Shown here: positions 1-41,298 of the stretch, piece by piece
How the letters are laid out: every line of letters begins with the position of its first letter
How positions within the stretch are numbered: the stretch's first letter is position 1
Origin: a bacterium
GTDB lineage: Bacteria; Chloroflexota; Chloroflexia; Chloroflexales; Kallotenuaceae
NCBI GenBank assembly: GCA_016781505.1
Contig: JADDQF010000036.1
Span: forward strand, 1 to 41,298
Length of the DNA stretch: 41,298 bases
Reading direction: 5' to 3'
Notes under the pieces: model-generated
Database searches by the model: none
Seen by the model: only the letters and a program-made list of their open reading frames with translations
What the model was told of the DNA's origin: nothing
Position numbers and translations under genes: made by a program

Positions 1-110
1 ACGTCGCGGTAGCTGAGGCTAAACCAGTAGTAGAGCCTGATGGCGGGTGAGAAGATTTCTTGCTGGAAACGAAACCCCGTGTACGGCGATGCCGTGATGT
101 ATATGTTCAC
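1..110 (-). CDS. IS6-like transposase, N-terminal part, cut by window edge
   Basis: The minus strand reads open from a stop at 135-137 to the window edge. The translation contains GFRFQQEIFSPAIRLYYW followed by FSLSYRD. This matches the start of IS6/IS26/IS240-type DDE transposases, where an F-x-x-E-I stretch is followed by R-x-Y and then L-S-Y/F-R-D-(V/I)-E-E. Only about 36 residues are visible, so the catalytic DDE residues lie outside the window. The only start seen is a GTG at 110, with no good ribosome binding site. Terminal inverted repeats could not be recognised between here and the histidine kinase end at 214. It may be an intact insertion sequence or a remnant. Confidence 0.65.
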   Translation of the reverse strand, partial: MNIYITASPYTGFRFQQEIFSPAIRLYYWFSLSYRD

Positions 111-213
111 GCGTCCAGTATGCCATTGTCTTGCTCAGCCATCGCTCATCCCCAGCGAAGCGGGCAGACCCGGGCAAGTGTATCGCTGCGCCTGATCTAA
201 CGTGGGGTTGGTC

Positions 214-2904
214 TCAACTGGATTGGTCTGCGTACTGCACGTCGGCACAATGCTCCAGGCTGAGTGCTTGACCTACTCTGGCAGCTTCGGTCTCGATGAG
301 TCGTATCTGCGACACAGCAGTACCAAACTCCGAGGATCGCCCGGCTGCCTCTAGTTCGGCACAAAGCTGCACCAGCTTGACGGCGCCGAGGTTTGCACTA
401 GCTCCTTTGTACCGATGGGCGGCCTGACGCAGTGCCTCGCCATCCCGAGCGATCAGCGCCGCCTGACACGCAGCTAGCATCTCGGGAGTCTGGCGCAGAT
501 AGCCGTCGATCAGCTGGTCCAGGAAACCGGAATCGCCCACCTCACACATTTTCCGGAGGCTCGTCATGCGCCGCGGATCCAACACAGGCTCGAGCTCTTC
601 CCTGACAGGAGCCAGCATAATCGGCTGCGACTCGTGCACCGCATGGCTGCGACTGGGTGGCAACCAGCGCTGCAGTGCTGCCCGCAGTTCGTCGGTCTCC
701 AGCGGCTTGCTAAGGTAATCATCCATACCTGCTGCGAAACAAGCCTCGCGGTCGCTCCGCATCACGCCGGCTGTCAGTGCGATGACCGGTAGACGACTCC
801 TGCCTTCCTCAGACGCGCGGATCTGCGCTGTCGCCATATAACCATCGACCTCCGGCATGTGACAGTCCATCAGCACCAACGCGTATTTCCCTGTCGCCAC
901 GGCATCGACGGCCGCCCGGCCGTTCACCACCACGTCCGCATGATATCCAAGATGTCGTAGGTTGAGCAAGGCCACCTCGACATTAATGGGGTTATCCTCT
1001 GCCAGCAGGATCAGCTGATTCGATTCATGCACGGGCCGCTGCATCGTCGGCGGCGTGCCCTCGACCTCCAGTGCTATGCCCGTTACTGCCGTCATGAGCG
1101 ATAACTGCTTCACTGGCTTGAGCAAATAATCCGCGCAGCGTGCCGAGTTAGCGAGCGCTGCAGCCTCGGACGCGTCCCAGTTTTCAAGCAGCACAATGCG
1201 TGCGCCACCGACGCCGGCCTGTTCTCGCAGATCGGCGAGGGCTGCTAGCGGATTCGCCTCAAGGAGTGTCCGCTCTATGAAGACCACCGCATATGGCTCC
1301 TGTCGTCTGCTCGCCGCCCGGGCTGCCAGCTGCGCCAACCGCAGCGACGCAGCGATGTCTACCTTCAAGCCCCAGCTTGTAAGATAGCTCTCCAGGATTT
1401 CCTGGCTCGCCCGGCTTTGGTCCACAACCAGGACCCGGCTATGACGTAGCGCTGCCAGCGCCTTCAGCCCACGAAGCTCATCCGCCATGGCCGGGGTCTC
1501 TGCCTTCGGCGCGGCGAGAGGAAAGGGAACTGAACACCAAAAGGTACTACCCTGTCCTTCTACACTTTCGACGCCGATCTCGCCGCCCATCGCTTCGACC
1601 AGACGCTTCGAAATCGCCAAGCCAAGGCCTGTCCCGCCATACTTGCGAGTTGTCGAGCTATCTGCCTGGTTGAAGGGCTGGAACAGGCACCGGGCCGCGT
1701 CGGGAGAGATGCCGATGCCGGTGTCGATAACTGCGAAACGCAACCGCGCGCTCGTCGCGCTCGTCTCGATCGCCGTGATGCGCACCTTGACCTCGCCAGC
1801 CTTGGTGAATTTGACCGCATTGCTCACCAGGTTGAGCAGCACTTGCCGTAAGCGTCCCGGATCCCCGCGCAGCAATAGTGGGACTTGGGGATCGACGTAG
1901 GTCAGCAGCAGGGTGCGCTGCTCGCGTGCCTTTCCGAGCATGAGTTCGACCGTATTTTCGACCAGGGTCCGCGGCTCGAAGTCCACAGTATCAAGATCAA
2001 GCTTGCCCGCCTCGATCTTGGAGAAGTCGAGCACGTCGGTCAGGATGTGGAGCAGGCTATGCGCCGATTCACTCACGATGCGTACATAGCGCCGCTGCTC
2101 GCCGTTCAATGACGTTTGCAGCAGAAGATTGGTCATGCCAAGCACGCCATTCATGGGCGTACGAATCTCGTGGCTCATCGTCGCCAGGAAGGCGCTCTTG
2201 AGCTTCGACATCTCGGCCTCGTGCTCCAGCTGTGGCACCTGCATGGCGCGGTAGACCAGCGCCAACGGCGAAAGGACCGGCACGATCAGCCACGGATTCA
2301 GGCTCCAGACAACCGCGATGGTATAGCCGAGCAGGCTGACCATCAACTCGACCAGCAAATTTTCGTAGTCGAGCATGCCCGAGTCACGCCAGGAAGCGCC
2401 ACGCGCCAGCATCAACACGATCGAGACAATTAACTCCGAAATCAGCACGTAGACGCCGGCTGCAGCGATGCCGGCGAAGACCGAGGCCGGCGTGTAGAAC
2501 AGCACGTGCTCCTGATCCAGGAGGCGCCAGATCGCCACCGCTGCGAAGATGCTGAGCGATTCTTTGGCGATGTTGAAGGGCTGCAGATACCAGGCGCGCA
2601 GGTGGGAGCTCCCAGATAACCGCTCGTTAGCCCATTCGATCAGCTTGGGAATCGCAATCAGCAGCAGCAACAGCAACGGCGGCAACAGGAGCGCACCTGC
2701 GAAGACAAAGGCCGGGGCAACGTAATAGGTCGTATGGTTGGGTGCTCGCACTTGCAGGAGCTGCGCGACCGTTGTCAGCACCAGCAGCACGGCCCAGGTT
2801 TCCCATGGTGCCGTCGCAGGCGTAAATTGAAGGAATGAGTGGCCCCACAGTCCTGCCAACACGATCAGCAGGGAGGCGATATAGACTCGGCCGCGCAGTG
2901 ACAT
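214..2904 (-). CDS. Membrane hybrid histidine kinase (HisKA-HATPase-REC-REC-HPt)
   Basis: This is a sensor kinase that should feed a phosphorelay. From the chosen ATG (2904, preceded by GAGGAG) it is 896 residues. Residues 1-225 hold six or seven hydrophobic segments, a membrane sensor of the MASE type with no large extracytoplasmic loop. The H-box MSHEIRTPMNG places the phospho-His near residue 245. N-box (NLVSNAVKF), G1 (DTGIGI) and G2 (GGTGLGLAI) follow to about 460. A first receiver domain (about 490-615) has Glu (FIERTL, about 544) where the phosphorylated Asp belongs. A second receiver (about 630-750) is intact, with ALVLMDCHMPEVDG (Asp about 680) and the Lys in LSKPL. The C-terminal HPt carries AAHRYKGASANLG (His about 830). 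An ATG eight codons upstream (2928) is possible but overlaps a hairpin. The gene lies 60 bp downstream of a secreted S8 peptidase on the same strand. The signal sensed is unknown. Confidence 0.93.
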   Translation of the reverse strand: MSLRGRVYIASLLIVLAGLWGHSFLQFTPATAPWETWAVLLVLTTVAQLLQVRAPNHTTYYVAPAFVFAGALLLPPLLLLLLIAIPKLIEWANERLSGSSHLRAWYLQPFNIAKESLSIFAAVAIWRLLDQEHVLFYTPASVFAGIAAAGVYVLISELIVSIVLMLARGASWRDSGMLDYENLLVELMVSLLGYTIAVVWSLNPWLIVPVLSPLALVYRAMQVPQLEHEAEMSKLKSAFLATMSHEIRTPMNGVLGMTNLLLQTSLNGEQRRYVRIVSESAHSLLHILTDVLDFSKIEAGKLDLDTVDFEPRTLVENTVELMLGKAREQRTLLLTYVDPQVPLLLRGDPGRLRQVLLNLVSNAVKFTKAGEVKVRITAIETSATSARLRFAVIDTGIGISPDAARCLFQPFNQADSSTTRKYGGTGLGLAISKRLVEAMGGEIGVESVEGQGSTFWCSVPFPLAAPKAETPAMADELRGLKALAALRHSRVLVVDQSRASQEILESYLTSWGLKVDIAASLRLAQLAARAASRRQEPYAVVFIERTLLEANPLAALADLREQAGVGGARIVLLENWDASEAAALANSARCADYLLKPVKQLSLMTAVTGIALEVEGTPPTMQRPVHESNQLILLAEDNPINVEVALLNLRHLGYHADVVVNGRAAVDAVATGKYALVLMDCHMPEVDGYMATAQIRASEEGRSRLPVIALTAGVMRSDREACFAAGMDDYLSKPLETDELRAALQRWLPPSRSHAVHESQPIMLAPVREELEPVLDPRRMTSLRKMCEVGDSGFLDQLIDGYLRQTPEMLAACQAALIARDGEALRQAAHRYKGASANLGAVKLVQLCAELEAAGRSSEFGTAVSQIRLIETEAARVGQALSLEHCADVQYADQSS

Positions 2905-2920
2905 ACCATAACTCCTCGAC

Positions 2921-2955
2921 CGGAGCACCCGACGGTAGCCAACCCGGGTGCTCCG
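2921..2955 (-). promoter_or_regulatory. 10-bp GC-rich hairpin between S8 peptidase and kinase
   Basis: CGGAGCACCC at 2921-2930 is perfectly complementary to GGGTGCTCCG at 2946-2955, with a 15-nt loop. It fills the gap between the peptidase stop and the kinase start, and ends about 16 nt before the kinase ATG, touching its ribosome binding site region. No U-run follows on either strand, so it is more likely an mRNA-stabilising, processing or attenuating element than a simple terminator. Confidence 0.5.
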
Positions 2956-2964
2956 CTGGTACGG

Positions 2965-4584
2965 CTACTCGCTCGCCGCTCCAACGCTTTGGATGCTCAT
3001 CGACGTCCAGGCGCGGGAGATGATCGATTGTGAAGTCCACGCTCGGGATGTCCAGGTTTCTAACTGACCCCAGGCACCTGAGGTCCAGCTGCGTGAGGTC
3101 CAGCTGCGTGAGGTCCAGTTGCGTGAGGTCCAACTGCCGTCGGACGTCCACGCTCGCGAATTGTAGTAGATCGGGCTGTCCGCAGCGTCCCAGAGCAACT
3201 GCGACAGCATGATGCCATCATTTGCGTTGCCCTTCTCCTCGCTGGTGATGGATGCGTAGGCGTCGAGCATTCCAGCACCTGCACCCGCGCTCGCCATCGG
3301 GCGCGCTGTCTTCATCAAGCGTGCCTTGACCTGATCGGGATTAAGCTGAGGCTCATCTGCCAACAACAGCGCGATTGAACCGGCGACAATCGGAGCAGCG
3401 ACTGAGGTTCCTGACATCCTGAAGTAGACGTTGTCCTGGACGTTGGTGGGCGACTCCTGGGCAATGACGGCGTCGGGACTGGAGAGCAGGCTAACAATGC
3501 CGCGGCCTGGCGCGACGAGATCCGGCTTGGAAAAACCGTCAATCGTGGTGCCGCGACTCGAAAAATCAGCTACGACGTCGTCGGCAGGATTGGACGTACC
3601 CCGATCGTCGGCGGCCCCCACCGTGATGACGAAGGGATCATTTGCGGGCGGGTAGATGCCGCTATTGCCCGTGTTTCCCGCTGCAACCACCACCATGATA
3701 CCGCGCATCCAGAGCAACTCCAGGGCGGCGGAGAGCGGGCTTGTATGGTACGACTCTTCCACGACGCTGTTCATCGAGAGATTCACAACGCGGATGTTAT
3801 GGCGTTGGGCGTTCTCATAGACCCACTGCAGACCATTCATCAAGTCGGACATGGTAGCCATGCCGCTGTCATCCGTCACCTTGACATTGATCACGTTAAC
3901 CATTGGCGCGACACCGGTGATTCGGCCGCCAGATGCCGTACCGTTGCCAGCCACGATGCCCGCGACATGCGTGCCATGACCAAAGCGGTCGCCGGCAGTC
4001 GTGGGACTGCGGGGAAATTCAGCGGTCACACGCAGGCGCGAATTGCGCTGAGCCGTGAACCCGAGGTCGGGGTGGTTGGCAACGCCCGAGTCGATCACTG
4101 CTACCGCGAGGCCACGTCGCGCCATGTTCGGCATCTCCTGCCAGACGCGGTCAACGCCCACCGTTTGAATGTAGGCACTTGTGATCGTCCCGGCGTCCGG
4201 GCACTTGGGGCAGGCCGAACTCACCACGGGAGCGTCCAGCGAGATCCATGCAACGCCATCCAGGCGTGCCACGACGGGAATTTGCTTCGCCGGCAGGATT
4301 GCAGCGAAGCCGTTGATCATCTCGAGCGACCGCGTGATCTGGCCGCCAAGCCGGACCACCTCGGTCTCGACAGGTTTGGCCTGCGCCACTTTGCGCACGA
4401 TCACTTGCGCCAGCACATCCGGCTGCTCGGCTGCCAACTCGAGCAAGGCAGGCTGGGCGCGCGGGATCAGGTGCGATACGGGCGCGAAGCTGATCAAGGG
4501 CACCAGCAGGGCCAACAGCACAATGGTTGTGATGCGACGCTGCCATGGCCCCATATTGGACAGTACGAACCATCGACGCTTCAT
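2965..4584 (-). CDS. Secreted S8 (subtilisin-like) serine peptidase with WTS-repeat tail
   Basis: This is an extracellular endopeptidase. The ATG at 4584 has a textbook GGAGG five bases upstream, giving 539 residues; the frame stays open for 35 more codons but those lack homology. A membrane-spanning signal segment (TTIVLLALLVPLISF, about 19-33) is followed by an I9-like propeptide region (about 50-118) ending with VAWISLDAPV. The catalytic triad is complete: Asp165 (AVIDSGV), His203 (FGHGTHVAG) and Ser394 (SGTSVAAPIVAG), with oxyanion Asn304 (AAGNTGNSG). After the domain, residues about 475-530 form a tail with eight Trp-Thr-Ser units spaced mainly by Arg/Ser, probably for surface attachment or sorting; that role is inferred. 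The kinase gene follows 60 bp downstream, suggesting co-transcription. Confidence 0.93.
   Translation of the reverse strand: MKRRWFVLSNMGPWQRRITTIVLLALLVPLISFAPVSHLIPRAQPALLELAAEQPDVLAQVIVRKVAQAKPVETEVVRLGGQITRSLEMINGFAAILPAKQIPVVARLDGVAWISLDAPVVSSACPKCPDAGTITSAYIQTVGVDRVWQEMPNMARRGLAVAVIDSGVANHPDLGFTAQRNSRLRVTAEFPRSPTTAGDRFGHGTHVAGIVAGNGTASGGRITGVAPMVNVINVKVTDDSGMATMSDLMNGLQWVYENAQRHNIRVVNLSMNSVVEESYHTSPLSAALELLWMRGIMVVVAAGNTGNSGIYPPANDPFVITVGAADDRGTSNPADDVVADFSSRGTTIDGFSKPDLVAPGRGIVSLLSSPDAVIAQESPTNVQDNVYFRMSGTSVAAPIVAGSIALLLADEPQLNPDQVKARLMKTARPMASAGAGAGMLDAYASITSEEKGNANDGIMLSQLLWDAADSPIYYNSRAWTSDGSWTSRNWTSRSWTSRSWTSGAWGQLETWTSRAWTSQSIISRAWTSMSIQSVGAASE
3080..3139 (-). repeat. 15-bp tandem repeat, four units, encoding WTS tail
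   Basis: On the plus strand four near-identical 15-mers run in direct succession (3080-3094, 3095-3109, 3110-3124, 3125-3139), with consensus GAGGTCCAGYTGCGT and changes only in the last part of the unit. On the coding (minus) strand each unit encodes five residues built around Trp-Thr-Ser. The units preserve frame, so slippage would change tail length without breaking the gene. Confidence 0.85.
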
Positions 4585-4689
4585 GCGTTCCTCCGTGGAT
4601 AGAGCAAGAGATCGCAGGCGACCTCGCTTCGGCAATGCGTTCCTCTTTGAGCGATGAAGGGCGTCTCCGAGGATCGGCTCAGTGTGCAC

Positions 4690-5414
4690 TAACCTGACGA
4701 CAGGTTTAGTCGACCAGTCGTCATGACCAGGTGGGCCCGGTGGAGCGTGAGAGAATACCGAGAACGCTACCGGTATGATCGAAGCCTACGGTATCGTGAG
4801 CAACCTAGATATAACCAATGGGTATGCCCGACGGTAGTCCAAGGGAGACCAGACGGGCATCGCAAAGTACCACTCGGAAAGCTGTAGTCTGGCGGACGAA
4901 CATCCACCGCGGTGATCGCGCACAGTCTGGTCGTCTGCGCGGTTGCCTGGCGTGCTTCGTTGTGCGTCCGCAATCTACAACGCTAGAGCCGCGCGGGGGT
5001 GTTTGAAACCATGGTCCACGACCTCCACGTGGTGATCCGCGTCGCCGACTGGCGCGCAGCCAGCCGAGCGCCGCGCTCTTCGATGGGCGAGCGGTGCTGT
5101 CGACAGCTGAGAGTGGTGAGCGAGCGGGCTATGACGGACACAAACGGCGCAAAGGCGCAAAACCCATCAGGCGGTCGACACACTTGGCCTGCTGTTGGAG
5201 GTGCATTGGCCAATACCATGTGCTAGATCCGGCTTGGATCTGGCGAGACACGTTCGAGCGTCAACCGAAAACAGCCCCGAGGACATCCTACCTGCAACCG
5301 CTTGCCTGAATTTGTTTTATTATGTTTTGTGGTGAGTCAAGCCGCTCATTGGCATAAATAGTGCACGAATCGGCACTGCTAACCCATTACCAGACTGTGA
5401 GGTGTTGCGCTCTG
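4690..5414. other. Non-coding or decayed stretch upstream of S8 peptidase
   Basis: No ORF here has a credible start, ribosome binding site and family match. Two things are visible. An inverted repeat AACCTG-acga-CAGGTT at 4691-4706 lies just upstream of the S8 peptidase and could be an operator. On the minus strand at 4869-4907 the translation reads VDVRPPDYSFPSG, which resembles the conserved PPDYSFPSGHT block of PAP2-type phosphatases, but the His and the rest of the family signature do not follow in any frame. This may be a PAP2 remnant or chance. Confidence 0.3.
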
Positions 5415-6284
5415 ATGGAACGTAATCCTACACAACAACGCCAAGCCTACCTGTGGCGCCTGCGCACGGCTTTACACCGCCAGCTTTCCGGCCTAGCCTA
5501 CGGCCTACGGCCCCAACAGCCGGCAGAAGGGTTAGAGTATATTCCCATTGCTGCCGACGCCCGCCGATCCTTTTTTCAGCGCGGCGTACCGTTGGAGGTC
5601 GATGTTTGGAATACCTTCAAGGGCAAACGGGAACGTTACTATGATGTTCTGTCGGAGCAAACCGCGGATGCTGAGCTGATTTTGCTGCAAGAGTTTCGGC
5701 ATGATCCCCTGTTAGAAATGTCGCACCGTCGCATCTTTGCCGGCCGCGATGCTGACATGGCCGTTAGCTTTTATACCCGGCCTAATTATGAGGCGCCGAC
5801 CGGAGTGTGTACTGTTTCAGCAGTTCGTTCGCTCAAGACCCTGTTTCTGCTTTCACGCTATCAAGAACCAGTCACCAAAACGCCCAAAATGGCCATCTGC
5901 ACGTATTATCCAATTGATCGACCGGATTGTCCGCCGGATGAAGCGTTGCTTGTGCTCAATAGCCATGGGATCAATTTTCGCCTACGCCGACCGTTTCTTG
6001 ACCAAATGCTCCAGTTTGAGGCGCAGCTGCGCCATCATGTCGGGCCGATTATTCTGGTTGGTGATTTCAACACGTGGGAACAAGGTCGGGTCCGTATCTT
6101 GGAAGCCGTGGCTCACAGCATTGGCCTTAAGCACATAGCGTTTCCGCAGGGCGTGAAAAGCGTGCGCGGGCATCAGCTGGATCGCGTGTATGCGCGGGGC
6201 GGAGACGCGGTGCAACAACGTGTTGTTGTTGACCCAGGAGCTTCCGATCATAGTATGCTTTCTTTCAAGTTTATAATAAGGTAG
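5415..6284 (+). CDS. Endonuclease/exonuclease/phosphatase (EEP) family protein, YafD-like
   Basis: This is a metal-dependent phosphoesterase of the DNase I-like EEP superfamily. The ATG at 5415 follows GAGGTG at about ten bases and gives 289 residues. The superfamily landmarks occur in order: an Asn block (DVWNTFKG), the metal-binding Glu (LILLQEFRHD), the Asp-x-Asn block (LVGDFNTWE), a later Asp (HQLDRVYARG) and the terminal Ser-Asp-His (GASDHSMLSF). Organisation and size resemble E. coli YafD. There is no signal peptide, so it is probably cytoplasmic. The substrate cannot be told from sequence: DNA, a phospholipid head group and a nucleotide are all used in the superfamily. It stands alone on the plus strand, with 180 bp before the next gene. 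Confidence 0.85.
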   Translation: MERNPTQQRQAYLWRLRTALHRQLSGLAYGLRPQQPAEGLEYIPIAADARRSFFQRGVPLEVDVWNTFKGKRERYYDVLSEQTADAELILLQEFRHDPLLEMSHRRIFAGRDADMAVSFYTRPNYEAPTGVCTVSAVRSLKTLFLLSRYQEPVTKTPKMAICTYYPIDRPDCPPDEALLVLNSHGINFRLRRPFLDQMLQFEAQLRHHVGPIILVGDFNTWEQGRVRILEAVAHSIGLKHIAFPQGVKSVRGHQLDRVYARGGDAVQQRVVVDPGASDHSMLSFKFIIR

Positions 6285-6467
6285 CTTGCGATCCGGTGTG
6301 CTTGGTTCAGCGGTAGCCAAGGTTTTGGGCTGGCAACTCAGCATGTTCCTTGCCGAACGGCAGCTGTGCCGCTCAAGCCTCCCGTTGCGCAGCCGGCCGC
6401 GCTCAAATCAGCAAGCCGCAGACGATCGAGTATTGTGGTGCAAAAAGACCATGCTTCATCACTAGTC

Positions 6468-6914
6468 ATGCAAGAACCGCGGGTTGTTCGTCCCTGGCCG
6501 GTCCGGGTCAGCGTTCTGCTGCTGGTGCTGGAAGGCGCCGGACTTTGCGTACTTGGCTTAGCCAACAGTGCGTGGCTCAGCTGGGCGCGCTTCGGACCCG
6601 TTGCCGGGTTACAGCCACAAGCAACGGTTGCACTTTTTATCACCGGCATCTTCACACCAGTCGGCTTGGTTGCACTGTTGGCGGCGCTAGGCATGCTTTG
6701 GCGTGTTCGGGTTAGCTGGTTGCTTGCGATGCTGGTGCAAGCCAGCAGCCTGCTCACGTCTTTGCAGCTCTACTTCACCGCAAAGCCCGGCTTTATCTTT
6801 CCAATCATGGTCTGCTCCATCGTTACCGTTTTGTATCTCAATTCCTACGAAGTTCGCGTGGTATTCCAGGCTGAGCCCCTAGCTGCCACAGTGGAGGGTC
6901 TGGATGAAGCGTGA
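6468..6914 (+). CDS. Four-TM membrane protein of unknown function
   Basis: I do not recognise this family. From the ATG at 6468 it is 148 residues and mostly hydrophobic, with four likely transmembrane helices (around residues 11-32, 45-70, 75-98 and 105-122) and a short polar C-terminus. The frame is open further upstream to 6366, but that stretch is polar and composed unlike the rest. GTG codons near 6435 are alternative starts, and no start has a strong ribosome binding site. It overlaps the start of the next gene by 11 bp, and the binding site of that gene (GGAGGG) lies inside its last codons. The two products are therefore very likely translationally coupled and may work together. Confidence 0.65.
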   Translation: MQEPRVVRPWPVRVSVLLLVLEGAGLCVLGLANSAWLSWARFGPVAGLQPQATVALFITGIFTPVGLVALLAALGMLWRVRVSWLLAMLVQASSLLTSLQLYFTAKPGFIFPIMVCSIVTVLYLNSYEVRVVFQAEPLAATVEGLDEA

Positions 6915-8739
6915 AGCCCAGCAGCAGTTATTGCAGCGCTTCGAGCCCATCCTGCGTTTCACGCGTGGCGAGCAGTTTTTTCCTATGCGGGTGGAAGATT
7001 ATGTGGCAGCCTGCAGCTTGTGGGTGCAGCCACCCGGAACAACGCCCACATGTCTTGTGCCGCAAGGCCAACTAACGCTGGAGCAACTCTCCGATCCCGC
7101 AGGCGAGTCGGCTGACGGCAGGTTGTTTCTTAAGTTTATCGAGCCGCTGACTGCTGCTGAGCTAGCGCTGTACACCTTACACAAACACCCGCCCAAGGAG
7201 GAGAGCTTTCGGGCCGGACGAGGCAGACTGGCGCGGGTCGGCTACGTTTCTCGCTTCGTCGACGCCCTGTTCTCGATCACGTTGCTGGCGCGTGGCCGAG
7301 TGCCGGGCGACCGCGCTGCGGCAGCGTCGATTGCCTACCAAAGCATCCATAAACACCATCCATGCCATAGCTACTATGGCCGAGTGCACCAAGAGAACGG
7401 CTGGATCGTGTTGCAGTATTGGTTTTTTTATGCGTTCAATAACTGGCGCTCGGGTTTTTTTGGCGGCAATGATCATGAGGGCGACTGGGAAATGATCTGC
7501 GTCTACCTGGCGCAATCTGCCAATGGCGATTTGCGCCCGGAGTGGGTTGCCTATGCCGCACACGACTACGCTGGAGATGATTTGCGGCGGCGTTGGGATG
7601 ATCCCGAGGTAGCGAAAGTGGGCGAGCATCCGGTGATCAACGTTGCGGCCGGGTCGCACGCCGGGTACTTTGCGTGCGGCGAATACCTGACCGAGCTGCA
7701 AGTCCGCTTCTTGCTCCCGCTAGCAAGAATCACCGACCGTCTGCAAGCGTTTTGGCATAAGCAGTTGCGTCAATACCGGGCCGAGCCCGCGACCAATGGA
7801 GCGCAGCGGGCATCCAACATCTTTCGCATTCCGTTTGTGGATTATGCTCGGGGTGACGGTTTGTCGATTGGGCCGGGACAGCCACATCCGTGGACCGATC
7901 CTGTCCTGCTTGAGCCTGCACCGCCGTGGGTAGCACACTACCGCGGCTTATGGGGCTTGTACACGCAGGACCCCTTTGCCGGCGAGGACGCGCCTGCCGG
8001 CCCGATGTACAACCGCGATGGCACGGTGCGGCGCTCATGGTACGACCCGGTCGGCTGGGCTGGGCTTGACAAAGTCGCGCCCAGCTCACAGGCCCTTCCT
8101 CTGGTGCAACAACAGCAGGCGGAGCTGGCACAGCGGCAGTCTGAGCTCCAGGAGCAGATCACCCTCAAGCATCGTGAACTGCAAGCCTTGGGCTTGGAGG
8201 TCGCAGCCCTGCAGGGCCAGCGGCATTTGCACAAGCTGTTTCACCGCCAAAGAGCGTATCTGACACAGCAATCGCGGGAACTCGGCCAACTGCGAGCGCA
8301 GGCAGCCGCCGACTCTGCGCTGTTGGAAGCGCTAGGCCGCTATGGCGCATCACTCCACGCCGGTGAATGCGGGCCGGCACGAGCGCATCTGCAACGTCCA
8401 CGGCAGCCCACACCACCCACCGAGCTTCGCTTCAGCCGCGTTGCAGAAACATGGGCGGCGCTCAGCGTGAGTGTCATGCTGCTTGGGTTTGTCGGCTTGG
8501 TGCTCTTTGCCCGCGACTATGTTCTGTTTGGATTAGTAGCCAGCATCACCTTGTTTGTGGTGCTTGAGGCTGGGTTCCGCGGCAGCTTGATTCGCTTTGT
8601 GACGCGCACAACCATTTGTCTTGCGATTGCAGCTGCGCTGATCATTATGTATGAATTCTTCTGGCAACTCATCATCTTTGGAGTGATTGTGGCCGGCGCG
8701 TATATTTTATGGGACAATCTGCGTGAGCTGTGGACATGA
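6904..8739 (+). CDS. Vps62-like domain protein with coiled coil and C-terminal membrane helices
   Basis: This protein has 611 residues and an ATG with GGAGGG seven bases upstream. Residues about 155-330 carry the pattern of the Vps62/DUF946 family: QYWFFYAFNNWRSGF, then NDHEGDWEMICVYL, AYAAHDYAGD, and AAGSHAGYFACGEYL, with conserved HEGDWE and SHAGYF. A further conserved-looking part (about 300-385) is rich in Trp, Pro and Gly. Residues about 400-475 are a Gln/Leu-rich coiled coil (VQQQQAELAQRQSELQEQI). Residues about 515-600 form three or so transmembrane helices, so it is anchored by its C-terminus. The role of bacterial Vps62-like proteins is not well known, and no enzyme activity can be assigned. 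It overlaps and is coupled to the 4-TM protein upstream. Confidence 0.8.
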   Translation: MKREAQQQLLQRFEPILRFTRGEQFFPMRVEDYVAACSLWVQPPGTTPTCLVPQGQLTLEQLSDPAGESADGRLFLKFIEPLTAAELALYTLHKHPPKEESFRAGRGRLARVGYVSRFVDALFSITLLARGRVPGDRAAAASIAYQSIHKHHPCHSYYGRVHQENGWIVLQYWFFYAFNNWRSGFFGGNDHEGDWEMICVYLAQSANGDLRPEWVAYAAHDYAGDDLRRRWDDPEVAKVGEHPVINVAAGSHAGYFACGEYLTELQVRFLLPLARITDRLQAFWHKQLRQYRAEPATNGAQRASNIFRIPFVDYARGDGLSIGPGQPHPWTDPVLLEPAPPWVAHYRGLWGLYTQDPFAGEDAPAGPMYNRDGTVRRSWYDPVGWAGLDKVAPSSQALPLVQQQQAELAQRQSELQEQITLKHRELQALGLEVAALQGQRHLHKLFHRQRAYLTQQSRELGQLRAQAAADSALLEALGRYGASLHAGECGPARAHLQRPRQPTPPTELRFSRVAETWAALSVSVMLLGFVGLVLFARDYVLFGLVASITLFVVLEAGFRGSLIRFVTRTTICLAIAAALIIMYEFFWQLIIFGVIVAGAYILWDNLRELWT

Positions 8740-8856
8740 GAGCGAGGTAGTAAGCGCGAGCCGACCAGTTGTCGTGGCTACGTGTAGCTTGCGCCTCAGC
8801 CTTATCCATGACTAACACAGACGCACTGCTCGGTCATTCGTTGCCCGCCTGTTTTT

Positions 8857-8886
8857 TTGCATTTGGATGCAGCTATGCGGTATAGT
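8857..8886 (+). promoter_or_regulatory. Probable sigma70-type promoter of aldo/keto reductase gene
   Basis: TTGCAT (8857-8862) and TATAGT (8881-8886) are separated by 18 bases, a near-consensus -35/-10 pair 62 bases upstream of the ATG at 8949. It lies in the gap after the preceding gene. Confidence 0.45.
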
Positions 8887-8948
8887 GGCCGCAGCGTTGC
8901 AGCGTTGGGTTTAGGCATATTCACATTGTCGCAGGTAAGGAGAGCACC

Positions 8949-9803
8949 ATGATTCAAAAACGGCCGTTTGGTGGCACCGGGCATCAAAGTACGTGTACAA
9001 TCTTTGGCGCGGCCGCGTTCAGCCGCGTTACCCAGGCCGAAGCCGACCGTACGATGGAGCTGTTGCTTGAGTATGGCATCAACCATATCGACACTGCCAA
9101 CAGCTATGGCTCCTCCGAGAAGCTGCTCGGCCCCTGGATAGAGCGCCACCGCAACGACTTTTTCCTGGCCACCAAAACCGAGGAGCGGACCTACGAGAAA
9201 GCAAAGGAGCATCTCCATCGTTCCCTCGATCTGCTGCGAACGGATCATATCGACCTGTGGCAGATGCATGTGCTCGTCCAGCCGGATCAATGGGAAATTG
9301 CCATGGGACCGGGTGGAGCTTTGGAGGCCTTTATTGAGGCGAAGGAGCAGGGCCTGGTGCGCTTCCTTGGTGTTACCGGCCATCATACGGTGGTAGGGTG
9401 GATGCATAAACGCAGCTTGGAGCGCTACGATTTTGATTCCGTGCTGCTGCCGTACAACTATGCCATGCTGCAGAACCCGACCTACCGCACTGATTTTGAA
9501 GCCGTCATGGAGATTTGCGAAGCGCGCAATGTGGCGGTCCAGACGATCAAGTCATGTACCAGAGGACCGTGGGGCGGTAAGGAGAAGACAGCGGCGACCT
9601 GGTACGAGCCGTTTACCGAACAGGAAGAGATTGACCGCGCGGTACAGTGGGTGCTGAGTCGCCCCAACGTTTTTCTCAACACCCCCGGAGACATACACCT
9701 GCTGCCAAAGGTGCTTGATGCAGCGCAGCGCTTCGAGCCACGGCCCCAGGAGGAAATTGACAACAACATGGCGGAGCTCCAACCAACGCCACTGTTTGCT
9801 TAG
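8949..9803 (+). CDS. Aldo/keto reductase family oxidoreductase
   Basis: This is an NAD(P)H-dependent reductase with a (beta/alpha)8 barrel, probably cytoplasmic, 284 residues long. The start has AAGGAGA seven bases upstream. The catalytic tetrad is visible: Asp and Tyr in [17 protein letters not shown], Lys in [10 protein letters not shown], and His in [10 protein letters not shown]. Later blocks ([30 protein letters not shown] near 200) fit the family. Substrate cannot be predicted. It appears monocistronic: it has its own promoter candidate upstream and a hairpin downstream. Its relative at 16698 is much more divergent and lacks the tetrad lysine. Confidence 0.9.
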
Positions 9804-9845
9804 TGTTGATTGCGCGAGAAGCCAGCCAAAAGCGGACACGGCTAG

Positions 9846-9890
9846 CACAAGGCACCTAGACTGCTATGGAGGCGAGCTAGGTACCTTGTG
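9846..9890 (+). terminator. Long hairpin after aldo/keto reductase, probable terminator
   Basis: CACAAGGCACCTAG (9846-9859) pairs with CTAGGTACCTTGTG (9877-9890) over 14 bp with a single mismatch and a 17-nt loop. A short T-rich run (TGTGTTT) follows on the plus strand. It lies 43 bp after the stop codon. Confidence 0.55.
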
Positions 9891-10173
9891 TGTTTAAGCA
9901 TGACACACCATCGATCACTGGCGGCAGGCATGATTATGCGCACGCGGGCGGAGTGCTTGCGATACTCACTCCATCCCGGCATTTACAGTATGTAAAGGCT
10001 TATCCATGCATTCGCTCGAACGTATGCTCACCCTGTTCCCCAAGCAACCCTCTCTAGCAGAGAGAGCGGTCACGAATCCGGGCCTCCTGCAACAATCACG
10101 GTGCTACACTGAAAACTGGAACAGTAAGTTCTTCGACAGCACACGGGTCATTCGCTGTTGCCGGAGGTTTTGA
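9891..10173. other. Intergenic region before HAD phosphatase gene
   Basis: No ORF with start and ribosome binding site is seen on either strand. A small inverted repeat (CTCTCTagcAGAGAG, about 10051-10065) and a TGCTACACT extended -10-like element (about 10101-10109) are present, but no matching -35 was found. The region probably contains the promoter of the gene at 10174. Confidence 0.35.
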
Positions 10174-10800
10174 GTGAAATATAAGCTCGTCATTTTTGAT
10201 TTCGATGGCACCCTGGCCAATTCATTGCCGTGGTTCATGGGCGTAACGAATACATTTGCCGACAAATATCGCTTCAAGCGGATTGAGGAACACGAGGTCG
10301 AAACGCTGCGTGGCTATAGCGCACGGCAAATTGTGCAGCATCTGGGTGTGCCGATGTGGAAAGTGCCCGTAATCGCACGTCACATGCGGCGCGTATCTGC
10401 GGAGCAGATCGATCAGGTTTCGTTGTTTCCCGGTGTTGATCGTATGCTGCAGCAGCTAGCAGAGGCTGGTATCAGCCTCGCGATCGTTACCTCAAACTCG
10501 TACGACAATGTACGGCATGTGCTAGGGCCGAACAATGCGGCGCTGATCCGCTACTTTGAAGGCGGCGTTTCTCTGTTTGGCAAACGGGCTCGTTTCCGCA
10601 ACGTTCTGAAACAGAGTGGTGTCCAACCGCACGAAGCAATGTCCATCGGCGATGAGATCCGAGATATTGAGGCATCGCACAAGGAACAGATTCCGTTTGG
10701 CGCGGTCAGCTGGGGCTTCACCCATGTCGAGACACTAAAGGCGCTCGGACCCACTGCCGTATTCGCCACGGTTGAAGATATTGTTGCGACGTGTACTTGA
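10174..10800 (+). CDS. HAD-superfamily phosphatase (phosphoglycolate phosphatase-like)
   Basis: This is a Mg-dependent phosphohydrolase of 208 residues. It starts with GTG, supported by GGAGG six bases upstream. Motif I is VIFDFDGTLANS with the nucleophile Asp near residue 9. Motif II is LAIVTSNSYDN (about 107-117). A Lys is available in the following helix, and motif IV is MSIGDEIRDIEASH (about 155-168). Between motif I and II is an alpha-helical cap of about 70 residues, as in type C1 caps of Gph/PGMB-like enzymes. The second half includes GAVSWGF, typical of phosphoglycolate phosphatase-type proteins. The substrate is not certain. The next gene follows after 197 bp. Confidence 0.9.
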   Translation: MKYKLVIFDFDGTLANSLPWFMGVTNTFADKYRFKRIEEHEVETLRGYSARQIVQHLGVPMWKVPVIARHMRRVSAEQIDQVSLFPGVDRMLQQLAEAGISLAIVTSNSYDNVRHVLGPNNAALIRYFEGGVSLFGKRARFRNVLKQSGVQPHEAMSIGDEIRDIEASHKEQIPFGAVSWGFTHVETLKALGPTAVFATVEDIVATCT

Positions 10801-10997
10801 CGTATCCCAACACACGTTTCTGCCGGCCACCATTGCCGGGCGAGAGCCTTGCCTGCTCGGCGACTCGTCAGGCGGTCGTACCATCGCTGCTGGTTGCAGC
10901 ACTTTCGAAGGAAGCAGCAGGCTTGTCGCAATCAACAGCCTGCCGTACGATATGGCGAGAACGCCAAAGTAGTCATCTACACCTTGTGGGGCAACAC

Positions 10998-12002
10998 ATG
11001 ACACCAATACGCCTAGGAGTTGTCGGGGCTGGGCTGATTTGGATGCGCACACATCGGCAAATCCTGCTGAACATGCGCGATGTGTTTGAATTGACCGCGT
11101 TTTGTGACGTGAGCGAGGAACGGCGCGCCGCGGTAGCCCAAGAGTTTCCGAACGCGCAAGTCGTCGCCGATCACCACCGCCTGTTCGCGCTACCGGAGGT
11201 AGATACGGTACTGATTCTCACCCCGATCGCCCTTAATGCGCCGATCGCGCTGGCGGCGTTACGGGCGGGCAAGCATGTGATCATGGAAAAGCCGATCGCT
11301 CGGAGCGTGGCAGAGGGGCAAACGCTGGCTGCAACCGCACGCGAGCTCGGACTGCGACTATGGGTCACCGAGCAGATGGCGTATCGTCAAGCGGAAACCA
11401 CGTTGGCAGAGCTGATCAGCTCGCGGGCAATCGGCGATTTGATCATGTGGACGCGGGTTGCACACTTTGAAGGCGACACAGTTCAGGGTGCTCTACGCTA
11501 CGAGACAACGACGTGGCGCAAGGCGGCCGATTTCCCCCTCGGCACCCTGTTTGACGGCGGGATCCATCTGATCGCGGGATTGAGCAAAGTATTCGGCGTT
11601 CCCGAATATGTCTCGGCGAGTGGCCGGCAGCTACAGCCGGAGTATGGTGAGTACGACCATGTCGCGATGATGTTTCACTACCGCAATGGCATGGTTGGCA
11701 TGTTGAGCCATTCCACCTACCTGCCCACGCTGCACAACTTTTTTCACATTCACGGCACGGCCGGCGTGATCACGGTCGAGACGGATCGATTCGTTGTGCA
11801 GGCATTGGGTCAACCGCCAAAGACTATTCCAATACCAGCCGAGAACAGCTACAACAGCATGTGGCAGGCATTGGCCAGGGCACTGCAAGCAAACACTGAG
11901 CCCTATTACACCTCACAAAAAGCAGTGAACGACGTGGCAATTCTTGAGATGGTCGACCGATCCATCAAAACCGGTCAACGGATGCCAGTCCCTGTGGATT
12001 AA
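10998..12002 (+). CDS. Gfo/Idh/MocA family NAD(P)-dependent oxidoreductase
   Basis: This is a sugar- or inositol-type dehydrogenase of 334 residues. The ATG at 10998 is chosen because the Rossmann fold starts there (IRLGVVGAGLIWMRTH); the frame remains open 69 codons upstream but with unrelated sequence, and the ribosome binding site is weak (GTGGGG). The family Lys is in HVIMEKPIARS (about residue 97), and the C-terminal domain contains DGGIHLIAGLSKVFG, with the His used by many members. Later strands (GMLSHSTYLPTLHNFFHIHGTAG) fit. These enzymes oxidise or reduce hydroxyl groups on sugars or cyclitols with NAD(P). The substrate is unknown, and the gene is not in a sugar operon. Confidence 0.9.
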   Translation: MTPIRLGVVGAGLIWMRTHRQILLNMRDVFELTAFCDVSEERRAAVAQEFPNAQVVADHHRLFALPEVDTVLILTPIALNAPIALAALRAGKHVIMEKPIARSVAEGQTLAATARELGLRLWVTEQMAYRQAETTLAELISSRAIGDLIMWTRVAHFEGDTVQGALRYETTTWRKAADFPLGTLFDGGIHLIAGLSKVFGVPEYVSASGRQLQPEYGEYDHVAMMFHYRNGMVGMLSHSTYLPTLHNFFHIHGTAGVITVETDRFVVQALGQPPKTIPIPAENSYNSMWQALARALQANTEPYYTSQKAVNDVAILEMVDRSIKTGQRMPVPVD

Positions 12003-12201
12003 GCTGTGCCTCCATCTTGAAATCGCCAAACGTCCGGTTGCAGTGGGAGGATAGTTCGAAAACATCGGTGCGGCATCAGTGAGATGCCCAGCGTGTGCAG
12101 GCTGCGCCTAAACCACGTTCCTTGCAAGGACGCATGGCTGTCGGTACCATTCCTCGGCATGTTTGATCAGCTGCGTACACGCCTTGGAGACTTTGCGCCA
12201 C

Positions 12202-13143
12202 ATGGTTGCACCGTCTGTTTACCGTCACATGTTGGTGTTGAGCATAGCTCTGACCTGCCTGTTGTTTGTGGGCACGTTCTTCCCCATATCAGCATATTCG
12301 CAGATTGCCGACAATCCAAGCCAAACGTATCTGCCGCAGGTCATCAACCAAGCTACGACACGCTTCGCGGTGATCGGTGACTACGGTTTCGCAAGCCAGG
12401 CCACGCAGGAGGTAGCGGCGTTGGTCTCGGCGTGGCAGCCCGACTACATCCTGACCACGGGCGACAACAATTATCCCGCGGGCGAAGCAGCCACCATCGA
12501 TCATTCGATTGGCGCCTATTATCACCAGTATATTGCGCCGTATTACGGTCAGTATGGTGCTGGAAGCGCGACAAACCGGTTCTTTCCCACGCTGGGCAAC
12601 CATGACTGGGAAAGTGGCGGGCAGGCATATCTTGACTATTTTACGTTGCCCGGCAACGAACGCTACTATGATATGGTGTTGGGACCTGTGCATCTTTTTG
12701 CCCTGGACAGCGATCCCCATGAGCCGGACGGAGTGTCGGTGGACTCCGTCCAAGCGCAATGGCTGCAAACAGCACTCGCCGGCTCAGCCGCTTGTTGGAA
12801 CATCGTGTACATGCACCACCCACCCTTTTCGTCCGGTGCACATGGGTCAACCCCGTGGATGCAGTGGCCCTACCGTGAGTGGGGCGCCGATGTTGTGCTG
12901 GGGGGCCACGATCACACGTATGAGCGCATCCAGCATGGGGATATGCTGTACTTTGTGAATGGCTTGGGTGGCAGAAGCCAGTACTCCTTCGGTGCGCTCG
13001 TGGAGGGGAGCCAGGTGCGGTACAATGCGGATTTCGGGGCAATGTTGATCGAAATCAATGAAGCACAAGCCGTATTCTGGTTTGTCACCCGGACGGGAGC
13101 TGTGATCGACACCTACGAGATGCCGAAGGATTGCTCCTCGTAG
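12202..13143 (+). CDS. Secreted metallophosphoesterase (purple acid phosphatase-like)
   Basis: This is an exported dinuclear-metal phosphoesterase. From the ATG at 12202 (TTGGAGA upstream) it is 313 residues; a TTG at 12163 would add 13. A signal peptide spans about residues 10-32 (LVLSIALTCLLFVG, ending near SAYSQ). All calcineurin-like metal blocks are present: FAVIGDYG, ILTTGDNNYP, TLGNHDWE, YMHHPPFSS and LGGHDHTYERI. The GDNNYP and HDHTYER forms are those of the purple acid phosphatase branch. There is no fibronectin-like N-terminal domain, so it is the short bacterial form. It may scavenge phosphate outside the cell; no phosphate-regulon box was recognised. Confidence 0.88.
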   Translation: MVAPSVYRHMLVLSIALTCLLFVGTFFPISAYSQIADNPSQTYLPQVINQATTRFAVIGDYGFASQATQEVAALVSAWQPDYILTTGDNNYPAGEAATIDHSIGAYYHQYIAPYYGQYGAGSATNRFFPTLGNHDWESGGQAYLDYFTLPGNERYYDMVLGPVHLFALDSDPHEPDGVSVDSVQAQWLQTALAGSAACWNIVYMHHPPFSSGAHGSTPWMQWPYREWGADVVLGGHDHTYERIQHGDMLYFVNGLGGRSQYSFGALVEGSQVRYNADFGAMLIEINEAQAVFWFVTRTGAVIDTYEMPKDCSS

Positions 13144-13299
13144 CCGGCATGCGCGCAGGATTCCAAGCGCTCCTGCACCAGCGATATATTCATCAACAGC
13201 TGTTGGCGGTGAGGCGGACCGATCATCCAAAGGTATGCGCTTTGAAGCGCTGGCAGACCAACACGGACTGCTTAACCACGCTTATTAATGGAGGTGAGG

Positions 13300-13740
13300 A
13301 TGGATGCGAAAGCGCCAGGCATAGCTCAACCGGGAGGAACAGCTCCTCGGTCCGCGCTGCTGCCGTGGAATATCGTGGCCCAATGCCAGGCAGTGTATTA
13401 CATCGTCACCGGTGTATGGCCACTGGTACACATCCAGAGCTTTCTTAAGGTGACGGGACCTAAAACGGATCTATGGCTGGTCAAAACCGTCGGCGTGCTA
13501 GTCACCGTGATCGGCGTCGTGCTCGGCATGGGTGGAGCGCAACGTTCTGCCCGCAAGGAAATGGCGGTGCTGGCCGTCGGCAGTGCGGCAGCGCTAACGG
13601 CCATTGATGTGTACTATGTCGCCCGTCGTCGCATCGCACCGATCTATTTGCTTGACGCGGCGGGCGAGATCGGATTAATCATCGGCTGGTTGGCGAGCGG
13701 GCAAACACAGCACAGTGCCGAGGAACAGACACCCCGATAA
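13300..13740 (+). CDS. Small four-TM membrane protein, unknown function
   Basis: This protein has 146 residues, with an ATG and GGAGG five bases upstream. A polar N-terminus of about 20 residues (many Ala, Pro, Gly) precedes three or four hydrophobic helices: around 30-50 (WNIVAQCQAVYYIVTGVWPL), 62-85 (LVKTVGVLVTVIGVVLGMG), 92-112 and 118-135. The block YYIVTGVWPLVHIQSFLKVTGPKTDLWLVK looks conserved, and I have the impression of similar unnamed membrane proteins in other bacteria, but I cannot name a family. It is the last gene of the plus-strand block and faces a minus-strand gene across a cluster of hairpins. Confidence 0.75.
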   Translation: MDAKAPGIAQPGGTAPRSALLPWNIVAQCQAVYYIVTGVWPLVHIQSFLKVTGPKTDLWLVKTVGVLVTVIGVVLGMGGAQRSARKEMAVLAVGSAAALTAIDVYYVARRRIAPIYLLDAAGEIGLIIGWLASGQTQHSAEEQTPR

Positions 13741-13762
13741 GCACAAGCAAACAGTTCAACGT

Positions 13763-13825
13763 CGGGCACATACCTATTGCCCGGCGCAGATAACCAGACC
13801 GGCCGCAAGCAGATAACGTGCGGCC
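13763..13825. terminator. Two hairpins between convergent genes
   Basis: CGGGCA (13763-13768) pairs with TGCCCG (13778-13783). GGCCGCA (13801-13807) pairs with TGCGGCC (13819-13825). They lie just downstream of the plus-strand gene ending at 13740. Neither is followed by a clear T-run, so termination activity is inferred from position. Confidence 0.4.
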
Positions 13826-13860
13826 GATAGCACATACGGTGGTTACAGGTTAAAAAGTTC

Positions 13861-13919
13861 CGAGGACGTCATCCTCGTTCTGCGACGGCTAGCTGCCGCG
13901 CCGGAAGCAGCAGCTAGCC
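13861..13919 (-). terminator. Two more hairpins, probable terminator of minus-strand gene
   Basis: CGAGGA-cgtca-TCCTCG spans 13861-13877; read on the minus strand it is followed after four bases by TTTTT. GGCTAGCTGC (13887-13896) and GCAGCTAGCC (13910-13919) form a perfect 10-bp stem. Together they suit termination of the small acidic gene whose stop is at 14004. Confidence 0.55.
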
Positions 13920-14003
13920 CGCCAACTCACCCGCACATGTTCACCTTACTGTTTCGGCACACGCCGCAGTGGCACTGCGTATTCCGGCTCGTTCAAGTTA
14001 TCG

Positions 14004-14288
14004 CTATACGGGACGATCACCGGTTGTCTCGTCCTCATCGGCGCTGGCCGCGACAATAGGGCCGATCGCACCGGGCGCACCACCGGCCACGCTTGTGCTG
14101 GCACCCGAGCCGACTTGCCCCATCAAGCCAGCGCCCGCTGCCGGCACACCAATACCATCAACGTCCGTGTCGCGTGCACCATCCTCTAGCTCGGCCGCAC
14201 GTTTGCGAGCGCTGTCGTCGGCCAGCTGCTGCGGGGCTAACTCCGCCTCTTGTTCATCGACCTTTTTAAAGAGTGGCTGATCGCTCAT
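14004..14288 (-). CDS. Small acidic hypothetical protein
   Basis: This protein has 94 residues, with AAGGAG eight bases upstream of the ATG. The N-terminal half is charged and probably helical (FKKVDEQEAELAPQQLADDS). The C-terminal half is Gly/Ala/Ser-rich and likely disordered (GVPAAGAGLMGQVGSGAS). There is no signal peptide, membrane segment or recognised domain. The plus-strand ORF that overlaps it lacks a ribosome binding site, so the minus strand is preferred. It stands alone, with 180 bp to the next gene end and a hairpin cluster downstream. Function unknown. Confidence 0.6.
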   Translation of the reverse strand: MSDQPLFKKVDEQEAELAPQQLADDSARKRAAELEDGARDTDVDGIGVPAAGAGLMGQVGSGASTSVAGGAPGAIGPIVAASADEDETTGDRPV

Positions 14289-14472
14289 GCTGTTCGCTCC
14301 TTGCTACTTGCTATGCAGAGCGTAGCAGCAAAGAATATGCCGTGCCTCCTACCAGGTTACGGCAGATCAGCTGTTGGTGTATGGTAGGTTTCAAGCTTGG
14401 ATGGTCGGGCGCCGCGCCAAGACGACCGGCTAAGCATAAGGAAAGCAAGGCCGACCATCGAGATCCCCCAAG

Positions 14473-15594
14473 TCAATCACCCAGCGCCTGCTTCAAGTCC
14501 GCGATCAGGTCGTCCGGATGCTCCAGGCCCACCGAAACCCGCAGCAGGCCTGGCGGCGTCTTGCTTTCGGGTCCCTCCACCGAGGCCCGGTGCTCGATCA
14601 GGCTTTCGATACCACCCAGGCTGGTGGCGCGGGTGAAGATTTGGAGCCGGGCAGCCAGTGCCATAGCCGCTGCCTCGCCTCCGCGCACCTCGATCGACAA
14701 CATTCCGCCGAAGCCCCGCATTTGGCGCACGGCAACCGCATGGCCGGGGTGCGTTTCCAAGCCGGGGTAGTGCACCCGCTCGATTCGGGGATGGCACGCA
14801 AGGAACTGGGCAATGCGGAGCGCGTGCTCGGCATGGGCCCGTACCCTGTAGGCCAGCGTCTGGATGCCGCGTAACAACAGCCAACAGTCGAACGGGGCCG
14901 GGACCGCGCCGCCATTGGCCTGCAAAAAGCGGACACGCTCCCATATCGGGCTAAGCTCGCGCGTAACCACAGCACCGCCCAAAAGATCACTATGTCCACC
15001 CAAGTACTTGGTTGTTGAGTGCAGCACCAGGTCTGCACTAAGCTCCAATGGACGCTGCTGGATTGGGGATGCCCAGGTGTTGTCCACGACGCAGAGTGCG
15101 GCCGCTTCATGCGCGACGGCAGCGATTGCCGCTATATCCGCCACCTTAAGTTGTGGGTTTGACGGCGTTTCGATCCACACCAGGCGAGTCTGCGGCTGTA
15201 CCGCAGCCTGCACTGCGGCCACATCTGTCATGTCAACCACAGTGTAGTTAAGCCCCCACGGCGCCATGATCTCACGCAGCAGCCGCGAAACACCGTGATA
15301 CGCGTCATCGGGCGCGATAACATGGTCACCCGGCTGCAGTGCTTGAAAAATACTCATCGTGGCCGCGAGGCCAGAACTAAACGCCGCACAGTCAGCGCCG
15401 CCTTCCAGAGCAGTCAGGCAGCGCTCCAACATCGTCCGATTCGGGTTGCCGTTTCGAATATACAGGTTACCGTGCGGAAACGAGCCGTCCTCGGCCCGCT
15501 CGAAGGTTGTTGACAGATAAATTGGCGGGATGACGGACCCGGTTGTCGGATCGATCTCCTGACCAGCGTGGATCGCGATGGTCTCGATATTCAC
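14473..15594 (-). CDS. Cys/Met metabolism PLP-dependent enzyme (cystathionine gamma-synthase/lyase family)
   Basis: This is a PLP enzyme of transsulfuration or methionine metabolism, 373 residues. It starts with GTG, supported by ACGGAG six bases upstream. Family marks are IHAGQEIDPTTGSVIPPIYLSTTF at the N-terminus, YIRNGNPNRTMLE, the PLP-stacking loop DDAYHGVSR, the Asp block VVDNTWASP and the PLP Lys in LHSTTKYLGGHSD (about residue 201). The C-terminal LRVSVGLEHPDDLIADL is typical. Cystathionine gamma-synthase, cystathionine lyase and methionine gamma-lyase cannot be told apart from these motifs alone, so no symbol is given. The PLP-binding Tyr is in NLYIRNGNPN, where many relatives have YSRxxNPT, so Tyr is kept but the following Ser is replaced by Ile. 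Confidence 0.9.
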   Translation of the reverse strand: MNIETIAIHAGQEIDPTTGSVIPPIYLSTTFERAEDGSFPHGNLYIRNGNPNRTMLERCLTALEGGADCAAFSSGLAATMSIFQALQPGDHVIAPDDAYHGVSRLLREIMAPWGLNYTVVDMTDVAAVQAAVQPQTRLVWIETPSNPQLKVADIAAIAAVAHEAAALCVVDNTWASPIQQRPLELSADLVLHSTTKYLGGHSDLLGGAVVTRELSPIWERVRFLQANGGAVPAPFDCWLLLRGIQTLAYRVRAHAEHALRIAQFLACHPRIERVHYPGLETHPGHAVAVRQMRGFGGMLSIEVRGGEAAAMALAARLQIFTRATSLGGIESLIEHRASVEGPESKTPPGLLRVSVGLEHPDDLIADLKQALGD

Positions 15595-15865
15595 TCAATG
15601 CTCCGTTTCTGTTGCACGCCACGCCAAGCTGATGCGCTGGCAGTGTGCGCTCCGCCTCATTATGTTGAGCGCTATCAGTGTAGCAGAGCTTGCACTCACA
15701 CGTGTACCTGCCCACAAATACGCGCCATGCGCTGGATCCACCGCATGGCGCAACGGAGAGCTATGGAACACGTGAGCCAATGCGAAGTTTTATCGATTGG
15801 CTAGCCAGCACCAGCTGGTCGTACACCTTATCAGGTGGATCAGCCTGCGCTCATGGCTCGTCGGG

Positions 15866-16507
15866 CTAGCTACTCGGCTTACGGTGGGACTGCCCAGCGG
15901 CATCGCTCTGGCCTGACGATGCAGCCACCTCCTCGGCGGTGACGGGTGTAGCAAAATGCTGCGCCGCGTGCGTCACTTCCCGGCCCAAGGCTCGCAGCTG
16001 ATTCTCAATGCCGGGGTCGTTGCTCAGGCCGTCTTCATCGAAGACCTTCCACGCCTGCGGAATTGGCATTACGAGCGGCACGGTATAGCCCCGCAGCGCC
16101 CGAACCACAAACTCCATGGTGTTAACAGCTTGGAGGCCCTGCGTCCCACCGGCCGTACTGATCAGACCAACCGGCTTTTCCGTTAGATATGGCGGCGTAC
16201 GATTGCTCAACAGCTGCAACCAATCCAGCGCGTTTTTAAATGCCCCGCTGATGGTGCCGTGATACAACGGGCTGCTCCAAATCAATCCGTCGGCTTGATA
16301 GACCGCCTCACAAAATTCATGCACGGCTGCCGGGATATCGTCGCTACCTGGAGTGTAGAACGGCAAGTTAAGCGTGCGAATATCGAAGACGCGCGTGTTG
16401 GCTCCGACGGCCGCAGCACCTTCTAGAGCGATGTTGATGGCGGCTAAACTTCGTGAAACAGACGCCAATGAGCCGGCAAGCCCAACAATGGTCATTTGTT
16501 TGTTCAT
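15866..16507 (-). CDS. NADPH-dependent FMN reductase family protein
   Basis: This is a flavodoxin-fold oxidoreductase of 213 residues. The ATG at 16507 has TGGAGGG about four bases upstream; an upstream ATG (16603) would add 32 residues unlike the family. The FMN phosphate loop is LAGSLASVSRSLAAIN, and the second FMN block is WSSPLYHGTISGAFKNALDWL. STAGGTQG and the later VMPIPQAW also fit. Relatives reduce FMN, quinones, azo dyes or chromate. The C-terminal 20 or so residues are polar and probably disordered. The gene is divergent from the reductase-like gene at 16698, with 190 bp between starts, so a shared control region is possible. Confidence 0.88.
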   Translation of the reverse strand: MNKQMTIVGLAGSLASVSRSLAAINIALEGAAAVGANTRVFDIRTLNLPFYTPGSDDIPAAVHEFCEAVYQADGLIWSSPLYHGTISGAFKNALDWLQLLSNRTPPYLTEKPVGLISTAGGTQGLQAVNTMEFVVRALRGYTVPLVMPIPQAWKVFDEDGLSNDPGIENQLRALGREVTHAAQHFATPVTAEEVAASSGQSDAAGQSHRKPSS

Positions 16508-16697
16508 ACGCCCTCCACTCCAGTTCTTTTGGCAGGCTCGGCAAGATTTGAGCCATCCACAAGCGATCAGCGATGCTCGATGGAATGCAAGTAATTTCGA
16601 CATCAGCTGCTAGCCAGGCCTGGAATTGAACTACGTCGGGGCAGCAGTGGACGCGATCCTGCTTGCATACGCGCTGGTGGCATCAAAGGAGGCATGC

Positions 16698-17510
16698 ATG
16701 GCGGATCGCGGGTACCCCGAGGGGGTGAAGCTTGCATTGGGCGGACATTCGTATATTGCGCAGCTGGGCAACGACCCACCTGCCTCGTTCGAGCAGCAAT
16801 GCGCGCTCGTGGCGGCGTGCCTCGACACCGGGATCCGGCTTCTCGATACGACCTACTACCAAGAACGCATTGCGCTTGGCCGGGTTTTGCAGCGGATTGG
16901 GCGTCGCAACGAGGCCGAGGTGACAGGCTGGAACTTTTTTTTGCAACCGGGCAAAGCTGACGAACTGGTAGCGTGGACGCCCTATGAGTCCCACCATATC
17001 GATATCATGCTACGAGAGCTTCAAACCGAGTGGATCGATCTGCTGGTGATCCATGCAGAGGATGATCCGGCAATCCTCGCGCGTGAGCTCGCGCTGGCCG
17101 AGAGCTGGCAGACCGTCGGCAAGGTACGCCAAGTTGGGCTCGGCATGGCCCGCCTCGAGCACCTCGACCAATTACCAGCCAATCACTCGCTCACGCATGT
17201 ATTGGCGCCGTACAACGCGTTCAATCGGGAAGCTGGCGCGCTCTTTGAGCGGGCTCGCGCAATGAATTTGCACACCGTCGCCATGTCGCCCTTTGTCCGT
17301 GGCTGGAAACTGGACGAGATCGGCGAAGATCCAGCGGAGGTTGCCGATATCCTGTTACGCTGGGTCGTCGCGCAGCCCGTGGTTGACCATGTGATCGTTG
17401 CGATGCGTAAACCGGAATGGGTGCATGCGAACCTTGCGGCGGCAGCCCGCGGACCACTCACCCCCCAAGAAGCGTCACGGCTTGCCGGCTGGGTTGCGCG
17501 TGCCAGCTAA
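16698..17510 (+). CDS. Divergent aldo/keto reductase-like protein lacking tetrad lysine
   Basis: This protein has 270 residues. The ATG at 16698 has AAGGAGG five bases upstream, which decides it over an upstream in-frame ATG. The barrel order follows aldo/keto reductases: IRLLDTTYYQERIALG (Asp and Tyr), then a strand EAEVTGWNFF where the family has ATK, then WIDLLVIHAEDD (His). VGKVRQVGLGMA, LAPYNAFNR and VAMSPFVRGW match later blocks. The lysine of the Asp-Tyr-Lys-His tetrad is replaced in this frame by Trp/Asn, so hydride transfer chemistry may be lost or changed. It may be a pseudoenzyme or a specialised member. No frameshift is apparent. Confidence 0.8.
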   Translation: MADRGYPEGVKLALGGHSYIAQLGNDPPASFEQQCALVAACLDTGIRLLDTTYYQERIALGRVLQRIGRRNEAEVTGWNFFLQPGKADELVAWTPYESHHIDIMLRELQTEWIDLLVIHAEDDPAILARELALAESWQTVGKVRQVGLGMARLEHLDQLPANHSLTHVLAPYNAFNREAGALFERARAMNLHTVAMSPFVRGWKLDEIGEDPAEVADILLRWVVAQPVVDHVIVAMRKPEWVHANLAAAARGPLTPQEASRLAGWVARAS

Positions 17511-17603
17511 GGCTAGCCGCCGCTACCGTAGGACAGGTGATTAGGGAAATTATTGTTCTCCTTTTGTTTCATATGCATGAAGCTTGTTCGGCTGTCAACA
17601 AAA

Positions 17604-17632
17604 CCTCCTGGTCAGGCAAAGTGACCAGGAGG
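17604..17632 (-). terminator. Rho-independent terminator of double-subtilase gene
   Basis: CCTCCTGGTCA (17604-17614) and TGACCAGGAGG (17622-17632) are perfect 11-bp arms with a 7-nt loop. On the minus strand the stem is directly followed by TTTTGTT. It lies 65 bp past the stop of the S8 gene at 17697. Confidence 0.88.
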
Positions 17633-17696
17633 CTCGCCAGAAGTCCAGGCGAAATGTTACGATGGATCGCCCCAACCGCTGCTCTCAGCTTCCAGA

Positions 17697-20444
17697 TTAG
17701 CGTCCACAGTAAATGTACGGGTCGGCCAGCTCCATCCAGCTCTCGCTCTCGATGATGACTTTATCCCAGTACGCGTGACGCGCCTCGATCAGCTTGGTCA
17801 TGTACTCGCAGGCCAACGCGTCCTTCGTCCGCGTCACTTGGCCGCGAATGCCTAACTGGGCCAGTGTTTGGGAGATGACTTCATGCTCAGGCGCCGGCGT
17901 GATGACGCCCCAACCCACCTGGCCCCACGGCGCGGGATCCAGGACCGGCGTCGAGGTCAGATCGTAGGTGCCTCCACCGGCCGTGTAATCATAAATTGTC
18001 GGGTAGTACGCCGCTTCTTCCAGCGCCCGGCGCAGCTGCCAGTTCGAAACGACGCGGCCCTGACCTTGCGCCATCACCGGAACATTGTTCACTGTGGCTA
18101 TGCCGCCGGTATGGCCAAGCACTCGGCGTGTTTCCAGCAGGGCTTTGGACATAGTTCCGGCGCTGCGGGGCGTTGCAAAGCTCGTCCCTGATACTGAGCG
18201 CATCCCGGTCTCACAGTCGAAGCAGTAGGGCAGCGTTTGCGTAAAGTCGGCGGCAAAGTCGGCCAGCGATCCGCTCAACACCTGCTTGCCTTCGCTTGTC
18301 TCTTCTTGGAAGCCGGCAACGCCAATACTCCACCATGGCCCAGCCGTACTGTCTTGTACCGTGGTTGAAGGACTGTTATCAGCAGCTCCGAAGTGGAGCT
18401 TGCCATTCCGGACCACGCCTACATAGCTGTTTTCGATGTGATACGGTAGTGGAATGCTGCCAATCGGACCATAGCTCGTCGATACAATATCCACCTGCGG
18501 ATGATTGAAGGCAAATGTTTCCGATTCGTCGGTGATGCCTTCCACAAACAAGATGATTGCATCCGGATTGGCGCGGACGACGGCGGCTGCGGTTCCAACG
18601 CCATGCGTATCAGCCGAGTCGTCGGGCAGAATTGGCCGGGTACCGCCATCGTAGGAGACGGCGATGATGTTGGTCCCACGGAACCAGTACAGCTCACCCG
18701 GATTGATCCGGTCCCAGATCGCGGCCTTATCCGCAGCATAGTCAGCCGCAAAATTGCCCGTCCGCGTCAGGTCAAGGATATGACTTTCATCAATGCCAAA
18801 GGCGGTCAAGACTTCCGGTGTGACACTGGAAGGCGCTTGCGTCGCATACGGCTCCCCGCCAACATTGAAGAAATCATGGTACGGATTGATGGCAGAGTCA
18901 ATCACACTCACGGTCACACGTGGAGCTGGAGGTGGCGTGCACGGATTTTTGTGATTGCACTTCTTAATTTTAGGCGAGCTTGTCGGCGCTGTTCCAACCA
19001 GCGCAAAGGCTTCGGTTACGGCATCATACGCGTTCACAAAACCAGCGCCTACTTCCCAGGCTTCGTAGCCGGGCATCATATCCGCGGTGCCCTCGACGAT
19101 TGCTTTCACCTGGGCGGGCGTTAAGTTCGGGTTGGCATCCAACAACAGGGCCACAATACCGGCCACGTGCGGAGCAGCCATCGAGGTTCCGCTCAAAGTT
19201 GTGTAGTACGGCAGATGCTCTGGCGCGATGTTGATATCTTTTGCCGCCGACAAGGGTGACAGGGAGCTGCCCGTAGCGCGCGTGGAGATAATGTTGACGC
19301 CAGGCGCGGTAACAGTCGGGCGATCTTCCGAGACAAAGGTCTCACCGCTCTGGCTCGTTACCGTGACCATCTTATCTTTGACACCACGCGATGAAAAGTT
19401 TGCTAAAGCACGGTTCTTGTCGGCTGCCGCAACGGTAATCACCCACGGAGCCTTCTTGTAGTTGCCCGTAATCGTGCCGGCACCAGGCCCGGAGTTGCCG
19501 GCGGAAAAGACGACGACGACGCCCTGATCATTGAGGAGCTTGCTCGCAACGTTGGTGGGATGGTCGGGATTGAAGTCGCCTTTGTCGCTGGTTGAGCCCC
19601 ACGAGTTGGTAATCACGCGAATGTTGTACCGCTCCCGATTCGTGAGCGCGTAGTCGAAGCCGCCCAGGGTATTGAGCAACAGGAGACCGGCTCCCGAACC
19701 GAAGGCGACGATATTGGCTTTGGGAGCGACGCCTTCATACAAACCATCCGACAGGCTACCTGTTCCAGCAACGATACCGGCGACATGCGTACCGTGTCCG
19801 CCCCCAACATCGGTGTTTTCGACGCCTTCCACATACGTCACCGGGAGCAATTCCGACTCATCGGCCAGGTTGATGCCCCCAAATACATTCTGGACGATGC
19901 GGGGATCAATGTCGGCGTGCAGGCCATCGACGCCGGAGTCGTTCACGAGCACAGTCACGCCTGTTCCGGCAACGGGAACTCCGCTATTTTTCCGGGTCAT
20001 CTCGGCATCGCCACGTACCCGGTCAACACCCGTTAAGGCTGTGCCGTCCGCGTTGTCGTATTCCAGTTTCTCATTCAGCCAGATGGAACGTACTTCTGGC
20101 CGTGCAGCAAGCGCCTTCACTTGCACGCTGGTAGCTACCATGCCAGCCATCGGTAGTGCCTGGAACAGTTTGCCTCCGATGATGCCAACTTGTTTCAGCG
20201 CCGCGACATCAACGGCGGTTGGAGCCGCTGTGCCACGGAACGTCACAATGACCTCAAAAGGCCCAACGCCAGCGTCCATCGCAGAGACCAAACTTGGACC
20301 GAGAACAGCCGAGCCACTAGCTGCTTGTGCCCTTGATGCGAGGTTGGGTGCGCCAACAAGCGACAGGAGCAGAGCAAAGACCACAAAGAGTGTACCTACC
20401 GCGCGCGTGCCACTTCGACCGTGTGCTCGTCCCATGGATTCCAT
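17697..20444 (-). CDS. Secreted subtilase with two S8 catalytic domains in tandem
   Basis: This protein has 915 residues and is exported: a basic N-terminus and hydrophobic core (TLFVVFALLLSLV, about 18-30) end near ASRAQA. An I9-like pro-region (about 60-130) follows. The first S8 domain (about 155-475) is complete: Asp169 (LVNDSGVDG), His217 (GGGHGTHVAG), Asn317 (FSAGNSGPG) and Ser421 (SGTSMAAPHVAG). A Lys/Cys/Pro linker (KIKKCNHKNPCTPPPAP, about 492-508) leads to a second domain (about 509-830) that again offers a triad in order: Asp516 (SVIDSAINP), His614 (DTHGVGTAAAVV), Asn690 (GAADNSP) and Ser755 (SGTSFATPRSAG). The second is diverged and may have other specificity. The ATG at 20444 is only two bases from AAGGAG; the ATG at 20435 is an alternative. 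It has its own promoter and terminator. Confidence 0.92.
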   Translation of the reverse strand: MESMGRAHGRSGTRAVGTLFVVFALLLSLVGAPNLASRAQAASGSAVLGPSLVSAMDAGVGPFEVIVTFRGTAAPTAVDVAALKQVGIIGGKLFQALPMAGMVATSVQVKALAARPEVRSIWLNEKLEYDNADGTALTGVDRVRGDAEMTRKNSGVPVAGTGVTVLVNDSGVDGLHADIDPRIVQNVFGGINLADESELLPVTYVEGVENTDVGGGHGTHVAGIVAGTGSLSDGLYEGVAPKANIVAFGSGAGLLLLNTLGGFDYALTNRERYNIRVITNSWGSTSDKGDFNPDHPTNVASKLLNDQGVVVVFSAGNSGPGAGTITGNYKKAPWVITVAAADKNRALANFSSRGVKDKMVTVTSQSGETFVSEDRPTVTAPGVNIISTRATGSSLSPLSAAKDINIAPEHLPYYTTLSGTSMAAPHVAGIVALLLDANPNLTPAQVKAIVEGTADMMPGYEAWEVGAGFVNAYDAVTEAFALVGTAPTSSPKIKKCNHKNPCTPPPAPRVTVSVIDSAINPYHDFFNVGGEPYATQAPSSVTPEVLTAFGIDESHILDLTRTGNFAADYAADKAAIWDRINPGELYWFRGTNIIAVSYDGGTRPILPDDSADTHGVGTAAAVVRANPDAIILFVEGITDESETFAFNHPQVDIVSTSYGPIGSIPLPYHIENSYVGVVRNGKLHFGAADNSPSTTVQDSTAGPWWSIGVAGFQEETSEGKQVLSGSLADFAADFTQTLPYCFDCETGMRSVSGTSFATPRSAGTMSKALLETRRVLGHTGGIATVNNVPVMAQGQGRVVSNWQLRRALEEAAYYPTIYDYTAGGGTYDLTSTPVLDPAPWGQVGWGVITPAPEHEVISQTLAQLGIRGQVTRTKDALACEYMTKLIEARHAYWDKVIIESESWMELADPYIYCGR

Positions 20445-20544
20445 GACTCCTTAACTTGGACCTGATTGCCTTGATTGGGCGGACGTACTCGTGAGCTAGT
20501 TCTGAACACCCCACCACTCATTGTGGTGGCAATCCTCTTGTCTA

Positions 20545-20573
20545 ATTCTATACACCCTTTAGCGTGGTGTCAA
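20545..20573 (-). promoter_or_regulatory. Consensus-like sigma70 promoter for double-subtilase gene
   Basis: On the minus strand TTGACA (20573-20568) and TAGAAT (20550-20545) are separated by exactly 17 bases. The -35 is perfect and the -10 matches five of six. The leader would be about 95 nt and contains a small hairpin (CCACCAC at 20511-20517 with GTGGTGG at 20523-20529). This gives the S8 gene a promoter separate from rtcB. Confidence 0.75.
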
Positions 20574-20722
20574 CATTAAGTTCAACCGTTTTTGGGAGGA
20601 ATGTTGTTTATTCTTAACACGCTGAATTGCCACGCTTTTGCAGTGCGAGTAAGGTGCCGAACGGAGTTAGCCTTGGATTCAAGCACGAGGAGGCAGCACA
20701 ACAACTACCTCGCTCCGCTGTT

Positions 20723-22480
20723 TCAATCCTTGAACGGATCGATCACCGAATCTCCGGCCATCGCCACACCCATCGGGTACAGCAACGTCTCGACCTCGAT
20801 CACGCCCTCGTGAGCGGCGAGCACGTCCGCGATGTTGCGATACACATGCGGGCTTTCATCTAACCCGCCGCCGCGCAGCTCGATTCCCCGCGCCGTAACG
20901 GCCGCGTGCAGCATCTCCGGCGTCACCCGCCCTGGGCTCAGGATCCGTCCGGTCCGGTAGTCACGCTTGCCCGCCGCCTGGGTCCGGCTCATCACCCGGC
21001 CAGAGCCATGCGGGGCGCTATGAAAGCTGACGGCTGCTTCGGGGCTCGCTACGCCGCGCACAATCGCCGTAGGCGTGCCCATTGAGCCGGCGATAATGCC
21101 GCGCACACCAGGGCCGGCAGGTGTCGCGCCTTTACGTACCACAATCAGATCCTTGTCTCCGTGGCGCTCGCGGAAGGCGTAGTTGTGATGGTTGTGCACG
21201 CTGTCCAAAACGCCAGCGCCGAGAATAGTGCGTACCTGCTCGGCCACGAAATCACGACCCGCGTAGGCATACGTGCCGCCCAGCTCCATAGCGGCCATAT
21301 ACTGCTGCCCGAGCTCGGTATCGAGCGGCAGTACAACTGCTGGAGCATCACTGTTTTCCCCAGGCGCCTTGTCGTCCCAACGCCGACCAGCCGCCAAATT
21401 CAAGAAGCCGGTCGCGGTCTTGTGGCCTAGCCCACGCGAGCCGAAGTGGCACACGATCCACAGCCACCCATTGGCGTCACGCGACAGATCGACAAAGTGA
21501 TTGCCGCCACCCACGGTACCCAGCTGCTTGGCGGCCATATCCCGGAGACGCCCAACTTCCTTCACCGTCCGCCAGGTCGGATCATCAAAAAGCTGGTGGT
21601 CGATAGCTTGACCGCTGGTGCGGCCCATGCCAAAGGCCACTGTCCGCTGGATGTCGTCCATCACCGCCGCAAGCAGGGTTCGCCCATCCGCACCCAGCTG
21701 CAACAGAGCATCGGCGCGCAGATCAGTCTTGACCGCCTTGATGCCACAGCCAATGTCGAAGCCCACGCCGTTCGGCGAAACAGCCTGCTCGTAGGCGATG
21801 ATGCCGCCAATAGGGATGGCGTAGCCCCTATGCCCGTCGGCCGCAATGGCCGCGCCGACCACCCGCTCATCATCAGCACAGCGCTGAATCTGGGCCAGCG
21901 TTCCCTCGTCATGGGTGCCCCAAATGGCGATGCCGTTAACGATGCGCAGGACGCCGCGTGGCCGCTCAGGCAGCTCAGCCAGCAGGGTAGCGACAAAAGC
22001 ACTGGCTTCCAATGGCGCCGAGCGTGGAATTTGCCGACCAGGAGCTGCTTGGCCCGTTGCCGCTGCATACACGGCGCTCGCGGGATCGGTCGCCTTGGTC
22101 GCCACGATCTCTGCCACCAGCGCAGGTAGTTTTCGTCCCGCCGTGACCGCGCCGATCGTTTCCCAGACGGCCTGGTAGCCAAAGCACGCCGCTCGCATTG
22201 CGGGCGACATTGTAAGCGCCGCAGGGAGTTCGAGCGGTGGGCTGTCAGGCAACATACCGCCCTTCTTGGCAATTAAGCCGGCCAGCTTGTGCGTCGCAGC
22301 TACCGCCGCGGCTTCCAACTGTGCATCAACCAGCTGCTCCGAGCTCAGTTTTGACGCCGCCGCATACACTGCGCACAAAACTTCTACGGTCGCCTCCACG
22401 CTGCGGAAGCGCGCACCAAGGGGTGGAATAGCGGTTGCGAGCAGCGCGAAGGCTGTGCGACGTGCTTGTTCGTGTGTCAT
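20723..22480 (-). CDS. rtcB: RtcB-family RNA ligase with about 178-residue N-terminal extension
   Basis: RtcB joins RNA 2',3'-cyclic phosphate or 3'-phosphate ends to 5'-OH ends using GTP and Mn. The protein has 585 residues, with AAGGAGG six bases before the ATG. The RtcB domain begins near residue 179 (RIVNGIAIWGTHDEG). It has GVGFDIGCGIKAV (Asp242, Cys245), GGGNHF (Asn327, His328), VCHFGSRGLGH (His345), HNHHNYAF (about 429-436) and the guanylylation block HGSGRVMSRTQA (His491). The C-terminus ends in IEVETLLYPMGVAMAGD as in the family. Residues 1-178 are Ala/Leu-rich, mostly helical, with no recognised domain; ordinary RtcB lacks them. HNH lies 88 bp upstream on the same strand. No archease gene is seen nearby. 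Confidence 0.92.
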   Translation of the reverse strand: MTHEQARRTAFALLATAIPPLGARFRSVEATVEVLCAVYAAASKLSSEQLVDAQLEAAAVAATHKLAGLIAKKGGMLPDSPPLELPAALTMSPAMRAACFGYQAVWETIGAVTAGRKLPALVAEIVATKATDPASAVYAAATGQAAPGRQIPRSAPLEASAFVATLLAELPERPRGVLRIVNGIAIWGTHDEGTLAQIQRCADDERVVGAAIAADGHRGYAIPIGGIIAYEQAVSPNGVGFDIGCGIKAVKTDLRADALLQLGADGRTLLAAVMDDIQRTVAFGMGRTSGQAIDHQLFDDPTWRTVKEVGRLRDMAAKQLGTVGGGNHFVDLSRDANGWLWIVCHFGSRGLGHKTATGFLNLAAGRRWDDKAPGENSDAPAVVLPLDTELGQQYMAAMELGGTYAYAGRDFVAEQVRTILGAGVLDSVHNHHNYAFRERHGDKDLIVVRKGATPAGPGVRGIIAGSMGTPTAIVRGVASPEAAVSFHSAPHGSGRVMSRTQAAGKRDYRTGRILSPGRVTPEMLHAAVTARGIELRGGGLDESPHVYRNIADVLAAHEGVIEVETLLYPMGVAMAGDSVIDPFKD

Positions 22481-22568
22481 AGATATCCTCCTTGCCCGCC
22501 AGGGACGCTAATCGATGCTTGACTAGGCGACCGCGTTCATAGCCGCTTGTAATGTAGCGGTCGCGCCA

Positions 22569-23072
22569 TCAAACGCTGATGTACTTGCGCCAGGTTGGAT
22601 GCCGACCGAGCAGCTCCTGCATCATGTGCGCCCGTGACGGCTGTACAGGCGCCGATCGCAGGCTCATCCGGGCTACGTTGAGTGGCTTGTTCGCCTTCCG
22701 GCTATTGCAGGGACGGCAGGCCGTTACCAAGTTTTCCCATGTCGAACGGCCACCTAAGGCTCTGGGCACGATATGGTCAAGCGTCAGGAGGTGAGCCCCC
22801 GGTGTAGCGCCGCAGTATTGACACGCATACTTGTCGCGCAGCAACACTCCCTTGCGTGTACACGCCGGAGCGTGATACGGCACATGAACATAGCGCTGGA
22901 GACGAATCACCACCGGCTGCGCCAGCGTGTATCGCTCACTATGGAGGTGGCCGTGGCCCGTTTCGATGACCTCGACCTTGCCGCCAAGGACCAGCCGAAC
23001 TGCCCGTTGCACGCCCATCAGCTGGAGGGGCTCGCAGCTCACATTGAGCACAAGCACCCGTGACTCCTGCAT
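22569..23072 (-). CDS. HNH endonuclease family protein
   Basis: This is a nicking or cutting DNA endonuclease-type protein of 167 residues. The ATG at 23072 is chosen for the upstream AAGGGG at a spacing of about eight; an ATG six codons earlier has no binding site. The N-terminal half (RVLVLNVSCEPLQLMGVQRAV) is the conserved lead-in of many stand-alone bacterial HNH proteins. The zinc and catalytic part follows: CQYCG, then LLTLDHIVPRALGG (the His of the HNH motif), NLVTACRPCNSRKANK. The four Cys form two CxxC pairs. Such genes are common outside restriction operons and their role is usually unknown. It precedes rtcB by 88 bp on the same strand and may be co-transcribed. Confidence 0.9.
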   Translation of the reverse strand: MQESRVLVLNVSCEPLQLMGVQRAVRLVLGGKVEVIETGHGHLHSERYTLAQPVVIRLQRYVHVPYHAPACTRKGVLLRDKYACQYCGATPGAHLLTLDHIVPRALGGRSTWENLVTACRPCNSRKANKPLNVARMSLRSAPVQPSRAHMMQELLGRHPTWRKYISV

Positions 23073-23440
23073 GTTGTTCACCCCTTTCATTGTGGTGCTG
23101 TATGCTCGTCAGTGGAGGGGCACTGCCGATTCGGCGCTTAGCGGCAAAAAAGATTGCCAGACTTCGTTGTTGCCATCGAAAACGGGAAGCGCCCCGCAGG
23201 TTCGTTGCCTGGGAGCGCTTCATACGTTCGGTACCATTATGCAGAGGCTTGTTTACACCTCGGGTAGATGGTATCTTGCGTTACACGCTCTGCGCAGACT
23301 ATAGGGCCGAATTGCTTTCTTGGCGAAAACTGTTGGGTACACGGTGAGGCGCACGTCTGACTGACGCAGCGACGCGCACATTGTGCTGCCACAATGTATC
23401 GGCGTTGCGTATGTTGTTTGCCAGATCTGTTGCACTGTCG
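23073..23440. other. Intergenic region upstream of HNH gene
   Basis: No supported gene. A hairpin with outer arms AAGCGC (23187-23192) and GCGCTT (23215-23220) and an inner CAGG/CCTG pair is present. It could be a terminator of the small minus-strand genes further upstream or part of the leader of the HNH gene. No convincing promoter was found. Confidence 0.35.
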
Positions 23441-23677
23441 TCACTCCCAAGTAGGCACTGCCTTTGCCGCCAATGTGCGAAAGAATACCTGAGTCGCCAC
23501 CACATTGTCAAGGATCAGTTTGACTTCAATACCCTGCCCATGTTTCAGGAGCATGAAAAGGGCGGCCAACGGACAGTTCGCTGCGCACAGCCGACATTGA
23601 ATGCACACGTTGGATAAAGCTTGGAGCTCACCTAGCAGACCCTTTGGCGGATGGATCTTGGCACCTAGATTACCCAT
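23441..23677 (-). CDS. Possible small protein with one ferredoxin-like Cys cluster
   Basis: This minus-strand ORF has 78 codons from the only ATG in the frame. It contains VCIQCRLCAANCPLAALF, which is the C-x2-C-x2-C-x3-C-P spacing that binds a [4Fe-4S] cluster in ferredoxins and Fe-S oxidoreductases. Only one cluster motif is present, and the rest has no recognised family. The ATG follows GGAG by only two bases, which is poor. It begins 25 bp after the stop of the 119-residue gene upstream, in operon-like spacing. It may be a real small protein, the remnant of a larger Fe-S protein, or chance. Confidence 0.4.
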   Translation of the reverse strand: MGNLGAKIHPPKGLLGELQALSNVCIQCRLCAANCPLAALFMLLKHGQGIEVKLILDNVVATQVFFRTLAAKAVPTWE

Positions 23678-23702
23678 CGCTCCACTGCATGACCATTTGC
23701 TG

Positions 23703-24062
23703 CTACGGGCGACCCAGCAGTTGCGTAGCAAGTTCTGCAAAATCTGCGGTTGTGCGGTAGACGCGTTGCCCGTGTTCGGCCACCATATCCGCTACGATCT
23801 GTGTTTTGCTCGACACAATATGCACCGATAACCCACGCGCCGCGCACAACCAAAGCACAAGCGCTGCCTCAAACGGCGTTTGGCCAAGATCAGAGGGCGC
23901 GCCAACGATGATCAGACTGGCGGCAGCTTGGTCCAGGTGGGTCAGGAGCTTCCACAGATCGGGGCGCTCCGGAGGCGTTAGGCCGAGGAGCCGAAAAATT
24001 TCGGCAGCTGTTGGTACGGGCCGTCCTGGCTCGGGCTTATAGGCAATAGAATAGCGCTGCAT
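23703..24062 (-). CDS. Hypothetical protein, 119 residues
   Basis: I do not recognise this protein. The ATG has GAGG five bases upstream (GAGGAAGGT), which supports translation. The N-terminal third (PTAAEIFRLLGLTPPERPDLWKLL) looks helical. The middle has an alternating strand-helix pattern: ASLIIVGAPSDLGQTPFEAALVLWLCAARGLSVHIVSS, suggesting a small alpha/beta (Rossmann-like) fold. The C-terminal part ends with a helix, ADFAELATQLL. There is no signal peptide or membrane helix. A small ORF with a ferredoxin-like motif starts 25 bp downstream. The decayed reductase fragment lies 200 bp upstream. Function unknown. Confidence 0.6.
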   Translation of the reverse strand: MQRYSIAYKPEPGRPVPTAAEIFRLLGLTPPERPDLWKLLTHLDQAAASLIIVGAPSDLGQTPFEAALVLWLCAARGLSVHIVSSKTQIVADMVAEHGQRVYRTTADFAELATQLLGRP

Positions 24063-24264
24063 ACCTTCCTCGCGTGCGTTGGTCGTCCTAGTTGCTCGTC
24101 GCTCGACAACAAGGCGCTGCGCCGCGTGGGCAAAACAAGCATACCATCACTTGCCTTTTCCTGCATACCGGCCTCTGGCACAGTGCTGGGATGGGCAACA
24201 CCAGCGCACCCTTGCGCGACCAAGCCACGTAGACCGCCAGCAAGCGCAGTGCGCTGCCGCTGCT

Positions 24265-24463
24265 TCATTTCGTCACCTGATACTGCAACACTACATGGCC
24301 GCTGGGATACGTTTTGAGCGAAACCAGCTGTAAGGCCGCCTGTTTCACGACACAAGCAAACAAAGGGATACCAGAGCCAAACAGCACGGGATTGAGCTAT
24401 ACGATCATGTAATCGATTAGGTCCACCGTGAAAAATGTGCAAGGAAGCTATTGCACAAGCATG
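24265..24463 (-). pseudogene. Remnant of RibD/DHFR-type reductase (C-terminal part)
   Basis: One minus-strand frame reads DLIDYMIV, a TAG stop, then LNPVLFGSGIPLF, about ten residues, LQLVSLKTYPSGHVVLQYQ and a stop. This is the C-terminal signature of the dihydrofolate-reductase-like RibD C-terminal family (typically LIDEYRIxVxPVxLGxGxPLF, then LxLxxxxxFPSGxVxLxY). Upstream in the same frame LVQ is followed by another TAG, and nothing like the N-terminal half is found. The premature stops and missing front show a decayed copy of a gene family common as YwjB/YyaP-type reductases. The overlapping 154-codon frame is a shadow. Confidence 0.72.
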
Positions 24464-24640
24464 ACCGCGAACAATCCCAGCTGCTACCGAAGCTGGAGCA
24501 GGAAGCAGTCCGCACTGGACGTCTATCTCAAGTACAATACCGTTTCAGAATAACGCAAGCACTGCCGAGCTGCCTTACCATAGCGGTGATGGCAACTGCG
24601 GGCAGGACCGGCCGAGCAGCGAATAGATCGACGCAGGGAC

Positions 24641-24669
24641 GCCGATGCCGCCGGGCATGGTATCGGCGC
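24641..24669 (+). promoter_or_regulatory. Hairpin in DAHP synthase leader
   Basis: CGCCGAT (24641-24647) pairs with ATCGGCG (24663-24669), and an inner GCC/GGC pair with a bulge extends it. It ends 28 bases before the ATG. No leader peptide rich in aromatic residues was identified, so attenuation is only a possibility. Confidence 0.3.
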
Positions 24670-24697
24670 TTGAGCATAGAAAGGACCGCAACAAACG

Positions 24698-25807
24698 ATG
24701 AACACTATCGAGGATAAGCGTACGCTCAGCAACACACCCGGAGCTACCACACGTCACCTACGCGTGACCGGCATTCGGCCGCTGGTACCTCCAGCCATCT
24801 TGCTTGAGCAGATGCCGCTGACCGAAGAGGGAGCAGCAGCCGTCACGCGCACGCGCGCCGAGGTCGTCGACATTTTAAACGGACGGGACGATCGACTGGG
24901 CGTGATCGTCGGCCCGTGCTCAATCCATGATCCGGCTGCAGCGATGGAATACGCGCATCGCCTTAAAGCCTTAGCCGACGAGCTGGTTGAGGATCTGCGG
25001 ATCGTTATGCGCGTCTACTTTGAAAAGCCGCGCACAACCGTGGGCTGGAAAGGCCTGATCAACGACCCCCGGCTTGACGGCAGCTTTGCCGTTAACGAAG
25101 GGCTGTACATCGGGCGCCGGCTGCTGGTGGATCTCGTCACGCTGGGATTGCCCACCGGCTGTGAGTTTCTCGACCCGATCTCCCCGCAGTTCTTCTCCGA
25201 TGCCGTCGTGTGGGCCGCTATCGGGGCGCGCACCACCGAAAGCCAGGTGCACCGGAACTTAGCCTCCGGCCTTTCCATGCCTGTAGGCTTCAAAAACGGC
25301 ACAGGCGGCGGTGGCCAGATGGCGATTGACGCCTGTCGTGCGGCGGCCAGCCCGCACAGCTTCCTGGGCGTTACCGATCAGGGGCTGGCGGCGATTATTA
25401 CGACGCGCGGCAACCCGGACTGCCACGTTATTCTACGCGGCGGCCGCAACGGTCCCAACTACGACGCCCAAAACGTGCAGCGCATGCTTGACGCTCTGCG
25501 CAGCGCGGCTCTGCCACCACGGGTGATGATCGATGCAAGCCACGATAACAGCGGCAAGGATTACCGCCGTCAGCCTATTGTGGCGGGAGACATCAGTGCG
25601 CAGGTAGCAGCCGGCGAAACCGGCATCGTCGGCGTGATGCTGGAAAGCTTTTTGGTGCAAGGTCGCCAGGACCTGGTCGAGGGCCGGGAGCTCGTCTATG
25701 GCCAAAGCATCACCGACAGCTGCATGGGCTGGGAAACCACGGTCCAGGTGCTGCGTGAGCTCGCCGGAGCAGTTCGAGCGCGGCGTTCCGTACGAGCAAG
25801 CAGGTAG
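24698..25807 (+). CDS. aroG: 3-deoxy-7-phosphoheptulonate (DAHP) synthase, type I AroF/G/H class
   Basis: This enzyme condenses phosphoenolpyruvate with erythrose 4-phosphate, the first step of the shikimate pathway. The protein has 369 residues; the ATG has a distant AAAGGA. All class blocks are present: GVIVGPCSIHDP, VYFEKPRTTVGWKGLINDP, GCEFLDPISPQ, GFKNGTGGGGQMAIDA, ILRGGRNGPNYD, VMIDASHDNSGKDYRRQ and GVMLESFLVQGRQ, ending with YGQSITDSCMGWE. This is the E. coli AroF/AroG/AroH type, with the N-terminal extension that often carries feedback control (LPPAILLEQ-like region). Which aromatic amino acid inhibits it cannot be read. It stands alone, without other aro genes in the window. Confidence 0.95.
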   Translation: MNTIEDKRTLSNTPGATTRHLRVTGIRPLVPPAILLEQMPLTEEGAAAVTRTRAEVVDILNGRDDRLGVIVGPCSIHDPAAAMEYAHRLKALADELVEDLRIVMRVYFEKPRTTVGWKGLINDPRLDGSFAVNEGLYIGRRLLVDLVTLGLPTGCEFLDPISPQFFSDAVVWAAIGARTTESQVHRNLASGLSMPVGFKNGTGGGGQMAIDACRAAASPHSFLGVTDQGLAAIITTRGNPDCHVILRGGRNGPNYDAQNVQRMLDALRSAALPPRVMIDASHDNSGKDYRRQPIVAGDISAQVAAGETGIVGVMLESFLVQGRQDLVEGRELVYGQSITDSCMGWETTVQVLRELAGAVRARRSVRASR

Positions 25808-26086
25808 GCCGGTGAGCTGCGACAGCAAGGAAGCTAGTCGATTAAGTTTGCTCCTCACATGCTGAGTTCCGCATTAGCATCCGTTACGGCAACCAATGTT
25901 TGTGCACCCCTAGCTGATCTACATGGGGGCAGGAGCTACCACACGGCGGCTCTTGCTCCCAGCGCCATCATTACCACACCAGCGACCATACAGTTCTAAC
26001 CAACATGGCTGATGCTTGTCGGGGGAACTCAAATGTGGCTTTTCCTACCGCAAAACGGAGCAATTTGGGCTGTTCCTGCGGCCTGC

Positions 26087-27136
26087 TTAGGTAGGAGTGA
26101 TCGTCCCCGTGCTTTGCTCCGCTGCCAACCGATCGCGCACTTCGGCCACGATTGCAAACGAATGGAGGCGAGCGGCATGGTCGTAGATTTGCGCCGTAAC
26201 CATCAGCTCATCTGCATTGGTCTGGGCGATAAACGCCTCCAAGCCGCGCTGCACTGTGTCGCGCGCGCCCACGACCGTATATCGCAGAGCGTGCTCCACG
26301 CCCGCTTTTTCCGTGGCCGACCAGTAGCCCTCCAAGGTGTCTACCGGTGGCTGGAGCGGACCCGGTCGACCGCGCCGCAGATTAACAAACTGCTGTTGCA
26401 GCGATGTCAGCAGGCGCTGCGCTTCCGCTTCGGTGTCCGCGGCAACGACGTTGATGCCGAGCATGACGTAGGGCCGCGCCAATCTCTCAGATGGCTGGAA
26501 CCGGCTGCGGTACAGCTGCAGCGCCGCTTGGAGGTAATCGGGCGCGAAGTGCGAGGCGAAAGCAAACGGTAGGCCCAGCTCCGCCGCCAGCTGTGCGCTG
26601 AATAAGCTGGAGCCCAGCAGCCACAACGGCACGTTCAGGCCAGCGCCCGGCACTGCCCGAATCGCCTGACCCGGTTGGACGGGACGAAAGTACGCTTGGA
26701 GCTCCAGCACATCTTCAGGAAACGAGTCGCCTTTGCCGATCTGGTCCCGTCGCAGCGCTCTGGCTGTGAGCAGATCGGTGCCCGGCGCGCGGCCCAAGCC
26801 AAGGTCGATCCGCCCCGGATACAACGATTCAAGCGTTCCGAACTGCTCGGCGATAATTAGAGGCGCGTGGTTAGGCAGCATGATGCCACCAGCACCCACC
26901 CGGATCGTTGTGGTGCCGCTCGCGACATAGCCGATCACCACCGCCGTGGCCGCGCTCGCTACGCCCGGCATGTTGTGGTGCTCGGCCAGCCAATAGCGAT
27001 TGTAGCCCCAGCGTTCCGCGTGACGGGCTAAATCCAGGGTATTCCGAAATGCCTGGGCGGCGTCGCTACCGGCCGGGATCGGCGCAAGATCGAGCACGGA
27101 GAAACGGACCGGTTCATGCTTGGTAATGTGCAGCAT
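26087..27136 (-). CDS. LLM-class flavin-dependent oxidoreductase (luciferase-like)
   Basis: This is a flavin-dependent monooxygenase-fold protein of 349 residues, cytoplasmic. The N-terminal block [44 protein letters not shown] is that of the MsnO8/YhbW-like branch of the bacterial luciferase family. [46 protein letters not shown] follows, as in almost all of them. [23 protein letters not shown] and, near the end, [14 protein letters not shown] also fit. The natural substrate is unknown. The ribosome binding site is weak (AGGA about nine bases before the ATG). It lies 160 bp downstream of the ABC exporter pair on the same strand, so read-through from that operon is possible. Confidence 0.9.
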
Positions 27137-27295
27137 ACTGGTGTTCCTGTATGTGTTGGCAACGTATTTCGCTATATCCTTGTGCGCCGACAGGCCGGCG
27201 GTTCAGCGGTGTCCCCCGATCATTTCCCTTCCTACAGCCTTAAGCAACTCGCCAAAAACGAAAAGGTCTGTTTCTGTTAATGATGCCCTAAGACT

Positions 27296-29158
27296 TCATG
27301 TTCCCCGCCCGGCTGATACTCGTTGATGCTGATGCAGTCGCGCATAATAGCCACCCTGTTGCAGCAATGTTGCGTGCGTTCCATCTTCCACAATCTTACC
27401 CCGATGCATCACAATAATCCGGTCGGCGTCGCGGATTGTGCTCAGTCGATGCGCAATCACCACGCTGGTTCGAGTGCGCAGGATCCGCTGCAGCGCGTCC
27501 TGGATCAGCGCTTCAGTCGCCGTATCAATGCTGCTGGTCGCCTCATCCAGCACCAGCACACCCTCCGGGCTCAGCGCGATCGCGCGCGCCAGCGCCAACA
27601 ATTGCCGCTGCCCGATCGATAAATTGGTCCCCCCGGGCTGTACCTGATACTCATATCCGCCCGGCAGCTGCTCGATAAAGCGGGCCGCGTTGGAAACTTC
27701 GGCAGCATGGCGAACGTCAGCCGCGCTGATATCATGACGGTAAAGCCGAATATTGGACGCAATTGTGCCCGCTAAGCAAACAGGATCTTGCGGCACAACC
27801 GCCACTGCCCGGCGCAGCGCTCCAAGACTCATCCGCTTGATGTCCAGCCCATCCAGCAGCACTTGCCCTTGCTGCGGATCGTACAGCCGCGCCAGTAGCC
27901 CGACTAAGCTCGATTTACCGGCGCCGGTAGCTCCCACAATCGCAACGGTTTGTCCCGCCGGAATGGTCAGCGATACATCCCGCAGCACCGGTTCGTCCGG
28001 CACGTACGCAAAGCTGACGTTTCGCAGCTCGATCGCGCCATGGCAGCGCGGCAGCTCAAGCGGCTGCCCAGGATTGCGAATACTGGGCTCGGATTGCAGC
28101 ATCCGCTGCACGCGCTCGGCCGCGCCCAACCCAATCTGCACCGAGTTGTACTCTTCCGACAAGCGCAGCACCGGCTGAAAAGCGCGCTCTGTGTATTGCA
28201 CAAATGCCACCAGTGTGCCGAGCGTAGCCCACCCTGCCAGCACGCCTTGCCCCCCGCCATACAGCACCGCGGCGACGCCAAAGGCGGCTAACACTTCCTG
28301 CACTGCCAGAAAAAGGGCGCTGTGGCGGCGTAGCGCAAGCAGCGCCTGGCGATAACCCATATTGTAGCCGTCAAACTCGTGGGCACTCGCCGCCTGACGA
28401 CCAAACAGCTGGACCAGTGTCATGCCGTGCAGCTGTTCGTTGAAAAATCCGCTTGTTCGGGCGAGGGCGGTCCGCTCGCCGGTGGACGAGCCCCGGATAC
28501 GCCGCCGAAAGTAGCGTGTAACAAACATCAGCACCGGCAGCACGGCTAGCGCCAGCAGCGCTAGCCGCCAGTTCACCGCGAACATCACCCCCACAATCGC
28601 GATGAATGTGACGCTTTCGGTCAAAATAATGACCACACTGCTGGATAACAGTTGGTTGAGCGCGTCAATGTCGCTCGTAAGCCGCGTCACCAGATCGCCC
28701 GTCGGCAGACGGCCGAAAAAGTCTTGGCCCTGCCGCAGAATATGCTCAAACAAGCGTACGCGCAGATCGGCCAAACCTCGCTGGCCAGCCTGTTGCAAAA
28801 AAAAGGTCTGCACATATTGCAACACGAAAGCGCCCACCGCAGCGCCGCCATACAACAGCGCAAGTGGCAAAACTCCCTCGGCGTCACCGGTCGCAATCGG
28901 TCCGTCAATCGCCCGCTGCAGCAGATACGGCGGCACGACGTTAAGCACCGCCGTACCAAGCAGCATCAGCAGCGCCAGCAGCAGCGGCTTCCAATGGGGC
29001 CGCATCGTCGTCGCCATTAACCCAAACAGAGCGGCATCCTGATTGATCAATGCATTGCCGTGCGCTGAACCGGGTGTCCTCGACCGCCCTTCCATGGACG
29101 ACGATCCGTTGCCGCCGGATCGTTCACTCTGCGCCGTTGCTGGTGGTCGCTCACTCAT
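27296..29158 (-). CDS. ABC exporter half-transporter B (canonical Walker B, altered signature)
   Basis: This is a fused membrane and ATPase half of a heterodimeric multidrug/lipid-type exporter. The ATG at 29158 (GGAG ten bases upstream, 22 bp after the partner gene) gives 620 residues; the longer ORF to 29326 overlaps the partner and is unlikely. A polar, probably disordered N-terminus (about 1-45) precedes six membrane helices (about 55-340). The nucleotide-binding domain has Walker A GATGAGKSS, Q-loop VVPQDP, Walker B VLVLDEATSS with the catalytic Glu, and switch His in IAHRLST. The ABC signature is LSIGQ rather than LSGGQ. That change complements the degenerate partner, as described for heterodimers such as TM287/288. 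Confidence 0.92.
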   Translation of the reverse strand: MSERPPATAQSERSGGNGSSSMEGRSRTPGSAHGNALINQDAALFGLMATTMRPHWKPLLLALLMLLGTAVLNVVPPYLLQRAIDGPIATGDAEGVLPLALLYGGAAVGAFVLQYVQTFFLQQAGQRGLADLRVRLFEHILRQGQDFFGRLPTGDLVTRLTSDIDALNQLLSSSVVIILTESVTFIAIVGVMFAVNWRLALLALAVLPVLMFVTRYFRRRIRGSSTGERTALARTSGFFNEQLHGMTLVQLFGRQAASAHEFDGYNMGYRQALLALRRHSALFLAVQEVLAAFGVAAVLYGGGQGVLAGWATLGTLVAFVQYTERAFQPVLRLSEEYNSVQIGLGAAERVQRMLQSEPSIRNPGQPLELPRCHGAIELRNVSFAYVPDEPVLRDVSLTIPAGQTVAIVGATGAGKSSLVGLLARLYDPQQGQVLLDGLDIKRMSLGALRRAVAVVPQDPVCLAGTIASNIRLYRHDISAADVRHAAEVSNAARFIEQLPGGYEYQVQPGGTNLSIGQRQLLALARAIALSPEGVLVLDEATSSIDTATEALIQDALQRILRTRTSVVIAHRLSTIRDADRIIVMHRGKIVEDGTHATLLQQGGYYARLHQHQRVSAGRGT

Positions 29159-29180
29159 GCGCTTGCTTCTCCGGCTGTGC

Positions 29181-30926
29181 TCATTCTGGTTCGTCGTCCG
29201 TCTCGGCTTGCTGCAGCTCACGGCGATACATCGCGGCATACTGTCCCTGCTGGGCCAGTAACTCGCGATGTGTGCCCCGCTCCACGATCCGTCCGTCTTC
29301 CAACACAATGATCTGATCCGCTTCACGCACAGCAGCCAAGCGCTGACTGACGATCAGCGTGGTGCGTTGTTGCCGTGCGCTGCCTAGTTCGGCCACGATC
29401 TCAGCTGCCGTTTGCGTATCGACGCTGGCGAGCGCATCGTCCAGCAGCAAAATCTGCGGATCGCGGACAAGCGCACGCGCAATCGCAGTGCGTTGCTTTT
29501 GTCCACCCGACAGCGAGGCTCCGCGCTCGCCAACCAGCGTGGCTAATCCTTGCGGCAGTTGCACAAGGTCATTACTCAGTCGCGCAGCCTTGATCGCGCG
29601 CAAAACATAGTCATCCGGCACGTTAGCCAGGCCAAACGTAATATTGTCCCGCAGGGGCATGCTGAAGAGCAGCGTTTCCTGCGGCACCAGCGCAATCGCT
29701 CGACGTAGATGCTGGAGCTTGTATTGCCGCGCGTCCACGCCATCCACAAAGATCTGGCCCGCGTCGGGATCACGGATTCGACCGATCAAACTAAGCAATG
29801 TGCTTTTGCCCGAGCCAGTCGCACCCACAATCCCCAATGTTGTGCCAGCAGGGATATCAACCGAAATATCCTGCAAAATCCAGCGATTTTGGGAGCGCAC
29901 GCCCACACGCTCTAAACGCAGCTGGCCACGGATCGGGACCGCAATCGCTCCGGGCGCATCCGCGATCTCCGGCTGACGCAGCAACACTTCGCCGATCCGT
30001 CCAGCCGCTGCGCTCCCCTGTTGCAGCCGCTCCAGCGCACGGCTAAGCTGAACGGCAGCGTTGCTCAACAAACCAAGATACACGATGAATTGCACGTACT
30101 GACCGATCGACAAGCTGCCCCGAATAATCATGATGCCGCCAAGGCCAAGGATTATCGCACGTGCAAGCATGACCACCAAGCTGGGCAAGGGTGTGATCGC
30201 GCTGGAGCGGAGCACAAAGGCTAGGTTTTGCCGCGCATACTGCTCGTTGAGCTGTCGGAACGCATGCACCACTGCCTGCTCTTGGCTGTAGGCGGTCAGC
30301 ATACGTACGGCGCTCAGATGCTCCTGTGCAAACGCCGAAACCAGCGCCAGATTGTGCTGCACACGGTCGAACGCGCGCTCCACGATGCGTCCCAGCCCAA
30401 CTTGCACGCCGATACTGACCGCCAGCATCACCACCACGATCGACGCCAGAAGTGGACTCGTCAGCGCCATCAGCGCACAGCCGATGCCCAGCAGAAAGAG
30501 CGCATGCACGGACATCTGGAAGCCTGCGCTATAAAAGCGCCAGATGTAGATAAAATCGCTGGTGGCGCGTGACAGCAGATCGCCGGTGCCGTATTGTTGG
30601 AGCGCACGCTGATCAAGTGCCAGAATTGTGTTGAATAAATCCTGGCTCATCTGGTACGAGACGCCCACGGCAATCTGCCCGCTCAACATGCGCAGCTGGT
30701 AGCGGAAAAAGGCCAGCGTGCCTGCCAGCCCAATCAGGCCCAGGGCATACAGCCCAAGCAGCGGCACCCGCACGCCTGCTAGCAGCTCGTCCACAGCCCA
30801 GCCCAGCAGCGTGGGACTGAACGCGCTTGCTCCAGCGCCGATCAGGCCATACAGCAGGCCAAGCAGCAGCAAGCCGCGGTAACGTCGCATGTATGGCAGC
30901 AGGAAACGTAGCCCCGTATCGCGCAA
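29181..30926 (-). CDS. ABC exporter half-transporter A (degenerate Walker B and switch)
   Basis: This is the partner of the gene downstream, 581 residues with six membrane helices (about 15-300) and a nucleotide-binding domain. It starts with TTG at 30926, which directly follows an in-frame TGA, with AAAGGA seven bases upstream; the next ATG is residue 13. Walker A (GATGSGKST), Q-loop (LVPQET) and signature (LSGGQKQR) are canonical. Walker B is ILLLDDALAS, with Asp in place of the catalytic Glu, and the switch residue is Gln (IVSQRL) in place of His. This half thus has one non-hydrolysing ATP site, made with the LSIGQ of the partner. The two genes form an operon; transcription diverges from altronate dehydratase. 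Confidence 0.93.
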   Translation of the reverse strand: MRDTGLRFLLPYMRRYRGLLLLGLLYGLIGAGASAFSPTLLGWAVDELLAGVRVPLLGLYALGLIGLAGTLAFFRYQLRMLSGQIAVGVSYQMSQDLFNTILALDQRALQQYGTGDLLSRATSDFIYIWRFYSAGFQMSVHALFLLGIGCALMALTSPLLASIVVVMLAVSIGVQVGLGRIVERAFDRVQHNLALVSAFAQEHLSAVRMLTAYSQEQAVVHAFRQLNEQYARQNLAFVLRSSAITPLPSLVVMLARAIILGLGGIMIIRGSLSIGQYVQFIVYLGLLSNAAVQLSRALERLQQGSAAAGRIGEVLLRQPEIADAPGAIAVPIRGQLRLERVGVRSQNRWILQDISVDIPAGTTLGIVGATGSGKSTLLSLIGRIRDPDAGQIFVDGVDARQYKLQHLRRAIALVPQETLLFSMPLRDNITFGLANVPDDYVLRAIKAARLSNDLVQLPQGLATLVGERGASLSGGQKQRTAIARALVRDPQILLLDDALASVDTQTAAEIVAELGSARQQRTTLIVSQRLAAVREADQIIVLEDGRIVERGTHRELLAQQGQYAAMYRRELQQAETDDEPE

Positions 30927-31162
30927 TCACGTATCCTTTCGGCGAAGACACCACATGTGGACTGGCGTGGGTCAGTCCACTGCCTATATTTTCCCTTACT
31001 GTTAAGATACCATGCCACAGCCGTCCTTCTTACGACTACGCATAGCAATTGCCTGCCATTCCCACCTGCATTATGGCCGATCTGGCCGGCGTCGGGTATG
31101 ATGGACGCTGATACAGGCTTCTTCATCGCAATAGCTTGGACCGTACTAAGAGGAGAGCAGAT

Positions 31163-32770
31163 ATGAGTCCCGACGCAATTTCGTTCGTCGATGTAGCCCA
31201 ACGGCGCGCAGTCCGCCTCGGCGAGGTTGCACTTCGCCTCCATCCGGAGGATGACGTGGCGATCATGAAAACGCATGTCCCCCCAGGCACTCGCGTGCAG
31301 CTGGATTCTAAGGACAACGGGCCGGTCCATGTTGTGGTGCACCGGCTCGTTCCCAGCGGCCATAAGCTGGCGCTCCACGATGTTCCGCAGGGGGCGCCGA
31401 TCCGGCGCTATGGTCAAGTCATCGGGTTCGCCTCCCAGCCCATTCCGGCCGGCGAGCACGTCCATTCCCATAACCTCGGCGTCCAGGATTTTGCCCGCGA
31501 CTACGCCTTTGGCGTGGATGTCAAGCCGTTTGCGTATGTTCCCCCGGAGCAGCGCCGTATCTTCCAAGGCTATAAACGGGCAGACGGACGGGTCGGGACG
31601 CGCAACTACATTGCCGTGATCGCGTCGGTGAACTGTTCATCCCACGCCAGTCGCGAGATTGCCCATGCCTTTTCGCCGGAGCGCCTGGCGCCGTATCCCA
31701 ACGTCGATGGCGTGATTGCGCTTACCCATTTGTCGGGCTGTGCCAATCGCATCAATGGAGCCGACTATGTCCTGCTGCAGCGTACACTGGCGGGCATGGC
31801 GCAGCATCCCAACATCGGCGCATACATCATCGTAGGGCTGGGCTGTGAAACAAATCAGATCGCGGACATGATCCAAAACTACAACCTGCACACGCCGGCT
31901 GGAGAGGCGCCACAAGCCCCGCCACATCTGGTGATTCAAGGCGAAGGCGGTCTGCGTAAAACGATCGCCGCCGGCATAGCCGCGATCGAAGCATTGCTGC
32001 CGGTCGTCAACGAGATGCACCGAACGCCGCAGCCGCTCTCGGAGCTTATGCTGGCGCTGCAGTGTGGCGGCAGTGATGGCTGGTCGGGGGTGACTGCCAA
32101 CCCGCTGCTGGGCATGGTGGCGGATGAAGTGGTGCGCCAAGGCGGCACGGCGGTGTTGGCGGAAACACCCGAGATTTATGGCGCGGAGCATCTGCTTACT
32201 CGGCGGGCGATCAGTCCCGAGGTCGGCCAAAAACTGCTCGCCCAGGTGCGCTGGTGGGAAGCGCACGCCCGCAGCCATGGCATGGAGATCGACAATAATC
32301 CGAGCCCCGGCAACAAGGCGGGCGGTCTGACCACGATTTATGAAAAGTCGCTGGGAGCCGTGGCCAAAGGCGGCACCTCGCCGTTGATGGGCGTGTACGA
32401 TTACGCGGAGCAGGTAACAAGCACAGGGTTTGCCTTTATGGACTCGCCGGGCTACGATCCGGTTTCGGTGACGGGTCAAGTTGCCGGCGGCTGCAACCTT
32501 GTGCTCTTCACGACCGGCCGAGGCTCGGTCTTTGGGTTCAAGCCAGCGCCAAGCATTAAGCTCAGCACAAACTCTGCTACCTATAAGCAGATGATCGACG
32601 ACATGGATGTTAATGCCGGCCAAATCTTGGAGGGCGTTCCGATGCAGGCGGTCGCCGCCGAGCTGTTAGACCTCGTGGTGGCTGTGGCCTCAGGGCAGCC
32701 ATCCAAAAGCGAGGCCCAGGGGGTGGGCGAGGCCGAGTTCAATCCGTGGAATTTGGGCGGGACATTGTAG
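31163..32770 (+). CDS. uxaA: Altronate dehydratase (UxaA family)
   Basis: UxaA dehydrates D-altronate to 2-keto-3-deoxygluconate in galacturonate catabolism; the Fe-dependent GarD/UxaA family also includes galactarate dehydratase. The ATG at 31163 has GAGGAG seven bases upstream and gives 535 residues. An N-terminal SAF-type domain (about 1-95, with GHKLALHDVPQGAPIRRYGQVIG) is followed by the large domain: YKRADGRVGTRNYIAVIASVNCSSH, LTHLSGCA, GLGCETNQ, LALQCGGSDGWSGVTANPLLG, EIYGAEHLL and TTGRGSVFGFKPAPSIKLSTN. Full length suggests an active enzyme. No uxaB, uxaC or hexuronate transporter lies next to it, so the pathway is elsewhere or the substrate differs. Confidence 0.93.
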   Translation: MSPDAISFVDVAQRRAVRLGEVALRLHPEDDVAIMKTHVPPGTRVQLDSKDNGPVHVVVHRLVPSGHKLALHDVPQGAPIRRYGQVIGFASQPIPAGEHVHSHNLGVQDFARDYAFGVDVKPFAYVPPEQRRIFQGYKRADGRVGTRNYIAVIASVNCSSHASREIAHAFSPERLAPYPNVDGVIALTHLSGCANRINGADYVLLQRTLAGMAQHPNIGAYIIVGLGCETNQIADMIQNYNLHTPAGEAPQAPPHLVIQGEGGLRKTIAAGIAAIEALLPVVNEMHRTPQPLSELMLALQCGGSDGWSGVTANPLLGMVADEVVRQGGTAVLAETPEIYGAEHLLTRRAISPEVGQKLLAQVRWWEAHARSHGMEIDNNPSPGNKAGGLTTIYEKSLGAVAKGGTSPLMGVYDYAEQVTSTGFAFMDSPGYDPVSVTGQVAGGCNLVLFTTGRGSVFGFKPAPSIKLSTNSATYKQMIDDMDVNAGQILEGVPMQAVAAELLDLVVAVASGQPSKSEAQGVGEAEFNPWNLGGTL

Positions 32771-32984
32771 CGGAGCCAGCTCGGTGTCAACATGCCGCTG
32801 CCTTAGCCTGGGATGATCATACACGGGATCCAGCCGGATCCACAGGGCATAGCGTTTCTGCGGTGCATGGAGGCAGAACAGTTGTATCATTCAATCAGGT
32901 AGTTGATCGGGAAGCGCATTGCCCTGCGGTCTACGGCCGCATATCATGGACGGCCCCGGTTGCTACGACGTATAAGGCGACGCT

Positions 32985-34568
32985 ATGACTAAACAATCGA
33001 TGCGGCGAATTGTGCTGCTCGCCCTTGCAATGCTTGGCTTCAGCGGCTGTGCGGCAGTCCTGCCCGTAAACGCGCCGGAAGCGAGCCAGATCGCCCAAAG
33101 CACGGTGGTACAACCGTCTCCGACGACCAGTCCCACCCTACCACCAATGGAGGAAATGGCGACTGTGACGCCAACCGCGGCAGCACCAACCGCAGCCGGC
33201 ACCTCGGTCCCGCCCGAAATCACAGCGGAGCCGGACAATACAGTGGCGCAGGACAGTCTAGGCGACGACTACTACCCCGAGCTGGGCAACGGCGGCTATG
33301 ACGCGCTGCACTACACCCTTGATTTGGACGTGGACGTTGCCGACAATACGATCTCGGGTACCCTGACGATGCAGGCGCGTGCCACGTCTGATCTGTCCGA
33401 TTTCAACCTTGATTTTCTGGGTTTGGAGATTAGCGAAATTCAGGTGGGCGACCAAGCAGCAACCTTTGCCCGCGCCGGACGGGAGCTCACCATTACGCCG
33501 TCCCGTCCGCTGGCCAACGGCGACGAATTCGAGGTAGCGGTCACTTATGCAGGGCAGCCGCGGCCCATCGTGCCCGAAGCCGTACCGCTCCGCATGGGCT
33601 GGAACCGCTACCCCGGCGGGGTGTATGTGGTGAGCGAACCCGAGGCGGCGGCAACCTGGTATCCCGTGAACGATCATCCCCTGGATAAGGCTACCTATAC
33701 GTTTTTGATCACCGTGCCGGAGCCGCTCGTGGTGGCCACCAATGGGCAGCTGCAAGACACCCTCGACAATGGCACAACCACGACCTACCACTGGGAAACC
33801 CGCGATCCGATGGCGAGTTATCTGGCGACCGTCAATATCGCTGAATTCGTCGCCGACACCGCCACGGGACCTGAAGGCCTGCCTTTGCGCAACTACATTC
33901 CGGCCACGCTTGCGGATCAAGGCCGCCAAACCTTCGCCCCGACCGGCGACATGATCGCGTATTTCAACACCGTGTTTGGGCCGTACCCTTTTGAAGCCTA
34001 TGGCGCGGTCGTAGCCGATGCGGATCTTGGCTTTGCCCTGGAAACACAAACGCTTTCCGTCTTTGGGCGCGATGTTGTGCTGGCGCCGCCTGAGCTCGCC
34101 GAGACGGTGGTCGCCCATGAGCTGGCCCATCAATGGTTTGGCAACAGCGTCAGCGTGGAGGAGTGGCGCGATATCTGGCTTGCCGAAGGCTTTGCTACGT
34201 ATGCCGAGTGGCTGTGGCAAGAACATACGGGCGGGCAAGCTGCGCGTGATGCCGTTATTCGGTCGGCCTACGCACAGTTCGATCCGCAGCTGCCGCCGCC
34301 TGGCACGCCGCCGCCAGATAATCTTTTTAATCAAAGCGTGTATGTGCGGGGCGGCCTCACCCTGCATGCGCTCCGGGTCCGCGTGGGCGACGACGACTTT
34401 TTCGATATTCTGCGGGCCTACTCCCAGCGCTTCCGTTACGGCAATGCCACCACATCCGACTTCGTCGCGCTAGCCGAGCAGGTAGCCGCACAAGATCTCC
34501 AAAGGTTGTTTAACGACTGGCTGTTCGAGCAACCGCTGCCGCCGCTCTCCGAGCTCGACCTGCGCTAA
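32985..34568 (+). CDS. M1-family metallopeptidase, lipoprotein
   Basis: This is a gluzincin aminopeptidase-type protein of 527 residues. The N-terminus is a lipoprotein signal (LLALAMLGFSGCA, Cys22), followed by a Thr/Pro/Ala-rich linker (about 35-85), so the enzyme is tethered outside the membrane. The beta-rich N-terminal domain (about 100-290) includes YHWETRDPMASYLATVNI. The catalytic part shows VVAHELAHQWFGN (His378, Glu379, His382) and the third ligand Glu401 in WLAEGFATYAEW. The substrate-binding GAMEN block is replaced by ADLGFALETQ, and the helical C-terminal domain of full M1 enzymes is cut short, as in the short bacterial M1 group. Probably a secreted peptide scavenger. Confidence 0.92.
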   Translation: MTKQSMRRIVLLALAMLGFSGCAAVLPVNAPEASQIAQSTVVQPSPTTSPTLPPMEEMATVTPTAAAPTAAGTSVPPEITAEPDNTVAQDSLGDDYYPELGNGGYDALHYTLDLDVDVADNTISGTLTMQARATSDLSDFNLDFLGLEISEIQVGDQAATFARAGRELTITPSRPLANGDEFEVAVTYAGQPRPIVPEAVPLRMGWNRYPGGVYVVSEPEAAATWYPVNDHPLDKATYTFLITVPEPLVVATNGQLQDTLDNGTTTTYHWETRDPMASYLATVNIAEFVADTATGPEGLPLRNYIPATLADQGRQTFAPTGDMIAYFNTVFGPYPFEAYGAVVADADLGFALETQTLSVFGRDVVLAPPELAETVVAHELAHQWFGNSVSVEEWRDIWLAEGFATYAEWLWQEHTGGQAARDAVIRSAYAQFDPQLPPPGTPPPDNLFNQSVYVRGGLTLHALRVRVGDDDFFDILRAYSQRFRYGNATTSDFVALAEQVAAQDLQRLFNDWLFEQPLPPLSELDLR

Positions 34569-34586
34569 CGATCATCCCAATGATCG
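34569..34586 (+). terminator. Short hairpin directly after M1 gene
   Basis: CGATCAT-ccca-ATGATCG forms a 7-bp perfect stem beginning at the base after the stop codon. Only TGGTTTGT follows, so terminator strength is doubtful. Confidence 0.35.
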
Positions 34587-34651
34587 CGGCTGGTTTGTCA
34601 TATCTTTAGCCCTGTGTACAGCACATCGCCTGGCCTACGTAACGGTGAGCG

Positions 34652-34825
34652 TTGCAGTGCTCGTACCAAGCTGTCACACCCCAACCAACAGCAACCCAAT
34701 CACTTCATGGTGTTAACGCCGTCGCCGCGCTTGTGCTGACCGTCCTGGTTTTAACACTGCTTATATGCGGTCTCGCGGTCGCCACTGGCTTTTTGGCTGC
34801 ATTTTTGCACGGCTTGTACAGCTAA
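34652..34825 (+). CDS. Possible 57-residue single-TM protein
   Basis: A short plus-strand frame starting with TTG, just after an in-frame TGA, encodes 57 residues. The first 20 are polar; residues about 24-50 form one strongly hydrophobic helix (VAALVLTVLVLTLLICGLAV), ending HGLYS. There is no ATG and only a weak purine run (GGTGAG) upstream. It sits alone in the 436-bp gap between the M1 peptidase and lactate dehydrogenase genes. It may be a small membrane protein or a chance open frame. Confidence 0.25.
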   Translation: MQCSYQAVTPQPTATQSLHGVNAVAALVLTVLVLTLLICGLAVATGFLAAFLHGLYS

Positions 34826-35004
34826 AGGTGGTAGGATAAGCTGGGCAACGAGACCAGATCGGAAACAGATGGCGCTACCAGTCGCGGATGAGACACCACC
34901 AAAGCTGCAAGAGCGGTGCCGTGCATACGTGTCGCTTCAGCACACCGGTGCAAACTGAAGAACCCGATGGTCACCCAGCATTGTCCAAATGAAGGAGAGC
35001 AGCC

Positions 35005-35949
35005 GTGGCGCAAAGTTCGACTCGCAAAGTAGGCATTGTCGGTACTGGCATGGTGGGATCGTCGTTCGCGTACGCGTTGATGCAGCGCAGCATTGCCACC
35101 GAGATTGTTTTGGTGGATGTGGACCGCGAGCGCGCGGAAGGCGAAGCGATGGATCTTAACCATGGTCTGCCTTTCGTCCAGCCGGCGAAAATTACTGCGG
35201 GCGACTACGCAGACTTGGCTGGGGCTGGCGTCGTGGTCATGACTGCCGGTGCGAATCAGCGACCGGGCGAGAACCGCTTAGACCTGCTGCAGCGCAATGC
35301 TGATATCTGCAAGCAAATCGTGCCCAAGATCTTTGAGCACAATCCCGACGGCATCCTGGTGATCGCGTCCAATCCCGTGGATATTTTGACATATATCGCC
35401 ACGGACGTTGCGGGCGTGCCGTGGGGCCGTGTGGTTGGGTCCGGCACAATCCTGGACACAGCCCGGTTCCGTTATCTGCTCGGCTCCTTTTTCGAGGTCG
35501 ATGCGCGCTCGGTCCATGCCTACATCATCGCCGAGCATGGCGATAGTGCAGTACCTGTGTGGAGTTTGGCGAATATAGCGGGCGTGCGGCTGCGCAATTT
35601 TCACACTCCCAGCGGCAGGCAGTGGGAGCAGGCCGCGATGGACCACATCTTCGAGCAAACGCGAACCGCAGCCTACGAAATTGTCAAGCGCAAGCAGGCA
35701 ACGTACTATGCCATCGGCCTGGGCTTGCTCACCCTGGTCGAGGCGATTCTGCGCGATCAACGCACCGTGCTTACGGTCTCGACACCAGTGCGCGGCAACT
35801 ATGGCGTGCAAGGTATCGCCCTCAGCCTACCAACGATTGTGGGCCGTCAGGGCGCGTTGGAAGTACTTGATCTGGAGCTTAGCGTTGAGGAACGAACTGC
35901 CTTTAATGCATCAGCCCAGACGTTGCGCGATAAGCTAGCGCAGCTCTAA
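35005..35949 (+). CDS. ldh: L-lactate dehydrogenase
   Basis: This enzyme interconverts pyruvate and L-lactate with NADH. The protein has 314 residues and a GTG start with AAGGAG eight bases upstream. The Rossmann loop is VGIVGTGMVGSSFAYAL, and the Asp that selects NAD is in IVLVDVDRERAEG. The substrate loop reads GANQRPGENRLDLL; Gln at the discriminating position marks lactate rather than malate dehydrogenase. The Asp-Arg pair is in GSGTILDTARFR and the catalytic His in AEHGDSAVPVWS. The C-terminal helix ends with LRDKLAQL. The gene is isolated. It would recycle NADH under fermentation or use lactate; whether it is activated by fructose 1,6-bisphosphate cannot be read with certainty. Confidence 0.95.
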   Translation: MAQSSTRKVGIVGTGMVGSSFAYALMQRSIATEIVLVDVDRERAEGEAMDLNHGLPFVQPAKITAGDYADLAGAGVVVMTAGANQRPGENRLDLLQRNADICKQIVPKIFEHNPDGILVIASNPVDILTYIATDVAGVPWGRVVGSGTILDTARFRYLLGSFFEVDARSVHAYIIAEHGDSAVPVWSLANIAGVRLRNFHTPSGRQWEQAAMDHIFEQTRTAAYEIVKRKQATYYAIGLGLLTLVEAILRDQRTVLTVSTPVRGNYGVQGIALSLPTIVGRQGALEVLDLELSVEERTAFNASAQTLRDKLAQL

Positions 35950-36110
35950 CACCGGAAACAGGCTGCGGGTGGTTTTACGGTCATGGGGAGTGTGGCCTTG
36001 TGTTGCCACCTTGCTGCAGCGTACGCCCACCGCTCCGCGCCCTGGCAGCACACCCACAACCTGTGCTGTTTGCGTGCCCAGAAGCCCGCAAGAAGCGCTT
36101 GCAAACGTAC

Positions 36111-36143
36111 AAGAGCCGCCTCCTACCATGGAGAGCGGCTCTT
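36111..36143 (+). terminator. Strong hairpin downstream of lactate dehydrogenase
   Basis: AAGAGCCGC (36111-36119) and GCGGCTCTT (36135-36143) are perfect 9-bp arms, extended by CTCC/GGAG across a one-base bulge. It lies 160 bp after the ldh stop in an otherwise gene-free stretch (35950-36313). There is no clean T-run beyond CTT. No ORF in this stretch has a ribosome binding site or family match. Confidence 0.5.
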
Positions 36144-36313
36144 CACAAGGGCTGGAGGGTGAAGGGTTCCCTTTTCGCGTAATATACGTTTGCTCAGATT
36201 CAACTGGATGCAGCAGTTCTTGCCATGGTTATTGAGCATGATCAGATCACAAACTCCGCCGACGTTCATTACAGCGCGTGCAGGTACAGGCATTGCACGC
36301 ACAGGAGCAGCGC

Positions 36314-36829
36314 ATGATCATTATGGAAACTGAGCGCCTCCTGATCCGGCAGCAATCGTTCGGCGATCTTGCGGCGCTGCATCAGATTTTGTCTGATCCG
36401 ATCACCATGAGCTTTTGGCCAACGCCGTTTACGTTAGCTGCCACACAAGCCTGGCTCGAGCGCAACCTGCAACGCTATGCCGAGCATGGCTGGGGGCGCT
36501 GGGCGGTGGTGCTGAAACAAACCGGCGCACTGATCGGCGATTGCGGCATCATGCACATGGAGGTGGCTGGCGTGCTCGAATACGATCTGGGCTACATTAT
36601 CGACCAGCATCATTGGCGGCAGGGCTATGCGAGCGAAAGCGCAGCGGCGTGCCGAGACTACGCAGCTTCGACGCTTGGGCTTCGGCGCTTGGTGGCGAAC
36701 ATGCCTACACAGCATGTTGCTTCCGCCCGTGTAGCCGAGAAGATCGGGATGACGTGGGAAAAAACATTTAACAATCCGAAGAACCGCAATCTTCCGACGC
36801 ACTTGTATGCCTTAAGCGTGAACACATAG
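36314..36829 (+). CDS. GNAT-family N-acetyltransferase (RimJ/RimL type)
   Basis: This enzyme transfers an acetyl group from acetyl-CoA to an amine, 171 residues. The ATG at 36314 has AGGAG six bases upstream; an ATG twelve codons earlier and another three codons later are less suited. It opens with the class mark METERLLIRQQSFGDLAALHQILSDP. The acetyl-CoA region is ALIGDCGIMHMEVAGVLEYDLGYIIDQHHWRQGYASESAAACRDYA, with W-x-x-G-Y/F-A-x-E in the pyrophosphate loop, and LGLRRLVANMPTQHVASARVAEKIGM follows. Targets in this subclass range from ribosomal protein N-termini to small amines or antibiotics, so none is assigned. Confidence 0.9.
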   Translation: MIIMETERLLIRQQSFGDLAALHQILSDPITMSFWPTPFTLAATQAWLERNLQRYAEHGWGRWAVVLKQTGALIGDCGIMHMEVAGVLEYDLGYIIDQHHWRQGYASESAAACRDYAASTLGLRRLVANMPTQHVASARVAEKIGMTWEKTFNNPKNRNLPTHLYALSVNT

Positions 36830-36877
36830 TATTAGGAGGTTTGACAGCACAAGGTGAGAGCCCGAAGAGATGAACGT

Positions 36878-37195
36878 ATGAGCCGTGAGGAAGCGATTGT
36901 TGTGCTGTGCCAAGCGGGATTTCTCGTCGAGCCGTGGGGGAAACAGTGGTGGGTGGTACCGCCTCCCGGCTCGCCCGGCGGGCGCTTACAGCCGAGTGGT
37001 ACGCTACTGACCGAGCTATTTCTTATCTCGGTCGCTCGCACAGTTAAGCAGAGAATGCCGATCGACTGCTGCCGGACCTTGGCCGATGGAATTAGCGGCG
37101 CTGATTGCCGCTTGCCTGTGGTGTTTGACAGGCTTTGTAACTATGGTGACACTATACGGGAGATGGCGCGACCGCTGAGCAAAAAGCAGCGCTGA
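36878..37195 (+). CDS. Hypothetical protein, 105 residues
   Basis: No family is recognised. The first half reads like a conserved small protein (SREEAIVVLCQAGFLVEPW, then GKQWWVVPPPGSPGG), a helix followed by Trp- and Pro-rich strands. The second half (Cys- and Arg-rich, with DCCRTLADGISGADCR) looks less protein-like, so the original frame may have shifted. Start choice is uncertain: this ATG has only a purine stretch upstream, and the GTG at 36854 is 14 bases from AGGAGG. It follows the acetyltransferase by 48 bp and may share its transcript. Confidence 0.45.
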   Translation: MSREEAIVVLCQAGFLVEPWGKQWWVVPPPGSPGGRLQPSGTLLTELFLISVARTVKQRMPIDCCRTLADGISGADCRLPVVFDRLCNYGDTIREMARPLSKKQR

Positions 37196-37352
37196 TGGAG
37201 GGCATTACCCAATTGCTGACGAATGTGCTGAGCAAAACTTCGTGAACGACATTTGTGATGATTGAGGATGACCGCGCCAATTGGGGTATTGCCGGCGACA
37301 GTGTGACTGCGCGGCGGGCAGGCTGGCAATCAGCTACACACCAGGGAAGGTT

Positions 37353-37913
37353 GTGAATAGCCCTAAGCCAACAAAAGCCGAGCTCCAGGCGGCGGTTCAT
37401 AAAACCGTACCAGATGTCATCGCGCCTGGATTACAGGTACTTTTTTGTGGTATCAATCCTGGGCTGTACTCCGGCGCAGTTGGCCATCATTTTGCTCGGC
37501 CTGGCAACCGTTTTTGGCCAACACTGTACGCTGCCGGTTTTACCCCACGCTTGCTGTCTCCCTTTGAAGAGCGTACGCTGCTTGAATTGGGCTATGGTAT
37601 CACCAATGTCGTTGAGCGCACGACTGCAACGGCTGCCGAGCTAGCCGCGGAGGAATTTGTTGCGGGAGGCCGCCGGCTTGCGGCAAAGGTTCGTACATAC
37701 CAGCCCCGGTACCTGGCCGTGCTTGGGATTGGCGCCTACCGCACGGCGTTCGCACAACCTAAAGCACAGCTGGGGCTGCAGCCCGCAACCATCGCCGCCA
37801 CCCAAATCTGGGTGCTGCCAAATCCGAGCGGGCTTAACGCCCATTATCGACGCGAAGAACTGGCGCAGCTATTCCATGAATTGGGCGCGGTCGTGGCAGG
37901 GCATGAGCCGTAA
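37353..37913 (+). CDS. mug: G/U (G/T) mismatch-specific DNA glycosylase (Mug)
   Basis: Mug removes uracil or thymine from G:U and G:T mispairs, and etheno-cytosine. The GTG at 37353 with AGGGA a few bases upstream gives 186 residues; the frame is open earlier but the N-terminal part is unlike Mug. The catalytic block is VLFCGINPGLYSGAVGHHFARPGNRFW, with the Asn of NPG that replaces the Asp of ordinary uracil glycosylases. LELGYGITNVVERTTATAAEL and the intercalating loop WVLPNPSGLNAHYR match E. coli Mug. The few residues after NPSGL run longer than in Mug. The gene is alone. High confidence. Confidence 0.92.
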   Translation: MNSPKPTKAELQAAVHKTVPDVIAPGLQVLFCGINPGLYSGAVGHHFARPGNRFWPTLYAAGFTPRLLSPFEERTLLELGYGITNVVERTTATAAELAAEEFVAGGRRLAAKVRTYQPRYLAVLGIGAYRTAFAQPKAQLGLQPATIAATQIWVLPNPSGLNAHYRREELAQLFHELGAVVAGHEP

Positions 37914-38172
37914 TGCCGTTCCAACTATTCACCAGCCAAATAAGTAGGCCGACCACAAGCGCGGGAGTGCCAAGGCAAAACAACAAAGCAAGTATTTCCA
38001 TCAAGGCTGAGAAGACAGGCGACGATCTAGCCCGTCGACGCCCCTTTCCGCATGCGTGGTAGGCTGCGCTCCTGCACCAATAGCTGCGATGGTAGGCTGC
38101 AGGACCTGTGAAAGTTAGGGTCAGAACTGCCAAAGACTGTACACCGTTTGGTTAGGCGATGAAAAGGACGAC

Positions 38173-39033
38173 ATGTTCATGCATACTCTGGCCGTCGATA
38201 TTGGCGGAACGAAGTTTTCGCTCGCGGTTTTCAAAGATAACCAGATCATCCACCGTACGTCCCACGCCACAGACCGACAGGGTAGCCGGGATTGGATGGT
38301 GGCGCAGATTGTCCGACAGGCCAAGCAGTGGCAAGCAGAGATCCCTTTGCAGCGGTGCGGCATTGGCTTTGGTGGGCCTGTAGACTGGAAGACGCAGCGC
38401 GTCATTCTTTCTACGCATGTACCCGGTTGGGACGATACGCCGTTGCCGGCTTTGCTTGAGCAACAGCTTGGGCTACCATCTGTTATGGATAACGATGCCA
38501 ACCTTGGGGCGCTGGGCGAGGGAGCATATGGTGCAGGCCAAAGCTATGATCCGCTCTTCTACCTGACCTTATCAACGGGAATTGGCGGAGGCATCATCAA
38601 CAACAACACGATCATGCGCGGCGCCGACTCATATGGGGGCGAGATTGGGCATATCACCGTAAGACCGGATGGACCTCCATGTTTATGCGGCGACCGCGGC
38701 TGCTTTGAGCGGCTATGTTGCGGACTGTGGCTGGAACGCGACTATGGGCGGCCAGCGCATGAGCTGTTGCGTGAACCGGCATTTGTTGAATGCTACGTTG
38801 TGGATCTGGCCGCGGGCTTAAAGGCAGCCATCATGCTGCTTAATCCTGCACGAATCGTGATTGGCGGCGGCATCGGCAAGGCTGGCCCTGCACTCTTCGA
38901 GCCACTGCGAGCGGAGCTGCGGCGTCAAATTCCAAGCTGGTCGCGCGCCCGCATCGATGTAGTGCCGGCAGCCCTTGGCGATAACAGTGTTTTGTATGGT
39001 GCCCTGGCCCTAGCCCAACAAGCACGGAATTAA
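38173..39033 (+). CDS. ROK-family sugar kinase (glucokinase-like)
   Basis: This enzyme phosphorylates a hexose or N-acetyl-hexosamine with ATP. The protein has 286 residues; the ATG at 38173 has AAAAGGA four bases upstream, and a second ATG two codons later is equally possible. The phosphate-1 block is LAVDIGGTKFSLAVF. The catalytic Asp is in SVMDNDANLGALGE. LTLSTGIGGGIINN is the adenosine region. EIGHITVRPDGPPCLCGDRGCFE is the ROK zinc motif, His plus three Cys. There is no N-terminal helix-turn-helix, so this is a kinase and not a ROK repressor. It lacks some of the usual helix length after the zinc motif. The sugar is not certain. Confidence 0.9.
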   Translation: MFMHTLAVDIGGTKFSLAVFKDNQIIHRTSHATDRQGSRDWMVAQIVRQAKQWQAEIPLQRCGIGFGGPVDWKTQRVILSTHVPGWDDTPLPALLEQQLGLPSVMDNDANLGALGEGAYGAGQSYDPLFYLTLSTGIGGGIINNNTIMRGADSYGGEIGHITVRPDGPPCLCGDRGCFERLCCGLWLERDYGRPAHELLREPAFVECYVVDLAAGLKAAIMLLNPARIVIGGGIGKAGPALFEPLRAELRRQIPSWSRARIDVVPAALGDNSVLYGALALAQQARN

Positions 39034-39124
39034 CAAACGAACAGCAGTCTGGGTTCAACGTACTGGTTGTGCGACCATTGCAGGTGCCTATAACACTCCT
39101 CGGCTAGCAGAACGGCGCAATTAC

Positions 39125-39153
39125 TTGGTGTTTGTCTGCTATGATCGTTATAA
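39125..39153 (+). promoter_or_regulatory. Probable sigma70-type promoter of prolyl oligopeptidase gene
   Basis: TTGGTG (39125-39130) and TTATAA (39148-39153) are separated by exactly 17 bases, 110 bases before the ATG at 39263. The gap contains no other gene. Confidence 0.5.
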
Positions 39154-39262
39154 CAGAGCAAGGAGCCCAGCTCGCACTGAGCGATCTTGCATGCCAGGAA
39201 TAGCTGAGATCGGCACATCCATCAACTGTCACACCGACGACAATCGCAAATAGCGAGGATAC

Positions 39263-41298
39263 ATGGATCAAACGATACCCACCAACAGCCTGAACTATCC
39301 GCTTTCCCCACGGGGAGCGCATGTTGATCTGCTGCATGGGCAAGAGATTGGCGACCCGTATCGTTGGCTTGAAGATGCCGATTCGCCTGAGAGTCGTCTG
39401 TGGATTGAAGAGCAGAACAAGCTCACAACACACTACCTTGAGGATATCGCTGCCCGTCCGCGGATTCAGCAGCGATTGACTGAGCTCTGGAATTACGAGA
39501 AGTACGGTGTGCCTTTCAAGCGCGGCGGCCGGTACTTTTTTACTCGTAACGACGGTCTTCAAAATCAGAGCGCGCTTTACTGGATGGATACCTTCGACGC
39601 CGAGCCGCAGCTCCTTCTGGACCCCAACACCTTGTCTGCGGACGGCACCGTTGCGCTGAACGGGTATGCTGTAAGCGACGATGGCCGGCTGCTGGCGTAT
39701 GGCTTGTCTGCCTCAGGCTCTGATTGGATGGAATGGCGCGTGCGCGAGGTCGAGAGTGGCCAGGATCGCCCTGATCATTTGCAGTGGGTCAAGTTTTCGG
39801 GCGCTGCTTGGACACCTGATAGCCAGGGCTTCTTCTACAGCCGCTACGACGCGCCCGAAGCCGGCACAGCCTACAAAGGCGCCAACTATTACCACAAGCT
39901 CTTTTACCACCGGATCAACACTCCGCAGTCGGCGGACCTGCTGGTGCATGAATCACCCGAGCACAAAGAGTGGGGATTTGGCGGCGAGGTAACCGACGAT
40001 GGGCGTTACCTGGTGATCACAGTATGGCAGGGCACGCACCGCGAGAATGGCGTTTTGTACAAAGACCTCCAGGAGGATAATACGCCGGTTGTGCCGTTGC
40101 TGCTCGACTTCGATGCAAGCTACGTATTTGTAGGCAACGACGGGCCGCGTTTCTTCTTTGTCACCGATTGTGGGGCGCCCCGGCTGCGCTTGATTTGTAT
40201 CGACATCGAGCAACCGCAGCGTGAGCATTGGCAAGCGATCATCGGCGAAGCGGAGGACACGCTGCAACAGGTGACGCTGGTCAACCAGACATTTATTGCT
40301 ATCTATCTGCACGACGCCCACAGTTTGGTGCAGCTTTACGCAATGGACGGCGCGCTCAGCCGAAGTGTTGAGCTGCCCGGCATTGGGACAGTCTCTGGCT
40401 TCGGAGGGCAAGCCGACGACCGCGAAACCTTTTTTTCATTTACCAGCGTCACCACGCCTGGCGTCATCTACCACTTCGATGTTGCATCAGGCACCAGGAC
40501 CGTATTTCGTGCACCGCAGCTCCTTTTCGATCCCCAGCAGTATGTCTCACACCAAGTCTTCTATACCAGCCGCGATGGCACGCGAATCCCCATGCTTATC
40601 AGCCACAAGCAGGGCCTTGCGCTGAACGGCGCAAACCCCACCTATCTTTACGGCTATGGCGGCTTTAATATTCCGCTAACTCCGACGTTTTCGGTCGCAA
40701 TCATGGTGTGGATGGAGCTAGGCGGCGTGTTTGCACAAGCCAATCTGCGCGGCGGCGGTGAGTATGGAAAGCCCTGGCATGAGGCCGGCACCAAGCTCCG
40801 CAAGCAAAATGTATTCGACGACTTTATCGCCGCGGCAGAGTGGCTCATTGCCCACGACTACACCAGTACGGCAAAGCTGGCGATTGGCGGCGGCAGCAAT
40901 GGAGGCTTGCTGGTTGGAGCCTGCATGACGCAGCGCCCTGACCTGTTTGCAGCTTGCCTGCCCGCCGTAGGAGTGCTGGATATGCTGCGCTTCCACAAAT
41001 TCACCATTGGGTGGGCCTGGGTCTCAGACTATGGCTCGCCCGACGACCCAGGAGAGTTTGCAGCGTTGCTCGCCTATTCGCCCTACCACAATATCAAGCC
41101 TGGCACACACTACCCTGCCACGTTGATCACAACTGGCGACCATGACGACCGCGTGTTTCCCGCCCACAGCTTCAAGTTTGCAGCCGCGCTGCAAGCGGCC
41201 CAGGGTGGGCCAGCACCCATTCTGATCCGCATCGAGACGAAAGCAGGACACGGCGCCGGCAAGCCGACCTCCAAACTGATCGAAGCAGCAGCCGAGCG
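39263..41298 (+). CDS. Prolyl oligopeptidase family (S9A) serine peptidase, 3' end beyond window
   Basis: This enzyme cleaves short peptides, typically after proline. The ATG at 39263 (GAGG eight bases upstream) opens a frame that reads through to the window end: 678 codons. Family full length is about 680-720, so only the last few residues are missing. The N-terminal block DPYRWLED and EEQNKLTTHYL is typical. The beta-propeller (about 80-420) and the alpha/beta-hydrolase domain follow. The triad is visible: Ser in LAIGGGSNGGLLVGA, Asp in TTGDHDDRVFP, and His in KAGHGAGKP. LYGYGGFNIPLTP and FAQANLRGGGEYGKPWHEAG are family marks. No signal peptide, so it is probably cytoplasmic. Confidence 0.95.
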   Translation, partial: MDQTIPTNSLNYPLSPRGAHVDLLHGQEIGDPYRWLEDADSPESRLWIEEQNKLTTHYLEDIAARPRIQQRLTELWNYEKYGVPFKRGGRYFFTRNDGLQNQSALYWMDTFDAEPQLLLDPNTLSADGTVALNGYAVSDDGRLLAYGLSASGSDWMEWRVREVESGQDRPDHLQWVKFSGAAWTPDSQGFFYSRYDAPEAGTAYKGANYYHKLFYHRINTPQSADLLVHESPEHKEWGFGGEVTDDGRYLVITVWQGTHRENGVLYKDLQEDNTPVVPLLLDFDASYVFVGNDGPRFFFVTDCGAPRLRLICIDIEQPQREHWQAIIGEAEDTLQQVTLVNQTFIAIYLHDAHSLVQLYAMDGALSRSVELPGIGTVSGFGGQADDRETFFSFTSVTTPGVIYHFDVASGTRTVFRAPQLLFDPQQYVSHQVFYTSRDGTRIPMLISHKQGLALNGANPTYLYGYGGFNIPLTPTFSVAIMVWMELGGVFAQANLRGGGEYGKPWHEAGTKLRKQNVFDDFIAAAEWLIAHDYTSTAKLAIGGGSNGGLLVGACMTQRPDLFAACLPAVGVLDMLRFHKFTIGWAWVSDYGSPDDPGEFAALLAYSPYHNIKPGTHYPATLITTGDHDDRVFPAHSFKFAAALQAAQGGPAPILIRIETKAGHGAGKPTSKLIEAAAE

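Follow-up and report, generated by a model that had tools for sequence, protein, structure and literature searches.

A Chloroflexota gene for a predicted secreted protease with two subtilisin heads of different S8 subfamilies

In human polyserases, tandem serine protease domains are carried by one polypeptide (PMC1435904). The closest described arrangement among subtilases is that of Clostridioides difficile, in which CspB and the pseudoprotease CspA are synthesized as one fused protein, from which interdomain processing by YabG liberates CspB (PMC6636752, PMC10681294). In the literature searched, from which most subscription journals are absent, we found no protein combining two intact subtilisin heads of different subfamilies, and natural proteins of this type seem rare. 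Here we describe a gene of this kind, situated in a window (the whole stretch of DNA that was analysed) of 41,298 nucleotides from a Chloroflexota genome, and we compare its two heads, called D1 and D2, with their stand-alone relatives.

One reading frame for two heads

The gene is a single ATG-started open reading frame, in frame over all its 915 codons, and it has the strand and length given by a previous sequence-only reading, whose residue numbers D169, H217, S421, D516, H614, N690 and S755 were all correct. The features of the locus are collected in Table 1. The predicted signal peptide, recognized by eye, presents an Arg-containing start, a hydrophobic core GTLFVVFALLLSLVGA and an AxA site. 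It is followed by the putative propeptide of D1 (EVIVTFRG..LPMAGMVATSVQVKALAARPEVRSIWLN), which is also found in the congeneric stand-alone homologue of D1 (L017) and for which the Pfam I9 model gave no match at E<=1; no propeptide was detected for D2. D1 displays in the order D169/H217/N317/S421 the canonical S8 triad and oxyanion Asn. The linker between the heads has a GC3 of 0.45, versus 0.63-0.67 in the domains on either side.

Table 1. Features of the two-headed subtilase locus
Feature	Positions	Strand	Basis
Promoter-like site TTGACA-17-TAGAAT, 11/12	20545..20573	-	consensus match only; site number close to chance
Two-headed subtilase gene, 915 aa, stop codon included	17697..20444	-	single ORF, ATG
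Sec-type signal peptide, aa 1 to ~42, ..ASRAQA/ASG	20319..20444	-	judged by eye
Probable I9-like propeptide of D1, aa ~43-150	19995..20318	-	judged by eye
D1, canonical S8 domain, aa 160-455	19080..19967	-	PF00082 E 2.1e-48; coordinates reproduced in a second scan
D1 catalytic Asp169	19938..19940	-	residue position check
D1 catalytic His217 (HGTHVAG)	19794..19796	-	residue position check
D1 oxyanion Asn317 (SAGNSGP)	19494..19496	-	residue position check
D1 catalytic Ser421 (GTSMAAP)	19182..19184	-	residue position check
Interdomain linker, aa 478-508, Lys/Cys/Pro-rich	18921..19013	-	sequence; GC3
D2, aa ~510-765, divergent S8 domain of the SAINPYH subfamily, long insertion separating Asp from His	18150..18917	-	PF00082; family conservation; profile match
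D2 catalytic Asp516 (VIDSAINPYH)	18897..18899	-	invariant in 8 sequences
D2 catalytic His614 (DTHGVGT)	18603..18605	-	invariant in 8 sequences
D2 oxyanion Asn690 (GAADNSP)	18375..18377	-	invariant in 8; aligned with D1 Asn317
D2 catalytic Ser755 (SVSGTSFATP)	18180..18182	-	invariant in 8; aligned with D1 Ser421
C-terminal extension of D2, aa 766-915	17700..18149	-	multiple alignment
Terminator-like hairpin, 11-bp stem then TTTTGTT, after D2 stop	17604..17632	-	-24.8 kcal/mol, z -4.6

The two heads are bracketed by one promoter-like site, some 100 nt ahead of the start codon, and one terminator-like hairpin, which a simple consensus scan does not list. Another hairpin is present in the likely 5' leader (20495-20540, minus strand, -15.8 kcal/mol, z -3.0).

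D2 as an S8 domain

The sequence-only reading had proposed to scan the two halves separately with PF00082, and both were matched: D1 above the cut-off with an E of 4.5e-45, and D2 by a marginal pass, with an E of 9.6e-5 and 22.3 bits versus a curated cut-off of 21.8. Scanned singly, all the D2-family members (8/8) matched this model at E<=1, the best with an E of 6.9e-9. The alignment of the window D2 with seven relatives, which are 48-54% identical to it in this multiple alignment and 43-51% when the best segment, covering most of D2, is taken, showed no variation at D516, H614, N690 and S755 in any of the eight sequences. The homology with these relatives includes the C-terminal extension, which is conserved in the subfamily with the motifs NWxLRRA, P..PW.Q.GWG and C[ED][YF]xT, and the subfamily as a whole can be recognized by the signature SAINPYH / HGVGT / K-L-H-F-x(4)-N / GTSFxTP. 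The catalytic surroundings of D2 are unlike those of D1, as they present HGVGT, GTSFATP, a long insertion, a PYCxDC motif ahead of the nucleophile and the C-terminal extension.

Global alignment of the family profiles of D2 (13 sequences) and D1 gave a probability of 98.8% and an E of 8.9e-16, and it superposed D516/N690/S755 on D169/N317/S421. Family profiles were needed on both sides, since hhalign of the D2 profile versus the single D1 sequence returned a spurious segment only. His614 was left out of register because of the long insertion of D2, in which Asp and His are separated by 97 residues, versus 47 in D1; its assignment comes from the family alignments and from the DDDGHGTGSSS motif of the broader D2 family. 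At the structural level, the AF2 model of D2 built from eight sequences was of moderate quality (pLDDT 57.9, pTM 0.67) with a poor second half, and the one built from the single sequence had a pLDDT of 33. Foldseek with the moderate model returned subtilases for 17 of the 17 best PDB matches, but with low TM-scores (0.21-0.30). Searches of PDB sequences with D2 gave no significant relative, and in NCBIfam no model exceeded its cut-off for the D2 subfamily; this sparse group of S8 peptidases merits a family model of its own.

Together, Pfam, family conservation and profile alignment support, at the level of sequence, that D2 is a genuine S8 domain with a complete catalytic set. The claim of two complete S8 sets in one predicted secreted protein is thereby upheld, as is the candidate role of N690 in the oxyanion hole, and both heads are probably active.

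Distribution of the two heads and origin of the fusion

No D2 was detected in 60 near relatives, and a search with its family profile found it absent from the 157 other genomes of the class, which makes one genome out of 158; plasmid records gave no match to D2 either. A sample of 400 genomes of the phylum yielded one further match with 35% identity, which led to a wider family in another class. In the class of genome G405, also from Chloroflexota, six loci (L002-L007) represent a more deeply branching part of the D2 family and encode large single-S8 proteins, with open frames of 863-1315 aa and N-terminal regions that are PKD/PPC-like where tested. A scan of the whole collection gave no match with D2 alone and recovered relatives with a two-sequence alignment of D2 and L008: seven stand-alone proteins (L009-L015), four of them from Pseudomonadota (Sinimarinibacterium, Oceanococcus, Abyssibacter and Salinisphaerales), one from Chloroflexota (L012, the same protein as in genome G473, which is listed under the phylum of the window), one from Actinomycetota and one from an unassigned bacterium. 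In the tree, the window D2 is placed beside the actinomycetotal sequence with moderate support (86/82). These relatives have their own signal peptide, a single S8 domain and mostly a PPC-like N-terminal region, the Pfam PPC match in L008 being below the cut-off; the window D2 has neither the signal peptide nor the PPC-like region and is placed behind D1.

The closest kin of D1 is a stand-alone protein of 487 aa in a genome of the same genus (L017 in G003), with about 60% identity and the same layout of signal peptide, propeptide and S8 domain, which ends where D1 ends. D1, L017 and L038 form one clade with a support of 100/100. L038 belongs to the gammaproteobacterium Sinimarinibacterium flocculans (G627), which possesses a D1-like (48%) and a D2-like (49%, L009) protease, encoded by two genes on different contigs, the D1-like protein grouping with the window D1. 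Two D1-like proteins of 860 and 902 aa, from Sinimarinibacterium and Oceanococcus, were considered as further fusions and rejected, as they do not contain D2. A decayed D2 was looked for downstream of the congeneric stand-alone D1 and was not found. The genome itself has 14 S8 matches in all, among which no other tandem was seen; the window contains a second subtilase gene, single-domain, at 2965-4689 on the minus strand. These counts, together with the presence of D2 in a single genome of the class, agree with the previous opinion that tandem S8 proteins are rare; CspBA is a published precedent.

The sequence-only reading saw in D2 a diverged copy of D1, and the presence of both S8 domains in one chain would indeed fit an internal tandem duplication that diverged in place. 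This origin is hardly conceivable and we rejected it: the D1-D2 pairwise score of 42 is not significant versus a shuffled mean of 39, the nearest kin of D1 is single-domain, and D2 groups with the stand-alone SAINPYH family, whose members in other phyla are 48-54% identical to it. Because of these stand-alone homologues, the gene is to be understood as a fusion, and D2 is, judged by its sequence, a separate S8 subfamily. The fusion was found in one instance only and in a draft genome of 159 contigs, so we had to consider that two adjacent genes, or DNA of two organisms, were joined by mistake in assembly or sequencing, but we find this very unlikely. A stop codon lost between two intact neighbours would have left the signal peptide of D2 in place, and neither this peptide nor the PPC-like region is there, so that such a loss does not explain the gene. 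A chimeric contig is improbable as well, since GC3 and codon use of D2 resemble those of D1 and of the neighbouring genes, and a congener has a homologue, 78% identical, of the aldo-keto reductase gene located 186 bp beyond the end of D2; the 915 codons in frame also argue against an artefact.

A last alternative concerns function: D2, intact in sequence, might mainly serve D1 as a partner for regulation, binding or targeting, comparable to a pseudoprotease, as CspA is beside CspB. The processed CspB-CspA fusion provides a precedent (PMC6636752, PMC10681294), and the insertion and the long conserved C-terminal extension of D2, both missing from D1, might serve such a role. CspA, however, has lost catalytic residues, whereas D2 keeps four out of four, invariant in eight sequences of about 50% identity, and the relatives of D2 occur singly, with no second S8 domain. 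We thus consider a mainly non-catalytic D2 unlikely.

A proposed two-headed endopeptidase and its known counterparts

It is fairly likely, in our opinion, that the product of the gene is a secreted serine endopeptidase with two heads, which arose when a native subtilase gene was fused to a catalytic domain of the SAINPYH subfamily. The simplest history would be the acquisition of a SAINPYH-type gene, for which we infer horizontal transfer, followed by its fusion behind the native gene. A Chloroflexota subtilase gene, coding for a canonical S8 domain behind a signal peptide and an I9-like propeptide, would have lost its stop codon, and the short Lys/Cys/Pro linker would have joined it to the catalytic domain of what is normally a stand-alone secreted enzyme, scattered across phyla. 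The fusion is apparently lineage-specific, combining a native protease gene with the protease gene of another lineage; as a single instance, it could also have arisen recently and have no function under selection. A single promoter would transcribe both heads and the signal peptide of D1 would export D2 too, which would depend on D1 for export since it has no such peptide of its own, while the propeptide of D1 would chaperone D1. As both heads keep every sequence feature needed by a subtilisin, extracellular proteolysis with two specificities is the likeliest function: two working sites, presumably of different specificity, would attack extracellular protein. Cleavage of the linker, by D1 itself or by another S8 protease of the genome, is plausible and could free both heads outside the cell; D2 might also act on D1, as the sequence-only reading suggested. 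If both heads work, the protein becomes a test case for the folding and maturation of two proteases with one propeptide and one export signal between them, and for any cooperation of the uncharacterised SAINPYH subfamily with canonical subtilases.

The neighbourhood of stand-alone D2-family genes bears on such a cooperation. Among the 10 stand-alone loci with readable upstream DNA, three have a Pfam-confirmed canonical S8 gene as the immediate upstream neighbour of the D2-family gene, on the same strand: L011 (292-3405 with 3482-5254), L044 (8092-9666 with 4330-8088) and L045 (4411-6048 with 681-4625). They represent two lineages, L044 and L045 belonging to one genus, and their gene order is the order of the heads in the window fusion; in L047, the S8 gene is downstream of the D2-family gene. 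Divergent S8 neighbours may have escaped detection in the remaining loci. S8 genes often cluster, as on contig C80 of the window's own genome, which carries two of them, or in the S8A gene cluster of Kangiella (PMC6000758), and this weakens the evidence from neighbours, which faintly suggests a functional link between canonical S8 and D2-family genes. It is a tentative and rather doubtful proposal that the two types of subtilases constitute a functional pair, whose genes are neighbours in certain lineages and have become one in the window. On a substrate common to both, one head would process or complement the other. Were it true, this pairing would be brought to light by the fusion seen in the window gene.

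Four known systems frame this gene. Polyserases offer a working analogy only, because they are chymotrypsin-type enzymes with a fold unrelated to that of subtilases. CspBA (NCBIfam NF040809) is more similar, with two S8-type domains per chain whose relatives make single proteins, although the window protein scores 33.2 bits versus a cut-off of 1250 for this model and does not belong to the CspBA family. It also differs in that its second domain keeps the triad and oxyanion Asn, where CspA has lost catalytic residues, in that its heads come from different S8 subfamilies, and in being a Chloroflexota enzyme predicted to be secreted. Finally, each head has its own single-domain counterpart. The S8A subtilase L017 of the same genus shares the layout of D1 but ends right after it, and the SAINPYH-type peptidases, such as that of Sinimarinibacterium flocculans, share with D2 the domain, the catalytic residues and the C-terminal extension, but they are one-S8 proteins that have a signal peptide of their own and, in most cases, a PPC-like region, where the window D2 is fused behind D1. 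Tandem serine proteases are thus already known, and what is new here is that one protein combines intact heads of two different S8 subfamilies.

Follow-up and report, generated by a model that had tools for sequence, protein, structure and literature searches.

A lineage-restricted N-terminal domain on an RtcB-type RNA ligase is probably a diverged copy of a mobile-element protein module

The window, a stretch of 41,298 nucleotides from a genome of Kallotenuaceae (contig JADDQF010000036.1), carries a gene for an RtcB ligase with a long N-terminal addition, and an HNH endonuclease gene lies directly upstream (Table 1). The RtcB family model (PF01139) matches residues 197–573 of the fused protein with 224.7 bits (cut-off, 27) and covers profile positions 1–424 of 426. 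Solved RtcB chains align with the protein from residue 211 on. Alignment to these structures identified the catalytic motifs GVGFDIGCG (D242, C245), GGGNHF (N327, H328), CHFGSRGLGH (H345), VHNHHN (H429), and SAPHGSGR (H491), whose motif residues we take to be the metal-binding and guanylylation positions. An earlier note on this DNA, made from the sequence alone, had described a complete RtcB core behind an N-terminal part of another kind, and the motif alignment and PF01139 bear this out, with the N-terminal part remaining unmatched. The note had placed the start of the core near residue 179; the core does begin late, but its start is better set at about residue 177 (position 21952), the position given by unfused relatives. 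The best explanation is that the gene encodes a full-length RtcB-type 3'-phosphate/5'-OH RNA ligase preceded by a predicted helical domain of about 130 residues. It resembles RtcB proteins of PF01139, such as PH1602 of Pyrococcus horikoshii (1uc2), in having a complete catalytic core with metal and guanylylation motifs, but it is a divergent subtype with an N-terminal addition of about 176 residues that is absent from 25 unfused members of the subtype. A second, canonical RtcB is encoded in the same genome (contig C110) and scores 357 bits, versus 219 for the fused RtcB. In three other genomes (G095, G148, and G027; loci L022, L026, and L029, respectively), an unfused RtcB of the same subtype is interrupted right at the DxxC catalytic cysteine by an intein-like insert that is several hundred residues long.

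Table 1. Position of the fused rtcB gene, its parts, and the adjoining gene in the window.
Feature	Position	Strand	Evidence
Fused-protein gene, N-terminal domain plus RtcB, 585 aa	20723..22480	-	ORF; 81% full-length identity to ortholog L033 4942-6693 (LB3_2)
N-terminal domain, residues 1-130	22091..22480	-	RtcB-free HMM, 32.9 bits; hhalign 97.6%, E 4e-12; probably homologous to the domain found at the N-terminus of element AAA+/vWA/ddrB-ParB proteins
Linker, residues 131-176	21953..22090	-	Outside the hhalign match; SAVYAAATGQA-PGRQI stretch common to LB3_2 (alignment)
RtcB ligase core, residues 177-585	20726..21952	-	PF01139; catalytic motifs; position where unfused relatives start
Shine-Dalgarno AGGAGG	22487..22492	-	6 bases 5' of ATG, read from sequence
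HNH endonuclease gene directly upstream of fused rtcB	22569..23090	-	Pfam HNH_5/HNH

The start of the gene and its codons were compared with those of the ortholog in a second genome (LB3_2). AGGAGG, followed by 6 bases and ATG, marks the start of the window gene, and AGGAGG is also present at the start of the ortholog, in agreement with the earlier suggestion of a strong ribosome binding site and a translated extension. The window gene is free of ATG, GTG, and TTG between residues 158 and 206, as is the LB3_2 gene between residues 120 and 192. For these three codons, initiation inside the gene near 21950 is therefore excluded. Residues 1–145 consist of 26% Ala and 10% Leu, matching the Ala/Leu-rich character described before, and are near neutral in charge (12 K+R, 11 D+E). 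The two proteins are 61% identical in the extension and 90% identical in the core; the extension alignment has only one 2-residue indel and contains the identical blocks GYQAVWETI and SAVYAAATGQA. Values of dN/dS (Nei-Gojobori, window versus LB3_2, with saturated dS) are approximately 0.20 for residues 1–145, 0.18 for residues 146–180, and 0.04 for the core, and the ratio in the extension is about five times that of the core. Judged from its sequence, the extension is a translated part of the protein that is under purifying selection and evolves faster than the core. Structure prediction using an alignment of the two RtcB-fused sequences only gave a mean pLDDT of 31.5 for the full-length protein and of 39.4 for residues 1–182, which were helical at low confidence.

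We searched genomes of the same class for the fusion. A match to the fused protein was found in 88 of 150 genomes, and the extension was covered from its start only in the window genome (G000) and in G121. The fusion is present in two of the four genomes of the genus. Among GTDB genome contigs, the fusion was found at one locus, LB3_2, which was treated as one locus with G121:C44, and no record in the plasmid and phage collections covered 80% of the full-protein query. Among the 16 starts listed for unfused subtype members, the start corresponds to residue ~177 of the fused protein. We also compared 29 RtcB cores in a tree, comprising the two fused proteins, 25 unfused members of their subtype, and two canonical proteins. 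The fused pair is united with support of 100/100 and sits on a long branch next to a cluster of 22 other sequences. The class-genome counts, the core tree, the starts of unfused relatives, and the lack of a record in the plasmid and phage collections indicate that a normal RtcB has received the extension at its front as an addition restricted to this lineage. The earlier description of the extension as unlike usual RtcB N-termini holds up, given its presence in two of 150 class genomes and no Pfam match, and it is far from being a feature of most RtcB proteins. Its conservation within a clade, raised in the same note, is seen in the two grouped genomes that retain it with a dN/dS of ~0.2.

Several alignments that start inside the extension were not counted as carriers, including those in G040 (from residue 85, with a stop), G068 (from 105), G032 (from 114), G038, G030, and G070 (from 135), G127 (from 147), and others (from 153 on). 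These are mostly 35%–39% matches whose high-scoring part is the core, and we infer that the alignments run over into the longer N-terminus of canonical RtcB. A match in G141 to positions 60–170 of the query was regarded as chance and falls in a region that we read as acyl-CoA-dehydrogenase-like ORFs. Flanks of up to 1.5 kb around unfused RtcB loci contained no homolog of the extension, and a standalone partner gene that became fused here was rejected as its source.

Searched by themselves, residues 1–176 gave no Pfam match at E ≤ 10. Searches by tblastn with the extension, or with one of the element copies described below, found no relative in plasmids or phages, and IMG/VR likewise yielded no relative of the extension. 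We then searched 400 genomes of the phylum with a profile made from both fused N-termini, which matched two large adjacent ORFs of G074; a match in a third genome (G037) has an internal stop and was taken as chance. With the G074 sequences added, the profile matched eight of 158 class genomes at E ≤ 0.01, including one (G048) that was discounted for an internal stop. The final 13-sequence profile produced at least 15 matches in at least seven of the 158 class genomes. Two of these are the RtcB fusions, and the remainder are at least 13 copies on non-RtcB proteins, here called element proteins, in five genomes of the same order: G129 (n = 6), G074 (n = 3), G025 (n = 2), G123, and G501. Matches to this profile in the 400-genome phylum sample were confined to G000, G025, and G074 among the candidates scored. 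Between 10 and 25 first-look candidates per genome were scored in the 158- and 400-genome searches, and domain counts are lower bounds.

Since these profiles included RtcB sequences, a reverse test was made with a profile that comprised 12 element copies and from which RtcB sequences were left out. This yielded 45.5 bits for LB3_2 and 32.9 bits for the window copy, compared to 17.3 bits for the best of 5,000 shuffles. Among 2,943 ORFs of 94 loci, the fusions reached 41.2 and 29.3 bits; the best-scoring ORF outside the family reached 9.1. Profile-to-profile alignment using hhalign (97.6%, E 4e-12) spans 121 columns and places residues 1–130 on positions 1–121, colinear from residue 1. The fused copies also have the N-terminal position and the GYxAVxxT and GxxLPxL motifs of the element domain. 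Residues M1, S2, C3, P79, P80, and H82 are invariant in all 11 aligned element copies (of 13 found). The fused copies read MTH or MSE instead of MSC and lack the PPTH motif, and were therefore called a derived homolog of the domain, not a typical member. These comparisons identify the RtcB extension as a probable diverged copy of the N-terminal module of the element proteins, and an extension previously called unexplained now has an origin that can be traced through profile, shuffles, and hhalign. There is no consistent Pfam or PHROG match for the domain, with at most one of 13 rows matching any family. A MoxR-type/AAA+ ORF in G032 (L094, 3430–5070, reverse strand) starts with MSCDYQ like the element proteins and scored 9.1 bits, below detection, and was not counted. 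Repeats resembling a CRISPR array are present at positions 1–720 of the same locus.

The domain is N-terminal in all copies whose start is visible. Host proteins include MoxR/CobS-like AAA_5 proteins, vWA/CobT-like proteins with DxSGSM, a ddrB-ParB protein, and proteins of unassigned type, most of which contain CxxC...HxC zinc ribbons (by this pattern, not the 397-aa ORF of G129). The Pfam vWA model had no match in the one or two vWA-type proteins scanned, so the vWA label is based on motif and layout. In G074 and G129, both the MoxR/vWA core and further proteins of the operon carry the domain, and in G025 it occurs on AAA+ and vWA proteins. In G074, the AAA+ and vWA genes adjoin each other, and their copies are 52% identical and group at 84/74. 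Genes neighboring the domain genes code for ParB_N, Replic_Relax, YdjM, and a ParA-like protein, with a weak TraG-D_C match just below the cut-off, and from these neighbors we infer a mobile element that is plasmid-like or conjugative. Neither RtcB nor any of the five element proteins compared was matched by a padloc model. G000 and G121, which are draft genomes (96% and 86% complete), lack the element AAA+ protein, and each has one domain copy among the candidates scored. In G129, a member of the genus of G000, the AAA+/vWA pair is found twice on different contigs (L062-L063 and L064), with AAA+ proteins that are 88% identical.

Effector-associated domains (EADs) show the same layout, in which a single small domain without enzymatic function recurs on the AAA+, vWA, and other proteins encoded in an operon, and homotypic interaction has been proposed for the EADs of MoxR-vWA ternary conflict systems (PMC7159879). 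Like EADs, the element domain is small, non-enzymatic, and predicted to be helical, is found on MoxR-type AAA+, vWA, and other proteins, and is elsewhere fused to an enzyme; the close similarity of copies on adjacent AAA+ and vWA genes, as in G074, is also shared. Unlike the EAD effector fusions described in that paper, the RtcB fusion has no cognate core component in G000 or G121, and unlike the ternary systems described there, the element operons look plasmid-like or conjugative. No EAD model was listed for the 13 rows (11 element and two fused) when compared to Pfam at E ≤ 1. Models of EADs are included in Pfam. Phages encode MoxR-vWA and CobS/CobT-like pairs, and RtcB occurs in some such viruses (PMC7824862, PMC8651126). 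As in these pairs, the element AAA_5 ATPase gene adjoins the vWA gene, but the element proteins have a new N-terminal domain and zinc ribbons, and the fused RtcB is not encoded beside them. A tblastn search of the phage collection with the element AAA+ protein gave no match. A literature search on RtcB N-terminal domains and extensions, fusions, and MoxR/CobT, in which coverage of RNA-repair reviews was incomplete, found no such fusion or domain. What is new is a normal RtcB bearing an unnamed domain whose origin can be traced.

The most likely explanation, which we hold with moderate confidence, is that RtcB captured a docking module from a MoxR-vWA-type element of the same order. Docking is suggested by the analogy in layout with EADs: where dissimilar proteins from the same operon carry a common module, it would act as a docking domain that gathers them into one assembly. 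On RtcB, the module would tether the ligase to a specific protein partner or to further copies of the module, and RNA repair would be delivered at that place. By this analogy, protein docking would fit better than the substrate recruitment or regulation proposed earlier. Against docking, a homotypic partner is unavailable in G000 and G121, which each have the single RtcB copy of the domain among the candidates scored. The fused copies may also have lost their original function, given the missing MSC start and PPTH motif; the partner may have changed or be a new one, the domain may self-associate, or it may be no more than an appendage. A broader reading, to which we assign a low probability, is that the domain is an undescribed docking domain of conjugative-type elements that would serve in assembly of a MoxR-vWA machine and was captured by a chromosomal RtcB, with the ligase aimed at the machine or its target. 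If so, the host or a lost element would gain an RNA ligase, for example to repair RNA that is cleaved when an element enters or when element and host are in conflict. A connection between RNA repair and a protein module of mobile elements can now be tested through the extension. The domain family, which has no Pfam or PHROG model, marks most large proteins of an operon beside ParB/TraG-like genes. A docking module would indicate the target to which this RtcB is directed, and little is known about such targets for RtcB of bacteria.

An unlikely but reasonable alternative to docking is that a particular RNA substrate is brought to RtcB through binding of the domain to RNA or to the ribosome, with nucleic-acid binding on the element proteins as well (ParB-like, or AAA+ on DNA or RNA). 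RtcB acts on RNA, and ParB-type parts and zinc ribbons are present in several domain-bearing operons; however, near-neutral residues 1–145 show no basic patch visible in the sequence, the zinc ribbons are missing from the fusion, and no known RNA-binding family is matched in Pfam. Somewhat less probable is self-association, by which the domain would multimerize RtcB into a higher-order ligase assembly with no other partner. This would suit the single copy per fused genome among the candidates scored and the helical character predicted at low confidence, but the structure predictions, with mean pLDDT below 40, do not support it, and RtcB homologs are active without such an N-terminal part. 

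Slightly lower again we place a captured remnant, an accident of fusion tolerated as a fast-evolving appendage without a specific role. Such a remnant would agree with the presence of the fusion in only two of four genus genomes, the fivefold dN/dS relative to the core, and the loss of MSC and PPTH, whereas ~61% identity with identical blocks and one 2-residue indel at saturated synonymous sites, and a dN/dS of ~0.2, argue for constraint. That the similarity to the element domain is an effect of the composition of Ala/Leu-rich helical sequence is very improbable. Both are Ala-rich, and the window copy by itself is a modest match of 33 bits, but both orthologous fused sequences match, colinear from residue 1 and far above shuffles of the same composition, and the fusions stand above the other ORFs of the 2,943 searched; the shuffle test and hhalign largely refute this reading.

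The HNH gene adjoins the fused rtcB in LB3_2 as well (69% identical) and is absent from the other flanks searched, which only suggests that it is part of the same unit. The HNH part of the window protein resembles IscB (54.6 bits, below the cut-off) and PtuB-type nucleases. A gene for an IscB RNA-guided endonuclease (L065, 1142–2425; NCBIfam, 424 bits) was also identified on the same short G501 contig as a domain-bearing ORF.
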